Shown: positions 1 to 64,000 of the stretch, one piece after another
Layout of the letters: the number at the start of each line of letters is the position of its first letter
How positions within the stretch are numbered: the first letter of the stretch is position 1
Source of the DNA: Formicincola oecophyllae
Lineage (GTDB): Bacteria; Pseudomonadota; Alphaproteobacteria; Acetobacterales; Acetobacteraceae
DNA: 64,000 nucleotides
NCBI RefSeq assembly: GCF_006542395.2
Contig: NZ_CP038231.1
Span: 1,364,001 to 1,428,000, forward strand
Reading direction: 5' to 3'
The notes under the pieces: generated by a model
What the model was told of the DNA's origin: nothing
The model's input: only the letters and a program-made list of their open reading frames with translations
Databases searched by the model: none
Translations under genes and position numbers: made by a program

Positions 1-279
1 TTCTGAAAGTGCCTGCCTATCAAGTCCCCAAGGGTCTGGTCCCAGCAAGTCTTTATAATCATCAAACAGCAAGACGGATGTGCCAGGGCAAAGCTCATTG
101 GCCAGTCCAGCCAGGTCAGCTTCCAACACCGCCCTAGGACCAGCCAGGGCCTTGATGAGCTGCCCTAGGTTGTGCCCACCCCACGCTTCACCTTGCGGCA
201 AAAACTCATTCACCCATTCACGCGCGATTTCTCCGGCGGACCTTGGGGCAGGGATAGTTGCTGGCTCCGTGAAACTCAT
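1..279 (-). CDS. Mu gp48-like baseplate protein (DUF2313/YmfQ), partial
   Basis: This frame is open from an ATG at 279 to the window edge, giving the first 93 residues. The start overlaps the stop of the preceding baseplate J gene (ATGA). Residues 23-30 (WVNEFLPQ) and the later segment LFDDYKDLLGPDPWGLD resemble the family pattern of a LLPxGxAW start followed by an aspartate-rich linker and a DP-W/DPRTA region. In Mu, gp48 acts with gp47 in baseplate assembly. The C-terminal half and the following tail fibre genes are missing only because the window ends here. Confidence 0.8.
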   Translation of the reverse strand, partial: MSFTEPATIPAPRSAGEIAREWVNEFLPQGEAWGGHNLGQLIKALAGPRAVLEADLAGLANELCPGTSVLLFDDYKDLLGPDPWGLDRQALSE

Positions 280-1367
280 GAAAGCGTCTGCCAACTAATG
301 GTGCCCAGTACAGGCATTTCATCAGGCGTAAAAACCTGGGTGGAATTGGGGTAAATCAGTGTGTTCTTGCTGCCGGCCGCCGCCACAATTGCTGCTTGGA
401 CAGACTCAAGGTACAGCGTGCCACCAATGCCAACGCTCAGATAAAGGGCACTCAAGGCCGCGGTCACGGCCTGCCTTGCGGCCTGCGTGTCCGGCTGCAG
501 CGCCAGGGACGGATTCTGCGGCACAATGCTGGCCGGGAAAACCTGCACATTGCCCCGGATGGGTCGCACATTGTCGATGTACGATTGCACACGCGCCACC
601 TCATCAGGCGTGGCCGTGCTAGGCATTTCACCTGAAGCGCCAAAAGCGATGACGACACCGACAGTGCCCAGCCCCATCAGTTCGGGCACCACATTCACAT
701 AGCTTGCGCCTGCATTCTCAGCCCAGCGCACATAGTCTGCCGCATCGCCGCCGTTGTAAGGTGACCTGATGGCCTCAATGATTCTTGCTCGCCAACTTTC
801 GACATCTTCCAATCCAGCCCCACCAGCCAGGCCGTCAGCATCTGCCGTCACAGCGGTCACACCAGGGATGGGTGAAACCAGGCTAAGGGGGCTGCCACCT
901 GCAAGGTTCCCAGCCGTTCCCACCACAGTGCAGGTGACGTCAGCCACCGCTGTGCCACCTGCCGGCACCAGCACCGCCTCATTCACGGACCACTGCACCG
1001 TCCCGTCTGTGACAAGCAGCGTGCCCGCTGGAACAGTCACGGCCTGGCTGGCTGTGAACACAACGCGCCCCAGTGCTGCCAGGGGGCTACGGCGTGGCAC
1101 GCCCCAGATTTCCCCATGTTGTTCCAATAGCCCATCAGTGCCGGCCGTTGCGGTTGTTGGCAGCATTTCCAGCAGCCGGTCACGCATGAACAAATAGGTT
1201 TCATAATCAGCCAGGCCATGCACGGCGGCCAGCACTTGCTCAAGCGTGCCGGGCGCTGTCGGGTCCAGCTGTACCATCTGCCCATCAGGCGTCATGAAGG
1301 TTGCCTGGGCCAAGCTTGCAGCGAAACGCTGCGCCAGCTCTTGCGGGCTTGGAATGTTGGCGCTCAT
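276..1367 (-). CDS. Baseplate J-like protein (Mu gp47)
   Basis: A 363-residue protein of the baseplate J family, which forms the wedges of contractile tails around the central hub. Family signs are the stretch ending GEIWGVPRR near residue 85, a beta-rich middle with repeated VPAGT segments, and the region LEDVESWRARI followed by GGDAADYVRWA, which is the conserved core of gpJ/gp47 proteins. The ATG at 1367 is chosen because it overlaps the stop of gp46 (ATGA) and begins the conserved N-terminus; an upstream extension would lie inside gp46. It overlaps the next gene, gp48, in the same way, so gp46-gp47-gp48 look translationally coupled. Confidence 0.93.
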   Translation of the reverse strand: MSANIPSPQELAQRFAASLAQATFMTPDGQMVQLDPTAPGTLEQVLAAVHGLADYETYLFMRDRLLEMLPTTATAGTDGLLEQHGEIWGVPRRSPLAALGRVVFTASQAVTVPAGTLLVTDGTVQWSVNEAVLVPAGGTAVADVTCTVVGTAGNLAGGSPLSLVSPIPGVTAVTADADGLAGGAGLEDVESWRARIIEAIRSPYNGGDAADYVRWAENAGASYVNVVPELMGLGTVGVVIAFGASGEMPSTATPDEVARVQSYIDNVRPIRGNVQVFPASIVPQNPSLALQPDTQAARQAVTAALSALYLSVGIGGTLYLESVQAAIVAAAGSKNTLIYPNSTQVFTPDEMPVLGTISWQTLS

Positions 1368-1852
1368 GAAACCGGCACCGTTTGAACCAGACTCACACCC
1401 CCCGCCTGGACGCCAACGCGCAGCACTCCACGCCCTGCCCAAGCTGCCTGCGCTGTCACCTCCATCCCGTGGTAGTCCGCAATCGGCTGGCAGGCCTCGC
1501 TGGCGTAGCGTTCAGCGCGGCGCGCGGTTTCTGGCGTACGCTTGGCGCGCTCAAGCAGCCACGTGCGGCTGCCCAAGCGTTCCCCGTTGGACAGCAAAAC
1601 GTCTCCAACCCAACCGCGCCGCGCACCTAAAGGCTCAGCAGCGCCTTGGGGCGCTGTGAGGGCCAGCGGCAGCACGTCATCAGTCTCAGCACGCCTGTCC
1701 GTTCCCAATGCAATCAGAAGAGGGCTCAGCAGCGTTGCGTCAAGCGCCAAGCGCCCAACGCCGCGCGCGCCAGACTGCACAACAAGGTCACACTGGCCGG
1801 CGGGGCCGGGACGAACTTTCAAAGTGGGCGCGGAAGGGGTGTTTACTGTCAT
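1364..1852 (-). CDS. Phage GP46 family baseplate protein (Mu gp46)
   Basis: A 162-residue protein of the GP46 family, a small baseplate component next to the hub. The conserved segment is RRGWVGDVLLSNGERLGSR followed by WLLERAKRT (about residues 78-108), matching the GWWGD...GSRLWLL pattern of the family. The ATG at 1852 is preferred over an in-frame TTG at 1876. It lies 31 bp after the conserved late element at 1884-1906, the same spacing seen before the two other genes carrying this element. The gene overlaps gp47 by four bases. Confidence 0.88.
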   Translation of the reverse strand: MTVNTPSAPTLKVRPGPAGQCDLVVQSGARGVGRLALDATLLSPLLIALGTDRRAETDDVLPLALTAPQGAAEPLGARRGWVGDVLLSNGERLGSRTWLLERAKRTPETARRAERYASEACQPIADYHGMEVTAQAAWAGRGVLRVGVQAGGVSLVQTVPVS

Positions 1853-1883
1853 GGCGCCCAGTCTGGCGCGTTCCAAGGCTGTC

Positions 1884-1906
1884 TTTCAGGGTGCCACTGT
1901 TCACCG
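1884..1906 (-). promoter_or_regulatory. Late element copy 1, upstream of gp46
   Basis: One of three identical 23-bp copies. The plus strand reads TTTCAGGGTGCCACTGTTCA then CCG; on the leftward strand it carries the dyad GGTG-N8-CACC. It lies between the gp45 stop (1918) and the gp46 start (1852), 31 bp before the ATG. The position resembles the Mu late promoter P, which drives the baseplate genes. No clear -10 hexamer is seen downstream. Confidence 0.7.
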
Positions 1907-1917
1907 TCAGGCCCTGT

Positions 1918-2463
1918 TTATTCAGGCTTCCCTGTGCTGGCTGGTCCGGTTTTAACGCCGCCATGAATGTGGCTCTGCGTGCTGATGCCGCCCGCCACCT
2001 GGTCACCTGTGCTGTTGATGCTGCCTTGGATATGCAGGCCATCAGCATCAACACGCATGATTTCAACGCCAGCCACCTCAATCACAATAGCGTCCTGAAC
2101 GGAGACCTTTAGCAGCTTGCCATCTTGGAAATGCAGACGCTGCCCCGCGGCATCGTAAACGACACTCTCACCTTCATTCAGGCCGCCCATCCTGGCTATG
2201 GATGGGTTCTCTGGCGGTAGCGCGAAGAGGTCCGAAGGGTCAGCGCCGTTTTGCAGAACATGCGTCACAGCACCATTCAACGGGACGTGGCTTGAAAAAC
2301 CGAATGTTTGCAGGACAGGCACACCACTGCGCACCTGGCCTACATGCATCTCCACCGCCACTTTCTGCTGCCCGCCACTGTCGTCTAGTGCCTTCACAAC
2401 GCCGCGCAGGATCTGGCTGCGGATAGAATGTGCGAGGTCAAAAAGATGTTTGCTGAACGTCAT
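1918..2463 (-). CDS. Baseplate assembly protein V / tail spike (Mu gp45)
   Basis: A 181-residue protein of the gpV/gp45 family, which forms the trimeric membrane-piercing spike at the tip of Mu-type tails. The N-terminal half holds the OB-fold region (VxVLQTFGFSSHVP near residue 50 and EGESVVYDAAG near 97). The C-terminal half is a short beta-helix-like stretch, and the protein ends with an iron-binding type HIHGG motif (HxH) typical of these spikes. The ATG at 2463 overlaps the stop of the preceding hub gene. Confidence 0.92.
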   Translation of the reverse strand: MTFSKHLFDLAHSIRSQILRGVVKALDDSGGQQKVAVEMHVGQVRSGVPVLQTFGFSSHVPLNGAVTHVLQNGADPSDLFALPPENPSIARMGGLNEGESVVYDAAGQRLHFQDGKLLKVSVQDAIVIEVAGVEIMRVDADGLHIQGSINSTGDQVAGGISTQSHIHGGVKTGPASTGKPE

Positions 2464-3695
2464 GACATGTGCCCCCTTGCTACAACATGACGGCGCTGGC
2501 GTTGGTTGCCCGTGGGCGGCAGAACGGCTTCACCGGTCAGGTCAAAAGCGTCCGGCGGCACAACGCTCAAACGTGTGATGCAGTGGTCTTGCTCAGCAAT
2601 CCACGTCACGGCGCTGATGAGCATGTCCCTACTTAAACCGTTGACGCTATCCTGCACGGTGACCAGCTGGTTGGGGCGCCACAGCTCCCCTGCATGGTTA
2701 AGAAAACCAGGCACTGTGTAAACAAATGTGGTGGCGCCAGCGCGCTTTGTACGCATGCGCCAGGCGGCTTGGTCATCAAGCGTCCAGGGCTGTCCAGAAG
2801 AACGCTTCTTCTCTGGCTTACTGGGTGAAGAGTTGGCAACGTCCTGAGTGGCCATGCTGGCGCCGCTTTGGGTTTTGGCAAGGTACACGCAAGGCCGGTA
2901 GCGCGCTGTGCCTTCATCGCGCGCGTGACCATAGCGGCAGGCGGCTGCCGCTTCATTCTTGGCGGCATCGGGCATGGCTTGTGCCGGGCTCGGTTTCTGC
3001 CCCACATGAAGAGCGCTTTTAAGAGGTCGCTTGTGTGAAGGCGCCTGCCCCTTCACCCAATAATCGCGGTGCTTCTGGCCACGCCGCGCTTCCATCTGCG
3101 TCACGTTGCCACCTGGAAACACCAGCGTGTCACAGGCGTGGGTGATGCCCGCGCGCGTCAGCACAAGGCCGCCCAAGCCGTCAGACGTCACCAGTACGCC
3201 GCGTTGGCGGGCGTGGCGCTCTATCACGTCAAGCGTCACGTCTGCCGGCTCAAGCGCCACCAGTGTGAAGGGCGTTCCGGTTTCAACTGCTCGGTCAACG
3301 CTCACTCCAAAGGGCTGGGCCAAAGCGCCCACGATGGCTTCAAGCTTCATGCCCTTGTACTCAGATGGGCCAAGCGGATTGGCAGCACAGTCAGCCAAGT
3401 CCCCGCTTCTATCACGTCCCGAAAGTGTCACGTGCAAACTGTTGGCATCACCAGAAACATTGATGAACTCAAGCCACCCTTTCAAAACCTGCTGGCCTTC
3501 CAGGCTGATTTCAACTGCCTCCCCTATTGTCGGCAAGCTACCCGCTTGCAAAGGCACATCCACTGCCAGGCTGGTCCTGAACGTCCCAGCGAGGTTTGCG
3601 AGGTCGTGCGTCACCTCCAGGCTTGTCCAGTGCTGCAGTTTCACCCCACCGACCTTTAACACTACCGGTCCTGCCTGATGGCTTCCCAAGTTCAT
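2460..3695 (-). CDS. Phage tail baseplate hub protein (Mu gp44/P)
   Basis: A 411-residue protein matching the Mu gp44 (gene P) / gpD-like baseplate hub. Family traits are an N-terminal beta domain (VVLKVGGVKLQHWTSLEV), the central GRDRSGDLADCA segment, and the later NVTQMEARRGQKHRDYWVKGQ segment that recurs in gpD-type hubs. The C-terminal third is basic. The ATG at 3695 overlaps the gp43 stop (ATGA), whereas the upstream extension to 3719 lies inside gp43. It follows gp43 and precedes the spike gene, the order seen in Mu. Confidence 0.9.
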   Translation of the reverse strand: MNLGSHQAGPVVLKVGGVKLQHWTSLEVTHDLANLAGTFRTSLAVDVPLQAGSLPTIGEAVEISLEGQQVLKGWLEFINVSGDANSLHVTLSGRDRSGDLADCAANPLGPSEYKGMKLEAIVGALAQPFGVSVDRAVETGTPFTLVALEPADVTLDVIERHARQRGVLVTSDGLGGLVLTRAGITHACDTLVFPGGNVTQMEARRGQKHRDYWVKGQAPSHKRPLKSALHVGQKPSPAQAMPDAAKNEAAAACRYGHARDEGTARYRPCVYLAKTQSGASMATQDVANSSPSKPEKKRSSGQPWTLDDQAAWRMRTKRAGATTFVYTVPGFLNHAGELWRPNQLVTVQDSVNGLSRDMLISAVTWIAEQDHCITRLSVVPPDAFDLTGEAVLPPTGNQRQRRHVVARGHMS

Positions 3696-5149
3696 AGCGC
3701 TTTCTCCTTGATGATCCACAGCTGCCCAGGACCAGCCAGGGCAGGGTGCGCCAAGCCATTGCGCCCCACCGCGTCATCAAACATCGTTCGAACATCGTTC
3801 GTGCTGTCACCGCCCAGCGCGTAGCACGCCCACCACAGCGACTGCCGGGTGCCCATGCTCACAGTTTGCACAGCTGGCAGGCTGCCAACCCGCACAGTGC
3901 AGTCCATAATGATTGCGCTGCGCAGTGCACGCAGGGCATTAAACATGGGCAGTAACGGAGCCGCACTACCAGCCAGTAGTGGGCTGCTGAATAGCGCAGC
4001 CGTGCCGTCCAGGGCCGCAACGAACTGGTCACGTGCTGTGCGGGCGTCTTCGTCTGATGCAAATGTCATGGCGGTCCATGCCGGGCCCAGCTGGGCAATG
4101 GCCATCACGCAGGATGCCAGTCCCAGCGCCATCACCTGAGCCCGCTGGCTGCTTTCCGCCGCTGTTTTCTGTGCCAGCACGCCCAGCTGCGCTGCTCCGG
4201 CCATCAGCAGGGTGGCCACATCCTGCGCGCTGACCTGTGGCTGTTCCTGCACCTCCCCCGCTGGCGCAATGAGTGGGGGCTGGCTACTTGTGATGCTGCC
4301 TGCGAGGGCAAGCGGCACACCGGCCAAGACGTACCCCACCTGCGTGCCATAGTCTTTATCCTCTGTGGCCGGCGCAGCGGTCTGGGTGGCAGGGGCCACG
4401 GCAAAGCTCATGAAAAGCCTGGGGCCTTCCTCCAGGGCAGAAGTGGTGGCCTGCACAGGGGCGGGCAGGTTGCGTGCAGCTTGCTGAGGCGCTGTCAGCG
4501 CGCTTTTCACCGGCTCAGGCGCTGATGTCGTCACGCTGTCCCAGACGGCCGCCCCGCCACCTGCAAGGGTGCGCGTGCCCTGCACCAGGGTCACGGGGAT
4601 GCTGCCTGACAGCACCGCGCTGACGCTTTCCTGCGCTGCATCCACAGCATCGTCACTGGCGTCAAGAACGCTGTTCACGCTGTCTGTGACATCACCAAAA
4701 AGCCCAGATGATCCACCCGGCCCAGGATCGCGCCACAGCTGCGCCGTGAAGCGCGCAAAGCGTAGTTCCTGATGGCTGAACGTGATTTCAGCGGGCTGCG
4801 CCAGGCGCACAGTGAGCGTCCCCCACCACGGGTGTTCAAGGCTCATGGAGCCGCCCCGTCTGAAAACGTCCCGCAGTCGCTCAGCCCGCACAACGTAATC
4901 AGCGCCCACAAGGATGCCGCTCAGGATCAGGGGGGTGTCTGTTGTGCCAAAATCCTGAAAAGCCTGGTTTTCCACCGGCTGGCCGGGAAAAAGGAAGCGA
5001 TGCAGCCGGCGCCCTGCACTCTCTTTGCTGTCAATGACCTCAAACGATACACCGCCCAGAAAAGCCTCTGTCACAATGCCGTCAAAGGCCAGTGCGCCAC
5101 TACCCAGAACGCCCGAATTGCCAAGCAAAGTGCCAATTTCAAAAGCCAT
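3692..5149 (-). CDS. DNA circularisation / tail protein N (Mu gp43)
   Basis: A 485-residue protein. The N-terminal 140 residues match the DNA_circ_N domain of Mu N: FLGGVSFEVIDSKESAGRR near residue 30, LSGILVGADYVVRAERLRD near 77 and LEHPWWGTLTVRL near 102. Despite the old name this is a structural baseplate/tail protein. The rest is Ala-rich with possible coiled coil and an occasional hydrophobic stretch. The start (ATG at 5149) overlaps the tape-measure stop by one base (TAATG). Its place between tape measure and hub is as in Mu. Confidence 0.9.
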   Translation of the reverse strand: MAFEIGTLLGNSGVLGSGALAFDGIVTEAFLGGVSFEVIDSKESAGRRLHRFLFPGQPVENQAFQDFGTTDTPLILSGILVGADYVVRAERLRDVFRRGGSMSLEHPWWGTLTVRLAQPAEITFSHQELRFARFTAQLWRDPGPGGSSGLFGDVTDSVNSVLDASDDAVDAAQESVSAVLSGSIPVTLVQGTRTLAGGGAAVWDSVTTSAPEPVKSALTAPQQAARNLPAPVQATTSALEEGPRLFMSFAVAPATQTAAPATEDKDYGTQVGYVLAGVPLALAGSITSSQPPLIAPAGEVQEQPQVSAQDVATLLMAGAAQLGVLAQKTAAESSQRAQVMALGLASCVMAIAQLGPAWTAMTFASDEDARTARDQFVAALDGTAALFSSPLLAGSAAPLLPMFNALRALRSAIIMDCTVRVGSLPAVQTVSMGTRQSLWWACYALGGDSTNDVRTMFDDAVGRNGLAHPALAGPGQLWIIKEKAL

Positions 5150-8100
5150 TAGGGCCTCCCGATCATCTGGCCGGCATCGGGCACCGGTATTGCTTCGAAG
5201 CCATAGCGTTTGCCTTGCGGCGATGTGACAACAAGGCCCTTGTCCGCCCGCACACGCAGGCTTGTTTCAACCTTCACGCGCTGCGGCTCCCCTTGCTGGC
5301 GTATCACCACCGGGACAGGCATGGGCAAGGGCTGGGGCGCTTCCCTACGGGGCTGGTGCGGCGTTGGCAGCGCTGGGTGCCGCGGCAGCTTGATGGTGGG
5401 CAGCACCGGCGCCGGCCACACAGTATTGTTCACCACATGGGTATGGGTCTGGTTGTCGGCGTGGTGGGTGATGTGGTCACCCTCCTGGTGGTGCATCTGC
5501 AGGGGCTGTGGCAACACTGGTGCAGGCCAGTGGTTGTTTATAGTGTGCTGGGTCAGGTTGCCTTCGTGATGATGCACAACAGGGGATGGTGCCACTGCCG
5601 GTACGAATGGTGGAGCCATCACACGCACCACGCTGGCGGGGGCTGGGGGCGTGGTTGGTGCGGGCAGCAGCGCTGGCGCCGGCCAATGGTTGTTCACCAC
5701 ACTGCTGTGGTTACGATCACCCTCCTGGTGGTGCACTTGCACAGGCTGCGGCAACACTGGAGCCGGCCAGGTGTTCTGCACTACACTCTTATTATTATGG
5801 TCACCGGCATGATTGTTGATGAGGTCACCCCCATGGTGGTGCACCTGCAGGGGCTGCGGCAACACCGGTGCAGGCCAGTGGTTGTTCACCACGCTATTAT
5901 GGTGGGTCTGGTCACCCTCCCGGTGGTGCACGGCTGGCGCCACCACGGGGGCAGCGGCAATGTTCACAACGGGTGCTGGCGGTGGCGGCACGGCCAGCGT
6001 GGGCAGCATCAGTGCCGGGAATGTAATTTTGGGCAGTGGCACAATGGCCTTGGGGGGTGAAGTCGCAAGGCCCGGTTGGGTTGACCCTTCCCCCCACAGG
6101 CTTGGCGCCTTGTCCAAACCCGTGGCGTGGCTGGCCCATTTCAGCGGGCTGGAAATCCAGCTCGGCAGATGGATGCTGAAAAGGCTTTTCAGGCCTCCCC
6201 AGAGAGCGCTGAAGAAGCTGGTGATGGGACCCGAATACGCAGCCAGGGTCTGCGCAATCTTAATGATGGCGCCAATGGGCGTCACCAGCATCAACATGTT
6301 TTCACCCAAACTCACCAGCCAGCCGGGCAAGTGGGAACGCAGGAAGCTGTCAGCAGCAGCGGTCATGCGGTGCAGAAAGGCGCTGACCTGCGCCGGATAT
6401 TTGTAGACCGCATAAAGCGCTGCCCCCAGCGCCACCACACCTGCCACGGCAAGGCCAACCGGGCTTGCAACCAGCGCGAAACCAGCCGCCAGCGGTGCAG
6501 CGATGGCGCCAAGTGCCGCAACAGCGCCTGTTATCGCAATCACCGCGCCAACGCCGCCAAGCAGGCCTGCGCTCATTCCTGGCAGGTGGTCGTCCAGCCA
6601 CTCAAAGCCTTCCGCCACCTTGTGCAGGCCTTCCGTCATGGCCTGCATAACGGGCGCAAAGTCTGTGCCGATGATGCGCAACAGCTGCTCGCCAGCGTCT
6701 TCAAACTCCTGCACTTGAATCTTGAGCGTGTGGCGCCCTGTCGCGTAATCGTTGTCTATGACGCTGCCATCAGCATTGGCCACCTTGGCCCTGATGGCTT
6801 TTTCCTGGTCCTGGTGCCCCAGGATGGCCACTGCCGCCACGTGGTTCTGTTGGTTGTTAAACAGCGTTGTCATGACGTGCTGGTCAGTGCCATTCTTGCT
6901 TAGGCGGCGCACAATCTCCGTCATGACCTCAAGGGGGTTCTTACCCTCCCGCCTGGCTTTGTCCTCCACCTCCAGGGCGTTCACGCCAAGCTTCTTGAAA
7001 GCCAGCTGCGCGCTGTGGCCTGTCAGGGCCTTGATGTACTGGTCCATGTTGGTGAAGGCCTCACCCACTGTGCCTGTACTTTTGCGCACAACAGCAAGCT
7101 GGCTGGCCAGCCAGTTCACGCCACCGCGTCCCTTCACCCCAAAAGCCCCGGCAGACGCCGCCACCTGTGGCAGCAACTGCGCCATTTCGCTGAACTCCAT
7201 GTCAGCGTTTTTCCCGGCAACCGCAAAGGCCGCCAAAGCCCCCTTCAGGTCTTTGTCCTTGATGCCCAGTGATTCTTGTGCCGCGAAAGCCGTTTTTGCG
7301 GTTCCCTCTGGGTTGGCGTTATAGGCTGTGGCGATTTTGGCAACCTGTGGCAACACGCTGTCCAGGCGTGTTTTGTTGTAGCCCTCGCGTGAGAAGAAGC
7401 CTGCCGCTTCCACAAGCTGTTCACTGCTTTGGCCCGTGTCGCGGGCCAGTCGGTTGATTTGCCTGCCCAGGCCAGCCACGAACTTGTCATTGTCGGCGCC
7501 GTGATAATCAAGCCCAATGCCAATGTGGGCCAGGTTGTTCTGATATTCAGCAGCTGCCCGTGCTGGCTCGACAATTTCGAACCCAGCCATGGCGGCGCCC
7601 ATACCCCTGTTCTGGGCCGTGTCAAAAGCGCCGTGCAGGCCATGCAGGCGCCCCCTGAAATCACCCACGCCGCGCCCCACGGAGCCAAGGCCTGCGCCAG
7701 CCATGCGGCCTGCTCCGGCGAAGCCGCCACGCAGCGCCTCGCCAACGCCCACCACGGCGCTTTTCAAGCGTTCCATCAGGGCGGTGGTACGGCTTGCCTC
7801 TTCATCCACTCCGCGCAGCGCGCTTGTTGCCCCGCCACCTGCGGAGGCCATGCTGTTCAGGCTGCGCCCAGCGCCGCTTCCTACCTCAGCCACTGCGCCC
7901 AAACCACGCCCCAGTGGCTGGGTGGCCTCTGCCAAGCGCTGTGCCTGGGCGGCAGCGGGGCTGATGGCCTCAGACAGGCGCGTTGTGTTTTCAGCCGTGC
8001 CGGCCAGTGCCTGGCCAGCTTCACCCAGGGTGCCGGCCAAAGGGCGTGTCATAGCGTCCAGGCGTGCAGCGTTCGCAGCCGCTGGCGCCATGGCTTTGGC

Positions 8101-8274
8101 CATAGCATCAGCCGCCTGGGTGGTGCCAGCCAATGCCGTGTTGGTGTTGCGGGCTGATTTGACGTTGCGCGCAAGCTGTCCATCCAGCGCGTTGAACTGC
8201 GCCAGAACCTTCCCAAGCGGGCCACTGATGTGGTCTGCCAAGGAGAGTTCAAACTGCGCTCTAAGCTCACTCAT
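5149..8274 (-). CDS. Tail tape measure protein (Mu gp42-like)
   Basis: A 1041-residue protein located after the tail chaperone, as expected for the tape measure that sets tail length. The N-terminal third (to about residue 200) is Ala-rich with recurring heptad-like segments (coiled coil). Residues about 215-520 contain the TP901-type tape-measure core (YQNNLAHIGIGL, GQSSEQLVEAAGFFSREGY, EFSEMAQLLPQVAASAGAFG). Several hydrophobic segments follow at about 565-690. Residues about 780-960 are an unusual block of five His/Asn/Pro-rich repeats, described separately. The ATG at 8274 lies just after the end of the frameshifted chaperone (8283). Confidence 0.93.
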   Translation of the reverse strand: MSELRAQFELSLADHISGPLGKVLAQFNALDGQLARNVKSARNTNTALAGTTQAADAMAKAMAPAAANAARLDAMTRPLAGTLGEAGQALAGTAENTTRLSEAISPAAAQAQRLAEATQPLGRGLGAVAEVGSGAGRSLNSMASAGGGATSALRGVDEEASRTTALMERLKSAVVGVGEALRGGFAGAGRMAGAGLGSVGRGVGDFRGRLHGLHGAFDTAQNRGMGAAMAGFEIVEPARAAAEYQNNLAHIGIGLDYHGADNDKFVAGLGRQINRLARDTGQSSEQLVEAAGFFSREGYNKTRLDSVLPQVAKIATAYNANPEGTAKTAFAAQESLGIKDKDLKGALAAFAVAGKNADMEFSEMAQLLPQVAASAGAFGVKGRGGVNWLASQLAVVRKSTGTVGEAFTNMDQYIKALTGHSAQLAFKKLGVNALEVEDKARREGKNPLEVMTEIVRRLSKNGTDQHVMTTLFNNQQNHVAAVAILGHQDQEKAIRAKVANADGSVIDNDYATGRHTLKIQVQEFEDAGEQLLRIIGTDFAPVMQAMTEGLHKVAEGFEWLDDHLPGMSAGLLGGVGAVIAITGAVAALGAIAAPLAAGFALVASPVGLAVAGVVALGAALYAVYKYPAQVSAFLHRMTAAADSFLRSHLPGWLVSLGENMLMLVTPIGAIIKIAQTLAAYSGPITSFFSALWGGLKSLFSIHLPSWISSPLKWASHATGLDKAPSLWGEGSTQPGLATSPPKAIVPLPKITFPALMLPTLAVPPPPAPVVNIAAAPVVAPAVHHREGDQTHHNSVVNNHWPAPVLPQPLQVHHHGGDLINNHAGDHNNKSVVQNTWPAPVLPQPVQVHHQEGDRNHSSVVNNHWPAPALLPAPTTPPAPASVVRVMAPPFVPAVAPSPVVHHHEGNLTQHTINNHWPAPVLPQPLQMHHQEGDHITHHADNQTHTHVVNNTVWPAPVLPTIKLPRHPALPTPHQPRREAPQPLPMPVPVVIRQQGEPQRVKVETSLRVRADKGLVVTSPQGKRYGFEAIPVPDAGQMIGRP
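5388..5937 (-). repeat. Five-unit His/Asn-rich coding repeat in tape measure
   Basis: Within the tape-measure gene five imperfect units of about 30-40 residues follow one another. Each begins HHxEGD or a close variant and ends NNxWPAPVLPQP. At the DNA level the segments coding HWPAPVLPQP and VHHQEGD are nearly the same in each copy. The block is between the hydrophobic region and the basic C-terminus. Confidence 0.85.
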
Positions 8275-8282
8275 AACAAGGT

Positions 8283-8797
8283 TCAGTCATCAAGGCTGGC
8301 GCTCACATGCGTGTTCCACTCACCCAGGGCATCACACCAAAAAGCCATCTCCGTTGTGGTCAAAGCCCTGAGGTCAGCACGGCTGAAGTGTAACTGACTG
8401 GCCAGGGCGGCCAGTGTCAGGCGCCAGTTTCTGCCCCAGCGTTCATAAAAACACTCATGATCCGCTGGGCCTTGACGTAATCGGGCAGTGACAGCGCACG
8501 CAGCTTCTTGACGCCCGCTGGGCCATTCAGTCCAGCACTGCGCTGCAGCAGGAAAAGACCAACCCTTTGGCTTGTCGTTTCGCTGCCGCTGTCAATCATG
8601 TCACCCGCTGTCAGCTCACGCAGCACAAGCTCATCAAGGGTGGTGGTGCTTGGGCCTGTGGCGGTTTTGGTGTCTAGCAACACGGGGCGGGAAAGTTCCA
8701 GGCGGACTGATCCGTCTTCCTGCCAACTAGCTCCGGCTGGCAGCTCAGGGCGGTTGTTATCAGGGGCGGTGGTGGTGTCTTCAAGCTCAAAAGCCAT
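8283..8797 (-). CDS. Tail assembly chaperone, -1 frameshift product (gp41-gp41')
   Basis: Past the 8417 stop the -1 frame stays open to a TGA at 8283 and overlaps the end of gp41. It encodes a plausible tail: a GRNWRLTLAALA segment, then FSRADLRALTTTEMAFW, a pattern typical of the second half of gpE'/gpT-type chaperones. A shift near the run of five T (leftward strand, 8447-8451) would give a fusion of about 171 residues. Frameshifted chaperones are established for most long-tailed phages, including Mu. The exact slip site is not proven; no perfect X-XXY-YYZ heptamer in the right frame was found. Confidence 0.6.
8417..8797 (-). CDS. Tail assembly chaperone, short form (Mu gp41-like)
   Basis: A 126-residue acidic protein located between the tube gene and the tape-measure gene, where contractile-tail phages encode the tail assembly chaperone. 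Residues about 50-75 (LDELVLRELTAGDMID) and 80-112 (LFLLQRSAG ... SLPDYVKAQ) fit the gp41/gpE-type chaperone family (an E-x-x-x-RELTAGD core). A longer product is predicted by -1 frameshifting near the 3' end. The ATG at 8797 lies 13 bp after the tube gene stop. Confidence 0.85.
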   Translation of the reverse strand: MAFELEDTTTAPDNNRPELPAGASWQEDGSVRLELSRPVLLDTKTATGPSTTTLDELVLRELTAGDMIDSGSETTSQRVGLFLLQRSAGLNGPAGVKKLRALSLPDYVKAQRIMSVFMNAGAETGA

Positions 8798-8810
8798 GTT
8801 TCAATGTCCT

Positions 8811-9167
8811 TCAGTCAAGTTCTTCATAGTTGTTGAATGTCCAGGTGACAGGCGCTTCACCCTTATCCGTGGCCTCTGGCTTGTCGTTGATCCAAGCGTC
8901 AGAAATCACGATTGATTTCCCACTGTCGTACTGGATTTGAAGTTCACCTTCCCCCAACGCCGGGTCAAATGCGTCCAGTTTCATGTTCTGTGTGGGAATA
9001 ATTGTGGCCTGCACTTCGCCACCTTCCCACATTGTTGAACGCAGCGTGCGTTGCGTGCCTTCAACTTTATTGTTCTTCTTGCCAGCTAGACGAACTTTCA
9101 CGCCTTGCTGGATGTCATACTGAACGCCGCGCCACCAAAGCTTGGCCGAACCAAATGTTTGCGCCAT
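8811..9167 (-). CDS. Tail tube protein (Mu gp40/M)
   Basis: A 118-residue protein of the Mu gpM tail tube family, which polymerises into the inner tube. Family-like features are the opening GSAKLWWRGVQYDIQQG, the segment TQRTLRSTMWEGGEVQATI and the end VTWTFNNYEEL. It lies directly after the sheath gene (11-bp gap) with an AGGAGG-type site just before its ATG. Sheath-tube-chaperone-tape measure is the standard order in contractile tails. Confidence 0.93.
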   Translation of the reverse strand: MAQTFGSAKLWWRGVQYDIQQGVKVRLAGKKNNKVEGTQRTLRSTMWEGGEVQATIIPTQNMKLDAFDPALGEGELQIQYDSGKSIVISDAWINDKPEATDKGEAPVTWTFNNYEELD

Positions 9168-9178
9168 AAATACCTCCT

Positions 9179-10651
9179 TTAGTACTGAAGTTGCAGCTGG
9201 TTGGCCAAAACCATCAGGCTGCCCATTGCCCTCACGGGCAGGCTGGCGTTCACCCTGTTGCGGTCGCTTGCGTCACGCGTGAACACCGCCTGGGGCGCCA
9301 TCTCTTTGACGTCATCCACCCAGCCGTTGCCTTGGTAGATGCCGCACTGGGCAACCCAACTGCCTTTGAGGGTTCGGCACGTCACAACGCCGTCAGCCAA
9401 GGCCAGGGGGCTGTCATCGTCAGCAAGCTTGGCGCGTGCGTAGGTACCCTCAACGTACGCATTCCACTCAAAACGGACGCGCGCGGCGATGGCTGGCAGC
9501 ATCACGTCCCAAGGGGCAACGGGCGCGCTTGTAACCGGGTCCTGCGTGCGTGTGGTCACCACCCTTTCAAGGGTGATGGTGCCGTCAGAGGCTTGGCGGA
9601 ATGTGCTGCAGCCGTTCATCAGCAAAACCTGGCGCGCCGCCATGTCGAACACGTCAGCGGCATCAGGCCCAAGGCCCGTTTGGGTGGAAAGCGGCAGGCC
9701 GCGCAGCTGCCGCGCTGGGTCCGTGTTCAAGCTCTGCGCGCCCTGCGCCGCCAAGGCGGCTGTGACATTCCAACTGGAAGCGCGCGGTGCCTGCATGGGC
9801 AGCAACACAAGCTCCTGCGCAGTGTCAAACTGCTTGGCCAACGCCAGTGCCTGACCCTGCGTGGCACGCACAGCCACCCAGACACGCATATCTTGGCCCA
9901 CCATGGCTTTGCCGCGCCTGTTGGCTTCCTGCACAGCCAGCTGGATGCTGGCTGGATCATTGGCCAGCAGAATCAGGTCAGTGTACCAGCTGTCCCCCAG
10001 CGCTTGCAGGGCTGTGCTGATGTCAGACGTTCCAGCCCCGCCAGCAAAGGGTGTGACCGTCACCACCAGACCTGGCGTCATGTCCTGCCGGGCGGTGGAG
10101 ACGCGCACGTCAAGGTCATTGCCCAGCGCGCCAGCGTCACCAGCTGTCAGCGTCACGGCCCCGTTCTGGCCCTGGGCTGCAGTCACGCCGGTTTTCTGCA
10201 TAAGTGGGCTTGCGAAAATCGCAGCCAACAGCGCGCCCGATGCTTGCACGGCCGTGGTGCCCTGGCTGACGCTGAACGTCACGCGCTGGCCTGCGATCCA
10301 CACCGCCCCCTGCGCCGCCGCCGTGGCTGTGCCCGTGAAGGTGATGGTGGCGCTGGCTGCCGTGGCGCCACCGGCAAGTGGGGCTGCAACGGCGTCCACC
10401 TGCAGGGTTGGCTGTTCTTGAATGAACGTTGCCACTGCCTGGGCCATCACGCTGCCGGGGCCATAGACTAGGGCTGCCTGACCCGCGCTGATGTTCCCAT
10501 AAAGCGTTCCTGCCGCCTTGCTGGCGGTAGCGCCGACAATCACGCAGCGCAGCGGCATGCCCGCAACCCTGTTGGGGTTGGGGACATCAATCACTTCAGT
10601 GTATGAACCGGGCACAGCCCAGCTGCCGGGGATCTCCGCAAAATCAACCAT
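9179..10651 (-). CDS. Tail sheath protein (Mu gp39/L)
   Basis: A 490-residue contractile tail sheath protein. The N-terminus FAEIPGSWAVPGSYTEVI and the later segment MPLRCVIVGA match gpL, and the C-terminal half holds the sheath domain (RFEWNAYVEGTYARAKLADDDSP near residue 400, GSWVAQCGIYQGNGWVDDV near 435, and the end ASLPVRAMGSLMVLANQLQLQY, given here in parts). The ATG at 10651 is used because the upstream extension lies inside the gp38 and gp37 genes. It overlaps the gp38-like gene by eight bases. Confidence 0.93.
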   Translation of the reverse strand: MVDFAEIPGSWAVPGSYTEVIDVPNPNRVAGMPLRCVIVGATASKAAGTLYGNISAGQAALVYGPGSVMAQAVATFIQEQPTLQVDAVAAPLAGGATAASATITFTGTATAAAQGAVWIAGQRVTFSVSQGTTAVQASGALLAAIFASPLMQKTGVTAAQGQNGAVTLTAGDAGALGNDLDVRVSTARQDMTPGLVVTVTPFAGGAGTSDISTALQALGDSWYTDLILLANDPASIQLAVQEANRRGKAMVGQDMRVWVAVRATQGQALALAKQFDTAQELVLLPMQAPRASSWNVTAALAAQGAQSLNTDPARQLRGLPLSTQTGLGPDAADVFDMAARQVLLMNGCSTFRQASDGTITLERVVTTRTQDPVTSAPVAPWDVMLPAIAARVRFEWNAYVEGTYARAKLADDDSPLALADGVVTCRTLKGSWVAQCGIYQGNGWVDDVKEMAPQAVFTRDASDRNRVNASLPVRAMGSLMVLANQLQLQY

Positions 10652-10868
10652 TTTTCGTTGCCTCCTTGTTCGGAATGCTTGGCGTGATACTGCGTGCAGG
10701 CAGGGCAGCAGCGGCTGGGGCATCTGCTTCCAGCAAATCACCGCAGCGCAGGGCGCGCGCCCAGTACGGGTCTGCGCCATTCACCTTAAAGGTGGGCGGC
10801 ACAGCGCTGCCATCCGGCGCCAGCACGCGCCTGCCTGGTGCGGGGCGCACAAGTTTCATGTCAGCCAC
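10644..10868 (-). CDS. DUF2635 protein (Mu gp38-like)
   Basis: A 74-residue protein with the short DUF2635 pattern KLVRPAPGRRVLAPDG near the N-terminus followed by PYWARALRCGDLLEAD. Its function is unknown, but it sits before the sheath in many Mu-like phages. A GTG at 10868 is chosen because AAAAGGAG lies seven bases before it; the ATG at 10859 would be about 16 bases from that site. It overlaps the gp37 gene by eight bases. Confidence 0.8.
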   Translation of the reverse strand: MADMKLVRPAPGRRVLAPDGSAVPPTFKVNGADPYWARALRCGDLLEADAPAAAALPARSITPSIPNKEATKNG

Positions 10869-11481
10869 GGGGCTGCTCCTTTTCTATTTCTATGTCCCAG
10901 TCCCAACGCAGGAAGTCGTCAAGTTGCTGGGCGTATGGCTGCAAATCCGGTGAGACGTGTTCAAACGTCAGTTCAGCTGCCACCACGCATGCGCGGTCTT
11001 CAAACCAGTCCTCTGTCTGCAACACTGAAATGTCAGTGACTTTGCACGTACCGATCCCGTCCAGTGCCCAACCGTGAAAGCATGTTGCAAACACCGCCAT
11101 GATGCCGGCCACACCGATGCCGCGCAGCTGTCCAGTGCCCAGGTAGAGACGTTGCGGGTCTGGCAGGCGCAGCAGAACGGCCACGGGGAATATTAGCGTG
11201 CCACGGAACGTCATTCCGCAATCGCGCTCCGCACGCCATATTCCGCAGCCCAGCGCCACACTTGGGCCGTTCTGAGAAAGCTTCTCCCATGTGGCACGGT
11301 TTGGGCTGGGCGGCAGGTGGTGGTGGCTGAACACTTCAGGCCGCAGGACCTCTCTCAGCCGCTGCGACACACTTATATAAGTGTGTGCGACAACATCGCC
11401 CCGCAGAATTTGGCGTGGGAAGTCTGGCGGGGTGCCTGGCAAGGGCGGCACAGACGTTACAGCGGTGGTTCCCTGGTTCAT
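10861..11481 (-). CDS. DUF1834 protein (Mu gp37-like)
   Basis: A 206-residue protein of the DUF1834/gp37 family of neck or tail-terminator proteins. Seen features are the central segment CGMTFRGTLIFPVAVLLR, the motif GWALDGIGTCKVTDISVLQ near residue 150, and VVAAELTFEHV near 175, which are similar to other gp37 homologues. The ATG at 11481 has GGAAGGA ten bases upstream; an in-frame GTG at 11490 is an alternative. The function is inferred from position between gp36 and the sheath. Confidence 0.75.
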   Translation of the reverse strand: MNQGTTAVTSVPPLPGTPPDFPRQILRGDVVAHTYISVSQRLREVLRPEVFSHHHLPPSPNRATWEKLSQNGPSVALGCGIWRAERDCGMTFRGTLIFPVAVLLRLPDPQRLYLGTGQLRGIGVAGIMAVFATCFHGWALDGIGTCKVTDISVLQTEDWFEDRACVVAAELTFEHVSPDLQPYAQQLDDFLRWDWDIEIEKEQPRG

Positions 11482-11483
11482 GC

Positions 11484-11915
11484 TCACCACATCCTTCCCC
11501 TGAAAACGGTTGGCGTGCGGCTTTGAAAACGTGACCAGACCCCGCTGTCCTCATTCTTCACAGTGGCGTCCAGCGTGGCCTTGCCGGCCGCCACGGCGGC
11601 CAGCCACGCCATGGCGGTCTGACGCCCCTCCTTGATCTGCTCGCTGGGCGCACGCTCCGCCCCAAGGGCCAGGTCATGGCGCGCCAACAAGCAACACATG
11701 CGCGTCACCACTGGCAGGACAGGCGCTAGCGGGATTTCATAGCGCCGCTGCACGTAGGAGTTGATAAGGTCTGAGGCATCCGCCAGGGCCTGGTTAATGC
11801 GCGCTTCGTCAATAGCGCCGCGCGGCATGTCAAGTGATGGGTCAGACATGCAGATCTCATCAGCGCCGAAACGCTGCACCATGTCATCCACCGTGGCGTA
11901 CAGGTCAGGCAACAT
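11484..11915 (-). CDS. DUF1320 protein (Mu gp36-like)
   Basis: A 143-residue helical protein of the DUF1320 family, adaptor-like proteins at the head-tail joint. Key segments are VDDMVQRFGADEI near the start, RINQALADASDLINSYVQRRYEIPL (shown here only by its first and last parts: RINQALADAS and YVQRRYEIPL), and RMCCLLARHDL. The order gp34-gp35-gp36-gp37 is kept. The ATG at 11915 overlaps the gp35 stop by 11 bases. Confidence 0.88.
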   Translation of the reverse strand: MLPDLYATVDDMVQRFGADEICMSDPSLDMPRGAIDEARINQALADASDLINSYVQRRYEIPLAPVLPVVTRMCCLLARHDLALGAERAPSEQIKEGRQTAMAWLAAVAAGKATLDATVKNEDSGVWSRFQSRTPTVFRGRMW

Positions 11916-12189
11916 GAATCAGCACCAGGTCTGGGTCACGCCGCATGGCCGTGATTTGCCATTCCTCAAGGTCCGCAACCGCGTGGATGGCGCGGTGGGG
12001 ATGGATCATGCCACCACGGCGCAGGCCAGGAGCGTGGCACACCACCAGCAGGGTGCCAGGCCCCAGTTCCTGGAACGGCTCCTCACCTGGCCGCAGGGCC
12101 TCCAAAAGCTGCACGCCAATGCTGGGCAGCTTGGGTGAGGGCGCCACATAACCCGCATGGTTGTTTTTCGTCATCTCCTTCTGCGCCAT
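11905..12189 (-). CDS. Mu gp35-like small neck/head protein
   Basis: A 94-residue protein between capsid and gp36. Its C-terminus (AVADLEEWQITAMRRDPDLVL) resembles the LTxEQLxALKADPxL pattern of Mu gp35/HI1506-type proteins. The N-terminal half holds a hydrophobic stretch with LLVVCHAPGLRRGG. The ATG at 12189 overlaps the capsid stop. The exact role is unknown. Confidence 0.72.
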   Translation of the reverse strand: MAQKEMTKNNHAGYVAPSPKLPSIGVQLLEALRPGEEPFQELGPGTLLVVCHAPGLRRGGMIHPHRAIHAVADLEEWQITAMRRDPDLVLIHVA

Positions 12190-13157
12190 CAGATTTTGGC
12201 CGCGTCATTGCGCAGGTAGGCGCTGCAAACCATTTCAAGCTGGCCTTTCCATTCATTGGCGCCCGTCACCCATGTTTTGCCGTCTGGCGCCAGCTGCGGC
12301 AGCAAGGCCACTTCCGAGTTCAACAGCTTGCGCGCCGTTGCCCGAAGGCCAGGCGGCACCACAAGCAGGTCAGGGCAGGTTTCATACGGTGTCCCGTCAG
12401 CCCTGAACTGCATCTGCATCTGCGTGTAGGCTTTATCGAGGTTAGGCCCATTAAGGGGCGCAACGCTCATGAGCGCGCAGCGGTGCATGCCGTATCCAGC
12501 GGCGCAGCGCCCATCTATACCCCACACAAATTCATTGTGGTGGAACACCTCCCCCGTGTTCAGGCTGGTGCGGGGCGTCACGGTGAAGGGGCGCCGGCGC
12601 TGGAACACCATAGGCTTCAATGGCTGCTTGGTGCAGAACAGGAACCAAGCAGGCCCAGGCGCCTCACCCTGGCTGGTGTCGGGCAGCATCAAGTTGGACC
12701 ATGAAATGGGCTGGCCATCCTGGTTGGTTGAAGGGTGGTCAGTGTCGAAATAGTTCTGACCGTCAATGCCCTTCTGGGTGCGTCCATTGTTCAGCAAGCC
12801 ATAAACAAGCTTGTCTGGCAGGCTGCCGGCATCAAGTCCCAGCTGTGAAATGATGGGCTGCAGGAAGCCGTACTGGTCGTCCTCGAAGTCTTCGCGCTTG
12901 ACTGAAAACGTTTCCTCAAACGTCCTGTTGACGATCGTGAAACGTTCCTGGGTGGAGACGGCTTGCACAACGCGTTCACCCAACCATTCACGCATGCCCT
13001 TCAGCTCCATCAGGCGCGGGTAGAAGTTCGCGCCCGATGAACTGCCAACGGTCATGGAAATCTTGTTGTAAGTGGGGTCAGCAGTTTTTAACCACTTGTT
13101 GAAGGCAAGGTTAACGCGCGTGTTCAGTGCCGAAATCGTGCCGGCGTTGATGTCCAT
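12189..13157 (-). CDS. Major head protein T (Mu gp34)
   Basis: A 322-residue protein of the Mu-like gpT major capsid family, which builds the icosahedral head. Family-like segments include the N-terminal AFNKWLKTADPTYNKIS, RFTIVNRTFEETFSVKRED near residue 72, and YFDTDHP near 135. It follows the protease/scaffold and the small gp33-like protein as in Mu. The ATG at 13157 lies 11 bp after the upstream stop. Confidence 0.94.
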   Translation of the reverse strand: MDINAGTISALNTRVNLAFNKWLKTADPTYNKISMTVGSSSGANFYPRLMELKGMREWLGERVVQAVSTQERFTIVNRTFEETFSVKREDFEDDQYGFLQPIISQLGLDAGSLPDKLVYGLLNNGRTQKGIDGQNYFDTDHPSTNQDGQPISWSNLMLPDTSQGEAPGPAWFLFCTKQPLKPMVFQRRRPFTVTPRTSLNTGEVFHHNEFVWGIDGRCAAGYGMHRCALMSVAPLNGPNLDKAYTQMQMQFRADGTPYETCPDLLVVPPGLRATARKLLNSEVALLPQLAPDGKTWVTGANEWKGQLEMVCSAYLRNDAAKI

Positions 13158-13168
13158 GTCTCAGGTCC

Positions 13169-13696
13169 TCAAGTGGTGGTTTTGGGTGTGGCCGCCGCTG
13201 GCAACATGGCTGGAAAAGCCGTGGGGGCTGCCACGTTCACAAAAGGTGTGCCGCCGTCCAGCCCAACGAAGTGGCCGGCAACCAGGCGGGCGCCGCCACC
13301 TGCGCCTGTTGCCTGGAAGCTCACGTTCTCATCATCCACTGCATAGACGGCCTGCCCCAGCTGGGCGTAGGTCGGCGCTGGCTCGTTGGGCAGGAAGGGC
13401 AGGGCGTAACAACCCGTTTTGACCCAAATGGGGTTAGCCCCCGCATGGAGCGCATCCACGCCCTGTGTGGGGGTGTTGTCCATGGCCTGTCGGGCAATTC
13501 CGATGATGCACACTGGGGTGACGGCAGCGCCGCCCCCAGCAGGGGCCGTCTGCCCGGCCGGCACCAGCGTGCCATCCGCCAGGACGGCAACCAGGCTGCC
13601 CCGGAAAACCCGGAAACCAGGCGCAACGGCATGACCGAACTCTGGCCCGCAGGGGCCTGCCTTGCGCTCTAGCGCGCGGTCTGCTGCAAGTGCCAT
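13169..13696 (-). CDS. Probable head decoration protein (Mu gp33 position)
   Basis: A 175-residue, Gly/Ala-rich protein between protease/scaffold and capsid. The N-terminal part (VFRGSLVAVLADGTLVPAG) and CIIGIARQAMDN resemble DUF2190-like capsid cement proteins that start with a GxxVxVxxDGTxxPA beta segment. In Mu this slot holds gp33, of uncertain role. The C-terminus is Ala/Pro/Thr-rich. The assignment rests on position and faint pattern only. Confidence 0.55.
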   Translation of the reverse strand: MALAADRALERKAGPCGPEFGHAVAPGFRVFRGSLVAVLADGTLVPAGQTAPAGGGAAVTPVCIIGIARQAMDNTPTQGVDALHAGANPIWVKTGCYALPFLPNEPAPTYAQLGQAVYAVDDENVSFQATGAGGGARLVAGHFVGLDGGTPFVNVAAPTAFPAMLPAAATPKTTT

Positions 13697-14232
13697 CAGT
13701 AAGCACCCCCAGCAAGGTCTTCAGGGCCTAAACCCAGTGCTGCGTCAAACGCCGCCATGCCTGGGATCTTCCCCATGCCGAGTGTATGCGTTGGCTGGCC
13801 AGCCTGGTGCAGGGTCACGTTGCTGGGGGGGGCGTCAGGCAGGCCGTCCACAATCTCCTGCGCCTGCGCGGGGTTGGCTGCATGAAGTGTGATGAGGGTC
13901 TTGGCCAGACCTTCACTGATCGCCTTTTTGCGCCCGGCCTCAGCCACGAAGGCTTCAGCGGCCTGAGTGGCCATCCGGGATTTCAGTGCCGCGTTCTCAG
14001 TTTCAAGGTCTTTCGTGCGCTTTGCGTGGGCGGTGATCTGCTCAGCGCTCGCCTGAGCTTTGGCAAGCAGAGTTTCATCAGGGGTGGTGGGGGGCAGGCC
14101 GGTCATTTCAGCCAGCCGGGAATGCAAGCTTGTGTAGCGCCTGGCACCCGTCAGGGCTTCATCAACAGCTGCGCGGTCAGCGCCGTCTGAGAGGCCCAGT
14201 CGCGCGCGCAGCTCTGTGAATGGGTAAGACAA
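13696..14232 (-). CDS. Internal scaffold start within gpI (Mu Z-like), predicted
   Basis: Inside the protease/scaffold gene an AAAAGGAG site lies nine bases before an in-frame TTG at 14232. Starting there would give a 178-residue scaffold beginning LSYPFTELRARLGL, exactly where the protease domain ends. Mu makes its scaffold Z from an internal start in I. Here only the site and frame are seen, so this is a prediction. Confidence 0.5.
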   Translation of the reverse strand: MSYPFTELRARLGLSDGADRAAVDEALTGARRYTSLHSRLAEMTGLPPTTPDETLLAKAQASAEQITAHAKRTKDLETENAALKSRMATQAAEAFVAEAGRKKAISEGLAKTLITLHAANPAQAQEIVDGLPDAPPSNVTLHQAGQPTHTLGMGKIPGMAAFDAALGLGPEDLAGGAY

Positions 14233-14715
14233 AACTGCCTTCTCCTTTTCATGGTTTTTTGGGGAAGTGGCCGCATGGTGCAGCGTTTCAAGCTCCAGGT
14301 CCGGATTGTTTGTGAGTGCAACACGTAGAATGCGCAGCACCGTGCCGTCCCCAGACGTAACCAGGACTGGGCTCAAAGCCCTGTAGGCATGGTCTGTCAT
14401 CCTTGCGGTGCCTGCCGCTGTCCATTCAACGCGGCCCCACAGGCCATCGCCGCGCACATCCAGTTCAGTGATCCACCCCATGGCGGGCGCAGGCTTGCCC
14501 TGTGGGGCTGCAAGATCTGTGCTGTGGTTCTCGTCCACCACCAGCTTGCCGCGCGCACTGGCCATGGACTGGCGCGCAACGCTAGTCAGGTCGCCAGAAC
14601 GGTAAGTGCGTGTGCCGCCAAGGGCTGGGAATGTGCCAGCCGGCAGCACATGCACCCACAAGGGCGCGTGGCCTGGGGCGTCTGAAAGGGGCAGGGGTCT
14701 GGCGGCAATATCCAT
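13696..14715 (-). CDS. Head maturation protease/scaffold (Mu I, gp32)
   Basis: A 339-residue protein with the Mu gpI layout. The N-terminal protease half carries the segment GKLVVDENHSTD (a conserved DxxHxxD region, about residues 57-67) and the core GWITELDVRGDGLWGRVEW. A linker follows at about 150-165, then a helical scaffold half with predicted coiled coil (AKRTKDLETENAALKSRM) and a C-terminus rich in Gly/Leu. An internal start that would give the scaffold alone is described separately. The ATG at 14715 lies 30 bp after late element copy 2, so the gene opens a late operon as I does in Mu. Confidence 0.9.
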   Translation of the reverse strand: MDIAARPLPLSDAPGHAPLWVHVLPAGTFPALGGTRTYRSGDLTSVARQSMASARGKLVVDENHSTDLAAPQGKPAPAMGWITELDVRGDGLWGRVEWTAAGTARMTDHAYRALSPVLVTSGDGTVLRILRVALTNNPDLELETLHHAATSPKNHEKEKAVLSYPFTELRARLGLSDGADRAAVDEALTGARRYTSLHSRLAEMTGLPPTTPDETLLAKAQASAEQITAHAKRTKDLETENAALKSRMATQAAEAFVAEAGRKKAISEGLAKTLITLHAANPAQAQEIVDGLPDAPPSNVTLHQAGQPTHTLGMGKIPGMAAFDAALGLGPEDLAGGAY

Positions 14716-14745
14716 GGCGCCACCATGCCGCTTTCATGGGTGCTG

Positions 14746-14768
14746 TTTCAGGGTGCCACTGTTCACCG
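14746..14768 (-). promoter_or_regulatory. Late element copy 2, upstream of protease/scaffold
   Basis: This 23-bp element is identical to the copies at 1884 and 22929. It carries the dyad GGTG-N8-CACC and lies 30 bp before the ATG of the protease gene, in the place of the Mu PI promoter. It is in the 201-bp gap after gpG. Confidence 0.72.
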
Positions 14769-14870
14769 GCCAGCGCGCTTATCAAGCAAGCTTCAAAAAT
14801 GCACCAGGAAGGGTGGAAAGCTTTCTGGGCATCAATCCCTGCACCAAGCGCCTGAAACGCGCTGGCGGGT

Positions 14871-14898
14871 GTTCGAAAGTGTTCGAAGGCCGTTCGAA
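14871..14898. repeat. Three GTTCGAA direct repeats, 10-11 bp apart
   Basis: The heptamer GTTCGAA occurs at 14871, 14881 and 14892, in the non-coding gap between gpG and late element 2. TTCGAA is itself a palindrome, so sites face the same side of the helix. A similar array with 11-bp spacing lies near the left prophage end (29512-29541). Confidence 0.65.
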
Positions 14899-14916
14899 AA
14901 CTCCCAGCCCAACCGC

Positions 14917-15411
14917 TCACCGCAAAGCGCGGCTGAAAAAGCCCTCAAGAGTGGTTTCTAGCGCCGCGCGGTCTTCAGCAGTGAAGCCAAGATAAGGTCT
15001 TGGCGGCAGCAACACTGACTTGCGCTTGAACAGCTGCCCCCCCATCCTGAACACCAGTGCTGGCTTGGTGCGTGGCTTGATGAGTGCGCCGAATTGCTGC
15101 GCCGCCGCGTAAACCAGGTTGCTGCCCCATATAAGTGTGTCGCCACGCGCTTGGCTGGTCAGGCTGCGCTGCAGTCCCCCACCCTGGATGAGTGGCGGCA
15201 GCGGTTTGCGGCTTTGGGCGTAAAGCTTGTTGAACGCAACGTAGGAGGCCCCCACCGCAGGCCGTCCTTCATTCAGGCGCTGGCGTGTGTTGTCCACAAT
15301 CTCAGTGCCCAAGGCGGCCAGGAAGGGCTGTGGTTTGCGCCCAATGTCCGCCAACCGTTGCAGGGCCTGCTTGATGTGTTTGGTATCGCCTGAGAGCGTG
15401 ATTTGGGCCAT
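14917..15411 (-). CDS. Virion morphogenesis protein G (Mu gp31)
   Basis: A 164-residue protein of the Mu G / gpS-like virion morphogenesis family, linked to tail completion and neck assembly. The opening is MAQITLSGDTKHIKQALQ. The motif VGASYVAFN with PLIQGGGLQRSL near residue 75 and QFGALIK near 105 is typical of the family. A 156-bp gap separates it from the minor head gene. Confidence 0.87.
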   Translation of the reverse strand: MAQITLSGDTKHIKQALQRLADIGRKPQPFLAALGTEIVDNTRQRLNEGRPAVGASYVAFNKLYAQSRKPLPPLIQGGGLQRSLTSQARGDTLIWGSNLVYAAAQQFGALIKPRTKPALVFRMGGQLFKRKSVLLPPRPYLGFTAEDRAALETTLEGFFSRALR

Positions 15412-15567
15412 GTGTCTAAGCTTTGTTGCGGGATAAGGGTTGGGAATGTTAGGGTTTCAGGGCTGGCAGCGGTGACACGGTGATATTCTCCGGGCCGTAG
15501 CCTCTGAATAGTGTGCGCGATGTGGGTTCCCTGCTTGCAGGAACGGAGGCCCACCCGCTGCCAGCGT

Positions 15568-16854
15568 TCATTCATCCTTGATCTCTTTGCGCAGCAGTCT
15601 TGCCCAATCCTTTTCAGCTAAACGTGTCAAGCTCACCGCATAATTTTCTTCACGGTCAAGCGTGGTTTTAATGGCTAGACTGTAAAGTCTATCTCTCCAA
15701 CGCCCCAGTAATGTCAAAGAACGTGTGGTTTCATGCTCGGGCGGTTTACTTTTCAATATTAGATGAGATGGCTGGGCCAGGATTTCCGGCAAGCTTTCAT
15801 AATCCTCCACAGTCAGTTCAGGGTGGTGCAAGCGGTTCTTGTTCAGGCTCTCGCCAGATAGCAGCACGCTGGCTGTAGTGCTTTGCAAAATGGCCTGGGC
15901 ACGGCCTGCAAGCGTGCCGCACCGCACGGTGCCCACCGCAAACGGCAATGGTGGAACGTCATCACTGCCTGACGGTTCCTCCATACTTGCCAAGTCACGC
16001 ACCTGCTGGCGCTCAATCTCCTGGTGCTCTGGCGCTGGCAAGCCGGCCAACGGCTGGCCGCGCACGTCATCAACAGGATGCAGGGCCTTCTTGGCGCGCT
16101 GCTTCTCAGCTTTCAGCCATTGCTGGCCAACATTGGTTTGGAAACCGGGATCAATGCCTTTTGGCACCATGACCACGGCCCCCGTGGCAGGGTTCGTCCA
16201 AGGCTTGGCGTCAAGGGGGGGCGCTTCACTGACCTGCCAGCCCTGGCGTGCCATTTTGCCGTCAGAGACCACTTCAACAGAGCAATGGCATTTCCAACCA
16301 TTGGGCGGGTAATGCGTGTCCCACCAAGGATGGTTGGCTGGCAGGATGGTGCCGTCCCACGCAACATGTTCTAGTCGTGGGTGCAGGCAGGCGTTGTGCC
16401 TGTAGCGCCACAGGGGATAGAGCTCCAGCGCCTCTGGCGTTGTCATCTGCCTGTAGCGTCCAGCCGCATAAGCGGCGCTCAAGTTGGTGTCATAGATGAG
16501 TGCGCTGCGCCAATTTCTGCTGCCGTGATAGTCCCAGCCGTATTTCTTCACCAAACGGTCGAACTGCTTTCGAAAATCAGCCAGCGTTGTCCCCTGCGCC
16601 AATGCCTTGTTCACTGCCGCCTGGAAATCCGTTACCAGGGCCTGGCTGGCAGCGCCCGCCACAGCGAAGGAACGCGCATAGCCCTCAGAACTGACCTCCC
16701 CCCACTTCCGTGTTGGCACCGGCACTTTTTGCCTAAAAAACGTTATGGCTTCGCTTGGCGCCAGCGCCGCCCCCTCTGCCACAACGCCAGGGGCCAAGTC
16801 ATGGCGCGCAAGGTGGGGGTTCTCCAACACCTCGCTGTCCAGTGTTGTGCTCAT
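15568..16854 (-). CDS. Minor head protein (Mu gpF/gp30-like) fused to PBECR2-type nuclease domain
   Basis: A 428-residue two-part protein. The N-terminal 220 residues are a Mu F-like head morphogenesis domain (KKYGWDYHG, LIYDTNLSAAYAAGRYRQM, and the C-x-C segment GWKCHCSVEVV). A linker of 80 Pro/Gln/Asp-rich residues follows. The last 105 residues (LAGRAQAIL, VLLSGESLNKNRLHHPELT, then SLTLLGRWRDRLYSLAIKTT) look like the phage Barnase-EndoU-ColicinE5/D-RelE-like (PBECR2) domain known to be fused to Mu gpF-type proteins. The family is thought to be RNase-like toxin, but activity is not shown here. The ATG overlaps the portal stop; downstream, a small reading frame overlaps its own stop (ATGAATGA). 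Confidence 0.85.
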   Translation of the reverse strand: MSTTLDSEVLENPHLARHDLAPGVVAEGAALAPSEAITFFRQKVPVPTRKWGEVSSEGYARSFAVAGAASQALVTDFQAAVNKALAQGTTLADFRKQFDRLVKKYGWDYHGSRNWRSALIYDTNLSAAYAAGRYRQMTTPEALELYPLWRYRHNACLHPRLEHVAWDGTILPANHPWWDTHYPPNGWKCHCSVEVVSDGKMARQGWQVSEAPPLDAKPWTNPATGAVVMVPKGIDPGFQTNVGQQWLKAEKQRAKKALHPVDDVRGQPLAGLPAPEHQEIERQQVRDLASMEEPSGSDDVPPLPFAVGTVRCGTLAGRAQAILQSTTASVLLSGESLNKNRLHHPELTVEDYESLPEILAQPSHLILKSKPPEHETTRSLTLLGRWRDRLYSLAIKTTLDREENYAVSLTRLAEKDWARLLRKEIKDE

Positions 16855-18590
16855 CGGCCAACACCCAGTCCCGCCAGGATGGACGCTTCGCCGGCAAGTT
16901 CAGCCGCAAGCAATCCCTGCTGCATGGCTTCCTGAAATTGGTCATCCGGCAAGCGCATTTCCTCCAGCACTTGTTGCAGCTCTTCAAGTGAATGGGCACT
17001 TTCAATGGCAGCGCGCACGGGGCCTGTCATCTGGTCCCACGCCGTGCTGGCCTCATTAGCCAGACTGTTAGAAAGCATGTCCAGGATGGCGGGCTGGCTC
17101 TGGGCGTGGCGGCTCACCAGCGCGCCCAGCCTGGCGTGCAGCGTTTGTTCCTGTCCTGCGGCGGGCGCTGGGGGGTCCTGGTCCGTCACAGGGGGAACAT
17201 GGGCTGGGGTCACTTTCCCTGGGCGCGTTTCTGGCGCTGTGTCCTCGGCAGGCTGCGCTGGCTGGGGCTGGGCCATCAATCCAACCACCGCGTCACCTTT
17301 TCCGGGTGGCGTCATGTTCAGGCGCGCCAGGAGCTCATCAGCCTTCACTTTCAAGCCCTGTGGCCCCGCCTTGGCGATAGCGTCCAGCACCGTTTCAAGC
17401 GGTGCTTCATCAGGCCTGCCGATGGACGCGACTGGGTAGCGCCCGTCCTTGGGCGGTCCAAAGCTCAAGTCAATCATCTGTTTGACAAGCTGGCTGTTGA
17501 GCGTGTGCGCCAAAAGCGTTGCGTCCGCGCGCTCTATGTCCTCCTGAACCAGTCTGTGTGTCTGTGCTGCGGCGTGCGTGCCTGTGCGGGCATCGGTTGT
17601 GCCTGTTTGTCCCAGCACGGCCTTGCTTGTCTGCTCGTCCAGCCATTTGCAGCGTTTTTCATGAACGTCACTAGCTGTTGTGCCCTTCGGCTCTATGAAC
17701 TCAATGTTCATGCTCTCAGGCATCGTGCAGGCCATGGCGCCAGCAAGGTCAGTCACTGCTTTCCACAAAACGTTGCGGTCATTTTCAGATGAACCGTTGT
17801 CATATTTGCCAACACGGATAGGCAGGCCGAAAGCTTGAACGAAAACACCCCAGTCGCGGCTTGAATAGAGCTTGAACAAGCTGTTGAAGGCTATGGCGCG
17901 CGTCAGTCCTTGCCGCAACTGCAGTCCAGACCATGAAGGGTGCCTGTGCACAAGCGCCCGCCTGGGATCAAGCGGCTGGCGCATCAGCTCCGGCGTGGCA
18001 TCCTCAAGCGCCGGGGTGGCCTGGGATTCCATTGCGCGCAGGTAGATGCTCTCCCCATCTTGGTAGGAGACCTCAAAGAACCGCTGGGGGCGGAACACCA
18101 GCTGGCTTGGCCAATAGTTGGCCGCCTCGCAGTGCCACACGATTTCATGAACTGAAAAGCCCTTGGCAATGGCGTCCAGAATGTCGAACATCGCGCGCTG
18201 AAAAATGCCCTTTTCTAACCAGGTCCGCACAAAATCCCCCTGGCGTTTCTGCAGCTCGCTGGGACCTGCGTCATCCACCGTGATGGGAAGCTGGGCAACG
18301 GCCCTTTTCCGTGTCGTCAGCACCCCCAAATAGTGCAGGTCCCGTTCTTCGATCAGTTCACAGAAAACCTGCCAGTCACGGCTTTCCCCCTGCGCTGCGC
18401 TGGCCAGCAGGTTGGCCACAACATCCGGACTAGCCTGCGTCAGGCCCAGATGGTCCAATGTGGCTGGCCTGTCCCCAATGACGCGCGGCCCCATGACGTC
18501 TTGGCGCAATGGCTGGGTGCTTGAATGTGGCGCCCCCTGGGCGTCCACAGGTTGTCCTTGGGCGTTTAGAAGGCGTTTTCTGGGTATCAT
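16851..18590 (-). CDS. Portal protein (Mu gp29, DUF935)
   Basis: A 579-residue DUF935 portal, the ring through which DNA enters and leaves the head. Seen are DWQVFCELIEERDLHYLGVL near residue 70, the aromatic-rich motif with FSVHEIVWHCEAANYWPSQL (about 138-158), and the segment YSSRDWGVFVQAFGLPIRVG with YDNGSSENDR typical of gp29 proteins. The C-terminal 130 residues are Pro/Gln-rich, then helical. The ATG at 18590 has GGGGGGAG six bases upstream. The gene starts 2 bp after the outer spanin stop. Confidence 0.93.
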   Translation of the reverse strand: MIPRKRLLNAQGQPVDAQGAPHSSTQPLRQDVMGPRVIGDRPATLDHLGLTQASPDVVANLLASAAQGESRDWQVFCELIEERDLHYLGVLTTRKRAVAQLPITVDDAGPSELQKRQGDFVRTWLEKGIFQRAMFDILDAIAKGFSVHEIVWHCEAANYWPSQLVFRPQRFFEVSYQDGESIYLRAMESQATPALEDATPELMRQPLDPRRALVHRHPSWSGLQLRQGLTRAIAFNSLFKLYSSRDWGVFVQAFGLPIRVGKYDNGSSENDRNVLWKAVTDLAGAMACTMPESMNIEFIEPKGTTASDVHEKRCKWLDEQTSKAVLGQTGTTDARTGTHAAAQTHRLVQEDIERADATLLAHTLNSQLVKQMIDLSFGPPKDGRYPVASIGRPDEAPLETVLDAIAKAGPQGLKVKADELLARLNMTPPGKGDAVVGLMAQPQPAQPAEDTAPETRPGKVTPAHVPPVTDQDPPAPAAGQEQTLHARLGALVSRHAQSQPAILDMLSNSLANEASTAWDQMTGPVRAAIESAHSLEELQQVLEEMRLPDDQFQEAMQQGLLAAELAGEASILAGLGVGR

Positions 18591-18592
18591 GG

Positions 18593-18835
18593 TTAACTCC
18601 CCCCGCCACACAGCACACGCACAGCGGCGCGCAGCTTGCCGTAGTCGCGCAGTGCCTGCCACAAAGGCTGGGTGCTGTCATTGTCGGGCACGGACTGCAG
18701 AGCCTTCAGCAGGGCCTGCTGGTCAGCATGGCCATAGTCCACATAAGCAGGGCACAGGGGCTGCGCTGGCGCCTGGGCGCAACCAACCAGGGCGCCCAGC
18801 ACCAAAACTGGCCAGGGACCTTTAAAAATCGTCAT
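18593..18835 (-). CDS. Probable o-spanin lipoprotein (Rz1-like)
   Basis: An 80-residue protein with a signal peptide of about 18 residues ending in LVGC (lipobox, GALVGCAQAP), followed by a Gln/Pro/Ala-rich stretch. It overlaps the end of a membrane-anchored coiled-coil protein by 14 bp in another frame, as spanin pairs do. Outer spanins fuse inner and outer membranes at the end of lysis. The place between terminase and portal is unusual, as in Mu the pair follows the lysozyme. Confidence 0.6.
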   Translation of the reverse strand: MTIFKGPWPVLVLGALVGCAQAPAQPLCPAYVDYGHADQQALLKALQSVPDNDSTQPLWQALRDYGKLRAAVRVLCGGGS

Positions 18836-19037
18836 GGCGCAACGCCTCCTCCAGGCCTTCATCTGTGCGGCAAGCCATGGCGCTAGCCTGGTCCGCCTGC
18901 TGCTGCAGGCGCTGGCTGGTGGCCGCCCGCACCGCTTGGCGTTGGGCAAGCCTGGCTTGGGCAGCACGCACAGCGAGGGCCACAAGCGCACCTAACCCTG
19001 CAAGCGCCATGGCCAGAAGTGTGATGGCGCCGGCCAT
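18822..19037 (-). CDS. Probable i-spanin (Rz-like) membrane protein
   Basis: A 71-residue protein with a hydrophobic segment at residues 2-23 and a basic/Gln-rich helical tail (AQARLAQRQAVRAATSQRLQ near 25-44). This N-terminal anchor and coiled coil is what an inner spanin has. The ATG at 19037 overlaps the terminase stop (ATGA); an extension to 19067 lies inside the terminase. It overlaps the lipoprotein gene that follows. Confidence 0.58.
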   Translation of the reverse strand: MAGAITLLAMALAGLGALVALAVRAAQARLAQRQAVRAATSQRLQQQADQASAMACRTDEGLEEALRHDDF

Positions 19038-20599
19038 CACAGCAACACCCCGCCACGCAGGCCCCAACTGTTCATGCCAGCCCTGCCTGCGCGTTCTTGC
19101 TCCAGCTCCGCCGCCAGGCGGTCTGCGCCTGCCGGTGGCTGCATGGCTCGCCAGCCTGATGGCACAGCGGTGTAAGCGTACTCATGGGCCTCTGTGCGGC
19201 TAGCGGCATAAGCCAGCGCCAGGGCCACCGCCGCGTCACCATGGCGCTGGCCGCCTTCGCCCTTGCTGCGCTGCTGGGGCACGCGCGCAACGCCATTCAC
19301 CAGCCGCAGGGTGCGGATGTCGTCATGCACCTCCCGGTCAACTGGCACCGTCAGGCTGCCGTCTTCAAATGCCGCTTTAAGGGGGGGCATGGTGTCGCGG
19401 TACCACCCCTCTGAAAAACTCACTGCCTCCACCCTGGCGCCAAACTTCTGGCGTGTGACCTCCGCCAGCCATGCGCCGTTGCCGCCAGCGTCCATTTTGC
19501 CCGCACGCAGGCGCGGTGTGTGTTCCAGGATGTGGAACAAAATCTGCTTCTGCTGCTCGAAAGGCACGTTGCGCAGCTCTAGCTCAAGCGCCGTTTTACG
19601 AACGTTGTTCGAGGCCAGTTCGAACAGCCAAAACACGCTCAGATCCCCAGAGCGCGCAAAATCCATGCCAAACACGTGCGGTGATTTGGCGTTTAGCCCC
19701 GCCAAAATGGGCTCTAGCTCTCCTTCTATGAATGTCTGGGCCTCAGCATGGCGCAGGCTGTCGCTCAGCAGCGTGAAGGCGTCATCACAGCCCCACCGCA
19801 CCACTGGCGCCGCTTTGTCTGTGCGCGCTTCAATGAGCGCCAGGGGAATGAAGGCGCCCTTGCCCTGGCTGGGCACGCAGAACAGTTCCTCCCCCGCCGC
19901 ATCGCCATACTGCTTCATAAGTTCGGCACGCCATACGGCCTGGGCTTCCTGGCTCCACGGTTTTCCCTGGGCCTCGCATATCTTGCGGTAAAGTCCATCT
20001 TCCAACGCATCATCAAGCGTCAAGCGCATTAAATGATACGGCCTGCGCCCCGCGCGCACATCGTTCACCAGTTCGGCAAAGGGGTTGCGGTCACCGTTAT
20101 GGGTGGAAATCACCGCCACACGCCCACCCCACATCAGCAGCGCCAGCGCCGCCTTCAAAACCTCATTCAGGTCCTTGTGGAACGCCGCCTCATCAATGAT
20201 GACCATGCCCTGCTTGCCGCGCAGCGCCCTGGGCACAGATGGCAAGGCGGTGATGTGGAAGCCGCTGGCAAAATCGATGCGAAAGACCTTGATGTCTTTG
20301 TCAGGCGCGTGATCGTCATGGAACACCTCTTCACGCACTTCAGAAGCCGCCAAGGAAAGCAGCTTGGCATGGTGCGCGCAGTAGTCGATAAACTCGCGCG
20401 TCATCTCCTTTTCATAGCCCATGTAGTAGACACTCATGCCACCCGCCGCCTTGGTGGCGGATGCCGTCACGACAGCATCCCAGCTTTCTGCCCAGGAAAT
20501 GCCCGTGCGGCGGGATTTCTCCATGACCACCACACTGTGGTTCATGGTCGCGTCAAGCAGGGCCGACTGGTAGGGCAGCAAAACGGGTTCTTGTTTCAT
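19037..20599 (-). CDS. Terminase large subunit (Mu gp28)
   Basis: A 520-residue packaging motor. The ATPase half has a Walker A-like EKSRRTGIS (about residues 27-35) and Walker B MVIIDEAAFHKD (about 135). The nuclease half has GMDFARSGDLS (about 311), DAGGNGAWLAE (about 365) and a C-terminal HGDAAVALALAYAA (about 465), which supply the acidic residues of the RNaseH-like nuclease. It is preceded by the small subunit, with which it overlaps (ATGA). In transposable phages it cuts the host DNA while packaging headfuls from the inserted genome. Confidence 0.95.
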   Translation of the reverse strand: MKQEPVLLPYQSALLDATMNHSVVVMEKSRRTGISWAESWDAVVTASATKAAGGMSVYYMGYEKEMTREFIDYCAHHAKLLSLAASEVREEVFHDDHAPDKDIKVFRIDFASGFHITALPSVPRALRGKQGMVIIDEAAFHKDLNEVLKAALALLMWGGRVAVISTHNGDRNPFAELVNDVRAGRRPYHLMRLTLDDALEDGLYRKICEAQGKPWSQEAQAVWRAELMKQYGDAAGEELFCVPSQGKGAFIPLALIEARTDKAAPVVRWGCDDAFTLLSDSLRHAEAQTFIEGELEPILAGLNAKSPHVFGMDFARSGDLSVFWLFELASNNVRKTALELELRNVPFEQQKQILFHILEHTPRLRAGKMDAGGNGAWLAEVTRQKFGARVEAVSFSEGWYRDTMPPLKAAFEDGSLTVPVDREVHDDIRTLRLVNGVARVPQQRSKGEGGQRHGDAAVALALAYAASRTEAHEYAYTAVPSGWRAMQPPAGADRLAAELEQERAGRAGMNSWGLRGGVLL

Positions 20600-21153
20600 G
20601 TCTCTGTTCCCAAAAGTCGCTGGCGTATGGCTTGGATGGTGTGGGGAGAAAGGCCCTGGCTTTTGTCCTGGGCAACAGCGTCCAGTTTCTGGGCCATTTC
20701 CTCCTCAAGCTTCTGTCGCACCAGGCTTTCCATTTGTTCCCTGTATTCGGCATCCGTCTTGCTTGCCCTGGCGGTGTTGGCCAAGGCACTTGCCAACATC
20801 ATCAGGTCTTTGGGGTCAAAGTGCGGTTCACCGCCATCCTGGCCGCCAGCGTTCAGCCACAGCTTCATGATGGCACTGTGAAGCAGTTCTATGTTCAAGT
20901 TCTGCATTCGTCCCGGCTGTGCCGTTCCAAAGCGCGCTGTGAGGCTTTCAGCAATCTGGCGGGAGGCCTGCAGGCGCTCCCCAAGCGCGTCCCGCGCCTT
21001 CAAATGGCGCCCCATGGCGGAGCGGCTAACCGCCACCCCCTCGAGTGCTTGCATGATTTCATCAAGGGTGTGTCCAGCGTCACGCAATCGCCCGATTTTT
21101 TCGCGCAGTTCTGCGGGCAGCCGGTCAATTGTGGAAGGTCGGCCCACAGTCAT
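20596..21153 (-). CDS. Terminase small subunit (Mu gp27, DUF3486)
   Basis: A 185-residue DUF3486 protein. It opens GRPSTIDRLPAELREKI and has a helix-turn-helix-like N-terminal region with DAGHTLDEIMQAL and SRSAMGRHLK, followed by a long helix and C-terminal coiled coil. It recognises the packaging start next to the large subunit. It overlaps the genes on both sides by four bases. Confidence 0.92.
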   Translation of the reverse strand: MTVGRPSTIDRLPAELREKIGRLRDAGHTLDEIMQALEGVAVSRSAMGRHLKARDALGERLQASRQIAESLTARFGTAQPGRMQNLNIELLHSAIMKLWLNAGGQDGGEPHFDPKDLMMLASALANTARASKTDAEYREQMESLVRQKLEEEMAQKLDAVAQDKSQGLSPHTIQAIRQRLLGTET

Positions 21154-21470
21154 TCATCCAGCGGGCGGCGAGTTGGCAAGCCGGTGACAGCACGTTCACA
21201 GCGCCATGCCTGCATGCCTTCACGCGTCAGCTCAGCCACCAGAAGGTGTTCACCCCTACCTAAATAGTAGCGGTGGCATAGAATGCAGCCAGCACCCGCC
21301 AGGAAGTCCAGGTCAGATGAAAGCGCTTGAACGTCCACCGGAAACCCGGCTGACCTGAAACACATGCGCAAAACGTCTTCGTTCAAGCTCCGTCCTGAAG
21401 CGCGGCGCAGGAAATCAAGCACGCGCCACCGCCTCAAAATGTGTGCGTCAGTCACAGATTTAGCGGGCAT
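21150..21470 (-). CDS. Mu gp26-like protein (VpaChn25_0724 family)
   Basis: A 106-residue winged-helix-like protein similar in layout to the VpaChn25_0724 phage family at this place. It has ILRRWRVLDFLRR, LNEDVLRMCFRSAGFPVD (paralleling LNDSLLQMALEALGH), a beta-wing with LAGAGCILCH and a C-terminal LTREGMQAW. The role is unknown. The ATG at 21470 is chosen; a GTG one codon upstream is possible. It overlaps both neighbours. Confidence 0.7.
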   Translation of the reverse strand: MPAKSVTDAHILRRWRVLDFLRRASGRSLNEDVLRMCFRSAGFPVDVQALSSDLDFLAGAGCILCHRYYLGRGEHLLVAELTREGMQAWRCERAVTGLPTRRPLDE

Positions 21471-21630
21471 CACTCACTCCCACGGAGGGCGCCATGGCCA
21501 AGCAGGCCCAGGCGCCGTCATCAAGCGCCGCCTTCCAACCGGCTTTCAGGCCAACCCCCAGCCCTGCCGCGAACACGGCCAGGCACGCCAGCACCCCAAG
21601 GGCGGTCCAATAGGTTTTAAGCAGCGGCAT
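21460..21630 (-). CDS. Small membrane protein, 56 residues
   Basis: A short frame with one hydrophobic segment (about residues 11-27, LGVLACLAVFAAGLGVG) after LLKTYW, and a polar end. It starts inside the 3' end of the preceding 102-residue gene (13-bp overlap) and its stop overlaps the start of the gp26-like gene by 11 bp, so it fits the tight tiling of this block. It lies in the lysis region. It may be a lysis accessory or second holin, but no family was recognised. Confidence 0.55.
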   Translation of the reverse strand: MPLLKTYWTALGVLACLAVFAAGLGVGLKAGWKAALDDGAWACLAMAPSVGVSDAR

Positions 21631-21925
21631 GTTTCAGTGCCGCCAGAATCTTCAACGTGCCTGATTCCTGCTTCAGTGCCCCATCCAGTATTTCCCCCAC
21701 CCCTTCTTCCAGGGCTGGAATGTCAGCAGCCTGCTGGACACTGGGCAAAGAAAGCAGCCTGTCAACGATAAGGGCAGCCATGGCGGCACCTGTCTGCACG
21801 CTGGTAGGCAGTTTCACACCCGCCCCAGTGATAAGCTTTTCAAGCTGCGCGCCGATGGTTGCAGCTGAAGCAGGGGCAGCTGCCATGGCGGCGCTATCAG
21901 TGGTCATGTCCATAAAAAAAGTCAT
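21617..21925 (-). CDS. Phage hypothetical protein, Ala-rich
   Basis: A 102-residue Ala-rich protein of unrecognised family. It has two helical segments (IGAQLEKLITGAGV and AALIVDRLLSLPSVQQAAD) and no clear membrane span. The ATG at 21925 overlaps the holin stop (ATGA); an in-frame ATG at 21913 is an alternative. It lies between holin and terminase genes and is probably a structural or lysis accessory protein. Confidence 0.6.
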   Translation of the reverse strand: MTFFMDMTTDSAAMAAAPASAATIGAQLEKLITGAGVKLPTSVQTGAAMAALIVDRLLSLPSVQQAADIPALEEGVGEILDGALKQESGTLKILAALKHAAA

Positions 21926-22242
21926 TCCTTGTTGTTTGGAGAAAAAGGGGGCGCCTGCCCTGGCAGGCCTTGGTTATCAACGCCCAGACTGTGCCCAGCA
22001 CGGTGCAGGCTACGCGCCGCAACAGGCGCCATGGCCTGGGCGAACAGGCGCAGGCTGGGGTTTTCAGGGAAAAGCAGCACAACCGCCCCGCCGATGAGAG
22101 ACAGCCCCAGATCATCTGGCAAAGCAGCGGTGAACAGGCCGATGGTGGCGGCAACAAGCACAGCCAGACCCTGCAGGGTCGTTGTCTGACCCAGCCAGTG
22201 CTTGAAACGCATCATGAAGGGCATTTGGGGTTCAGGCTTCAT
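21922..22242 (-). CDS. Putative holin
   Basis: A 106-residue protein with two hydrophobic segments (about 24-40, GLAVLVAATIGLFTAAL, and about 43-58, LGLSLIGGAVVLLF) and a polar tail. It starts on the stop of the endolysin gene (ATGA). Endolysin-holin pairs of this kind are the usual lysis cassette: the holin makes holes that let the endolysin reach the wall. Assignment is from position and topology. Confidence 0.65.
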   Translation of the reverse strand: MKPEPQMPFMMRFKHWLGQTTTLQGLAVLVAATIGLFTAALPDDLGLSLIGGAVVLLFPENPSLRLFAQAMAPVAARSLHRAGHSLGVDNQGLPGQAPPFSPNNKE

Positions 22243-22898
22243 GCGCTGGCCCCTGCCCCAGCCTGGCGCAGCAAATCCAGTGCCGCATCAAGGCGCGCTT
22301 CAGTGCGCGTTATCCAGCCTTGGCCAAAGGTTTTAAACGCTGGCAGGTGCCTGTAGTGGCTCTCCTGGGCGCTCGCCAGGGCAGCGCACAGCGTTGCCAG
22401 GGCTTTCCAGTGACCATCACCATGGCCGGACTTCAGTTCCAGCGCCAAGCGGCTCTTGTATCCCTGCAGCAGGGAGCCATGGATATCTTGAAAGGACTGC
22501 ACAGCAGCCAGGGTTTTCTTGCCCATCGCGCCATCAGCTTTCACGCCAAGCACATCCTGCAACACCCTAACCGCCGTCTTGGCGCCGGCATTGAAGCCAA
22601 AATCGAACTGCAGCAAGTCAACACCGGTCGGCAGTGCATCACAGCACAGCACGCGCCAATAGTGGCGCTCAGCAATGTCAGCAAAAGTGGCTTCGGAAAG
22701 ACAAGACATCTCCGCAGGGAGCGCTGGCCTGCCCAGGTAGGCGGAAAGGACCGGGGCTGATATGCCGCGGCAGCTGCCCACCAACATCCCCTTGCCACAG
22801 CGGCCGCCAGTCCAGTTACCGGCGTCTGCGCGCAGGCACTGGTAGCCCCCTTCCCAATGGGCTGTGAACTGCAATGAGGTTTCCAGATTCGCTTTCAT
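22239..22898 (-). CDS. Endolysin, GH108 family with C-terminal PG-binding domain (Mu lys position)
   Basis: A 219-residue protein of glycoside hydrolase family 108. The N-terminal catalytic part carries EGGYQCLRADAGNWTGG (about residues 16-32) and the Glu of EGGY is the catalytic acid. The second part contains FDFGFNAGAKTAVRVLQDVLG (first and last parts: FDFGFN, TAVRVLQ), and DGAMGKKTL of the peptidoglycan-binding domain. No signal peptide is seen, so export would use the holin. The ATG at 22898 is 30 bp after late element copy 3, and the gene opens the late region. Confidence 0.9.
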   Translation of the reverse strand: MKANLETSLQFTAHWEGGYQCLRADAGNWTGGRCGKGMLVGSCRGISAPVLSAYLGRPALPAEMSCLSEATFADIAERHYWRVLCCDALPTGVDLLQFDFGFNAGAKTAVRVLQDVLGVKADGAMGKKTLAAVQSFQDIHGSLLQGYKSRLALELKSGHGDGHWKALATLCAALASAQESHYRHLPAFKTFGQGWITRTEARLDAALDLLRQAGAGASA

Positions 22899-22928
22899 GC
22901 CCCAGGACTAGCGGGTCAGGGGGCTGGC

Positions 22929-22951
22929 TTTCAGGGTGCCACTGTTCACCG
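22929..22951 (-). promoter_or_regulatory. Late element copy 3, upstream of endolysin
   Basis: Third identical 23-bp copy, in the 60-bp gap between the Mor/C-like activator (stop 22959) and the endolysin ATG (22898), again 30 bp upstream. This is where Mu has Plys. The leftward strand holds GGTGAACAGTGGCACC. Confidence 0.74.
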
Positions 22952-22958
22952 TCCACGG

Positions 22959-23312
22959 TTAAGCAGGCATCCCGCGCAGCAAATGCTTGGCGACATAGCG
23001 CCGGCTCACACCAACACGTGCGCAGATCTCGTTGTGTGAACAGCCCTGCGCCAGCAGCTTGCGCACGCGCCAGGGTCGGCACAGCGGTATTTCTATGTAA
23101 CAACCGCCATGGCGGGCGGCTAGCGCTTGCGCCAGAGGATGCCCCCACAAGCGTGCAAGCTGGCTGTCTGCAATGTGCTGCGCCGGCACCCAAATTCGCT
23201 GCCCCGCCAGGCTTTCTATGAACGTGAAAACTGTGTCTTCCCCAGCTTCATCCACCAGCCAGGCCAAGGTGCCGGGAACAGGCACAGGGGGATGGGTAAC
23301 GGGCACAGTCAT
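22959..23312 (-). CDS. Mor/C-family transcription activator
   Basis: A 117-residue protein of the Mor family, which in Mu includes Mor (middle) and C (late) activators. The first half (LAWLVDEAGEDTVFTFIESLAGQRIWVP, given here only by LAWLVDEAG and GQRIWVP) forms the dimer part with a conserved GGxxIxIP beta element, repeated as HGGCYIEIP near residue 68. The C-terminus has a helix-turn-helix (LLAQGCSHNEICARVGVSRRY in part: SHNEICARVGVSRRY). It is the only such gene in the window, so it may do the job of both Mor and C. It is directly upstream of the late element and endolysin. Confidence 0.85.
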   Translation of the reverse strand: MTVPVTHPPVPVPGTLAWLVDEAGEDTVFTFIESLAGQRIWVPAQHIADSQLARLWGHPLAQALAARHGGCYIEIPLCRPWRVRKLLAQGCSHNEICARVGVSRRYVAKHLLRGMPA

Positions 23313-23332
23313 GGCAGTGGCTCATTTTTCAT

Positions 23333-23430
23333 GATTTCATTTAAGGGAGTGTGATTTTATAATGTTTTTAAATCGTTCACTACCACTGGAGTGCGTGCCA
23401 AGTAGTGTTCTTGGGATTTAATTTAAGGGT
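23333..23430. promoter_or_regulatory. AT-rich control region of activator gene with 15-bp direct repeats
   Basis: The 200 bp upstream of the activator is AT-rich. It has a direct repeat of 15 bp with one mismatch: GATTTCATTTAAGGG at 23333-23347 and GATTTAATTTAAGGG at 23416-23430, 83 bp apart. A TATAAT/TATAAA-like sequence (23356-23363) lies between them. The repeats are candidate regulator sites around the middle promoter. No good -35 is seen, which would fit an activated promoter. Confidence 0.45.
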
Positions 23431-23443
23431 TTTAACATAAATA

Positions 23444-23472
23444 CGCCCCCACCCTTGTGGGGATGGGGGCGT
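23444..23472 (-). terminator. Terminator for leftward early transcription
   Basis: The inverted repeat ACGCCCCCA (23444-23452) / TGGGGGCGT (23464-23472), extended by CC/GG pairs, is followed on the leftward strand by ATTTATGTT. It would end transcripts coming from the early genes before the activator promoter. Confidence 0.65.
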
Positions 23473-23515
23473 GGTGTTCCTGACAGCTCAGCTGGGGTTA
23501 GCTCGGTTCTTAATC

Positions 23516-23733
23516 ATGACTGACGCAAGAATAAAATCTACAGAAAAAAGCGGGGACGTGGCAGGCCGCGAAAAGACACGGTTGCACAACATTTTACAAT
23601 GTCTGTCCCCTTGGCAGAGGCGCTTTACAGTTGGGCTGACCAGAATGGGATTTCTCGCCCCGAAGCTGTGCGCCGCTTACTTGAGCAGGGTCTGCGCGCT
23701 GAAGGTTGCATTATTTTGCAGTCAAACGCCTGA
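23516..23733 (+). pseudogene. Ribbon-helix-helix regulator split between two frames at an A6 run
   Basis: A rightward frame opens at ATG 23516 (MTDARIKSTEK) and runs into a different product. One base back, the -1 frame is open from just after 23523 to the TGA at 23733. It reads RGRGRPRKDTVAQHFTMSV then a helix with ISRPEAVRRLLEQGL, a textbook ribbon-helix-helix protein (Arc/CopG-like). The frames meet at six A (23544-23549). A slip there would give a 72-residue protein. Either the gene has lost a base, or expression uses slippage on A6; which of these cannot be decided from the sequence. No good ribosome site precedes the ATG. It is the only rightward gene between activator and repressor. 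Confidence 0.55.
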
Positions 23734-23790
23734 AGCTTCCAAAACCTCATAACTAGAAAACGTTCTGGACTGCCTGCGTGGCAGGGAACC

Positions 23791-24408
23791 TCACCCCGCA
23801 GGCAGCGGCAGAACCAAGCTTAGCAACAAAATGCGTTTAAGCTTGCCAGGATGAGCAGGACTGTCTTCAAAACCTGCTTCCACACCCGCTGGCACACGGA
23901 TGACTTCTCCAGTAAGGGGATCAGTGGCAGTTTGCAGCCCCTCCCCCGGAACAGGTGAAACAGTTAGTTTTTCGCGTTCCATTTTCCCAATGGAAATCAC
24001 TTCAACATGGCAATGGCAGTAACGATTGTTTGCGGGAAAATGACTAGACCACCAAGGGTGGGCAGTAGGTAGAAGAATGCCTTCCCACTGGTCATGATTA
24101 CACGGTGGAATGCAAGGGCCACATCTATAGCGCCAGAAGGGATAAAGCTCTAGCGCCATGGATTCCGTCATTTGTTTGTGTCGGCGCTGATCATAAAACG
24201 CAAACGTGTTAAGGTTGTAAATAAGCTCTGCTCGCGCTTCAGTTTCACCTTGGTAAGTCCAGTCATGTTTTTTCACGATAGTGTCAAAAGACTTAAGAAA
24301 CGTGCGGAATGTCTCACCGTTTTCCAAACAGTCTTGAAGGGCATGTTGGAAATCCCTGACCAGTTTTTCAGTCACACCAGCTTTGATGGCATTGGGAGGA
24401 AGTGCCAT
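23791..24408 (-). CDS. Partial second Mu gpF-like protein in early region
   Basis: A 205-residue protein similar to residues 63-250 of the minor head protein at 15568-16854: KKHDWTYQG versus KKYGWDYHG, ELIYNLNTFAFYDQRRHKQM, LELYPFWRYRCGPC and a C-x-C segment (RYCHCHVEVIS), then PAGVEAGFEDSPAHPGK paralleling PKGIDPGFQTN. It lacks the N-terminal 60 residues and the nuclease-like end; the last 12 residues are hydrophobic. It lies in the early region far from head genes, and its sequence is more AT-rich. An AAGGAG site is 11 bp before the ATG. It may be a duplication remnant or a protein with a new role. Confidence 0.75.
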   Translation of the reverse strand: MALPPNAIKAGVTEKLVRDFQHALQDCLENGETFRTFLKSFDTIVKKHDWTYQGETEARAELIYNLNTFAFYDQRRHKQMTESMALELYPFWRYRCGPCIPPCNHDQWEGILLPTAHPWWSSHFPANNRYCHCHVEVISIGKMEREKLTVSPVPGEGLQTATDPLTGEVIRVPAGVEAGFEDSPAHPGKLKRILLLSLVLPLPAG

Positions 24409-24498
24409 TGACGCTTAAACTCCTTATCAAAGTTCATGAAGCTTAAGGCATAAGTGCCAAAACCCGCACTTGGATACAGGTGGTGGCGGTCAGCAGGT

Positions 24499-24585
24499 TC
24501 AGACCATGCATCCTATCATGGTGCCGGCGATGATGCCCACCGCCAGGCATAGCCACAGAAATGCGCTTGAATTGATGAACGCCAC
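24499..24585 (-). CDS. 28-residue membrane peptide
   Basis: A GTG at 24585 is preceded by a strong ribosome site (AGGAGG at 24596-24591, five bases away). The peptide begins MAFINSSAFLW and has one hydrophobic span (LWLCLAVGIIAGTMIG), then ends CMV. It lies just after a terminator, so it may have its own promoter or depend on read-through. No family was recognised. Superinfection exclusion or membrane-protein modulation would be typical uses for such peptides in phages, but this is a guess. Confidence 0.55.
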   Translation of the reverse strand: MAFINSSAFLWLCLAVGIIAGTMIGCMV

Positions 24586-24618
24586 AAAACCCTCCTATCA
24601 ACGATAATACCATTTCGC

Positions 24619-24652
24619 AAAAAAGCCCGCCCCCCTGTTAAGGGAAGCGGGC
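24619..24652 (-). terminator. Rho-independent terminator after zinc-ribbon gene
   Basis: On the leftward strand, GCCCGC and CCC pair with GGG and GCGGGC (24652 to 24625) around a short loop and are followed by six T (24624-24619). It would end the A-B-zinc-ribbon transcript. Confidence 0.85.
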
Positions 24653-24678
24653 CAGTTCATGACTTGATTTTAGGTGTT

Positions 24679-24891
24679 TCAGGGCAATTGGGAAACACTG
24701 CCACGCCCGCGGCAGGCAGTGCAGGCAAGGCCATCATCCGTCACGCCCCATCCTTCACACGCGGGGCAGTCTACCTGCTGTGGCGCCAGCAAGTGCTCCA
24801 TGCCCAGACAAGCTGGGCAGATCTGCCCGTCATCCAAAACACCCTCCATTAGGCACACGTCACAGGGCACAACGCGCAGCGGGCCGGTCAC
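24679..24891 (-). CDS. DnaJ-type zinc-ribbon protein, 70 residues
   Basis: A small protein with four CxxC motifs (CDVC, CPAC, CPAC, CTAC), paired as two zinc sites with the CxxCxGxG-like spacing of the DnaJ cysteine-rich domain (ACRGRG near the end). It has no J domain. The GTG at 24891 overlaps the MuB stop (GTGA) and has AGGAG eight bases upstream. It belongs to the early operon and could be a nucleic-acid or protein-binding early accessory factor. Confidence 0.72.
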   Translation of the reverse strand: MTGPLRVVPCDVCLMEGVLDDGQICPACLGMEHLLAPQQVDCPACEGWGVTDDGLACTACRGRGSVSQLP

Positions 24892-25880
24892 GCCGCCATC
24901 TCCTGCACTTTGGGGCTGTTCTTAAGGGCCTCCTTGGGGAGTTTGCCACTGCGCCGCTCTGTCCAGCTCGCTTCAATATCTTGCAAGGCCGGCTTGTCAC
25001 GGCCGTCCGTCAAGGCAAGCAGGCACGCATAGCGCAGGGTCTTTGTCACTTCACGCAGTCCACCTTCACGCAGGCCAATCCATTGCAGTGCTTGGCGCAC
25101 CGCGCTGTCATCCACGCCCCAAGCGGTTATCATTTTGTTCAGATCGTGCACGCTCGGCCGTGAACGGCTTTTGAACATCCCGACACGGCTCGAAATCTGG
25201 GCCGTGCTGCCTTTCTGGCCCAGGCCCTCAATGGCTGCGCGCAGGGGCTCATTGCCCATCCAGACCATGCCCAAGTCTGCAAGGTCATTGACGGCTCGCA
25301 GCTGGTCAAGCGCGCGCACGCTCAAATGCTGCGCTTCATCAACAATCACCAGCCCACCTGTCCCGCGCAGGCGTGCAACAAGGGCTGTGAACGTCACGCG
25401 CCCTTCCATGCCCAACGTCTCGCCAAGGCGCTTAAGGATGCCGCGCGGGCTGGCAACGCTTGCGTCCGCCGTCACCAGCCACACCCTTGGTGTGGTCTCA
25501 CTGTAGTGGCGCGCTGTCATGGTCTTGCTTGTGCCTGGTGCGCCAGCAATCAAGCCGATGTCCGCCGCTGCCCTGGCATATTCAAACACTGTCTGCCAAG
25601 CCAAGCTTGTGGGAAGTGGCAGAAACGTAGGCACAGCCGGCAACGCGCTGCGCACTTCGTCACCGGCAGCGCAGGCATCAAGCCAACGCTGGGCCTTGAC
25701 GTCAACGCCCTGCACGTCCCCACGGTATTTGCCTGCACGCCATTCAGCCAACGTGGACTTTGGGATGGCGGACTGTGCCGCAACTTGCGCAAGGGTGAGG
25801 CCCAGCGTGCTCATGCGCTCCGCAACACGGGCCACAAGCTCTTCATGGGTTGGTGGTAGGTTCATGGTTTCCATGGTCAT
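24888..25880 (-). CDS. MuB-like transposition ATPase
   Basis: A 330-residue AAA+ protein. The N-terminal 50 residues form an HTH (LTLAQVAAQSAIPKSTLAEW). Then come Walker A GAPGTSKT (about residue 115), Walker B LVIVDEAQHLS (about 177) and a sensor segment GMVWMGNEPL. In Mu, B binds target DNA with ATP, activates A and gives target immunity. The ATG at 25880 has GGAG seven bases before it; upstream and downstream ATGs are possible. It follows A with a short overlap of the extended frame. Confidence 0.93.
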   Translation of the reverse strand: MTMETMNLPPTHEELVARVAERMSTLGLTLAQVAAQSAIPKSTLAEWRAGKYRGDVQGVDVKAQRWLDACAAGDEVRSALPAVPTFLPLPTSLAWQTVFEYARAAADIGLIAGAPGTSKTMTARHYSETTPRVWLVTADASVASPRGILKRLGETLGMEGRVTFTALVARLRGTGGLVIVDEAQHLSVRALDQLRAVNDLADLGMVWMGNEPLRAAIEGLGQKGSTAQISSRVGMFKSRSRPSVHDLNKMITAWGVDDSAVRQALQWIGLREGGLREVTKTLRYACLLALTDGRDKPALQDIEASWTERRSGKLPKEALKNSPKVQEMAA

Positions 25881-25891
25881 ATGTCGTCTCC

Positions 25892-27823
25892 TCAACCCTG
25901 CGCCGCGCGCAATAAGTGGAAAATACGCGCGTCACGGCGCGTGTCGGCCTCTTCATCTTCCATGAAGGGGGTTGGGTTTTGCTTCTGAACCGTCAGTGCC
26001 CTGGGCCGCAGCGGGCGCACCACTGTGCTTTCCGGGTGGGGCTGCTGAGGGGCACTTGGCAGCATGGCTGCGATTTCAGCCGGCGTGTGCTCAACGAAGT
26101 CACGCGCCCGGCTTTTCACCAGCTTCAAGTGCGCTTTTTGTCGGCGGGCATGGGCGCGTGCTTCTGTCGTGCTGTTGAATGCAATCTGGCTCACAAGACC
26201 AGCATCACCAAGGTGGTGCCCTTGCAGATCATAAACGTGCACAGCCTGGGCAAGGTTGTCTGGGTCAAACCGCACCACAACCTTGCTTCCAAGATGCTGG
26301 CTCAAGAACGCTGCAGCGTAGCGCGCCCCAAATAGGCGGAAGCTGCCTTCACGTTGGTTGACAGCCACATTTTCGGCAGCCAACAGCCACAAATGCCGTT
26401 GCGCATGGGTGGGTTTGGTGATGGGGGAAACGGCGCAGCTCTCTTCAAACACTTGCCTGAAGCTCTTAACACCGCCGCACACGGTGGAGCGGCGCCCCTC
26501 CCGTGCGTTGTGCTCGTCAATCGCCTGCCCCACTACCTCGATGAATGTAGAAAGTGGCACAGCGGCTTCACCGTAGTTGCTGGGTTTGGTGGCTGTAGTG
26601 TTGCCTGTGTAGGCACCCGCAAAGGCTGGGTGCTTTGCTGTGTCCCGCGCAAAATCCCGCCAGGCGCGTTCAATCGGTTTTGACTGGCCACTGTATGGCT
26701 GCACAAAATGCACTTCTGTGCCAAGCAGGCCCATCACGCCCACCGGGTCACCCACTTTGTGCTTAAAGCGGAACCTTGTCTTGGCGCCGCCAGTCATGCG
26801 CTTGCTTGCGAACGCTCGCCCGTTGTCAAGGTAAGCGTGGGCGGGAATGCCATAACGCTCAACCATGCGACCGTAACTCAGCTGAATAACGTCTGTGGTC
26901 TCTGTTTTGTCCACAGCCCAGCCAAGGATCATGCCTGAATAGAGGTCTTGCCATGCCACCATCAAGGGGCGGCTTGTGGTGCCATCTGGCCAGCGCACCA
27001 TAACGTCCCAGCGGTGGCCATCTGCGTTCACTGCTTCTAGGGCATGGAACACGGCACGGTCACGCTCTTGCACGGGCACAACACGTTTGGCGGCGTCCAG
27101 GCCCTCGCGCCTCAACAGCACCACTTCACGCGGCACCTCGCGCTGCAGGCGGCGGCGCAGGGTGATTGCCGTTGGTATGACCCACCCCTTAACTGCTGCC
27201 ACCGCTTTCAGGCGCCGGTAACAGGCCGCATGGTCTGGTTTCTCTGGGCGCAGGTAGTCTGCAACATAAAAAGCGAACGCGTCAGCGTCACACACGGCTT
27301 CCACCCCGCCGCTGCCGGCAACGCGCAGCAGGCACGGCAGCCAGTGCGGGCGTGGCACATTGTGCACCTGCTGTCGCCAGCGCTTTAAGGTGGCAACGGA
27401 CCTACCAGTTTCCTGCGCGATCATCTCCAGTGATTGGCGCACAGGCGTGCCGCCTTCACGCAACAAGGCAATGGCTGTCACCGCTTGCAGCTTCATCTGC
27501 GCACGCTCTTTGTTGGCTGCGCTGGCCTGGCTGTAAGCCTGCCATAACTCTCCAAAGTCCTCTGTTTTACCAGGCGTGTTGTCCTTGGTGGCTGCACGCG
27601 CTTCACGCATGGCCAGGGCAAGCTGGGCAGGGCGTGGCAGGCAGCTCACTGCAAGTTCAATGCCACCACCACGTCCCTGGCGTTCACGCCACGTGATTCC
27701 CTTCTGGTTGGGGGAAAGCCACCCTTGCCGCTGTGCCTTTTTCCACACATTCTTTTTAGCGCTGGCAAGTCCAGGCAATGCTAAGTCGGCCAATTCTTGC
27801 AGGCCATAGAATTGTCTGTTCAT
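25892..27823 (-). CDS. MuA-like DDE transposase
   Basis: A 643-residue transposase. The N-terminal Mu DNA-binding domains (FYGLQELADLALPGL and WRERQGRGGGIELAV) bind ends. The rve core has the first Asp in ALEAVNADGHRWDVMV (about 268), the second in YLDNGRAF (about 331) and the Glu in PIERAWRDF (about 381). The C-terminal part includes the segment that contacts B. The ATG at 27823 begins the family-like FYGLQELADL region; an extension upstream overlaps the HTH gene. All catalytic residues are seen, so the prophage could be active. Confidence 0.95.
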   Translation of the reverse strand: MNRQFYGLQELADLALPGLASAKKNVWKKAQRQGWLSPNQKGITWRERQGRGGGIELAVSCLPRPAQLALAMREARAATKDNTPGKTEDFGELWQAYSQASAANKERAQMKLQAVTAIALLREGGTPVRQSLEMIAQETGRSVATLKRWRQQVHNVPRPHWLPCLLRVAGSGGVEAVCDADAFAFYVADYLRPEKPDHAACYRRLKAVAAVKGWVIPTAITLRRRLQREVPREVVLLRREGLDAAKRVVPVQERDRAVFHALEAVNADGHRWDVMVRWPDGTTSRPLMVAWQDLYSGMILGWAVDKTETTDVIQLSYGRMVERYGIPAHAYLDNGRAFASKRMTGGAKTRFRFKHKVGDPVGVMGLLGTEVHFVQPYSGQSKPIERAWRDFARDTAKHPAFAGAYTGNTTATKPSNYGEAAVPLSTFIEVVGQAIDEHNAREGRRSTVCGGVKSFRQVFEESCAVSPITKPTHAQRHLWLLAAENVAVNQREGSFRLFGARYAAAFLSQHLGSKVVVRFDPDNLAQAVHVYDLQGHHLGDAGLVSQIAFNSTTEARAHARRQKAHLKLVKSRARDFVEHTPAEIAAMLPSAPQQPHPESTVVRPLRPRALTVQKQNPTPFMEDEEADTRRDARIFHLLRAAQG

Positions 27824-28017
27824 GACAGCCGCCTTAGCGCTGACTTGATAACGCCTATTTCCAGCCAAGATGGCACTTTGGTGCCGTTTTCGATGGCGCG
27901 CAGCGTTTCAACGCTCAAACATGTGTGCACAGCAAACATTTCAAGACTGACATGCCGCGCTTCACGCTGGCACTGCACAGTCCCGGCCCAGGCCAGGGCC
28001 AGTTCCTGCCTGCCCAT
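27820..28017 (-). CDS. Small HTH early protein
   Basis: A 65-residue protein with an HTH resembling the XRE fold (VSLEMFAVHTCLSVETLRAIE then GTKVPSWLEI). The ATG at 28017 overlaps the Ner-like stop (TGATG) and the stop overlaps the transposase ATG. It is probably a second early regulator next to Ner, but no specific function is known. A GTG one codon upstream is possible. Confidence 0.68.
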   Translation of the reverse strand: MGRQELALAWAGTVQCQREARHVSLEMFAVHTCLSVETLRAIENGTKVPSWLEIGVIKSALRRLS

Positions 28018-28280
28018 CACACACCGGCCCGGCTGCGCTTCATCTGCACACGCGCTTGGAAGGACAGTGGCTGGCCGGTTCTGGGGTCATAGCGGGCAGG
28101 CCAGATGGTCTGCGGGCGCTTATTGATTGCACGCGCTATGATCTTTTCAACGCGGCGTGAATAGCCTGCGCGGCTGATGGCACTGCTGACAGCCTTGGGG
28201 TTCAGATTGTGCTGCCGTGAAAGCTCTGACATACTGCCAAAACGTTTGCGGACTTCTGCCCTTACGTCTTCGGGGTTCAT
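28017..28280 (-). CDS. Ner/Nlp-family early regulator
   Basis: An 87-residue protein with the Ner pattern: MNPEDVRAEVRKRFGSMSELSRQ (MNPEDVRAEVRKR then SELSRQHNLNPKAVSSA), then VEKIIARAI and TIWPARYDPRTGQP. In Mu, Ner represses the repressor gene and early promoter after infection. Its ATG at 28280 is the first early start leftward of the control region, and the next HTH gene overlaps it. Confidence 0.9.
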   Translation of the reverse strand: MNPEDVRAEVRKRFGSMSELSRQHNLNPKAVSSAISRAGYSRRVEKIIARAINKRPQTIWPARYDPRTGQPLSFQARVQMKRSRAGV

Positions 28281-28456
28281 ATAGCCTCCGTTGTTGTCCT
28301 AGAGCGCTGTGCATTTTCGTGGACCCGGTTGGCGCCGGGTTTTTTCTGGCATCGCCAGACGCGAAAGCGCGCCGCGCTCTTTCTCTTAGATGAACTAATG
28401 TTTGGAAATTATCAAGCAAAAGTTTGGAACAAACGTTCACATTCTACGAGGTCATG
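28281..28456. promoter_or_regulatory. Repressor/early divergent control region
   Basis: This 176-bp region separates the leftward Ner gene from the rightward repressor. GTTTGGAA occurs at 28400 and 28422; the second copy forms the inverted repeat GTTTG-GAA-CAAAC (28422-28434). On the leftward strand a GATAAT sequence (28413-28408) lies between the copies and may be the -10 of the early promoter. No convincing -35 is seen. These are candidate repressor or Ner operators. Confidence 0.5.
28323..28345 (+). terminator. Rightward terminator before repressor
   Basis: The inverted repeat ACCCGG/CCGGGT (28323-28340) is followed by T residues to 28345. It points rightward toward the repressor, so it could block read-through or antisense transcripts from the early side before the repressor promoter. 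Confidence 0.65.
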
Positions 28457-29293
28457 ATGACAACAGCACAAGATAACCTAGCATCTAAAGCCGGTTTGAA
28501 TGGTTTTCGAGAGCGGTTCAAACAATTGGTTGGAAATGACAATAACCGACAGTTTGCGCAAAAAGTTGGTAAGTCGGATGTATGGGTGGCCAAATGTTTG
28601 GATGGACATATCCCAAAGATTGAAGCCGTTTTAGCCGTGGCTGAAGCTTGTGGGGTGCATCCCAGCTGGTTGCTTTTTGGTGTCGGTCAAGGACCAGTAC
28701 CAGAGGACAAAAGCTCCAACGCCCATCAGGCCAGGCGGCCTTCACAAGGGACGGCTGATAATCAGGCTTTTGAACTAGGCACCAGGCACACTGAACTTCT
28801 TCCTACACAGCCGTTGTCATCCGGCCATGAACGTATGGTGACGGTCCCTTATTTTGATGTTGAAGCCTCAATGGGCCACGGCCTCACACCGCATGAGCGC
28901 GTTAACTGCACGCCCATGTTGATGAGCCAGCATTTTCTGAACACTGTGCTAGGCCTAGGGGAGCAAAACTCACTCATCATCAGTGTGCGGGGTGATTCAA
29001 TGGAACCAACCATCAAATCGGGCGCTCGCCTTATCCTAGACACCCGTCCACGCAGCCGCCTGGAAGGCATCTTTGCCCTAACTTATGATGGTGATCTGTA
29101 CGTCAAGCGCCTTGTCCGTGCGCCTGGCAAAGTTCTCATCACATCAGACAACCCACTTTACGGGACGGTTGAAGTCCCGGACGCTAAACTGGTCTGGGGT
29201 GCTCCAAGGGAGAGTGATGAAGTCGGCATTCTTGGTGAAGTCGCACATCTCATCCAACCCATGAACGGCCGGTCAGACAGGTTCAATGGGTAA
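28457..29293 (+). CDS. Phage repressor, HTH plus S24/LexA-like peptidase domain
   Basis: A 278-residue protein. The N-terminal domain is a HTH (FRERFKQLVGNDNNRQFAQ then VGKSDVWVAKCLDG). A linker of 60 polar residues follows. The C-terminal peptidase S24 domain starts at PYFDVEASMGHG, with Ser in RGDSMEPTIKSG (about residue 186) and Lys in DGDLYVKRL (about 220). The presumed cleavage pair is Met-Gly, not the usual Ala-Gly. The ATG at 28457 has GAGG five bases upstream; 28454 is also possible. It is the lysogeny repressor of this prophage and likely SOS-responsive. Confidence 0.88.
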   Translation: MTTAQDNLASKAGLNGFRERFKQLVGNDNNRQFAQKVGKSDVWVAKCLDGHIPKIEAVLAVAEACGVHPSWLLFGVGQGPVPEDKSSNAHQARRPSQGTADNQAFELGTRHTELLPTQPLSSGHERMVTVPYFDVEASMGHGLTPHERVNCTPMLMSQHFLNTVLGLGEQNSLIISVRGDSMEPTIKSGARLILDTRPRSRLEGIFALTYDGDLYVKRLVRAPGKVLITSDNPLYGTVEVPDAKLVWGAPRESDEVGILGEVAHLIQPMNGRSDRFNG

Positions 29294-29380
29294 AAGTTCC
29301 AGTGCCTAGCCGGCAGAGGGATTTTCTTAAAAAATGGCTGTTAACTAAGGATAGGTTCAAAAACCCTTTAAAACTGCTCA

Positions 29381-29411
29381 GGGTAATAGTTTGGCGCCTG
29401 AACTATTACCC
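29381..29411 (+). terminator. Hairpin downstream of repressor
   Basis: A perfect 11-bp inverted repeat GGGTAATAGTT / AACTATTACCC (29381-29391 and 29401-29411) with a 9-base loop lies 88 bp after the repressor stop. The tail is TTGATG, so a T run is weak, but it is the most stable hairpin here and probably ends the repressor transcript. Confidence 0.55.
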
Positions 29412-29646
29412 TTGATGCCCTCTCAGCCGTTTCATTCAACCCCCGTTCAACGAACGTTCGAACTTTTAGAAACCCTGGTAACCCCTTAACTGCGTGCCAT
29501 AAGGTCTAAACGTTCGAACGTCTTTCGAACGCGTTTTGAACTATTCTAGGGTGGGTTCACTTTCACTGTCCCAACACCCCGCATTAAGGCTTTATGGGTT
29601 CACTTTCCGTGAACCAGCCGTTCAGACCCAGGCAGGAAGTGCGCAT
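29412..29646. repeat. Left-end repeats of prophage, candidate transposase sites
   Basis: GTTCGAAC occurs at 29456 and 29512, with TTTCGAAC at 29523 and TTTTGAAC at 29534, so the last three have 11-bp spacing. Two further direct repeats GGGTTCACTTTC lie at 29553 and 29596, the second inside the inverted repeat GGTTCAC-TTTCC-GTGAACC (29597-29615). Mu-like left ends carry several transposase-binding sites within 200 bp of the end. No gene is seen from 29294 to 29958. Confidence 0.5.
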
Positions 29647-29647
29647 C

Positions 29648-29674
29648 AAAAAAGCGGCCGTCTTCAGCCGCTTT
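29648..29674 (-). terminator. Leftward terminator near prophage left end
   Basis: On the leftward strand AAAGCGGC pairs with GCCGCTTT (29674-29651) around an 8-base loop, followed by more T (29650-29648). It would stop transcripts entering from rne. It may insulate the prophage or belong to the host. Confidence 0.75.
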
Positions 29675-29686
29675 CATCCCACCACG

Positions 29687-29716
29687 TCCCGCTTGATCCC
29701 GTTTAATCCCGTTTAA
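29687..29716. repeat. Three 10-bp tandem iterons
   Basis: TCCCGCTTGA, TCCCGTTTAA and TCCCGTTTAA follow one another without gap, one helix turn each. They lie 40-70 bp inside the candidate end 29756 and could be transposase-binding iterons, or host DNA. Confidence 0.5.
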
Positions 29717-29866
29717 CTCCCCGGTATCAGTTTCCCTGTTCCCCTACACTGAAACAGCGCCAGCACAGCAAAGTCACTTGAAGTGGGGCCCCTCTGCCCT
29801 TCCAGGGCGGGATTGGGGCAGCAGGGTTCACATGGGTTTTTGAGACCAAAGCAGCCTGCAACCCAA

Positions 29867-29899
29867 AACGCCCCAACCGGTCTGGCCAGTTGGGGCGTT
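29867..29899 (-). terminator. Terminator of rne
   Basis: The perfect 11-bp inverted repeat AACGCCCCAAC / GTTGGGGCGTT (29867-29877, 29889-29899) lies 60 bp after the rne stop. On the leftward strand it is followed by TTTTGGG. It is host sequence and gives the outer limit of the prophage end. Confidence 0.75.
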
Positions 29900-29958
29900 T
29901 CACAGTTGTGCCGCTGCCCCTTGGGGCGTCAGCCCTCAAGCAGGCATTGGATGGGCCC

Positions 29959-32241
29959 TTAGCGTGACCACCAGCCTTTACGGCGTTGGGCTGGCTGAAC
30001 GTCATCAACATCCAGTGGCTTGGGCGCAGCCAGGTTTTCAGGCGTGACTGGTGCTGCTGCTTTCTCCTCTTTCTGGGGCTTGGGCGCTGCTGTGTTCACA
30101 GGGGCAGCTGGCGCCCTTTGCGGTTGCGGCGCCGGTTGCTGGGCTGCTGGGTTGGTTGCTTCAGCTGCAGGGGCTTTGCTGGCAACCTCTTCAGCAGGTG
30201 GCGCATCATTGAGGCGTCGCGTGCGTGTGCGCTTCATGCCTGGCATCAGGTAGCCATTGTCAGCGCTTGGTGTGGGGGCGGTTCTACCACGGCCCTCAGG
30301 GCGCTCCTGCAGGCGGTTAGGGCGCTGCTCAGCAGGCTGTTGTTCAGAACGTTCCTGGGGGCGTTCCTGGCGTTCTGACCTGCGGCGCCTGCCACCACGC
30401 TCACGCTGGCGGGGGGGCTCAGCATCTGCTCCCTCTGCCTGAGCAGGGGAGGGGGCTTCAGACGTTTTCCCACGTGTTGGCTCAGGCGCTGGGGACGGTT
30501 TGGGGGGTGCATCATTGAAGGTGTTTTCAACGTCAATGATGCGCTCATGGGCTGCAGGCGCGGTGCGGTGGCTACTGCTACGCCCTTCCTGCGGCGTGCC
30601 AGCGCTTTCAGCGCGCGGGCTGGCAGCGGCACTGGTGCCGTCAAGCTGGACGACGATTTCATCCTCGCCGCGCTCTATCTGGATGCTCTCCCCAAAGCGC
30701 CCGCTATCAGCGGCGAAAATCACATGGAGGCCATGGCGCTGCTCAATCTCGTCAAGGTGGTCGCGCTTGGCGTTCAGCAGGTAAAGGGCCACATCTGGAG
30801 CGATGGAGACCGTGACTGTGCCCCCCTGGTTGGCTGCGCCATCCTTGTCCAACGCACGCAGCACATGAAGCGCTGCGCTTTCAACGGAACGGACCCGCCC
30901 GGTCCCACTGCAGCGCGGGCAGGTGGAGAAGACGTTCTCCGCCAAGGAAGGCCGCAAACGTTGGCGCGACATTTCAAGCAGGCCAAAGCTGGAGATCTTG
31001 CCCACCTGCAAGCGCGCCTTGTCGTTGCGCAACGCATCTTTAAGGCGCTTTTCCACCTGGGTGCGGTGACGGCTACTCTCCATGTCGATGAAGTCAATCA
31101 CCACAAGGCCAGCCAAATCGCGCAGGCGCAGCTGGCGGGCGATTTCGTCAGCGGCTTCCAGGTTGGTGGAAATGGCCGTGTCCTCCACATTGCGCTGCGA
31201 GGTGGACTTGCCTGAGTTGACGTCAATCGCTACCAGCGCCTCTGTCTGGTTAATGACGATGTAGCCACCAGACTCCAGCTGCACAGTGGGGGAGAACATG
31301 GCGTCCAGCCGGCTTTCCACATTGTGGTGGGCGAACAGGGGCTGGTTGCCTTCCTGTGGCCACAGCTTCACCTGGGCTGCCTGGTTGGGCATCAGAACCT
31401 GGGCGAAGGCGCGGCACTGATTCCAGGCTTCTTCGCCATCTACCGTTACATCCGCCACATCTGGGGTGAACATGTCGCGCACGGCGCGCTTGACCAGGCT
31501 GGCCTCCTCATAGATCAGCGCAGGGGCTGTTTCCTCCAAGGCGCGCTGGCGGATGTCCTCCCACAGCTGCAGGAGGACGTCGCAGTCACGCACGATCTCT
31601 GGGCTAGGCTGGCCTGCGCCAGCGGTGCGCACGATCATGGCCATGCTGTCGGGCAGTTCCAGGCTGCTGATGGCATCACGCAGGCGGCGGCGGTCGCTTT
31701 CAGAAGAGATCTTGCGCGACACCCCGCCAGGCTTGAGAGCATTGGGCATGAATACGCAGTAACGCCCCGCCAGCGACAAGCATGTGGTCAGCGAGGCGCC
31801 CTTGTTGCCGCGCTCGTCCTTGACGATTTGCACAAGCATGGGCTGACGGCGCCTGATGACTTCCTGGATTTTGTAGTTGCGCAGGAAACGCGCAGCCCGG
31901 CTTGGCCCTTCGTCATTGTCGCTAGCATTGCCTTGGTCTTCAGCCTCACGCCGGTCCTCCGCCTGGAGGGCAGCCAGCATGGCACGGTCAGCATCGGGCA
32001 TCTGGAAATAATCGGGGTGGATCTCGCTGAAAGGCAGGAAGCCGTGGCGGTTGCCGCCGTAATCCACAAAGGCCGCCTGCAGGCTTGGCTCAATGCGGAT
32101 GACACGCCCCAGGTAGATGTTACCTTTAAGCTGGCGGCGCGAGGCCGTCTCAACGTCGTATTCCTCAATGCGTTTGCCGTCCATCACCACCACGCGCGTT
32201 TCCTCGGCGTGGGTGGCATCGATGAGCATATGTTTTGTCAT
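29959..32241 (-). CDS. rne: Ribonuclease E
   Basis: A 760-residue RNase E/G family endonuclease that starts decay of mRNA and processes rRNA and tRNA. The N-terminus KHMLIDATHAEETRVVV and the S1 domain (RQLKGNIYLGRVIRIEPSLQ) are of the alphaproteobacterial kind. The catalytic metal-binding Asp lie in ALVAIDVNSGKST (about 325) and LVVIDFIDM (about 370). The Zn-link CPRCSGTGRV is at about 442. The last 250 residues are Pro/Ala/Glu/Arg-rich and disordered, the degradosome scaffold region. The ATG at 32241 precedes the conserved start; an extension to 32265 is unlikely. Confidence 0.95.
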   Translation of the reverse strand: MTKHMLIDATHAEETRVVVMDGKRIEEYDVETASRRQLKGNIYLGRVIRIEPSLQAAFVDYGGNRHGFLPFSEIHPDYFQMPDADRAMLAALQAEDRREAEDQGNASDNDEGPSRAARFLRNYKIQEVIRRRQPMLVQIVKDERGNKGASLTTCLSLAGRYCVFMPNALKPGGVSRKISSESDRRRLRDAISSLELPDSMAMIVRTAGAGQPSPEIVRDCDVLLQLWEDIRQRALEETAPALIYEEASLVKRAVRDMFTPDVADVTVDGEEAWNQCRAFAQVLMPNQAAQVKLWPQEGNQPLFAHHNVESRLDAMFSPTVQLESGGYIVINQTEALVAIDVNSGKSTSQRNVEDTAISTNLEAADEIARQLRLRDLAGLVVIDFIDMESSRHRTQVEKRLKDALRNDKARLQVGKISSFGLLEMSRQRLRPSLAENVFSTCPRCSGTGRVRSVESAALHVLRALDKDGAANQGGTVTVSIAPDVALYLLNAKRDHLDEIEQRHGLHVIFAADSGRFGESIQIERGEDEIVVQLDGTSAAASPRAESAGTPQEGRSSSHRTAPAAHERIIDVENTFNDAPPKPSPAPEPTRGKTSEAPSPAQAEGADAEPPRQRERGGRRRRSERQERPQERSEQQPAEQRPNRLQERPEGRGRTAPTPSADNGYLMPGMKRTRTRRLNDAPPAEEVASKAPAAEATNPAAQQPAPQPQRAPAAPVNTAAPKPQKEEKAAAPVTPENLAAPKPLDVDDVQPAQRRKGWWSR

Positions 32242-32815
32242 GAAAGGGTGGACTCCGGGGCGCACCGCGCCGGGGCGTGGCCCCAGGCCTTGCCGGTGTG
32301 CCGGTTATCGTGCGGAACTGAACCCGGCTGCCGCTGCGCTCTGCGCCACTGCGCCTTGGGCAGTGCGCGCATGGACTGGGCAGCATACCCACGCAGCTGG
32401 TGTGGCGAGAGAAGGCCCCGTGCCTGCGTCATCTCGTCATAGCCATGCTGGGTTGCATCGGGTTCCCTGAAATATCGTCGTCCGGAAGCAGCCGGAGATG
32501 AAAACGGTCGCTTCCTGCCGGCAGTCCGCTGCCCAGCGCCAGAAGCCTGCCCCTTGCGCGTGCGGTGGGGTGGCTGTGCTGGCCTGGAGCCCGGCTGGGT
32601 GTTTCCCCGCACCTGATGTTGAAAGGGCACAGGGACATGGAAGCTTGCGCTGGGAAGAATGACTTAAACCCTTTCCCCGTGCAAGTGTTCGTTTCATGCG
32701 CTATTCTGTGGTCTTGAATTCTATGGTCCTGGCACAGTGTGCCTGCCCAGCACCGTGGGTGCCCCCTGGCATATGGCAAAGGTGAAGACTGCGGCATAAG
32801 GGAGTTTTGGTAAGC
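32242..32815. other. Intergenic region between rne and amidase
   Basis: This 574-bp gap between divergent genes has no reading frame that I can support. It should hold the promoters of both genes and a long rne leader (RNase E mRNAs are often autoregulated through their leader). A TTGCAC-N17-CATTCT sequence on the leftward strand near 32650-32690 is a weak promoter candidate. Confidence 0.4.
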
Positions 32816-34120
32816 ATGTCCCCCCCTCCCCCCATTCTGAAAGGCTCAACCCCTGGTGGGGGACCACGCCATGGGCGCAGGGCCTTCATGGCCAGCACGG
32901 GGCTGTGGGGCGCACGCCTGTTGGGGGCTGCGCTGGCGGGGCGGGGCCTTTTGGGGGGTGCTGTGGCTGCGCCTGTGCACAAGGGGGCTGTGCACAAAGG
33001 GGCGGCCCATCCTGCAGGCGTTCTGAAGTTGCCTGCCAGGCTGGGCAGAACCACGCGCGCCAATTCTTCAGCCAGCTTTAACCATTCTGGCGCCCCCAAG
33101 GCTGCGCGCCATCAAAGCGCCACGCTGGAGAGCGCTTTGCAGGAACTGCGCGGAGCGCCAGCGCACCCAGGGCGCGGGGCGCGCCTGGCCAGCAATCACC
33201 CTGCCAACCACGCTCATCACGCACCAGCCATCCACCCCCAACGCGCCCCAGTTCTGGCCTATAAAAACCCAACCACCATGGCTGGGCGGGGCAAGCATCT
33301 GGCCCTGGCCCACCCTGGCCAACAGGGCCACATTCAACATGGTAAGCCCCAGGTGGTGGCCTTGAAGGCTGGCCATGGGAAAGTAGTCGCAGTCCATGGG
33401 CGGCACCAACCCACCCCTCACCTGCCCTTGATTGTGCTGGATCCAGGCCATGGCGGCCACGACCCAGGCGCCACTGGCCGCACAGGCATCCATGAGAAGG
33501 CCATTACCCTCATTGTGGCCCATGAGCTCAGGCGGCGCTTGGAAGCTGGCAAGCGCTTCAGGGTGATGATGACGCGCACCACCGATCGCTATGTTTCCCT
33601 GGAAGGGCGCGTGGCCTTCGCCCAGGCGCACCACGCCAATATCTTCCTTTCCCTCCATGCTGACGCCCTCCCGCCTGAGGCAGCGGCGCAGTCTGTGCGG
33701 GGGGCGAGCGTCTACACGCTTTCAGGGCGTGCGTCAGACCCGCAGTCAGCGTGGCTCGCCACCAGCCAGAACGCTGTTGATGGCGGCCTGGCCTCTTTCA
33801 GTGCGCGTTCTGTGCCTTTGGTGCTGCGGCACATCCTCTCCAGCCTTGAACGCGATGGCACGCGTAGGCTTTCGCGCCAACTGCAGGAAAGCCTTGTGGG
33901 GGGGCTGGGGCAGAAAATGCAGCTTCTGCACCACCCTGCGCGCCAAGCTGGCTTTGCCGTCCTGCGTTCTGGCATGGTACCCTCAGCCTTGGTGGAGATG
34001 GGGTTCCTCTCCAATATCCACGATGAGGCGCTGCTGCTCAAACCGCTTTTCCGCCGCCAGGTCGCAGCAGCCCTCGCCCAAGCGCTTGAGCAGTACAGCG
34101 CTAGCAAAGGGCTGGCCTGA
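32816..34120 (+). CDS. N-acetylmuramoyl-L-alanine amidase, Tat-exported
   Basis: A 434-residue amidase_3 enzyme (AmiC-like), which cuts the amide bond between MurNAc and the peptide in peptidoglycan. It starts with a twin-arginine type signal (RRAFMASTGLWGARLLGAAL). A 150-residue His/Ala/Pro-rich linker follows. The catalytic domain begins at about 203 with LIVLDPGHGGHDPGATG (zinc His), then HEKAITL (Glu), SLHADA (His) and LVEMGFLSN (Glu near 400). The ATG at 32816 is chosen because of its start before the signal; an upstream in-frame start at 32807 is possible. It sits before the mre cluster on the same strand. Confidence 0.88.
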   Translation: MSPPPPILKGSTPGGGPRHGRRAFMASTGLWGARLLGAALAGRGLLGGAVAAPVHKGAVHKGAAHPAGVLKLPARLGRTTRANSSASFNHSGAPKAARHQSATLESALQELRGAPAHPGRGARLASNHPANHAHHAPAIHPQRAPVLAYKNPTTMAGRGKHLALAHPGQQGHIQHGKPQVVALKAGHGKVVAVHGRHQPTPHLPLIVLDPGHGGHDPGATGRTGIHEKAITLIVAHELRRRLEAGKRFRVMMTRTTDRYVSLEGRVAFAQAHHANIFLSLHADALPPEAAAQSVRGASVYTLSGRASDPQSAWLATSQNAVDGGLASFSARSVPLVLRHILSSLERDGTRRLSRQLQESLVGGLGQKMQLLHHPARQAGFAVLRSGMVPSALVEMGFLSNIHDEALLLKPLFRRQVAAALAQALEQYSASKGLA

Positions 34121-34296
34121 GGCGGTGTTGGCAGCGCGTTAAGCAAGTTTTCAAGAAAGGACGCTAAGGTGCGCCTCTGCAACAGCATGGCCCTGCCATG
34201 CTTGCTGGACAGCGCTTTCATCCTGTAGGACTGGAACAGCGCCTACGCGCACTGTCCCGTCACTGTTTCATCTGCTGGCCTCGCCCTGCCTACTGA

Positions 34297-35379
<1,083 letters not shown>

Positions 35380-35459
35380 GTGGGGGTGGGCTCGCGCTTG
35401 CGTGCGTGCCCTGTGGCAAGGAAGGCGCGCCCTGCTTGGCAGGGCAAGCGGGAGGTGTA

Positions 35460-36434
35460 ATGTCAATCATTCAGGGCCGGCATGTCGTGCAGGGAATCCT
35501 GCTTCCCCTTTGCCTGCTGGGGGCAGTGGCGCTCATGGCGGCAGGGCAGATGGTGCCAGCCCCCATCAACCAATTGCGCATAGCCGTGGCGTCACGCACA
35601 GCGCCTGTGCAGAGGATGATTGTGTGGCCGGTTCATGCTGTGCGGCACTGGGCTGAAACGTTCTCTGACTTCACCCAGTTGGAGCAACAAAACCGCCAGT
35701 TGCGGTTGGCGAACATGGCGCTGCAGCGGGAGAACCGCTTCAACGCGGCCATGGCAGCGGAGAATGCGCGCCTTAAAAGCTTGTTGCATTGGCGTGGCCA
35801 AGGCGCTGATGACCTGGTCGCCCCCTCTTCCTGGTCAACGGCGCAAGTGGTGCGGGAGGAAGGCGGCACTTACCAGCATGCTGTTATAGTGGAGGCCGAT
35901 CCAGGCCAGGCACCATGGCAGGTGGGCAGCATCATGGTGGATGGCATGGGTCTGGCAGGCCGCGTCAGTGCTGTGCAAGGCCCCTTGGGCCAGGTCATCC
36001 TGGTGACGGACCCAGCCAGCCACATTCCCGTGACGCTGATGGAAAGCGGTGGCCAGGCAATTATGGGGGGGGACGGCACAGCGGCGCCGCGCCTGCAGTT
36101 TTATTCGCAGACGCGACTGCCGCGCGAAGGCGAGCAGGTGGTAACCCGCCATCAAGTGGGGCTGACGGGGGGCGTTCCCGTGGGGCATGTGCATTACGCT
36201 GCCCCAGGTCACCCCCAAGTGGTGCTGGATGCTGACCTCAGCCATCTTAACGATGTGGTGCTTTACGCTGGCCCGGCCTTGGCCCCTCTGGCCAGCCCTG
36301 ATGGGCGCACCCACAGCCGCAGGGATGTGGTCCCCCTGGCCTACAAACGCCCTGCTGGGGACAATGTGTTGAAAAACTTGCAGAATGTCTGGCCGTTCTC
36401 GGCCTTGGCCAAGCCTGCTCCCCCTAGCCCCTGA
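35460..36434 (+). CDS. mreC: Rod shape-determining protein MreC
   Basis: A 324-residue periplasmic protein that links MreB to the wall synthases. It has an N-terminal membrane span (about 10-30, VVQGILLPLCLLGAVALMAA), a coiled coil (LEQQNRQLRLANMALQREN, about 75-95) and a beta domain with VGSIMVDGMGLAGRVSAV. The ATG at 35460 follows GGGAGGTGTA directly. It lies 80 bp after mreB and is in the same operon. The last 25 residues are polar. Confidence 0.94.
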   Translation: MSIIQGRHVVQGILLPLCLLGAVALMAAGQMVPAPINQLRIAVASRTAPVQRMIVWPVHAVRHWAETFSDFTQLEQQNRQLRLANMALQRENRFNAAMAAENARLKSLLHWRGQGADDLVAPSSWSTAQVVREEGGTYQHAVIVEADPGQAPWQVGSIMVDGMGLAGRVSAVQGPLGQVILVTDPASHIPVTLMESGGQAIMGGDGTAAPRLQFYSQTRLPREGEQVVTRHQVGLTGGVPVGHVHYAAPGHPQVVLDADLSHLNDVVLYAGPALAPLASPDGRTHSRRDVVPLAYKRPAGDNVLKNLQNVWPFSALAKPAPPSP

Positions 36435-36608
36435 AGCACCTGGGTATGGGGACATGATGGGCTGAGGCTGTGCTACTATGGTAGGGCCAAGCTTGATGTG
36501 CAGGGGGCGCCCCCTCTATGGACACATGGCGCTGGTTGACTTCCAGGGTGGGTTGCTGGTGTGCGGCAAGGGGGCCCATAGTCAGCCCCTGACAGGGGAA
36601 GGATCATT

Positions 36609-37103
36609 TTGAGACGTTTCTTGATGTGCTTGGGGCCTTTGTGCCTGGTTGTTCTGTTCGCCCTGGTGCTGTCAGCGCCTTTTGGGCTGCCTGGCCAGGA
36701 CAGTTTGGCCCATGTGCTTATTTTGGGTACGGTTTGGTTGTGGGCGCTTTACCGGCCAGATGCTATGGCGCTTTGGTCTGTCGTGCTGGGTGGGTTGGCA
36801 GCTGAACTGCTGCTGGGTGGACCGCCAGGCGTCTTGTTTTTCTGGATGTTGGTCACATATGCTATAGGCAGCACACATGTTGGGCAGCCCCAGGCTGGAT
36901 TCTTGGCCAGTTGGGTTACCTTCATGCTGCTGGTGGCGGGTGGGGCCGTGACGGAATGGTGCTTGGCCTCGCTTCATGCCCTAACGATTTTTTCATTCCT
37001 GCCGGTTATGTTCCAATTTGCGCTGGGGGCGGGCATCTACCCCCTGCTTTATGCTTTTTTCATGTGGGAGCAGCGCCGGCCCTCTCAAAGGATGCGTTCC
37101 TGA
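36609..37103 (+). CDS. mreD: Rod shape-determining protein MreD
   Basis: A 164-residue membrane protein with about five hydrophobic segments (CLVVLFALVLSAPFG, VLILGTVWLWALY, WSVVLGGLAAELLLGG, FMLLVAGGAV and others), like MreD. A TTG at 36609 is chosen because GAAGGA lies five bases before it and the first in-frame ATG is five codons on, inside the first span. It sits between mreC (174-bp gap) and mrdA, as usual. Confidence 0.88.
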   Translation: MRRFLMCLGPLCLVVLFALVLSAPFGLPGQDSLAHVLILGTVWLWALYRPDAMALWSVVLGGLAAELLLGGPPGVLFFWMLVTYAIGSTHVGQPQAGFLASWVTFMLLVAGGAVTEWCLASLHALTIFSFLPVMFQFALGAGIYPLLYAFFMWEQRRPSQRMRS

Positions 37104-37219
37104 AAAACCAGCCCTGCATGCCAAACCGGCCACTGGCCAACCAATCCCCTGCCTGCTTGGTTGCCAGCTGCCCTGTGTTATCCTGCCGGTGTCTTCCGGC
37201 CTGTCCGTGACGGCCTGCT

Positions 37220-39178
37220 ATGATGTTTAAACGCCTTTTCGCACTCCTGCCCCGCTGGGGTAGCTCCCGCCCTTCCTTCGATGCCAGCGGCACGACCCAC
37301 CAGACCGAACTTCTGGAGGGCCAGGGCCACGGGCACAATGTATTCACCCGCCGCGCCCTTTTGGTCATGGCGGCGCAGGGCAGCATTCTGGGTTTGTTGG
37401 GCAATCGCCTCTACAACTTGCAGCTGCTGGAGGGGGACGCCCTTAAAGAGAAGGCGCGCCGCAACCGCACAAGCAAGCGCTACCTGGCCCCGCCGCGCGG
37501 GCTGATTGTGGACAGGGCCGGGGTCACGGTGGCGGGCAACCGCGTTAATTGGCGGGCTGTCATCACCATTGAGGATCTGGGCAGCCTTGATGCGGCGCTG
37601 GCGAAGCTTTCGGCCATTGTGCCGCTGGATGACCACGACCGCGCCCGTATTGCGCGTGACCGCAAGCGTATGCGCCGCTTCGTCCCCCTGGTCCTGAAGG
37701 AGTTCCTAACTTGGGACGACATGGCGGCCATCAGCCTCAATGCGCCTTCCTTGCCAGGGGTATTGGTGGATGTGGGGACAACGCGCGAATACCCCTTTGA
37801 TGAGTTGATGGCGCACATCGTGGGCTATGTGGCACCCCCTAATGAGAAAGACGTCCAGAAGGAGCCCATGCTGGCCCTGCCTGGCATGAGGGTGGGGCGC
37901 GCTGGCATTGAGCAGACCCAGGAAGTGGTCCTGCACGGCAAGCCTGGCTATGTCTCCTCAGAGGTGAACGCCGTTGGGCGCGTCATCAGTGAGTTGGAGC
38001 GGGTGGATGGCGTGGCGGGCAGCACGCTTGGCCTCACGCTCGATAGCGTTTTGCAAAAGCAGGTGCGCGACCGTATCGGCGGCCGCGTGGCCAGCGCTGT
38101 CGTGATGGATTGCCGCAATGGCGAGATCATGGCGATGGTCAGCACGCCTTCATTCCAGCCGGGGCTGTTTGATTCAGGCGTCAGCCATGCGCAGTGGCAA
38201 GCCTGGATGAGCGACCCGCGCGCCCCCTTGACCGATAAGGTGGTGAGTGGCCTTTACCCCCCGGGTTCCACCTTCAAGCCTGCTGTGGCGCTGGCGGCGC
38301 TCTCCACAGGTAAGGTCAGCCCCAAGGACCGCTTCCATTGTCCTGGCTATTATGATGTTGGCGGTGTGCGTTTCCACTGCTGGAACCGCCATGGCCATGG
38401 CATGGTCAACATGCGCGCTGGGCTGAAGTTTTCCTGTGACTGCTATTTTTACCAAGTGGCCAGGCGTTGCGGCATGGATGCCATCGAGCAGGCCTCTAAC
38501 GCCATGGGCATGGGGGTGAAGCTGCCAATTGAACTGCCCCACGTTCATGCTGGCGTCATCCCGACCCCTGCATGGCGCAAGCGCCACGGTGGCCACTGGA
38601 ACACGGGCGACACCGTCAATGCGGGCATTGGCCAGGGTTATGTGCAGGTTTCCCCGTTGGGGCTTGCCACTTACACAGCCGCCCTGGCCAGCGGCAATTT
38701 GGTGCAGCCCCATCTTGTGCGCTCCATTGAAGGGCGCTTGGTGCCCCCAGCCCAGCCCAAAAAGCTGCCCTTCACCGAGGAGCAGCTCTCTGTGGTGCGG
38801 GGCGGCATGTACGCGGTGGTGAATGAGCCCTATGGGTCTGGCTCGCGTGCGCGGCTGGACATGCCAGGCATTCAGTTGGCTGGCAAAACGGGCTCCGCCC
38901 AGGTGCGCCACGTCTCCCGCGCGCTGCGTGAAAGCGGGCACTTCAATTCCATGAAGCTGCCTTGGGAATACAGGCCCCACGCGCTATTCATCTGCTATGC
39001 GCCTTATAAAAACCCGCGCTATGCCGTGGCCGTGATTGTTGAGCACGGCAATGCTGGCGGCAAGGAGGCAGCACCCCTTGCGCGTGATATCATGGCAGAC
39101 ACCCTGCGGCGCGACCCTGCGCGCCGTGGCCAGAAAACAGAAGGCTTCGTGGCGCAGGCTGGCCCTGTCAATGGCTGA
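37220..39178 (+). CDS. mrdA: Penicillin-binding protein 2
   Basis: A 652-residue class B PBP, the transpeptidase of the elongasome. The N-terminus has one membrane span (about 46-62, LLVMAAQGSILGLLGNRL) followed by a dimerisation region. The transpeptidase domain has the active serine in PPGSTFKP (about 350), SCDCYFYQ (SxD, about 403) and KTG in LAGKTGSAQV (about 556). Two ATGs are in tandem at 37220 and 37223. It works with RodA, encoded 127 bp downstream. Confidence 0.96.
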   Translation: MMFKRLFALLPRWGSSRPSFDASGTTHQTELLEGQGHGHNVFTRRALLVMAAQGSILGLLGNRLYNLQLLEGDALKEKARRNRTSKRYLAPPRGLIVDRAGVTVAGNRVNWRAVITIEDLGSLDAALAKLSAIVPLDDHDRARIARDRKRMRRFVPLVLKEFLTWDDMAAISLNAPSLPGVLVDVGTTREYPFDELMAHIVGYVAPPNEKDVQKEPMLALPGMRVGRAGIEQTQEVVLHGKPGYVSSEVNAVGRVISELERVDGVAGSTLGLTLDSVLQKQVRDRIGGRVASAVVMDCRNGEIMAMVSTPSFQPGLFDSGVSHAQWQAWMSDPRAPLTDKVVSGLYPPGSTFKPAVALAALSTGKVSPKDRFHCPGYYDVGGVRFHCWNRHGHGMVNMRAGLKFSCDCYFYQVARRCGMDAIEQASNAMGMGVKLPIELPHVHAGVIPTPAWRKRHGGHWNTGDTVNAGIGQGYVQVSPLGLATYTAALASGNLVQPHLVRSIEGRLVPPAQPKKLPFTEEQLSVVRGGMYAVVNEPYGSGSRARLDMPGIQLAGKTGSAQVRHVSRALRESGHFNSMKLPWEYRPHALFICYAPYKNPRYAVAVIVEHGNAGGKEAAPLARDIMADTLRRDPARRGQKTEGFVAQAGPVNG

Positions 39179-39305
39179 AGGCTAAAACATGCCAAGCCTT
39201 GGTGAGGGGCGCAGCGTCATGCGCAGCGCCTCTATGGTTTGAAGCAGGGCGTGCCCCAACGCAGCCTTGGCGGCGACCTGCTGCCACCCTGATGAGAGGA
39301 CGCTG

Positions 39306-40469
39306 ATGAGACCTTCCGCCATGAGGCGCCTGCGCCGCCGTGAACCGTCTTTTCACCTGTTTTCCTACCTCAGGCAGATCAACTGGTTTTTCGTGCTGTT
39401 GGTCTGCGCCTTAGCTGGCGTTGGCTACATTGCGCTCTATTCAGCTGGGGGTGGGTCGGCAAAGCCTTTCGCAGGGCCGCAGCTTCTCCGATTCATGGGG
39501 GGAGTGGTGCTGATGCTGGGCACGGCTTTGCTCAGCCCACGCGTGCTCAAGGTGCTGTCCTGGCCGATTTACGCTGCCTCCATCACTCTTTTGGCCCTTG
39601 TGCTGCGCATGGGCCATGTGGGCAAAGGGGCTGAACGCTGGATTAACCTGGGTGGGTTCCAGTTCCAGCCTTCAGAATTCGCCAAAATCGCCCTCGTCCT
39701 GGTACTGGCAACATGGTTCAGCAGGGTGAACTGGAAGCGCGTTGGCAATCCGCTTAACCTTATCATCCCTGCTGTGTTGACCTTGGTGCCTGTCGTCCTG
39801 ATTTTGAAGGAGCCAAACCTGGGCACTGGCACCATCGTGGCCGTCCTCGGCGCGGTGATGTTCTTTGGGGCAGGCATGCGCTGGTGGCAGATCATCCTGC
39901 TGGTGGCACCTGTGCCGTTCCTGGGCAATTTCATTTACGACCATCTGCACGATTACCAAAAAGCGCGCATCGACACGTTCCTCCACCCTGAGCATGACCC
40001 GCTGGGCGCTGGCTACAACATCCTTCAGTCACGCATCGCGCTGGGTTCTGGTGGCATGTGGGGCAATGGCTACCTTCACGGCAGCCAGGGGCAGCTCAAC
40101 TTTCTGCCTGAAAAGCAGACGGACTTCATCTTCACCACCATTGGGGAGGAATGGGGGTTCAGCGGTGCCTTGATTGTTATTCTGCTTCTGGGGCTGGTCA
40201 CGTTAAGTGGCATGGTCATGGCCGTGCGCTGCCGCAACCGTTTTGGCCGGTTGCTGGCGCTTGGCATTTCCATGGATTTCTTCCTCTACTGCGCTGTCAA
40301 TTTGTCTATGGTTATGGGGGCCATTCCGGTGGGCGGCGTGCCGCTGCCGCTGATATCCTATGGTGGGTCTGCCATGCTGACTATGATGTTTGGCTTTGGG
40401 TTGCTGATGTCCTCCTGGGTGCACCGCAACCAAACTGACAAAATCGAGCACAAGCTCGATTACCACTGA
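39306..40469 (+). CDS. rodA: Rod shape-determining protein RodA
   Basis: A 387-residue SEDS glycosyltransferase that polymerises lipid II with PBP2. About ten membrane segments are seen. The motif GKGAERWINLGGFQFQPSEFAK (GKGAERWIN, FQPSEFAK) and the segment GSQGQLNFLPEKQTDFIF near residue 250 hold the conserved acidic loop; ISYGGSAML is near the end. The ATG at 39306 has AGAGGA six bases upstream. It is the last gene of the mre cluster and meets glyS tail to tail. Confidence 0.96.
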   Translation: MRPSAMRRLRRREPSFHLFSYLRQINWFFVLLVCALAGVGYIALYSAGGGSAKPFAGPQLLRFMGGVVLMLGTALLSPRVLKVLSWPIYAASITLLALVLRMGHVGKGAERWINLGGFQFQPSEFAKIALVLVLATWFSRVNWKRVGNPLNLIIPAVLTLVPVVLILKEPNLGTGTIVAVLGAVMFFGAGMRWWQIILLVAPVPFLGNFIYDHLHDYQKARIDTFLHPEHDPLGAGYNILQSRIALGSGGMWGNGYLHGSQGQLNFLPEKQTDFIFTTIGEEWGFSGALIVILLLGLVTLSGMVMAVRCRNRFGRLLALGISMDFFLYCAVNLSMVMGAIPVGGVPLPLISYGGSAMLTMMFGFGLLMSSWVHRNQTDKIEHKLDYH

Positions 40470-40559
40470 GGACATCTGGGCGGCCGCCCCGCTGAAAAGC
40501 TGGAGGGGTGAGGCATTGATAAAAAGTTGAAGCCCCAACCAGGTGGCACTTGGTGGCGC

Positions 40560-40575
40560 CACCCTTGCAAGGGTG
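40560..40575. terminator. Palindrome between rodA and glyS
   Basis: The perfect 16-bp palindrome CACCCTTGCAAGGGTG lies between the convergent ends, with GGTGGCGCCACC just before it. There is no T run, so this is a weak bidirectional terminator candidate. Confidence 0.35.
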
Positions 40576-40587
40576 CCAGGGCGCCCC

Positions 40588-42771
40588 TCAGCCTGTGAGT
40601 TTTGAGAAGTCAGCCACCCTGTCCACATTGCTGACGAAGCCTTGCAGCAGGCGCAGGCGGTTGCGGCGCAAGGCTGGGTCGTCAGCATTGACGGTAACAG
40701 CGCCAAAGAAGTCCTCCATAACGCCCTGGAGGGGGGCAAGGGCCTTCATGGCGCCCTGGAAGTCCCCCTGCCCCAAGGCCCCTTCGGCTGCCTGGCTGGC
40801 CTGGGCCAGTTCCTGGGCAAGCCTGCGCTCTTCCCCCTGCTGGAAAAGCCCCTCATTCACAGCGCCTTTGTGGGGGCCGTCCTTTTTGTTCTCAATGCGC
40901 AAGATGTTGCCAGCGCGCTTGTAAGCTTGCAGTAGCTGCGCGCCAGCTGGAGTTTCCAGCATGGCGGCCAGGGCTGCCACACGCGCAAGCAGGCGCGTGA
41001 GGTCACCATCAAGCCCTTGGCTGAACAGCGCGCCTGGGCGTGGCTGGCTGCTGGCCAGCGTGGCGTCCAGGACGTCATGGCGCTGGCCCTCGCTGCGCAG
41101 CTGGACTTTCAACCGCTCAGCCAGGAAGCCTTCCAAGGCCTGGAGGGCGCTTTTGTCCCCCGCCGCCTTGGCAATGGCTGCGTAAGGAGCGGCAGCCTTG
41201 GTCAGGAGGTCATCAAGGTTAATGTGGAGGCCATTGTCACGCACCAGGCGGATGACGGCGATGGCAGCGCGGCGCAGGCCGTAAGGGTCGCCAGAACCTG
41301 TGGGGGTTTCGCCCATGGCGAAGAACCCAGCCAGCATGTCCAGCCTGTCCGCCAAGGCCACCGCCACGGAAACCGGCTTAGAAGGCACGTTGTCCTGGGC
41401 GCCGCGGGGCATGTAGTGCTCGCCCACAGCGTCTGCGATGGCTTCGCCCTCACCATCATGGCGGGCATAGTGCCCTCCCATGACGCCCTGCACTTCAGGG
41501 AATTCCCCCACCATGCCCGTGGTGAGGTCGGCTTTGGCCAGCAGCCCTGCTCGTTCAGCCTGGGCCTGCTGCTGGGGGGGCAGGCCCATGGCCGCGGCCA
41601 CAGCACCAGCAAGGCGGCTGATGCGCTCAGCGCGGGCTTTCTGCGTTCCCAGCTTGGCATGGAAGGTGACCGCGCCCAGGTCATCCACGCGGCTGGCCAG
41701 GGTGCGCTTGCGGTCCAAGTTCCAGAAATGACGCGCGTCAGCAAAGCGGGCGCGCAGCACACGCTCATTGCCAGCAATGCACAGCGCCCCGCCATCATCA
41801 AAGGCCTTGTTGGCGATGACCACAAACCAGGGCGCGGCCTGCTGGTCCTGCCCAGGCTGGCGGGTGGCGAAATAGCGCTGGTTGACGCGCATGGAGACCT
41901 GCATGACCTCTGGCGGCAAATCCATGAACTGCGCTTCAATAGCGCCAGCCAGGGGAACGGGCCATTCCGTCAGGCCAGCCACTTCCCGCACCAGCCCTTC
42001 ATCAGGCACAAGTTCGGCCCCCTTGGCGCTGGCCTGCTTCTGGGCGCCCTCACGCACAAGGCGCTGGCGCTCTTGCGGGTCCACCAGCACAAAGCGCTTG
42101 GCCAGCTCAGTGCGCCATTGCTCTGCACTGCTGATTGTGAAGGGGCCTGGCGCCATGAAGCGGTGCCCTTCCGTCTGGTTGGAGGCGGCAAGGCCGTGGG
42201 CCTTGTCCCCTGCGCGCTCCAAGCTGAAAGGTACGGTCTGCCCATCAAGCAGGCAGGCAATGCGCCGCAATGGCCTAATCCAGGTAAAGGCCGTCCCCTG
42301 GCCCCAGCGCATGGTTTTGGGCCAGGGGAAGTTCCAGAGGATTTCAGGCACGTGCTCAGCTACTAACGCCGCTGCATTCACAGCGGGCAGGCGCTTGGCA
42401 AGCACCCAGTAATCATTTTCCACCCGCAGCGTTAGGCCCCGGCCCAGATCGTAGCCAGCGGCGCCTTGGGCAGCCACTTCCGCCGCTGGGGGGAGGGTGG
42501 CTTCAGCAACGCCATGCTTACGCAGGAATCCGGCCAAGGCCTTGGGCGGGGCGGACAGGCGGGGGCCGCGCTGCTCCTCCAGCCGCTCTGGCACGCCTTC
42601 GTCCACTTCCAGCACGGCAGCCACATGGCGCGGCGTGGAGAAGGCCTGCCCTTGGCGCGGGTTAAGGGGGGCCAGGGCCGCTTGCAGCAGCTTCAGCAAG
42701 TCTGCGGCGGCGCTTTCCTGGAGGTAGGCTGGGATTTCCTCGCTGAAAAGGTCAAGAAGGAGTTCTGCCAC
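40588..42771 (-). CDS. glyS: Glycyl-tRNA synthetase beta subunit
   Basis: A 727-residue beta subunit of the alpha2-beta2 glycyl-tRNA synthetase. The N-terminus LLLDLFSEEIPAYLQ, the segment WNFPWPKTMRWGQG (about 145) and the middle segment HYARHDGEGEAIADAV are family hallmarks; the C-terminal half has the anticodon-binding region and the end LLQGFVSNVDRVADFSKL. GTG at 42771 is the start, with GGAG eight bases before. It follows glyQ, with a three-base gap. Confidence 0.96.
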   Translation of the reverse strand: MAELLLDLFSEEIPAYLQESAAADLLKLLQAALAPLNPRQGQAFSTPRHVAAVLEVDEGVPERLEEQRGPRLSAPPKALAGFLRKHGVAEATLPPAAEVAAQGAAGYDLGRGLTLRVENDYWVLAKRLPAVNAAALVAEHVPEILWNFPWPKTMRWGQGTAFTWIRPLRRIACLLDGQTVPFSLERAGDKAHGLAASNQTEGHRFMAPGPFTISSAEQWRTELAKRFVLVDPQERQRLVREGAQKQASAKGAELVPDEGLVREVAGLTEWPVPLAGAIEAQFMDLPPEVMQVSMRVNQRYFATRQPGQDQQAAPWFVVIANKAFDDGGALCIAGNERVLRARFADARHFWNLDRKRTLASRVDDLGAVTFHAKLGTQKARAERISRLAGAVAAAMGLPPQQQAQAERAGLLAKADLTTGMVGEFPEVQGVMGGHYARHDGEGEAIADAVGEHYMPRGAQDNVPSKPVSVAVALADRLDMLAGFFAMGETPTGSGDPYGLRRAAIAVIRLVRDNGLHINLDDLLTKAAAPYAAIAKAAGDKSALQALEGFLAERLKVQLRSEGQRHDVLDATLASSQPRPGALFSQGLDGDLTRLLARVAALAAMLETPAGAQLLQAYKRAGNILRIENKKDGPHKGAVNEGLFQQGEERRLAQELAQASQAAEGALGQGDFQGAMKALAPLQGVMEDFFGAVTVNADDPALRRNRLRLLQGFVSNVDRVADFSKLTG

Positions 42772-42774
42772 GGT

Positions 42775-43689
42775 TCAGGCTCCGGCGCTGGTTGGGGGCT
42801 GGGTGTTGGGTGAAGCGGTGCTTGGGGCGCTGTCGCCAGCCAGCCAGGCCTCGCTGGAGGCACGCGCGAGGTTGCGCACGCGCCCAATATAGGAGGCGCG
42901 CTCAGCAACGGAAATCACCCCGCGCGCGTCAAGCAGGTTAAACAGGTGGGAGGCCTTCAGGCACTGGTCATAGGCTGGCTGGGCCACCCCTGCCGCAGCC
43001 AGGCGCTGGCTTTCAGCTTCGGCTGCGTTGAAGTTGCGCAGCAGCATGGCCGTGTCGGCAAGTTCGAAATTGTGCCGGGAGTAGTCGCGCTCAGCACGCA
43101 GGAAAACATCGCCGTATTTGAGGCCGCGCCCGTTGTAGTCAAGGTCGTAGACGTTCTCCACCCCTTGGACGTACATCGCCAAGCGCTCCAGACCGTAGGT
43201 CAGCTCCACGGAGGGGACAACGGTGGGTATGCCGCCAACCTGCTGGAAATAGGTGAACTGCGTTACCTCCATGCCGTCACACCAAACCTCCCAGCCAAGC
43301 CCCCAGGCGCCGATGGTGGGGTTTTCCCAGTCGTCCTCCACAAAGCGGATGTCATGCTTATCTGGGTCGATGCCAATGGCGCGGTAACTGTCCAAAAGCA
43401 GCTTCTGGCTGTCTTCAGGGGTGGGTTTCAGCAACACTTGGTACTGGTAGTAATGCTGCAGCCTGTTGGGGTTTTCCCCGTAGCGCCCATCTGAAGGGCG
43501 GCGGCAGGGCTGGACGTAGGCTACTTTCCAGGGCGTTGGCCCCAGCGCGCGCAGCGCTGTGAAGGGGGAGAGGGTGCCTGCCCCCACCTCGCTATCATAA
43601 CCTTGCAACAGCGCGCAGCCTTGGTCACTCCAGAAGTGGTTGAGCCGCAGAATGAGTTCCTGAAAGGACGGTGGGCGCGTGGCAGACAA
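42775..43689 (-). CDS. glyQ: Glycyl-tRNA synthetase alpha subunit
   Basis: A 304-residue class II synthetase subunit holding the catalytic site. It has [17 protein letters not shown] at the start, motif 2 region [20 protein letters not shown] ([23 protein letters not shown]), and [14 protein letters not shown] (motif 3). No ATG is near the conserved start; a TTG at 43689 with GGAG eight bases before gives a normal length, while longer starts would add 48 residues not expected in the family. It is in one operon with glyS. Confidence 0.93.
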
Positions 43690-44168
43690 GGGGGGCACTC
43701 CAGCAAGGGTGGAACGGTGGCGTGGCTGGCACCTGGCCTGGCCGGCAAGGAAGAGGAAGCCAGTACAGGGCATGGAACTGTGCCAGGCCGCCCTTCCATA
43801 AACCATTAACGCCTTGCTGTGCAGGGCCAATCCTGGTGGTCAGGGTTCAAGGAGGCGCTGTGGCCGGGTTTAGGGTGGGGGGTTGAACGCCGCCCTTGCC
43901 CTGTGCGCTGCCAGCACAGGCGGTTGCTAGGGTGGATGGCTGACTTGACGCAGGGCCAAGCTTGACGCAGGGCAAAGCACCAAAGACCGCCCACCTCACG
44001 TGCCTGCGGATTGATTGCCAAGGGGTGCCCTGCCAAAGCTGGATGGTGCAGCGGCCTTTCCCATGGCAGGATGGGCGCAGGCCTGGTGGCCCAAACCGCC
44101 TGGCCGGGCGCCTTGCCTGGGCAAGGTGCAGCGCACGGGCCAGTTCGGCCATTTGAGGGAGGCTTCTC
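43690..44168. other. Intergenic region with tandem repeat
   Basis: This 479-bp gap separates the divergent glyQ and DUF2076 genes. CTTGACGCAGGGC occurs twice, 17 bp apart (43944-43956 and 43961-43973). It may hold promoters for both genes. No supported gene is seen. Confidence 0.4.
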
Positions 44169-45260
44169 ATGAACAATGAAGACCGCGACGTCATCAACCA
44201 GTTTTTCACCCGTGTGAGTGACGCTGGCTCCAAAGGGCACGCTTTGGCGCCCGTTGATCCAGACGCCAACGCCTTGATTGAAAAAAACCTCAAGGCTGAC
44301 CCCACGGCCGCTTACCGCATCACGCAAATGGCAATTGTGGAGGAAATGGCCCTCAACCGTGCCCAGGCCCGCATCAACCAGCTGGAGCAGGCCGTCCGTC
44401 AACTCCAGCAGGAGAACACGCGCTTGAACCAAGCAGTCCAGCAACTGCAGCAAAACCAAAACCAGGCTGCCAGCGCGCCCGCAGCCAAGGGCGGCTTCCT
44501 TTCAGGGTTGTTTGGTGGCCACAGCCAAGCCCCCCAGCCGGGGCGTGCCCAGCCAAGCGCCATGCCGCCAGGCTGGGGGCCGGCGCGCCAAGCCCCTCAG
44601 CCCCAGCAACCCATGGGCGGCCCCACCCCCACCTATGCCGCGCCATCAGGGCCAGCCATGGCTTATGGTGCACCCGCCATGGGTGGTGGGGGCAGTGGCT
44701 TCCTGGGGTCTGCCCTGTCCACAGCTGCCGGCGTGGCTGGTGGTATGATGGCGGCCAACGCGTTGAGCGGCCTGTTCCACCACAGCGGCGCTACTGAGGG
44801 GGGCATCGGGTCCGGGGGCATTGGTTCAGGCGCAAGCCAGGGCGTGCCTGGCGCTGCAGGGGCTGCTGGTGGTGCCATGGCGGGCGCCAACAGTGACGCC
44901 TCCTCCAATGCTGTGGATGGCAGTGACCCCTTTAGCGGTGAAGGTGCTGCGGCCTCTGGTTTCAGTGGCAGCGATTTTGCCCAGCCCCAGGACGCTCAAC
45001 CCCAGGACAGTGGCGCTGCCCCCGACCCTGCAGCCGCCACAGGTTGGGGCGAGCCTTCCACCACGTCTGACCAGGGTTTTTCCAATCAGGATTTCTCCGA
45101 TCAAAGCGTCCCTGACCAAAGCGCCCCAGCACCTGATGAAAGCGCCAGTGGTGGTGATTCCTCCTGGGGCTCATGGGGCAGCGATGGTGGTTCTGACGCC
45201 AGCTCTGATGGTGGCTGGGGCGGTGATGATGGCGGCAGCAGCGCTGACGACGTGTTTTGA
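44169..45260 (+). CDS. DUF2076 domain protein
   Basis: A 363-residue protein. The N-terminal 100 residues match DUF2076 (DRDVINQFFTRV, DPDANALIEKNLKADPTAAY in parts, YRITQMAIVEE, then a Gln/Leu coiled coil about 64-95). A Gly/Ala segment with GGFLSGLFGG follows, and the last 120 residues are Ser/Asp/Gly-rich and acidic. The family is called a periplasmic ligand-binding sensor, but its role is not known. GGGAGG lies before the ATG. It overlaps the next gene by four bases. Confidence 0.85.
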   Translation: MNNEDRDVINQFFTRVSDAGSKGHALAPVDPDANALIEKNLKADPTAAYRITQMAIVEEMALNRAQARINQLEQAVRQLQQENTRLNQAVQQLQQNQNQAASAPAAKGGFLSGLFGGHSQAPQPGRAQPSAMPPGWGPARQAPQPQQPMGGPTPTYAAPSGPAMAYGAPAMGGGGSGFLGSALSTAAGVAGGMMAANALSGLFHHSGATEGGIGSGGIGSGASQGVPGAAGAAGGAMAGANSDASSNAVDGSDPFSGEGAAASGFSGSDFAQPQDAQPQDSGAAPDPAAATGWGEPSTTSDQGFSNQDFSDQSVPDQSAPAPDESASGGDSSWGSWGSDGGSDASSDGGWGGDDGGSSADDVF

Positions 45261-47080
45261 GCACCCCAGAACAACCCCAAAGCACCCCTTCAGCCAGCAC
45301 CGCCCCAAATAAAAAACCTGGGGAGGAGGCGGCCCCTGCCCTGCTGACTTTCGAGGGGCCCCATGAAAGCCCGCCCGCCGCGGGGGCAGGCCCCCTTGAG
45401 GAGCCAGGCTTCAAGGATGTGGTGGCCCTGGGGGATTTGAAGGAGGGTGAAATGGCCCCCTTCACTGTTGATGGCGTGTCCATGGTGCTGGTGCTGCTGG
45501 GGGGGGAGGTGCACGCCCTTGGCGGCAAATGCCCCCACAGGGGCGCCCCCATGGCCCAGGGCGCAGCCTGCCACAGCCTGGACCATGGCCCTGTGGTGGT
45601 GTGCCCTTGGCACAAAGCCGTGTTCAGCGCCGCCACAGGCGCCCTGGAGCAGCCACCGGCCTTCGCCCCCCTGCCACGCTACCCAGTGCGCGTTCAGGTG
45701 GGGCGTGTTCAGGTGCGGCCTGTGCCCCTGCCCGTGCCTGAGGCCCCGCCAACGGGGGGGGGGCAGTCCGTTCTGGTGTTGGGGGGTGGTGCTGCGGCTG
45801 CTAGTGCGCTCTACACCCTGCGGGAGCTGGGTTTCGCTGGCACAGTGACGCTGGTCCATGATGAGCCGGAACTGCCTTACGACCGCACCGTCCTGTGCAA
45901 GTCGCTGCTTTTGGCTGACCCTAAGCGCATCAAGGCGCCTTTGCTGCTGGACAAGGACTGGTACGCTGCCCATGGCGTGCGGTGCGTCCATGGCCATGTC
46001 ACCCGTTTTGACGCGCAAACGCGTAGGGCCAGCCTGGATGACGGCCTGCAGCTGACGGCCAGCCACGTCATCCTGGCCATGGGGGGGCAGGCACGCATGG
46101 TGCCTGTGCCAGGCTGCACCCTGGAAGGTGTCTATGTTCTGCACAACCAGGCCCAGGCCAGGCGCATCGCCGCCACAGTGACGCCCGACCAGGCCGTTGT
46201 GCTGGTTGGCGGCGACCTGGTGTGCCTGGAGGTGGCCGCTACACTGCGCCAGAAAGGCGTTGGCGTGACGGTTGTGGCCCCCCATCCCCTGCCGGTGGCG
46301 GCCACCTTCACCATAGCGGTGGCCAATCGCCTGGTGCGCCTGCATGAGGAGAACGGCGTTGCTTTTGTGTTTGACGCTGACTTGAAAGCCATTTACGGCG
46401 CTGGCTCCGTTTTTGGCGTTGAGTTGAGCGATGGTATGCGCATTCCCTGCACCCATGTTTTGGTGGGGGCTGGCGAACTGCCTCAGGCAGAGGCCGTGGC
46501 AGGGGTAGAGAAGTCCCCAGAGGGCGCCGTTGTAGTTGACGAATCCATGAAGGCCGCCAGCCATGTCTACGCTGTTGGCGATATGGCGAGCATTCGAAGG
46601 GGCAGTGAAGGAGGGCTTTTCAGCCCAGGCCATTGGCGACCAGCTGAAATTGGCGGCCGCGTGGCAGCGCTTTCTATCATGGGTAGCCCTGTGCGTGATT
46701 TGCCAGTGCCCTGGTTCTGGACACAACAATATGGCAGGCGCGTTGAATATTGCGGTTGGGGGGAACCTTTTGATGCGGTGGAGGTCAGGGGAAGCTTGGA
46801 AAGCTTCGATTTCATGGCCTTCTGCTGGCAGGGCAGCCGTGTTGTGGGCCTGGTGGCGTGCGGTCACACGCGCGCCATGTGCCAAGCGGTGGTGGATTTT
46901 GACCGCTTTGTGCGTGACGAAGCCCCCCAGCCACCCCATTTGCGCCCCGCAAACCCTGTAATCACTGACGCGCAAGCAGAAGGTGGCCAGAGCGCCACGG
47001 CTGGCCAAAGGCACGGTGATGGCGCGCCACCCTCTCCCCCCACGCTTCTGCCCAACCCAGGGGCGGTGGGGGGGGAATAA
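45257..47080 (+). CDS. Rieske [2Fe-2S] / FAD-dependent oxidoreductase fusion
   Basis: A 607-residue protein like AIFM3-type ferredoxin reductases. The N-terminal Rieske domain has CPHRGAPMAQG (about 91) and CPWHKAVF (about 117), so both Cys/His pairs are present. Then comes an FAD-binding domain (VLVLGGGAAAASAL, about 172; AMGGQAR; YAVGDMAS near 437). The NAD(P)-binding segment reads VVLVGGDLVCLEVAA (about 315), in which the usual third and sixth positions Gly are Asp and Cys. A C-terminal domain and a 60-residue Pro-rich tail follow. The TTG start overlaps the DUF2076 stop; it lacks a clear ribosome site, so the start is uncertain. Confidence 0.85.
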   Translation: MSTPEQPQSTPSASTAPNKKPGEEAAPALLTFEGPHESPPAAGAGPLEEPGFKDVVALGDLKEGEMAPFTVDGVSMVLVLLGGEVHALGGKCPHRGAPMAQGAACHSLDHGPVVVCPWHKAVFSAATGALEQPPAFAPLPRYPVRVQVGRVQVRPVPLPVPEAPPTGGGQSVLVLGGGAAAASALYTLRELGFAGTVTLVHDEPELPYDRTVLCKSLLLADPKRIKAPLLLDKDWYAAHGVRCVHGHVTRFDAQTRRASLDDGLQLTASHVILAMGGQARMVPVPGCTLEGVYVLHNQAQARRIAATVTPDQAVVLVGGDLVCLEVAATLRQKGVGVTVVAPHPLPVAATFTIAVANRLVRLHEENGVAFVFDADLKAIYGAGSVFGVELSDGMRIPCTHVLVGAGELPQAEAVAGVEKSPEGAVVVDESMKAASHVYAVGDMASIRRGSEGGLFSPGHWRPAEIGGRVAALSIMGSPVRDLPVPWFWTQQYGRRVEYCGWGEPFDAVEVRGSLESFDFMAFCWQGSRVVGLVACGHTRAMCQAVVDFDRFVRDEAPQPPHLRPANPVITDAQAEGGQSATAGQRHGDGAPPSPPTLLPNPGAVGGE

Positions 47081-47309
47081 AGCGCCCAGGGCTCCACTAG
47101 GGCCCATCCCAGGGCTGTTGCGGTATGGTGGTATGGCTGGCACCTTGACAGCTGCACCCCCTGCAGGCTTCCTGCGCCCCATGGCGTTCACGCCCACTAG
47201 GGCCAAGGTTTAACCTTTGGCACGACTGAGCCACCCTGCGGCCAGGGCACTTGCGTTTCCCTGGCTTTTTCCTTTTCACGTCTCATTTCACTGTTGAAAG
47301 CCCTGACCC

Positions 47310-49157
47310 ATGCACGAGTACCGCACCCACACCTGCAATGATCTGCGCGCCAAGGATGCTGGTGAAACGGTGCGCCTTTCCGGATGGGTTCACAGCAAGC
47401 GCGACCATGGCGGGCTGCTTTTCATTGATTTGCGTGACAGCCACGGCATCACCCAGATCGTGGTGCCTGTGGAGGAAAGCCAGTTCAAGGACATGGCCCA
47501 TCTGCGCGTTGAAAGCGTCATCACCGTTACAGGCAAGGTGGTTGTGCGCGAGGCGGGGCAGTTCAACCCCAACCTGCCCACGGGCGAGATCGAGGTGCGC
47601 GCTGAGCACATCAAGGTTCAGTCAAGCGCTGCTGTGCTGCCTTTCCAGGTGGCGGGGCAGGAGAGCTACCCTGAGGATTTGCGCCTGAAGTACCGCTACC
47701 TTGATCTGCGCCGCGACAAGATGCGCCGCAACATCCAGCTGCGCAGCAAGGTCATCGCCTCCATGCGCCGGCGCATGGTTGAGCAGGGGTTCACGGAATT
47801 CCAAACTCCCATCCTCACGGCTTCCTCCCCTGAGGGGGCGCGTGACTTCCTGGTGCCCTCACGCAATCACCCTGGCAAGTTCTACGCACTGCCCCAGGCC
47901 CCCCAGCAGTTCAAGCAGCTTGCCATGGTGGCTGGCATTGACCGTTACTTCCAGGTGGCCCCCTGCTTCCGTGACGAGGCCTCCCGCGCTGACCGCAGCC
48001 CTGGGGAGTTCTACCAGCTCGACTTCGAAATGGCCTTCGCCACGCAGGAGGACGTCTTCACCGTTTTGGAGCCAGTTCTGACAGGCCTGTTCCAGGAATT
48101 CACGCCAGAGGGCTGGAACATCACTGAAGGCGCCTTCCCGCGCATTCCCTTTGAACAGGCCATGGCTGATTACGGCTCCGACAAGCCGGACTTGCGTAAT
48201 CCCCTGCGCATCAAGGACGTCACAGAGGCGTTCAAGGATTCGGGATTCGGGCTGTTTGCGCGCATCACCGCTGAGGGTGGGCGGGTGAAGGCTATCCCGG
48301 CGCCTGGCGCCGCCAGCAAGCCACGCGCCTTCTTCGACAAGCTCAATAGCTGGGCGCGTGAGCAGGGCGCTGGCGGCCTTGGTTACATCACCATCGCTGA
48401 GGACGGCACCCCTAAAGGACCCATCGCCAAGAACCTGGAGCCTGCGCGCATCGCCCAGATCGTGGCGACGTGCGGCTTGAAGAATGGCGATTCAGTTTTC
48501 TTCGCCGCTGGCAGTGACAAAAACGACGCCACCTCCAAATTCGCTGGCCAGGTACGCACCAAAGTGGCGGAGGAGCTGGACCTGATTGAGAAGAACGCTT
48601 TCCGCTTCTGCTGGGTGGTGGACTTTCCGATGTATGAACTCAATGAAGAGACGGGCAAGGTCGATTTCTCCCACAACCCCTTCTCCATGCCGCAAGGCGG
48701 GTTGGAGGCCCTCAACGGCAAGGACCCGCTGGACATCAAAGCTTACCAGTATGACATCGTCTGCAATGGTGTTGAGCTTTCCTCAGGGGCCATCCGCAAC
48801 CATTTGCCTGAAGTCATGCTGCGCGCCTTTGAAATCGCAGGCTATGGTCCCGAAGTGGTGGAGGAGCGCTTTGGCGGCATGTTGAACGCCTTCCGCTATG
48901 GCGCGCCCCCCCATGGTGGCGCCGCCCCTGGCGTTGACCGCATCGTCATGCTGCTGGCTGATGAGCCCAACATTCGCGAGGTCATCCTCTTCCCGCTCAA
49001 CCAAAGTGGGCAGGATTTGATGATGGAGGCGCCTGCTGCTGTGGAGCCAGAGCGCCTCAAGGAGCTTTCCATCAAGCTTGACCTGCCCAAGCCCAAGGCC
49101 ACAGCTGGCAAAAGTACTGCCACCAAGCCTGCCCCCCAGACCAACCAGGCAGGCTGA
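47310..49157 (+). CDS. aspS: Aspartyl-tRNA synthetase
   Basis: A 615-residue class IIb synthetase of the bacterial type. It begins with an OB anticodon domain ([21 protein letters not shown] in part: [13 protein letters not shown]). Motif 2 is [19 protein letters not shown] (about 217), a GAD domain lies at about 320-410, and motif 3 is [10 protein letters not shown] (about 540). The last 30 residues are Lys/Thr/Ala-rich. The 229-bp gap upstream contains a near-palindrome at 47202-47221. Confidence 0.97.
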
Positions 49158-49178
49158 AGCCCCCTCCAGGTTGTTACG

Positions 49179-49910
49179 TTAAGGCTGGTTGGCGCCAGCC
49201 TTAGCTGCCTGCAATTGGTGCCAAGCGTGCTCAAAACGGGGCCAAACCGCGCTTGCCCCCCATTGGGCCACGTTTTTGGCCGGCATGGGGCTGCGCGTGG
49301 CCACCAGGCGCCAGCCATCCACCACCTGACCTTGGCTGCCATGGGGGGTGATGGGCGCCAGAAGCTGGCTGGCGTTTGTGCCTGGCCGCTTGAGAAGGGC
49401 ATTGGCGACAGCCAGCAAGGGGGCAGGGGTGCCCTCCAGCATGGCGCTGGCTTGCGCGCTGGCTTGGGCTAGGCAGTGTTTGGCGGCCCCGGCTTGGGTT
49501 TTCTGCTGCGCATCGCCACATTGCCGCGCCCAGGACGCCCCCTGGCACAGAGCGTTGATTTGCGCCTGGGTTAGCTCAGGCAGCCAGGCCAGCACGGCAC
49601 CACGCTGGGCAGCGCGCCCTATGTGGAAAACCTGGTGGCACCAGGGGCAGAGCGTGGTCAGGTTGCTTGGGTCCATGTCAGCGTGGTCGTGGTTGCGGTG
49701 GTGCACCTCCTGGTAGGTGGGTTGCGCCAGCCCGCACCCTTGGCACGTGCCCTTGTCGCGTTTCAGTATGGCCGCCCGCGTTTGGCGCCAGGCGGCGCTT
49801 TGCAGCTGACGCTTTTCACCTTCTGTGCGCCAAGGGGTGGTTTTCACGCCCATGTGAAGGGGCACGGGGCCTTCCGCCTTAATGGTTTGGGGTGGAATGG
49901 CTGTAGTCAT
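49179..49910 (-). CDS. HNH protein, IcmJ/DotN-like
   Basis: A 243-residue protein. The N-terminal half has an HNH fold: WRQTRAAILKRDKGTCQGCG (CQGC zinc pair), YQEVHHRNHDHADMDPSNL, LCPWCHQVFHIG, then GAVLAWLPELTQAQINALCQ. This order, including the segment after the HNH, matches the IcmJ/DotN family of type IVB secretion and related free-standing proteins. No secretion genes are near. The C-terminal 100 residues are Ala/Gln-rich. It lies between aspS (convergent) and xth. Confidence 0.82.
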   Translation of the reverse strand: MTTAIPPQTIKAEGPVPLHMGVKTTPWRTEGEKRQLQSAAWRQTRAAILKRDKGTCQGCGLAQPTYQEVHHRNHDHADMDPSNLTTLCPWCHQVFHIGRAAQRGAVLAWLPELTQAQINALCQGASWARQCGDAQQKTQAGAAKHCLAQASAQASAMLEGTPAPLLAVANALLKRPGTNASQLLAPITPHGSQGQVVDGWRLVATRSPMPAKNVAQWGASAVWPRFEHAWHQLQAAKAGANQP

Positions 49911-49952
49911 GGGCTTCTCCCAAGCGGAACATCCTAAGCGGAACGTGGCCCC

Positions 49953-50765
49953 TCAGCGCAGCTTCACCACCAAGGGCGCGTGGTCTGAGGGCTTTTCTGG
50001 CTTCTCCCCACCTAAGGTGGTGTCACGCTGCTTAGCGTCCACCTCAGCGCTTTCAAGCCTGTCGGCCAAGCGGGGGGAAAGCAGGGCCATGTCAATGCGC
50101 AGCCCAGCGCCCCGCTTACGCGCGCCCCCTTGGTAATCCCAAAAAGTGTAGCCAGCTTCCTGGGGGTGCAAAGCGCGGTAGGCATCCGTCAGGCCTAGAT
50201 TGGCCAGGCGCCTGTAAGCGGCCTGTACGGATGGTAGCAGCAACGCGTCCTCAGGCGCTAAGGTGCCAGGGGCGTGGTCAAGGGGGGTGGGGCAGATGTT
50301 GAAATCCCCCATCAGGGCAAAGGGCACGTGCTTGTCCAAAAGGGCTTTGGCGCGCGCAGCCAGCGCTTCCAGGAAGGAAAGTTTAGTGGCAAGCCCCGCC
50401 TCACCCCCTGAATTGCCATTGGGCACGTAGAGGCTGGCCATGTGGATGCCAGCGCTTTCCACTTCCAGGTAGCGGGCAGCTGGGCTGCCATCCTGGGTGG
50501 TGCTGTCCACAAAGGCGGCCAAGTGGTCTTGCACCACCACCATGTCCTGCCGCCCCAGAATGGCCACACCGTTATAGGCTTTTTGGCCTTTGACGGCTGT
50601 TCTGTGGCCGCTTTGCGCAAATGTGGTTGGAAACTGACTTTCCGTGCACTTGATTTCTTGCAGCCCCAGCAAGGCGCAGTCAGGGTGGCGGTCCATCCAG
50701 CCTGCCACCAGGCCAGCCCTGGCGCGCACAGAGTTGATGTTCCAGCTTGCCAGGGTCAATGACAT
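49953..50765 (-). CDS. xth: Exodeoxyribonuclease III
   Basis: A 270-residue AP endonuclease/exonuclease III of base excision repair. It has ASWNINSVRAR, LGLQEIKCTESQFP (Glu, about 36), YNGVAILG, GDFNICPTPLDHA (Asp-Asn, about 150), FWDYQGGARKRGAGLRID and the final SDHAPLVV (His). All catalytic residues are seen. The gene is divergent from dgt. Confidence 0.95.
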   Translation of the reverse strand: MSLTLASWNINSVRARAGLVAGWMDRHPDCALLGLQEIKCTESQFPTTFAQSGHRTAVKGQKAYNGVAILGRQDMVVVQDHLAAFVDSTTQDGSPAARYLEVESAGIHMASLYVPNGNSGGEAGLATKLSFLEALAARAKALLDKHVPFALMGDFNICPTPLDHAPGTLAPEDALLLPSVQAAYRRLANLGLTDAYRALHPQEAGYTFWDYQGGARKRGAGLRIDMALLSPRLADRLESAEVDAKQRDTTLGGEKPEKPSDHAPLVVKLR

Positions 50766-50879
50766 GGGGCAGTTCTTTCAGAAAGACTAAGGGGGGTCAG
50801 TTTTGCAGCACGCGCCACACAGGACAAACAGGTTTTTCAAGCTGGCAAACCCCAAAGCCCTCCTGGCAGGGGGCTGGGC

Positions 50880-52091
50880 ATGACGGCGCCAGCACCAGCC
50901 ACGCCTGTGGTGGCCAATGTCCTGGCACCTTATGCCGTGCAGGCCAAGCATGCGCGCGGGCGCCAGTTCGCGGAGGCGGAATCAGCCAGCCGCACCCCTT
51001 GGCAGCGTGACCGCGACCGCGTCCTCCACTCAACCGGGTTTCGCAACCTGCAGTACAAAACCCAGGTGTTCCTTAACCACCAGGGGGATTTTTTCCGCAC
51101 CCGCCTGACGCACTCGCTGGAGGTAGCGCAGATCGCCCGCTCCATCGCCCGCACCCTTCAAGCCAATGAAGACCTGGCGGAGGTCATCTCCCTGGCGCAT
51201 GATTTGGGCCACACCCCTTTTGGTCATGCTGGGGAGGACGCCTTGGAAGCGGCTATGGCCCCTTGGGGCGGATTTGACCACAACGTGCAGTCGTTCCGCC
51301 AGGTGACGGAGCTTGAAAACCGCTACCAGGCCTTTGATGGCCTCAACCTGACATGGGAAACCCTGGAGGGGCTCGCCAAGCACCATGGCCCTGTCAGCGT
51401 CCCGCACCCCTGGCTGGCTTCCTTCAACCAGCGCTACCCGTTGGAGCTCACCACCCATGCCTCCCTTGAGGCGCAGATAGCCGCCCTCTGCGATGACATC
51501 GCCTACCACGGTCATGACCTGGATGACGGGCTGCGCGCAGGCCTGCTGAAGTTTGAGGACATTGAGGAGGTCCCCCTCCTCAAGCAATGCCTGGAAGGGG
51601 CGCGTGCGCTTGACTGGTCGCGCTTCAGCGCGCTGGACCGCAGCCAGCGCCTGCGCCATGAAACGGTGCGCCGCGTTATCAATGCGCTGGTGGGGGACGT
51701 TATAGCCACCACCCAGACCAACCTAGCGCGCCTCAACCCGCAAAGCCCAGATGACGTGCGCCGCGCAGGACAGGCCCTGGTGGGGTTCAGCCCCGCCATG
51801 GCCCAGCGCAACAAGGAAATCCGCACCTTCCTCTACGGCCACATGTACCGCCACTGGACGGTGGCGCGCATGGGCAGCAAGGCCAAACGCGCCTTGGGGG
51901 ATGTGTTCACCATCCTAGCAGGTGACACGCGCCTGCTACCGCCGCCATGGCGTGAACGTGCCCTGATGGCCGAAGCCCACGGGCAGGAGAGGGCGGCCAA
52001 GCGCGTGGTGGCTGATTACATCACCAGCATGACGGACCGTTCCGCCATGACGGAGCACCAGCGCCTCACCGACCTTTCCACATTGGGCTGA
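50880..52091 (+). CDS. dgt: dGTP triphosphohydrolase-like protein
   Basis: A 403-residue HD-domain nucleotide hydrolase of the alphaproteobacterial dGTPase family. The N-terminus has RDRDRVLHSTGFRNLQYKTQVF, then THSLEVAQIARSIARTL (His), HDLGHTPFGHAGE (His-Asp), and ALCDDIAYHGHDLDDG (Asp). The ATG at 50880 follows GGAGGG-like sequence. It lies 115 bp from the divergent xth gene and 75 bp before argS on the same strand. Confidence 0.94.
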   Translation: MTAPAPATPVVANVLAPYAVQAKHARGRQFAEAESASRTPWQRDRDRVLHSTGFRNLQYKTQVFLNHQGDFFRTRLTHSLEVAQIARSIARTLQANEDLAEVISLAHDLGHTPFGHAGEDALEAAMAPWGGFDHNVQSFRQVTELENRYQAFDGLNLTWETLEGLAKHHGPVSVPHPWLASFNQRYPLELTTHASLEAQIAALCDDIAYHGHDLDDGLRAGLLKFEDIEEVPLLKQCLEGARALDWSRFSALDRSQRLRHETVRRVINALVGDVIATTQTNLARLNPQSPDDVRRAGQALVGFSPAMAQRNKEIRTFLYGHMYRHWTVARMGSKAKRALGDVFTILAGDTRLLPPPWRERALMAEAHGQERAAKRVVADYITSMTDRSAMTEHQRLTDLSTLG

Positions 52092-52166
52092 GGGCCGTTA
52101 TAAGCGTGCGTACCTGTCCACGCCGCCCCACCTTTGGCCTTACCCTTTACCACACTGGTGCATGAC

Positions 52167-53975
52167 ATGACCAAGACCACGAACCCCCAGGACAACTGCC
52201 TTTTCAAAGCCATGAGGGGGCGCGTGACAGAGGCCCTGCGCCAAGTTGTGCCCGTGCTTGACGATACCGTGATGGAGCGCATCGAGGTCACCCCAACGCG
52301 TGACCCATCCCATGGCGACATGGCCACCAACGCCGCCCTGCTTTCAGCCAAGGCCGCCCGCCGCAAGCCGCGTGACATCGCTGAAGGCCTGATGGCCGCC
52401 TTGGCGCAGGACCCCTGGATTGAGCGCATGGAAGTGGCAGGGCCTGGTTTCCTCAACATCACCCTCAAGCCTGCTCTGTGGCAGGGGGTGGCCGCCACCG
52501 TCCTGCGCCAGGGGGAGGGCCGCTTTGGCCGCAGCGCCATGGGGCGCGGTGTGCGCGCCAATGTCGAGTACGTCTCAGCCAACCCCACAGGCCCCATGCA
52601 TGTTGGCCATTGCCGCGGCGCCGTGGTGGGTGACGCCCTGGCTGGCCTGCTGGAGGCAGCTGGCTATGACGTCACGCGTGAGTACTACATCAATGACGCA
52701 GGCACCCAAGTGCGCGCGCTGACCTGGGCGGCTTACTGGCGCTACCTGGAGGCCATCGGCCACCCTGTGGAGGCCGAGGCCTTCGGTGCGCTGGCGCCCA
52801 ACGGCCTTCAGTACCAGGGCGACTACCTCGTGCCTGTCGGGCAGGCTTTGCGCGAGCGCTTCGGCGCCAGCTTGGCTGGGCCAGACGGCGCGCCAGCTGC
52901 GCCTGAAACCTGGTACGACAAGGTCAAGCCCGTTGTCCTGGACGCCATGATGGCCGCTATCAAGCGGGACCTGGAAGACCTTGGCATCAAGCATGACCGC
53001 TTCACCAGCGAAGCCGCCATGCTGGAGGGCGGCACGGTGGAGGAAGCCATCAAGCGCCTGGAAGGCAAGGGCCTGCTGTACCAAGGCGTTCTCGAACCCC
53101 CTAAGGGCAAGCTGCCTGACGACTGGGAGCCGCGCCCGCAGACCCTTTTCCGCGCCACTGATTTTGGCGATGACGTTGACCGCGCCCTGCGCAAGGCAGA
53201 TGGCACCAACACCTACTTCGCCAACGATGTTGGCTACCACGCTGATAAGGCCAGCCGCAGCGACTTGTTGATTGACGTTCTGGGCGCTGACCACGGCGGC
53301 TACGTTTCGCGTATGCGTGCCGCCGTCAAAGCGCTGAGCGAGGGCAAGACCGGGTTCGAGGTCGTTCTGTGCCAGATCGTGCGCGTGATGAAGGATGGCC
53401 AGCCCATGCGCATGTCCAAGCGCGCTGGCACCTTCGTGACCCTGCGCGACCTGCTGGAGGAAGTGGGGCGTGACGCTGTGCGCTTCACCATGCTCACCCG
53501 CAAGGCCGATGCCCAGATGGACTTCGACCTGGACGCCGTGGTGGCGCAATCGCGCGACAACCCCGTGTTCTATGTCAACTACGCCCATGCCCGCTGCCGC
53601 TCCGTCATGCGCACCGCAGCTGAGCGTCTGGGGGCGGAGGCTGTCACCGACCAGGCATTGGCTGAAGCTGACCTTTCCCTGCTTAAAGCGCCTGAGGAAC
53701 TGGCGCTGCTGCGGCGCCTGGCGGCATGGCCGCGCCAAGTGGAGGCCGCAGCCACCGCGCGCGAGCCGCACCGCCTGGCCACTTATTGCGTTGACCTGGC
53801 GTCTGATTTTCATGTTCTGTGGAACAAAGGCCGTGAGGACACGGCGCTGCGCTTCATCCAGGAGGACGACCAGGCGGCCACTAAGGCACACCTGGCCTTG
53901 GTGGAGGCCACAGCGGTGGGGCTGCGTGCGGCCCTTGGCGTTCTGGGTGTCAAACCCGCTGAGGAGCTGCGCTGA
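52167..53975 (+). CDS. argS: Arginyl-tRNA synthetase
   Basis: A 602-residue class I synthetase. The N-terminal Add1 domain is followed by the HIGH-type motif in SANPTGPMHVGHCRGAVVGD (HVGH), and by the RMSKRAGTFV motif (KMSKS-like, about 410). The C-terminal DALR helical domain ends the protein. The ATG at 52167 is chosen over an upstream in-frame start at 52134. Confidence 0.96.
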   Translation: MTKTTNPQDNCLFKAMRGRVTEALRQVVPVLDDTVMERIEVTPTRDPSHGDMATNAALLSAKAARRKPRDIAEGLMAALAQDPWIERMEVAGPGFLNITLKPALWQGVAATVLRQGEGRFGRSAMGRGVRANVEYVSANPTGPMHVGHCRGAVVGDALAGLLEAAGYDVTREYYINDAGTQVRALTWAAYWRYLEAIGHPVEAEAFGALAPNGLQYQGDYLVPVGQALRERFGASLAGPDGAPAAPETWYDKVKPVVLDAMMAAIKRDLEDLGIKHDRFTSEAAMLEGGTVEEAIKRLEGKGLLYQGVLEPPKGKLPDDWEPRPQTLFRATDFGDDVDRALRKADGTNTYFANDVGYHADKASRSDLLIDVLGADHGGYVSRMRAAVKALSEGKTGFEVVLCQIVRVMKDGQPMRMSKRAGTFVTLRDLLEEVGRDAVRFTMLTRKADAQMDFDLDAVVAQSRDNPVFYVNYAHARCRSVMRTAAERLGAEAVTDQALAEADLSLLKAPEELALLRRLAAWPRQVEAAATAREPHRLATYCVDLASDFHVLWNKGREDTALRFIQEDDQAATKAHLALVEATAVGLRAALGVLGVKPAEELR

Positions 53976-54049
53976 ACCAACTTGCTGGGCGTGAAGGGCT
54001 TAGGTGAAAACAGGGGCATGTTTTGGGCGAACCAGGTGAGACAGGGCTG

Positions 54050-55351
54050 ATGACAGGCCCACAGGAAAGGCTAGGCAGGATGTCGGCCCCAACAGGGCAC
54101 GGCCCGCAAGGGCAGGCGCACCAGCTGGCTGGCGCTGCAAGGCGCCCTGCGCCACACCACCCCAACCAGCCCCTGCCTGACCAGGAACGCTGGGATGAGG
54201 AGGGGCTGGCCGCCTTTTTCCCGCCTACGCGCTGGCAGCGCTTCAAGCGGGGCTGCGCAGCCCTATTGGGCAGTGGCGCCCAAGGCGGGGTGGAAAAGGC
54301 CCAGCGCCGTTCAGCATGGGGTATGGGGCTTGTGGCGGTTGGCACGCTGGTTGTGGGTGCTGGGGCCTGGCGCTACCAAAGTGGCGCCGCTGGTGGCACC
54401 CCCATTATCGCGCCGCCTGACATCGCCCTCAAAACCCGCCCAGCCGACCCTGGCGGCATGCAGCTGATGGCTGACGAAGGCGGTGAGGACACAGGGGGCG
54501 TGCCTGAGCACGTCCATGTTCAGGAAGCCCCTGAGGAGCCTGACCAGGCGTTGCTCAACCCGCCACCACCACCCCAGGCCACTGTGCCAGCCGCAGGGCA
54601 AGGTGGCGTGAAACTTGCCGCCAACGGCGCCCCAATTCCTGCTCCAACCCCTGCCAATGACGCTGTGGCCGCCGCCCAGGGCGCCGCTGGCAGTGCCTCT
54701 GGGCGGGTGCAGGTAGCTTCAGCCACGGCGGCGCCGCGCACCCCTGGCACGATCTTCGCTGACCCTGCGCCTGAACGCACCATCCATGACGACAGGCCCG
54801 TTGGCGATCTGTCCCAAGGCATGGCGCAGGCTGTCGACCAGGCCCCAGCCGCTGCGGAGGAAGCAGAGAACGCTGGGGGCGCCCCAGCCGACACCGCCCC
54901 TGACGGCCCTGATGACGCAGCCCCCAGCCAGGATGACCAAGCACGTGCTGAGGCAGAACGCCAAGCGCGTGCCGAACGCGCAGCCCAGGCGCGTGAGCAG
55001 GCCCGCCAAGCCCGCGCTGAAGCCGCACGCCAGGCCAGGGAGGCCAGGGAACGCGCAGCGCAAGCAGCCCAGGCGACTGCCGCTGCTAAAAGCGCCAGCG
55101 TGCCGGCCACAGGCCACGTAACGGTGCAGCTGGCGGCCCTTGGCAGCATGGAGGACGCACGCGCAACGTGGCGCCGTTACCAGCAGCGCTTCCCAGCCCT
55201 AGCTGGGCATGAGCCACGCTACCAAACCACCACGCGCGGCGGCAGGCAGTTTGTGCGGCTGCGAACGGGCGGCTTTTCTAAGGAGGGGGCGCGCCAGTTC
55301 TGTGCCAGCGTCACAGCGCGCCACATGACGTGCGCTGTGGCCAATTTCTGA
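54050..55351 (+). CDS. SPOR-domain membrane protein
   Basis: A 433-residue protein. A polar N-terminus of about 88 residues leads to one membrane span (WGMGLVAVGTLVVGAGAWRY). A long periplasmic part is Pro/Ala-rich and then a charged Ala/Arg/Gln/Glu helix (about 307-355). The last 75 residues form a SPOR domain (VTVQLAALGSMEDARATWRRY, then FVRLRTGGFSKEGA), which binds denuded septal peptidoglycan. The start is uncertain; ATG at 54050 or 54080 or TTG at 54023 are all in frame. It lies between argS and tatB. Confidence 0.8.
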   Translation: MTGPQERLGRMSAPTGHGPQGQAHQLAGAARRPAPHHPNQPLPDQERWDEEGLAAFFPPTRWQRFKRGCAALLGSGAQGGVEKAQRRSAWGMGLVAVGTLVVGAGAWRYQSGAAGGTPIIAPPDIALKTRPADPGGMQLMADEGGEDTGGVPEHVHVQEAPEEPDQALLNPPPPPQATVPAAGQGGVKLAANGAPIPAPTPANDAVAAAQGAAGSASGRVQVASATAAPRTPGTIFADPAPERTIHDDRPVGDLSQGMAQAVDQAPAAAEEAENAGGAPADTAPDGPDDAAPSQDDQARAEAERQARAERAAQAREQARQARAEAARQAREARERAAQAAQATAAAKSASVPATGHVTVQLAALGSMEDARATWRRYQQRFPALAGHEPRYQTTTRGGRQFVRLRTGGFSKEGARQFCASVTARHMTCAVANF

Positions 55352-55375
55352 CCAGCCCAGCCCCAGGGGGGAGCG

Positions 55376-56032
55376 ATGTTTGACTTCAGCTGGGCGGAAA
55401 TCGCCATCCTTGTGGCCGTTGCCCTGATTTTCATCGGCCCCAAGGACCTGCCCCACGCGCTGCGCGCCTTGGCCAAGGCCATGGCGGCGTTGCGGCGCCT
55501 GGCTGCGGAATTCCAGGGACATCTTGATGAACTGGTGCGTGCTGCTGACCTCAAGGACAGCATGACGGGCGCCCCACCAAAACCCTCCAGCCCCACGGCC
55601 GCGCCGTGGGCACCCCCTGCCGCCGGGGCAGCCCAGCAGCCCTCCCAACCTTCTGGGGACCTGCCCTTGCCAGCCATGCCGCAACCACCTGCTGAGGCAG
55701 CGCTTGAGGGTGGCGGCCACAGCCCTGCCCCCTTTGCGGAAACGCCGCTGCGCACATTGCAGCAGCCCGCCCCCGCTGCACCCATGGCGGCTGAGGATTA
55801 CGCCCGGGCCACCCCCATTAAGCCGCCAGCGGAACGCGGAACGCCAACGCCGCCTGTGCCGCTTCCCACCATTTTGCCACCACGCACAGCGCAGCGCCTG
55901 GCTGGGGAGATCGCCCAAAGCCACCGCCCCCCCATGCTTCCCCCCCAGGTGACCTACCACAATGGCAAGCGCGTGCTGGTGGGGCTTGAGGACGCAGCCC
56001 ATCCGGAAACAACAGGGGCCACCCCTTCATGA
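55376..56032 (+). CDS. tatB: Sec-independent translocase protein TatB
   Basis: A 218-residue TatA/B-family protein. It starts MFDFSWAEIAILVAVALIFI, followed by GPKDLPHALRALAKAM, the conserved span plus amphipathic helix of TatB (with FxxxGxKDLP). The rest is a Pro/Ala-rich tail. Its stop overlaps the tatC start (ATGA). TatB and TatC form the receptor for twin-arginine substrates such as the amidase at 32.8 kb. No tatA is in the window. Confidence 0.93.
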   Translation: MFDFSWAEIAILVAVALIFIGPKDLPHALRALAKAMAALRRLAAEFQGHLDELVRAADLKDSMTGAPPKPSSPTAAPWAPPAAGAAQQPSQPSGDLPLPAMPQPPAEAALEGGGHSPAPFAETPLRTLQQPAPAAPMAAEDYARATPIKPPAERGTPTPPVPLPTILPPRTAQRLAGEIAQSHRPPMLPPQVTYHNGKRVLVGLEDAAHPETTGATPS

Positions 56033-56922
56033 CGACCACAGGCCACCATCCCGACCCTGACCTGCGCACAGACAGCGCGCCAAGCCCTGCCGAACCTGGT
56101 GCGGAGCAAGCCCGTTCCTTCCTGGGGGAGCCACCAGGCGACAAAGCCATGCCCTTGCTTGACCATCTGGTGGAGCTGCGCCGGCGCCTGCTTTGGTGCT
56201 TGGTGACGTTCGTCCTGGCCTTTGCCGTTTGCTACCATTTCTCAGACGACATCTATCGCTTCCTGGCCGCCCCCCTGGCGCGCATCATGAAGGCGCGCGG
56301 CGAGCAGCCGCACCTGATCTACACAGCCCTTTATGAAGCCTTCTTCACCAATGTGCGCGTGGCTGTTTTCGGCGCGATGTTTCTTTCCTTCCCCATGGTG
56401 GCGGCGCAGGCCTGGATCTTCATCGCCCCTGGCCTTTACAGGAACGAGAAACGGGCCTTCCTGCCTTTCCTGGTCGCTACCCCCGTCCTGTTCCTGGCTG
56501 GCGCCGCCTTGGCCTACTATGTGGTGTTCCCTTACGCTTGGGCCTTCTTCCTGTCCTTCCAGCAGAGCGGCAGCGACAGCAGCATGGGGATTGAGCTGCA
56601 GGCGCGGGTTTCAGAATACCTCACCCTTGTCACCAAGATGATCCTGGGTTTTGGGATATGCTTTGAACTGCCTGTCGTTTTGACCTTGCTTGTGCGCTGC
56701 GGCTTGGTGACCACAGCCCAGTTGAAGCGCTTCAGGCGTTACGCTTATGTGGCGGCCTTCGCTGTGGCGGCCGTCATCGCGCCGCCAGACGCCATCACCA
56801 TGCTGAGCCTGGCCATTCCGCTGGTGGCGCTTTATGAAGTGTCCATCATCGCAGCCAGCCTTGTGCAGCGCGACAGCGCCAAGGGCGCAAGCCCTGCCGG
56901 AGATGGCCAGGAAGTCGCCTGA
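56029..56922 (+). CDS. tatC: Sec-independent translocase protein TatC
   Basis: A 297-residue protein with six membrane segments. It has the family start MPLLDHLVELRRRLLW (about 40), the segment FFTNVRVAVFGAMFLSFPMV and ITPGLY-like IAPGLYRNEKR, and EYLTLVTKMILGFGICFELP. The first 35 residues are a polar extension. It follows tatB with an overlap and precedes serS by 44 bp. Confidence 0.96.
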   Translation: MTTTGHHPDPDLRTDSAPSPAEPGAEQARSFLGEPPGDKAMPLLDHLVELRRRLLWCLVTFVLAFAVCYHFSDDIYRFLAAPLARIMKARGEQPHLIYTALYEAFFTNVRVAVFGAMFLSFPMVAAQAWIFIAPGLYRNEKRAFLPFLVATPVLFLAGAALAYYVVFPYAWAFFLSFQQSGSDSSMGIELQARVSEYLTLVTKMILGFGICFELPVVLTLLVRCGLVTTAQLKRFRRYAYVAAFAVAAVIAPPDAITMLSLAIPLVALYEVSIIAASLVQRDSAKGASPAGDGQEVA

Positions 56923-56966
56923 ACAGCCCAGTTAGCCCCACCGTTTAAACCGACCGGAACCACCCC

Positions 56967-58232
56967 ATGCATGACATCAAAGCCCTGCGCGCCGCCCCTG
57001 AAGCTTTTGATGCGGCCTTGAAGCGCCGCGGCATGGAACCTGTGGCCACCCTTCTGGTGGAGAGAGACGCCCAACGCCGCCAGGCCCTGGCCGAACTGCA
57101 GGAAGCTCAGGCGCGCCGCAAGACCCTGGCCAAGGAGATTGGCCAGGCTAAGCGCGCCAAGCAGGACAGCACGGCGCTGGAGGGGGAGGCCGTGGCCCTG
57201 CGCGAGCGCATCGCGGGGCTGGAGGAAACCGCCAACACTATTCAGGCGGAAATTGACGATACCCTCATGCGGTTGCCCAATGTCCTGGACAGCGCCGTGC
57301 CTGATGGGCGCGATGAGCAGGACAATGTCGAAATCAAGCAGGTTGGCAAGCGCCCTGACTTCGCCTTCACCCCCAAGCAGCATTTTGAGCTGGGGGAGGC
57401 GCTGGGGCTGATGGACTTCCCCACAGCCGCCAAAATCGCCGGCAGCCGTGCCGTGATGCTGAAAGGCGCGCTGGCGCGGCTGGAGCGCGCCCTGGGCCAG
57501 TTCATGCTGGACACCCACACGGGGGAATTCGGCTACCAGGAGACCACGGTGCCTGTCCTGGTCAACACGGCAGCCATGACGGGCACGGACAAGCTGCCCA
57601 AATTCGCTGAGGATTCATTCCGCACCACAGATGATCGCTGGCTCATCCCCACAGGGGAAGTGCCGCTGACGGCTTCCGTGATGGGGGACATCCTGCCGGC
57701 GGAGGCGCTGCCGATGCGCCTCACCACCCTTTCGCAGTGCTTCCGGTCAGAGGCTGGCTCCGCTGGGCGGGACGTACGCGGCATGTTGCGCCAGCACCAA
57801 TTCACCAAGTGCGAGCTGGTCTCCATCGTGGCGCCTGAGGACAGCGCGGCGGAGCATGAGCGCATGACGCGCGCCGCCGAAACCGTCCTGGAGCGGCTGG
57901 GCATCCCTTACCGCCGCGTTCTTCTGTGCGCTGGGGACACAGGCTTTGGCGCTGCTAAGACCTTTGACCTGGAAGCCTGGATGCCAGGCCAGGATGCTTG
58001 GCGGGAGGTCTCCTCCTGCTCCAACACGCGTGACTTCCAGGCGCGCCGCATGAATGCGCGCTACCGCGGGGCGGATGGCAAGCCGCAGTTCCTCCATACC
58101 CTCAATGGCTCTGGGCTGGCTGTGGGGCGCGTCCTGATCGCCGTGATGGAAAACTTCCAGAACGCGGACGGCACCATCACCATCCCCGAACCCCTCCGCC
58201 CCTATATGGGTGGAATGGAGAAAGTGGGCTGA
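56967..58232 (+). CDS. serS: Seryl-tRNA synthetase
   Basis: A 421-residue class II synthetase. The N-terminal coiled-coil tRNA arm is at about 30-105. Motif 2 is [20 protein letters not shown] ([15 protein letters not shown]) and motif 3 is [23 protein letters not shown] at 56967. The tatB-tatC-serS order is common in alphaproteobacteria. Confidence 0.97.
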
Positions 58233-58240
58233 AAAGGGAA

Positions 58241-59164
58241 TTAATTTGGAGTCCTATAGAAATAGCTAGAATATTTTCTCTGTAACGTAGAGCGCAGATG
58301 GTCCAGATCCGGGAAAACTGTGCTTTCATTGATGCCAAAGAACGTATCCAGTTCATCCAGGATTCGTTCCTTGGCAGCGCTGGCAACAGGTATTTTCCAG
58401 TAACTGTAATCTTCATCTAAGGATTTGTTTTTAGGCCCAAAAAGGATGAAAGACCCTTTTTGAGCTACAATTCTTTTGTTGGAAAGGCGGGGTCTAAGGA
58501 GGAAGTGCTTATTAAAGCACGCATCTATTTCTTTTTTTAACTTTGTTGGAATATCATAAGATTCACCTATTTTATTTTTAATCATCTTATTGAAAATCTC
58601 ACTTCTTTTTTCAATTAATATTTCTTTATATCCTTCAATAAGGATTTTATCCTCCAAAAAATCAGGATCAATTTCGAATAATTTATCCGCGGTTGAGGAA
58701 AAAATTAATGATGATAGAGCATTGATGTATGGGTCACTTTCAAAGCAAATATGATCTGTTTTGGGATTAAAAACAAATGAGTTTCCATTTACGGAATTGT
58801 CATCGCAACAAGCGAAATAAAGTCCAATTAACATATCTTCTGAGATGTCAAGTAAGCGAGTGGGTATACTGAAGTGCTGCATCCGTACCAATTTTTGAAT
58901 AATGGTGAGATCATCGCGAAACTCTTCAGGCTGAGCTGAAAGAGCTTCATTATATATAAATGATTCATTATAGTATAAAAATCTATCTCTAAAAACAGTA
59001 GGTGTTAGCTCCCATGTTTCATTATTTTGGCCACGAAAGTAAAGAGGATTATATTGATCGAACTTTAATTTACCAGTGCTATAATTTCCTCCCTGGATTT
59101 CTTTACAAATCTCCAGCGCTTTGCCGACAGAATCAATAACTGAATCAATTTCTTTGACTGCCAT
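58241..59164 (-). CDS. FRG-domain protein, AT-rich
   Basis: A 307-residue protein. The FRG signature starts with LYFRGQNNETWELTPTVFR (about 40-58), then LVRMQHFSIPTRLLDIS (about 92-108) and IVAQKGSFILFG (about 230). The FRG domain is a predicted alpha-helical/ADP-ribosyl-like fold found in abortive-infection and other phage defence proteins, but its activity is unclear. Base composition is far lower in GC than all neighbours and rare AT-rich codons are frequent, a sign of recent transfer. It is convergent with serS (8-bp gap). AGGA lies eight bases before the ATG. Confidence 0.85.
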   Translation of the reverse strand: MAVKEIDSVIDSVGKALEICKEIQGGNYSTGKLKFDQYNPLYFRGQNNETWELTPTVFRDRFLYYNESFIYNEALSAQPEEFRDDLTIIQKLVRMQHFSIPTRLLDISEDMLIGLYFACCDDNSVNGNSFVFNPKTDHICFESDPYINALSSLIFSSTADKLFEIDPDFLEDKILIEGYKEILIEKRSEIFNKMIKNKIGESYDIPTKLKKEIDACFNKHFLLRPRLSNKRIVAQKGSFILFGPKNKSLDEDYSYWKIPVASAAKERILDELDTFFGINESTVFPDLDHLRSTLQRKYSSYFYRTPN

Positions 59165-59183
59165 TTAAACATTCCTAACAAAC

Positions 59184-59210
59184 AAAAAGGAGGATGAATC
59201 ATCACCCTCC
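59184..59210 (-). terminator. Leftward terminator before FRG gene
   Basis: On the leftward strand GGAGGGTGA and TCATCCTCC pair (one mismatch) and are followed by TTTTT. It ends the transcript of the upstream protein at 59275-60123 and separates it from the FRG gene, only 20 bp on. Confidence 0.72.
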
Positions 59211-59274
59211 CTAAACCAAACATTCCCATGAAAAGCAACTTTAGCCGCTCAGGCCTTTGCGCTTTGGCTGTGGG

Positions 59275-60123
59275 TCAGCCTGGGAAGAAGTCCATTTTGC
59301 CGAAGCGGTTGTCATCCACCTGGTTGCAGAGGAACAGACGGCTGCCCAGCGTTTTGCCGTCTTCCTTGAAGCCATGGAAATGCACGCCGTCTTCAGAGAA
59401 GGCCACGCGGATGTAGCGCTTGCCTGAGATGGCGTCAGCGATCTCAATGAACAGGCGGCGGCCTTCCTCATTGCCGAAGGCGAAGGCGTAATGGCATTCG
59501 GAACCGCGGCGGGCTGCGTCAATCAGCAGGTCGTTGTCCTTGGCGCGCACTGTGGTGATGGAGCGGTTGCGTGAGCTGAAGCGGGAGAACCCCTCCAGGT
59601 CTTTGGAGACTTTCAGCGCGTTGATGAGCGTCTGGCCGTCAGGGACGTTGAAAATGCCGCCTTCCGCATTGGGCGTGAACAGCTTGGCGTTCTTGCCGTG
59701 CGGGATGATGGAGGTGGTGCCTGTGCTGTCCGCCCCGAATCCTGACGGCCAGATGAGGTCAAGCGAGCGCAGCATGGGACCAAAGCCCGCCACAAGCTTG
59801 ATGTCAGCATGGATGGAGGCCGTGCCTGCGGTGATTTTCCCATCCGTGCAGAAGCCGTATTTCAACGTCAGGGTTGGCACGCCGCAGAAGCTCATGATGT
59901 CGAGCGCGACATGGCGTTCAGAGCTGTTCTGGAAGCTGGCGATGTTGTAATCGCCGCCCTTTTCCGCCTGGAGCTGGTCAGCCAAGGTGGCGCTGAAGGA
60001 ATAGGGGGCGGGGGAGATGCGGCCCTTCAGCGCTGTGGTGGGGTCGCTGAGGCCAAAGTCGAATGTGTATTCGGGGGACTGGGCACGCAGGATGGAGGCG
60101 GGGAGGGGGGGCACGGTGGCCAT
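59275..60123 (-). CDS. Unrecognised protein, 282 residues
   Basis: A 282-residue soluble protein of no recognised family. There is no signal peptide or membrane span. The sequence is rich in beta-type segments (GKRYIRVAFSEDGVHFHGF near the end; MSFCGVPTLTLKYGF near 78), with a middle region around SFGADSTGTTSII-like turns. ATG at 60123 is preceded by a GGAGG-like run. A terminator follows. Codon use is like the host. It is probably a conserved hypothetical protein of acetic acid bacteria, but nothing in it gives a function. Confidence 0.7.
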   Translation of the reverse strand: MATVPPLPASILRAQSPEYTFDFGLSDPTTALKGRISPAPYSFSATLADQLQAEKGGDYNIASFQNSSERHVALDIMSFCGVPTLTLKYGFCTDGKITAGTASIHADIKLVAGFGPMLRSLDLIWPSGFGADSTGTTSIIPHGKNAKLFTPNAEGGIFNVPDGQTLINALKVSKDLEGFSRFSSRNRSITTVRAKDNDLLIDAARRGSECHYAFAFGNEEGRRLFIEIADAISGKRYIRVAFSEDGVHFHGFKEDGKTLGSRLFLCNQVDDNRFGKMDFFPG

Positions 60124-60744
60124 GGGCGCAGATCCTTTTCAGACCTTCAGGAGGGCGAATTCAACGCCGGCAACCCCCTGGTCACAGGGCCAATGGAACC
60201 GCTGGCGGAATGTTTCCCAACCACCCTAAAGCTTTTTTTAGAGTGCGTGCCTAAACTTTTGGACAGGCGAAGCAAGCCCTTGGCGCATGGCTCGCGTTGT
60301 GCAGGCCCCAGCCCTTCCCCTCCCTTTTTGGTGCCTGGTGCGGCTGGCGCGGGGGATATGCGGCCTTTCAGCGTTGTTTTGTGAGGCCCAGCTCCGCCCA
60401 GCAGCCAGCGCCTTATGCAGTCGCCTTAGACAGTGCTTTGTGTGGGACAGGAAGGAAGAATGAAGAGGGGGGAGGCTTGGACCCCATCCCCCTTACAGCG
60501 ATGTTGCCTGTGGGCTCAGGCTGCGCCCTGCACGCTTCAAGGGCGTGCCTGTCATTAAGGCCATTAAGATAAGGCCAGGCCGTTAAAAGCTACTGCGGGC
60601 AGGTCATCTTTTCAGGCGCCCAAGGCTGGCCAGGAAGAGGACAGGCCCACACCACCCTCCAGGCCAAGATACCGCAACAAGGGCACAGGCGCCCTTGCTG
60701 GTAGGCTACCTGCCCCAGCCTGGCTGGCGGCTGCCTTTAGGCCC
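60124..60744. other. Intergenic region
   Basis: This 621-bp gap between two leftward genes has no supported gene. It has a short inverted repeat CAAGGGC/GCCCTTG (60678-60697) without T run. It should hold the promoter of the 282-residue protein and the end of the helicase transcript. Confidence 0.4.
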
Positions 60745-63444
60745 TTAGGCCCTGCTGCGGGGCTTACTGTTGCCGCGCTTGGGGCGCTTGCCTGTGCCGG
60801 CGCCAGCCCGCCCACGGTGGGGGCTGGTGCCTTTGGCCTTGGGCGTATCCTTGCCGCGCCCACGCCCTGGGCGGGGGCCAGCGCCACCAGCACCAGGGCG
60901 GCCACGGCCGCCACTGCGGTAGCCTTGGCGCTGGCGGGAGCTTTCGCGCATCTGGCTCTGGTTGCGCAGAACGCCTTCAATCCACTCATTGAGGTCGGCT
61001 GCGGTTTTTTCCGCCCCCTCAATGTCGGCATAGACTTCAGGGAAGCGCTGCGCCAACCAGCGCCACGTCACCAGCAGGCGGTGGCGCTTCTCCGCCCTGC
61101 CAAGCTCCTCGTTGGAGGCAAGTTCCGGCCGGGGCAACATGCCCATGCCAGGCGGCGGCACCTTCTGGCCACGCGCATGCTGGGCGGCCCAGTCCACCAG
61201 CAGGGGCAGGTCGTTGTCGCGCGTGTTGACGGGGCACATGGCGTAGGTCCAGCGCGTCTGCAGGTCCAGGCCATCGATCCCCTCCAGCGCAGCGGCGATC
61301 TCCATAGACTGATCCATGTCGGCCAAGCGGTAGTTGGGGTCGTCCGGGCGCAGGACGGCGCGCTTGATGCGCGCCAGCACGCCATAGAGGCTGTCTGTGC
61401 CGATCTCGTCCGCCACGGCCTGGATGATGTCGGCGTCTGGCTGGACGTAGGGGCGCAGCTCCTCCTGCGGTTCCGGTGGGGCGTCAAGCATCTTCTTGAT
61501 ATAGGTCGGGCTGCCGGCGCCTTCCAGAACGCATACAAGCCCTTCCTCATGCATGCCGTAGCGCCCGGCGCGCCCACCGATCTGCTTGATCTCCTGCGTG
61601 GTCAAGGTGCGTGTGTTGCGCCCATCGAACTTCTGGAGGGAGCTGAACACAACCCGCTTGATGGAGAGGTTCAGCCCCATGCCGATGGCGTCCGTGGCGA
61701 TGAGAACGTCCGCCTCCCCACTGTTGAAGCGTGCAGCCTCCGCCCGGCGCACCTCTGGGCTGAGGGCGCCGTAAATAACGGCCACCTTCTTGCCCTGCGC
61801 CATCAGCTGGGCGCGCAAGTCCAGCACCTCCCGCCTAGAGAAGGCGATGAGGGCATCGCCTGTCGTCAGCTCCTCCAGCGCCAGGGCGCCACCAGCCTTG
61901 AGAGGGCTTTTGCGCTCTAAGTGGATCTCGTCCACCTCGTCACCGCACAAGGCCGCGATGCGCTTGACGTGAGGAATGCAGTCAGCAGCGCCCAGGATGA
62001 AAATGTGCCGCGCTGGAACACCCATGATGGCGGCCGTCCAAGCGGCGCCGCGGTCCTGGTCTGAAAGCATCTGGGCTTCGTCAATCAAGGCCACGTCAAC
62101 GGGACGGTTGAAGCCGCACATCTCCACCGTTGCAGCGTTGTGCTTGGCGGTTGGGTCGATGATGCGCTCCTCCCCCGTGGTGAGGGAGGCAGGCACCCCC
62201 CGGCTGACCAGGGCCTCGCGGAATTCATGGGCCAAAAGGCGCAGCGGGGCCAGCGCCACGCCGCTTTCAGCGTTGGCCAGGGTGGTCAGGGCAGTGTGGG
62301 ACTTGCCTGAGTTGGTCGGCCCCGTCACCAGCGTGATGCGGCGCTTCATGGAGCGCGCTGTGGTGAAGTGGCCAGCGAAGCGGTCCATGGAGGCCACGCG
62401 CGCAATGGCCGCGTTGGCTGGGGCGGAGCTGGCGTTGGCTTCGGCGTCAGCCAGGGCCACGGCGCTTTCGCCTGCCACCTGCTGGGCGGCCTCTGGCTCC
62501 GTGATGGGGGCGTGGGCTGGGCCGTTGCGCCCTTCGCGCCAGTGGCGCACCAGCGGCTTGATGGATTTGAGCTCGGCTGGGTCGAAGCGGAAGACCTCCT
62601 GCCCATCAGGCAGGGTTTCGCGCTGGGCGATGGGCAGGCGGTTTTCAGCGAACCAGCGCAGCGCCTCCCTGCGGGAACAGTGGAGGATGGCGGGCAGGGC
62701 GTCAAAATCGACCAGGGTCGCTTCCCACTGGCGCAGGCGCTCCAGCTCCTGCGCTTTGCGTTCCTCAGCGCGGCGGCGGATTTCGGCGCGTTCACGCTCG
62801 CGCCTCTCCTCAGCGACCAGCATTTCGTCAGCCAGGCCGCCATCAACCCCGCCGAAGGCGCGTCCAATGCTTTGGGCCAGGCGCTCCCCCTGCTTGGCCG
62901 TCAGGAACAGGCCCATGCTGCTGAATTCACCGCGCGCCTCACGCTGGACGTCCTCTGGCGTGTCGCCAAGGGTGCGCCAGCGCTTCTCCACCACAGCGGC
63001 CAAGGCGTCCTCCAAGGCGGCCTGGGTGGCCAAGGGGTCCTTGACCTGGTTGGCAGCGGCTGTAGCGTCAGCGCGGCGCACCCAGACATCGCCCTGCTTC
63101 TGGGCGTTGGTCAGCAGGTCATTGGCCCAACCGCGCCGCCTGACGCGGCAAAGCATGTCCAGGAAGGCCGGCCCCTCCACCACGGCTTTCAGGGGCGTTG
63201 CGCTGTCCTGGGCGGCCGCGCGCCCCTGCAGGTTGCCTTTGACCATCTGGGTCAGGCTATCCCGCTCCTGGGGGGTGATAGCAAGGCGCCCCCCAAAGCC
63301 TTGCTCCGCGTCAGTCACTGCCTGGGCGGCAGCGCTGGACAGGGCCGCTTCAGCGTGGGGCGCTGGGGCATTATTATTGTTGTTTTCGCTGTCAGCGCTG
63401 CCAGCATCCAGGTGGAGTGGCGCGCGGGGTGTCAATGTGTTCAT
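60745..63444 (-). CDS. Suv3/MgpS-like helicase
   Basis: An 899-residue SF2 helicase. A long N-terminal region with an HTH-like/coiled part (about 200-330) precedes the helicase core: Walker A VTGPTNSGKSHTAL (about 378), Walker B ALIDEAQMLSDQDRG (about 455), ATDAIGMGLNLSIKRVVF (motif V) and QIGGRAGRYG (motif VI, about 625). The C-terminus is Arg/Gly/Pro-rich and basic. These helicases, relatives of mitochondrial Suv3, unwind RNA and probably work in RNA turnover. ATG at 63444. Confidence 0.9.
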   Translation of the reverse strand: MNTLTPRAPLHLDAGSADSENNNNNAPAPHAEAALSSAAAQAVTDAEQGFGGRLAITPQERDSLTQMVKGNLQGRAAAQDSATPLKAVVEGPAFLDMLCRVRRRGWANDLLTNAQKQGDVWVRRADATAAANQVKDPLATQAALEDALAAVVEKRWRTLGDTPEDVQREARGEFSSMGLFLTAKQGERLAQSIGRAFGGVDGGLADEMLVAEERRERERAEIRRRAEERKAQELERLRQWEATLVDFDALPAILHCSRREALRWFAENRLPIAQRETLPDGQEVFRFDPAELKSIKPLVRHWREGRNGPAHAPITEPEAAQQVAGESAVALADAEANASSAPANAAIARVASMDRFAGHFTTARSMKRRITLVTGPTNSGKSHTALTTLANAESGVALAPLRLLAHEFREALVSRGVPASLTTGEERIIDPTAKHNAATVEMCGFNRPVDVALIDEAQMLSDQDRGAAWTAAIMGVPARHIFILGAADCIPHVKRIAALCGDEVDEIHLERKSPLKAGGALALEELTTGDALIAFSRREVLDLRAQLMAQGKKVAVIYGALSPEVRRAEAARFNSGEADVLIATDAIGMGLNLSIKRVVFSSLQKFDGRNTRTLTTQEIKQIGGRAGRYGMHEEGLVCVLEGAGSPTYIKKMLDAPPEPQEELRPYVQPDADIIQAVADEIGTDSLYGVLARIKRAVLRPDDPNYRLADMDQSMEIAAALEGIDGLDLQTRWTYAMCPVNTRDNDLPLLVDWAAQHARGQKVPPPGMGMLPRPELASNEELGRAEKRHRLLVTWRWLAQRFPEVYADIEGAEKTAADLNEWIEGVLRNQSQMRESSRQRQGYRSGGRGRPGAGGAGPRPGRGRGKDTPKAKGTSPHRGRAGAGTGKRPKRGNSKPRSRA

Positions 63445-63744
63445 GGGGGTTTAATAAAGGTTTCGGCTGCACGCTTCAATTAAAACTCCTGACAGGCGCA
63501 GCCAGGCCATGGTGGGCAAGATCGGGGGCAAAGCGCCTATGACGGCACGGCGGGGCTGGAAGGCGCCGCACCTTAGTCAGCCCACGCCTTTCAGTCCCCT
63601 ACCTTTCAGCCTCTATCTTTCAGCATGGCCTGTCATGGCCTATCATGGGGCCCCTTCAGCTGGCCCAACCGCCCCCACCCCTTGCTTATGGGGCGGCCAT
63701 GCCAACCCCACACCCCAGCTATCAGAGCAATTGCAAGAGCACCC
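63445..63744. other. Intergenic region between helicase and reductase
   Basis: A 300-bp gap between divergent genes. I see no gene and no clear promoter hexamers; promoters for both genes should lie here. The middle part is rich in CCTTTCAG repeats (near 63588-63625). Confidence 0.4.
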
Positions 63745-64000
63745 ATGAGAACTTTCCCGGCCCATTCCACCCACCCCATGCCCACCCATGACGGGGGGCT
63801 GACGGGCCTTGTGCCCCACGACCATGAGAAAGCGGGCGAGCAGGCCGGGAAGCAATGGCGCCTAGCTGGCCCCTCCAAGGAATATGGCCACCTCTACCCC
63901 GCCACGGTGAAGGAAGTTCACCACTGGACACGGCGCCTGTTCAGCTTCACCACCACGCGCGACTCAGGGCTGCGCTTTGAAAACGGCCAGTTCACCATGA
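63745..64000 (+). CDS. fpr: Ferredoxin-NADP reductase, partial
   Basis: The start of a reading frame that runs off the window; 85 residues are seen. The segment YPATVKEVHHWTRRLFSFTT followed by RDSGLRFENGQFTM matches the FAD-binding start of bacterial ferredoxin/flavodoxin-NADP reductases (V..HWTxxLFSFxxTRxxGFRFxxGQFxM). A 45-residue polar extension precedes it. ATG at 63745 has AAGAG five bases upstream; 63778 is a possible alternative. Confidence 0.85.
   Translation, partial: MRTFPAHSTHPMPTHDGGLTGLVPHDHEKAGEQAGKQWRLAGPSKEYGHLYPATVKEVHHWTRRLFSFTTTRDSGLRFENGQFTM

Follow-up and report, generated by a model that had tools for sequence, protein, structure and literature searches.

Frg domains have been placed in the ADP-ribosyltransferase (ART) superfamily, and an antiviral NADase role has been proposed for them (accessible part of PMC9503650). 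The closest match at the level of protein profiles is PADLOC's PDC-S15, a candidate family only; PDC models were discarded among non-defence, unverified or unpublished ones in another study (accessible part of PMC12409356). At the level of fold, the described systems are MbcT, ParT, RES-Xre and TreX/TreTu, all of which were solved in complex with a cognate antitoxin or immunity protein. ART toxins are also part of CmdTAC (accessible part of PMC9519451) and DarTG (reference titles), both of which are multi-gene systems. In phages, phrog_4962 comprises long FRG proteins that carry about 180 N-terminal residues in addition to the FRG core. Against this background, we analysed a gene in a stretch of 64,000 nucleotides of the Formicincola oecophyllae genome (contig NZ_CP038231.1, positions 1,364,001 to 1,428,000), hereafter called the window:

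58241-59164, minus strand: FRG-domain gene, 307 aa, with PF08867 at residues 40-124 and PADLOC PDC-S15 at residues 9-300

The ORF is intact, with an ATG start and without internal stops. Its product matched the Pfam profile PF08867 with 58.7 bits (cut-off 25, E 1.1e-15), so both the exact coordinates and the FRG domain of the original prediction were borne out, and the [FY]-R-G motif of the domain is present as YFRGQ at residues 42-46. Thirteen PDC-S15 models matched the protein at E ≤1, the best with 212 bits (E 2.8e-63). It also matched phrog_4962, a PHROGs family of unknown function, at E 1e-32. No NCBIfam match was obtained for the window protein, the neighbouring orf282 or three FRG relatives, and a PDB sequence search with the protein and its 55-row profile returned nothing up to E = 10. 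The window gene is thus a new, divergent, core-only member of the known candidate family PDC-S15, with which it shares a near full-length match, and a divergent core-only FRG example in a 1.96-Mb genome. With the Frg clade as described in the accessible part of PMC9503650, it has in common the FRG motif and a predicted core matching ART structures; it differs in its divergence (at most 37% identity in the tree set), and R44 is its sole catalytic assignment. It shares the FRG core with the phrog_4962 proteins but lacks their N-terminal part. It would act like the toxins of CmdTAC and DarTG if its ART activity is real, as a single gene in place of a multi-gene system. To MbcT, ParT, RES-Xre and TreX/TreTu it is linked by fold-level matches within residues 37-276 (Z 3.7 to 6.2), and no cognate antitoxin or immunity protein was found for it.

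We consider the window gene to be probably a stand-alone, NAD-using effector of abortive infection that is accessory and moves horizontally. The protein would be built on an ART-like core whose first strand carries the invariant Arg of the FRG motif, and would be held inactive until infection. The trigger might act through a poorly modelled helical part (about residues 151-210). Once activated, the protein would consume NAD+ as an NADase or ADP-ribosylate a target, and the growth of the infected cell would be stopped, giving protection from phage. If the ART-fold reading is true, the FRG family adds a one-gene NAD-dependent defence effector, and a common one, as relatives were found at no fewer than 573 genome loci and in 284 plasmid records.

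The AlphaFold2 model of the window protein, built from a 55-sequence alignment restricted to core-only proteins (A2), had a mean pLDDT of 84.2 and a pTM of 0.83, and was weaker in the helical part at residues ~151-210. Comparison of the model with 198 candidate chains by VIA-align gave 39 chains with Z ≥2, or 33 rows with one row per entry. By title or by entry, we take 26 of the 33 rows to be ART-superfamily proteins, two (8gug and 6kyf) to be possible ones and five (ranks 19, 26, 29, 30, and 31) to be unrelated; as some toxins recur in several rows as different crystals, the rows cannot be counted as independent matches. TreX (Z 6.2), TreTu (6.1), and cholera A1 (6.0) were matched along with ParT, MbcT, RES, NatT, Arr, KptA, and PARP13, all with Z below 8, a range termed middling by the tool. 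Most ART rows start at model residues 37-40, at the strand carrying R44 of the FRG motif. In ART enzymes, the first core strand carries an Arg or a His; in the model this place is taken by R44, located on strand 42-46. A Foldseek search of the window model against the PDB returned nothing at E ≤0.001, the first row being the MbcT toxin at E 0.66; in BFVD the first row was an ART-PolyVal-like protein (E 0.044). The second model, that of a 454-aa relative from the viral contig L065, was based on a 58-row alignment (A5), in which 20 core-only rows come from loci common to A2, and reached a pLDDT of 89.2. Its FRG part (residues 189-423) matched TreTu and TreX in two VIA-align rows with Z 5.6; Foldseek again found nothing in the PDB at E ≤0.001. 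It is the agreement in kind between the middling matches of the two models that argues for an ART-like fold. Such a fold is predicted for the FRG core of the window protein, in agreement with the published placement of Frg domains (accessible part of PMC9503650).

The conserved segments are as follows:

58928-59059, minus strand: strand 42-46 of the model with YFRGQ (R44, G45) and the segment with E67, residues 36-79; invariant in 55 of 55 sequences
58847-58879, minus strand: second conserved block QHFSIPTRLLD, residues 96-106 (Q96, H97, T102, R103, D106); 55 of 55
58436-58480, minus strand: third conserved block N.R...Q.GSFILFG, residues 229-243 (R231, Q235, F239); 55 of 55

The residues invariant in all 55 sequences, the window protein included, are R44, G45, E67, Q96, H97, P101, T102, R103, L104, D106, L115, F117, R231, Q235, F239, and K265. 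The fact that ten of them are polar favours an enzyme. At other positions with more than 90% conservation the window protein deviates, e.g., N110 to D and P111 to M. No invariant residue of the FRG alignment could be placed as the catalytic Glu of the classic R-S-E or of H-Y-E; this role would have to fall to E67 or Q235, or else the chemistry differs. A resemblance to the catalytic tetrad of KptA was dropped, as this tetrad lies partly outside the ART core.

The neighbourhood of the FRG gene consists of the following features:

56967-58232, plus strand: serS, convergent neighbour, its stop 8 nt from the FRG stop (gap 58233-58240)
59187-59212, minus strand: terminator-like hairpin of 11 pairs followed by TTTGTTTGTT, found by pattern scan between orf282 and the FRG start
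59275-60123, minus strand: orf282, GC 0.610 and GC3 0.806 (native composition), 110 nt upstream of the FRG gene
60745-63444, minus strand: suv3-like helicase gene (Pfam DEXQc_Suv3, 165.9 bits), the right border of a variable interval after serS

The convergent 8-bp gap to the 3' end of serS is therefore exactly as previously described. In six relatives, sequence covers serS together with the 3' end of the suv3-like gene convergent to it, and these two genes enclose an interval of 98, 132, 670, 797, 1232, and 1334 nt vs. 2512 nt in the window. The two shortest intervals (G093 and G070, respectively) are too small for any gene, and genome G032 has a different gene there, lipoprotein-like by eye. 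With lengths of 98-2512 nt across seven genomes and differing contents, the interval (window 58233-60744) is a small variable site, occupied in this lineage by the FRG gene and orf282. Flanking repeats marking a transposition of the FRG gene were not observed, only short AT-rich, chance-like ones. An Rfam search of 57000-62000 revealed no RNA, and neither Pfam nor PHROGs revealed phage genes among the direct neighbours.

The FRG gene is accessory. Its presence in all relatives was looked for and not found: a protein search with one genome per genus detected a homologue in 5 of 60 genomes, and PF08867 occurred in 32 of 299 family genomes (own genome included in both counts) and in none of 14 control genomes. 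The genus itself is represented by one genome in the comparison. None of 45 other serS loci (L012-L040, L052, and L218-L232) contained an FRG gene by tblastn at E ≤1e-4; about 1.5 kb downstream of serS was covered in 43 of them and less than 200 nt in L019 and L031. In the scan of genome contigs, the single FRG protein as a query found no relative, while alignment A1 did. In the tree, built from 113 of 162 rows after near-duplicates were dropped (the G029 homologue, not caught by the motif, is missing), the window protein sits on a long branch (1.77), and its highest identity to any member of the set is 37%; its function may therefore have drifted.

The low GC content of the FRG gene among host genes, the starting point of the original prediction, was confirmed by the composition profile. 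Its GC is 0.350 and its GC3 0.315, compared to 0.61-0.68 and 0.71-0.81 for tatB, tatC, serS, orf282, and the suv3-like gene. In a profile of 924-nt stretches with a step of 50 nt, it is the lowest-GC stretch of the window (mean 0.615, sd 0.046), the next separate minimum being 0.485. As a sign of arrival, low GC held only in part: the gene is AT-rich, but its recency does not follow, since FRG genes are AT-rich throughout the family. Among the best 80 of at least 573 genome loci, 78 could be resolved, of which 72 came with 5 kb or more of other sequence; the FRG gene was lower in GC than its surroundings in 67 of these 72 (93%), by 0.086 on average, and in 27 of 28 loci with surroundings above 50% GC. 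AT-richness is thus a habit of the family, weak evidence for a recent arrival and no clock for the insertion, and the low GC was no longer taken to prove a recent transfer.

A second FRG gene is present in the same genome ~312 kb away (L215:10724-12091, plus strand; C1 about 1734.7-1736.1 kb). It encodes 455 aa, has a GC of 0.327, shares 45% identity with the window protein across 98 aa and lies upstream of P2-like neck and tail-sheath genes (PHROGs). The tree joined the window protein weakly with it (67/50); given this support and the long branches, no origin is claimed for the window gene. Relatives of the family were found in 8 phage records, 284 plasmid records (201 typed as conjugative), 116 viral contigs, and at least 573 genome loci. 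The second gene next to P2-like phage genes (neck and tail sheath), together with these relatives in phages and plasmids, would suit cargo inherited from a prophage or plasmid, an intact but neutral gene without present function in the host. We give this some weight but regard it as less likely than a working effector, since the full-length ORF keeps the residues that are invariant in 54 aligned relatives, and no phage gene was seen among the direct neighbours. That these residues were kept despite the long branch indicates selection at least until recently.

The absence of partner genes, also predicted earlier, was supported by PADLOC, which revealed no known defence partner among 60 of the 66 called ORFs of the window (four of the six left out lie on the strand opposite the tatB region). 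At E ≤1e-8 only the FRG gene, one dGTPase match and the helicase models HamB and DpdF were obtained. The latter two (one member each, E about 1e-9 to 1e-10) are probably generic helicase matches to the suv3-like gene. Next to the FRG gene no cognate antitoxin gene was recognised: serS lies on one side and orf282, without a family, on the other. The pattern scan found 2 terminator-like sites in the region vs. 4.2 expected in shuffles, a number that is not significant; the hairpin lies in the gap that separates orf282 from the FRG start, which suggests that the two genes are not simply an operon in which the FRG gene comes second. The product of orf282 had no significant Pfam, NCBIfam or PHROGs match. 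Its only homologue in 149 other family genomes (L213:9300-10175, 67% identical) adjoins a tyrosine integrase gene and an ORF resembling Cas3 (Cas3 by eye only), and no FRG match was present in the 19 kb around it. Having no domain, a native composition and a single homologue that stands beside an integrase, orf282 was rejected as an FRG partner.

These results also bear on another reading, in which the gene product is a toxin belonging to a toxin-antitoxin or addiction module whose antitoxin is distant or unrecognised, and infection is not the trigger. The ART-fold toxins with antitoxins among the VIA-align rows (MbcT, ParT, RES, and NatT) and a VapBC pair that follows the FRG gene on an Agrobacterium plasmid are in line with such a module. 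We think it unlikely, as no recognised partner ORF accompanies the gene, with serS on one side and a hairpin separating it from orf282 on the other, and as no FRG match lies in the 19 kb around the one homologue of orf282 in 149 other family genomes.

The stand-alone abortive-infection effector, the preferred reading, draws on the relatives. Known defence genes are absent beside this copy, as far as the 60 ORFs scanned are concerned, and present beside several relatives; the defence case accordingly rests on the contexts of relatives and on the predicted fold. The earlier proposal of a defence candidate stands insofar as this is an accessory FRG gene without a visible partner, but the defence-linked contexts belong to relatives, and none was found at this copy. 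The missing defence neighbours count against the preferred reading, together with the middling Z values, the catalytic Glu that could not be placed and the long branch; as to membership of a defence island, they tell against it for this copy alone.

Related FRG genes lie in prophages, on plasmids and within operons for type I restriction. In the neighbourhood set (best 80 of 116 viral contigs and best 80 of at least 573 genome loci; n = 160), sorted by protein length, core-only proteins were encoded at 29 viral and 39 genome loci, N-extended at 40 and 26, and C-extended at 4 and 13, respectively; one locus was of another type and eight were not resolved. In phage P2_2H1, the FRG gene (30979-32343 of 32662) is located near the right end, beyond the replication gene, and adjoins a reverse-transcriptase gene. 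This position falls in the cos-proximal region, for which a defence hotspot has been reported in P2-like phages (accessible part of PMC9122126); the term 'FRG' is absent from the main text of that paper. On a Rhizobium plasmid, the gene next to the FRG gene is annotated drt2.

Among 143 direct neighbours of FRG genes in the best 80 of at least 573 genome loci, single HsdS models matched up to 10 and HsdR models 8, compared to at most 1 of 143 each among control genes five or six places away (143 proteins drawn from 158); the controls also matched type I methyltransferase models (3 of 143) and mad2 (4 of 143). This contrast is indicative, since the gene calls came from a simple script, some spurious ORFs overlap the FRG gene and the controls are shorter (33,635 aa in sum vs. 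45,783 aa for the direct neighbours). In Vibrio harveyi (L172:4658-10364), the gene order by Pfam is hsdS-FRG-hsdR. A C-extended FRG gene directly before an ORF of ~1000-1270 aa was found in L172, L154, L155, L160, L175, L176, L178, L198, and L203, and of the 10 FRG genes followed directly by an ORF of 950 aa or more, 9 were C-extended. The link to type I restriction therefore concerns mainly the C-extended form and is not transferable by itself to the core-only window form. TssD was matched by 3 of the 143 direct neighbours, one of them in Phocaeicola coprophilus (L144:5263-7465), where 331 nt separate an N-extended FRG gene from the Hcp (TssD) gene downstream. These neighbours may be a hint that some FRG effectors are secreted in Bacteroidales; that the window gene itself encodes an antibacterial effector exported to rivals is very improbable, although the fact that no secretion gene was noticed near it among the matches listed (25 of 49 Pfam families) is a weak argument.

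A more unusual lead comes from long FRG proteins, among them those of P2-like and other phages: their ~180 extra N-terminal residues, which the window protein lacks, are modelled as a reader-like domain. Residues 1-151 of the L065 model matched EVE, YTH, and ASCH structures in 47 of 50 VIA-align rows, the best being 2eve with Z 7.1; many EVE/YTH rows are crystals of the same YTH proteins, and several entries are presumably EVE. Of the other three rows, two were the ART rows and one was 7s9w (Z 5.5), the DrmA protein of a defence system. The first Foldseek row was a YTH domain at E 0.043, amid unrelated rows. A Pfam search (E ≤1) with 38 long-FRG N-termini (set A7: L065:4428-4961 and 37 others) matched 14 families, each by a single member, with neither EVE nor YTH among them, and a PDB profile search with these N-termini yielded no EVE or YTH entry. 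The sequence searches thus did not back the resemblance; from its fold, the L065 model suggests that long FRG proteins are possibly a modified-base reader fused to an ART-like core. EVE domains are described as modified-base readers in restriction and toxin contexts (accessible part of PMC7641849). 'FRG' does not occur in the main texts of PMC7641849 and PMC11090510 by term search, nor in that of DefensePredictor (PMC13092281). No title or abstract on an EVE/YTH-FRG fusion or on FRG activity, and no account of phage protection by PDC-S15, was found by a search whose range excluded preprints, most subscription papers, and supplements. If the ART-fold reading is true, the reader-like domain of the long forms offers a concrete trigger candidate.

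A wider scheme, which we put forward tentatively and hold to be rather doubtful, would make FRG proteins a broad class of infection-triggered effectors with an ART fold. The long forms would act as single-protein sentinels, wiring an EVE/YTH-like reader for modified bases or nucleotides to an NAD-consuming FRG core and thereby answering phages with modified nucleic acids; the C-extended forms would guard type I restriction against breakage or tampering; core-only proteins, the window gene included, would represent the class at its smallest, with control exerted by a helical insert of their own.

Elsewhere in the window, a Mu-like prophage occupies about 2463-27868 on the minus strand, with these genes located in it:

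25895-27868, minus strand: MuA-like transposase, 39% to Ochrobactrum phage POA1180
2463-3719, minus strand: Mu gpP-like baseplate protein

Mu portal, gpT, protease, Gp27, and Gp36 domains were also detected among the window ORFs in the Pfam tally, which gives no places. Of the next lowest GC minima of the window, one (from 23.7 kb) lies in this prophage and one (from 28.5 kb) just beyond the transposase. A tRNA-Sec gene with the anticodon tca was called by ARAGORN at 30158-30247 on the plus strand.
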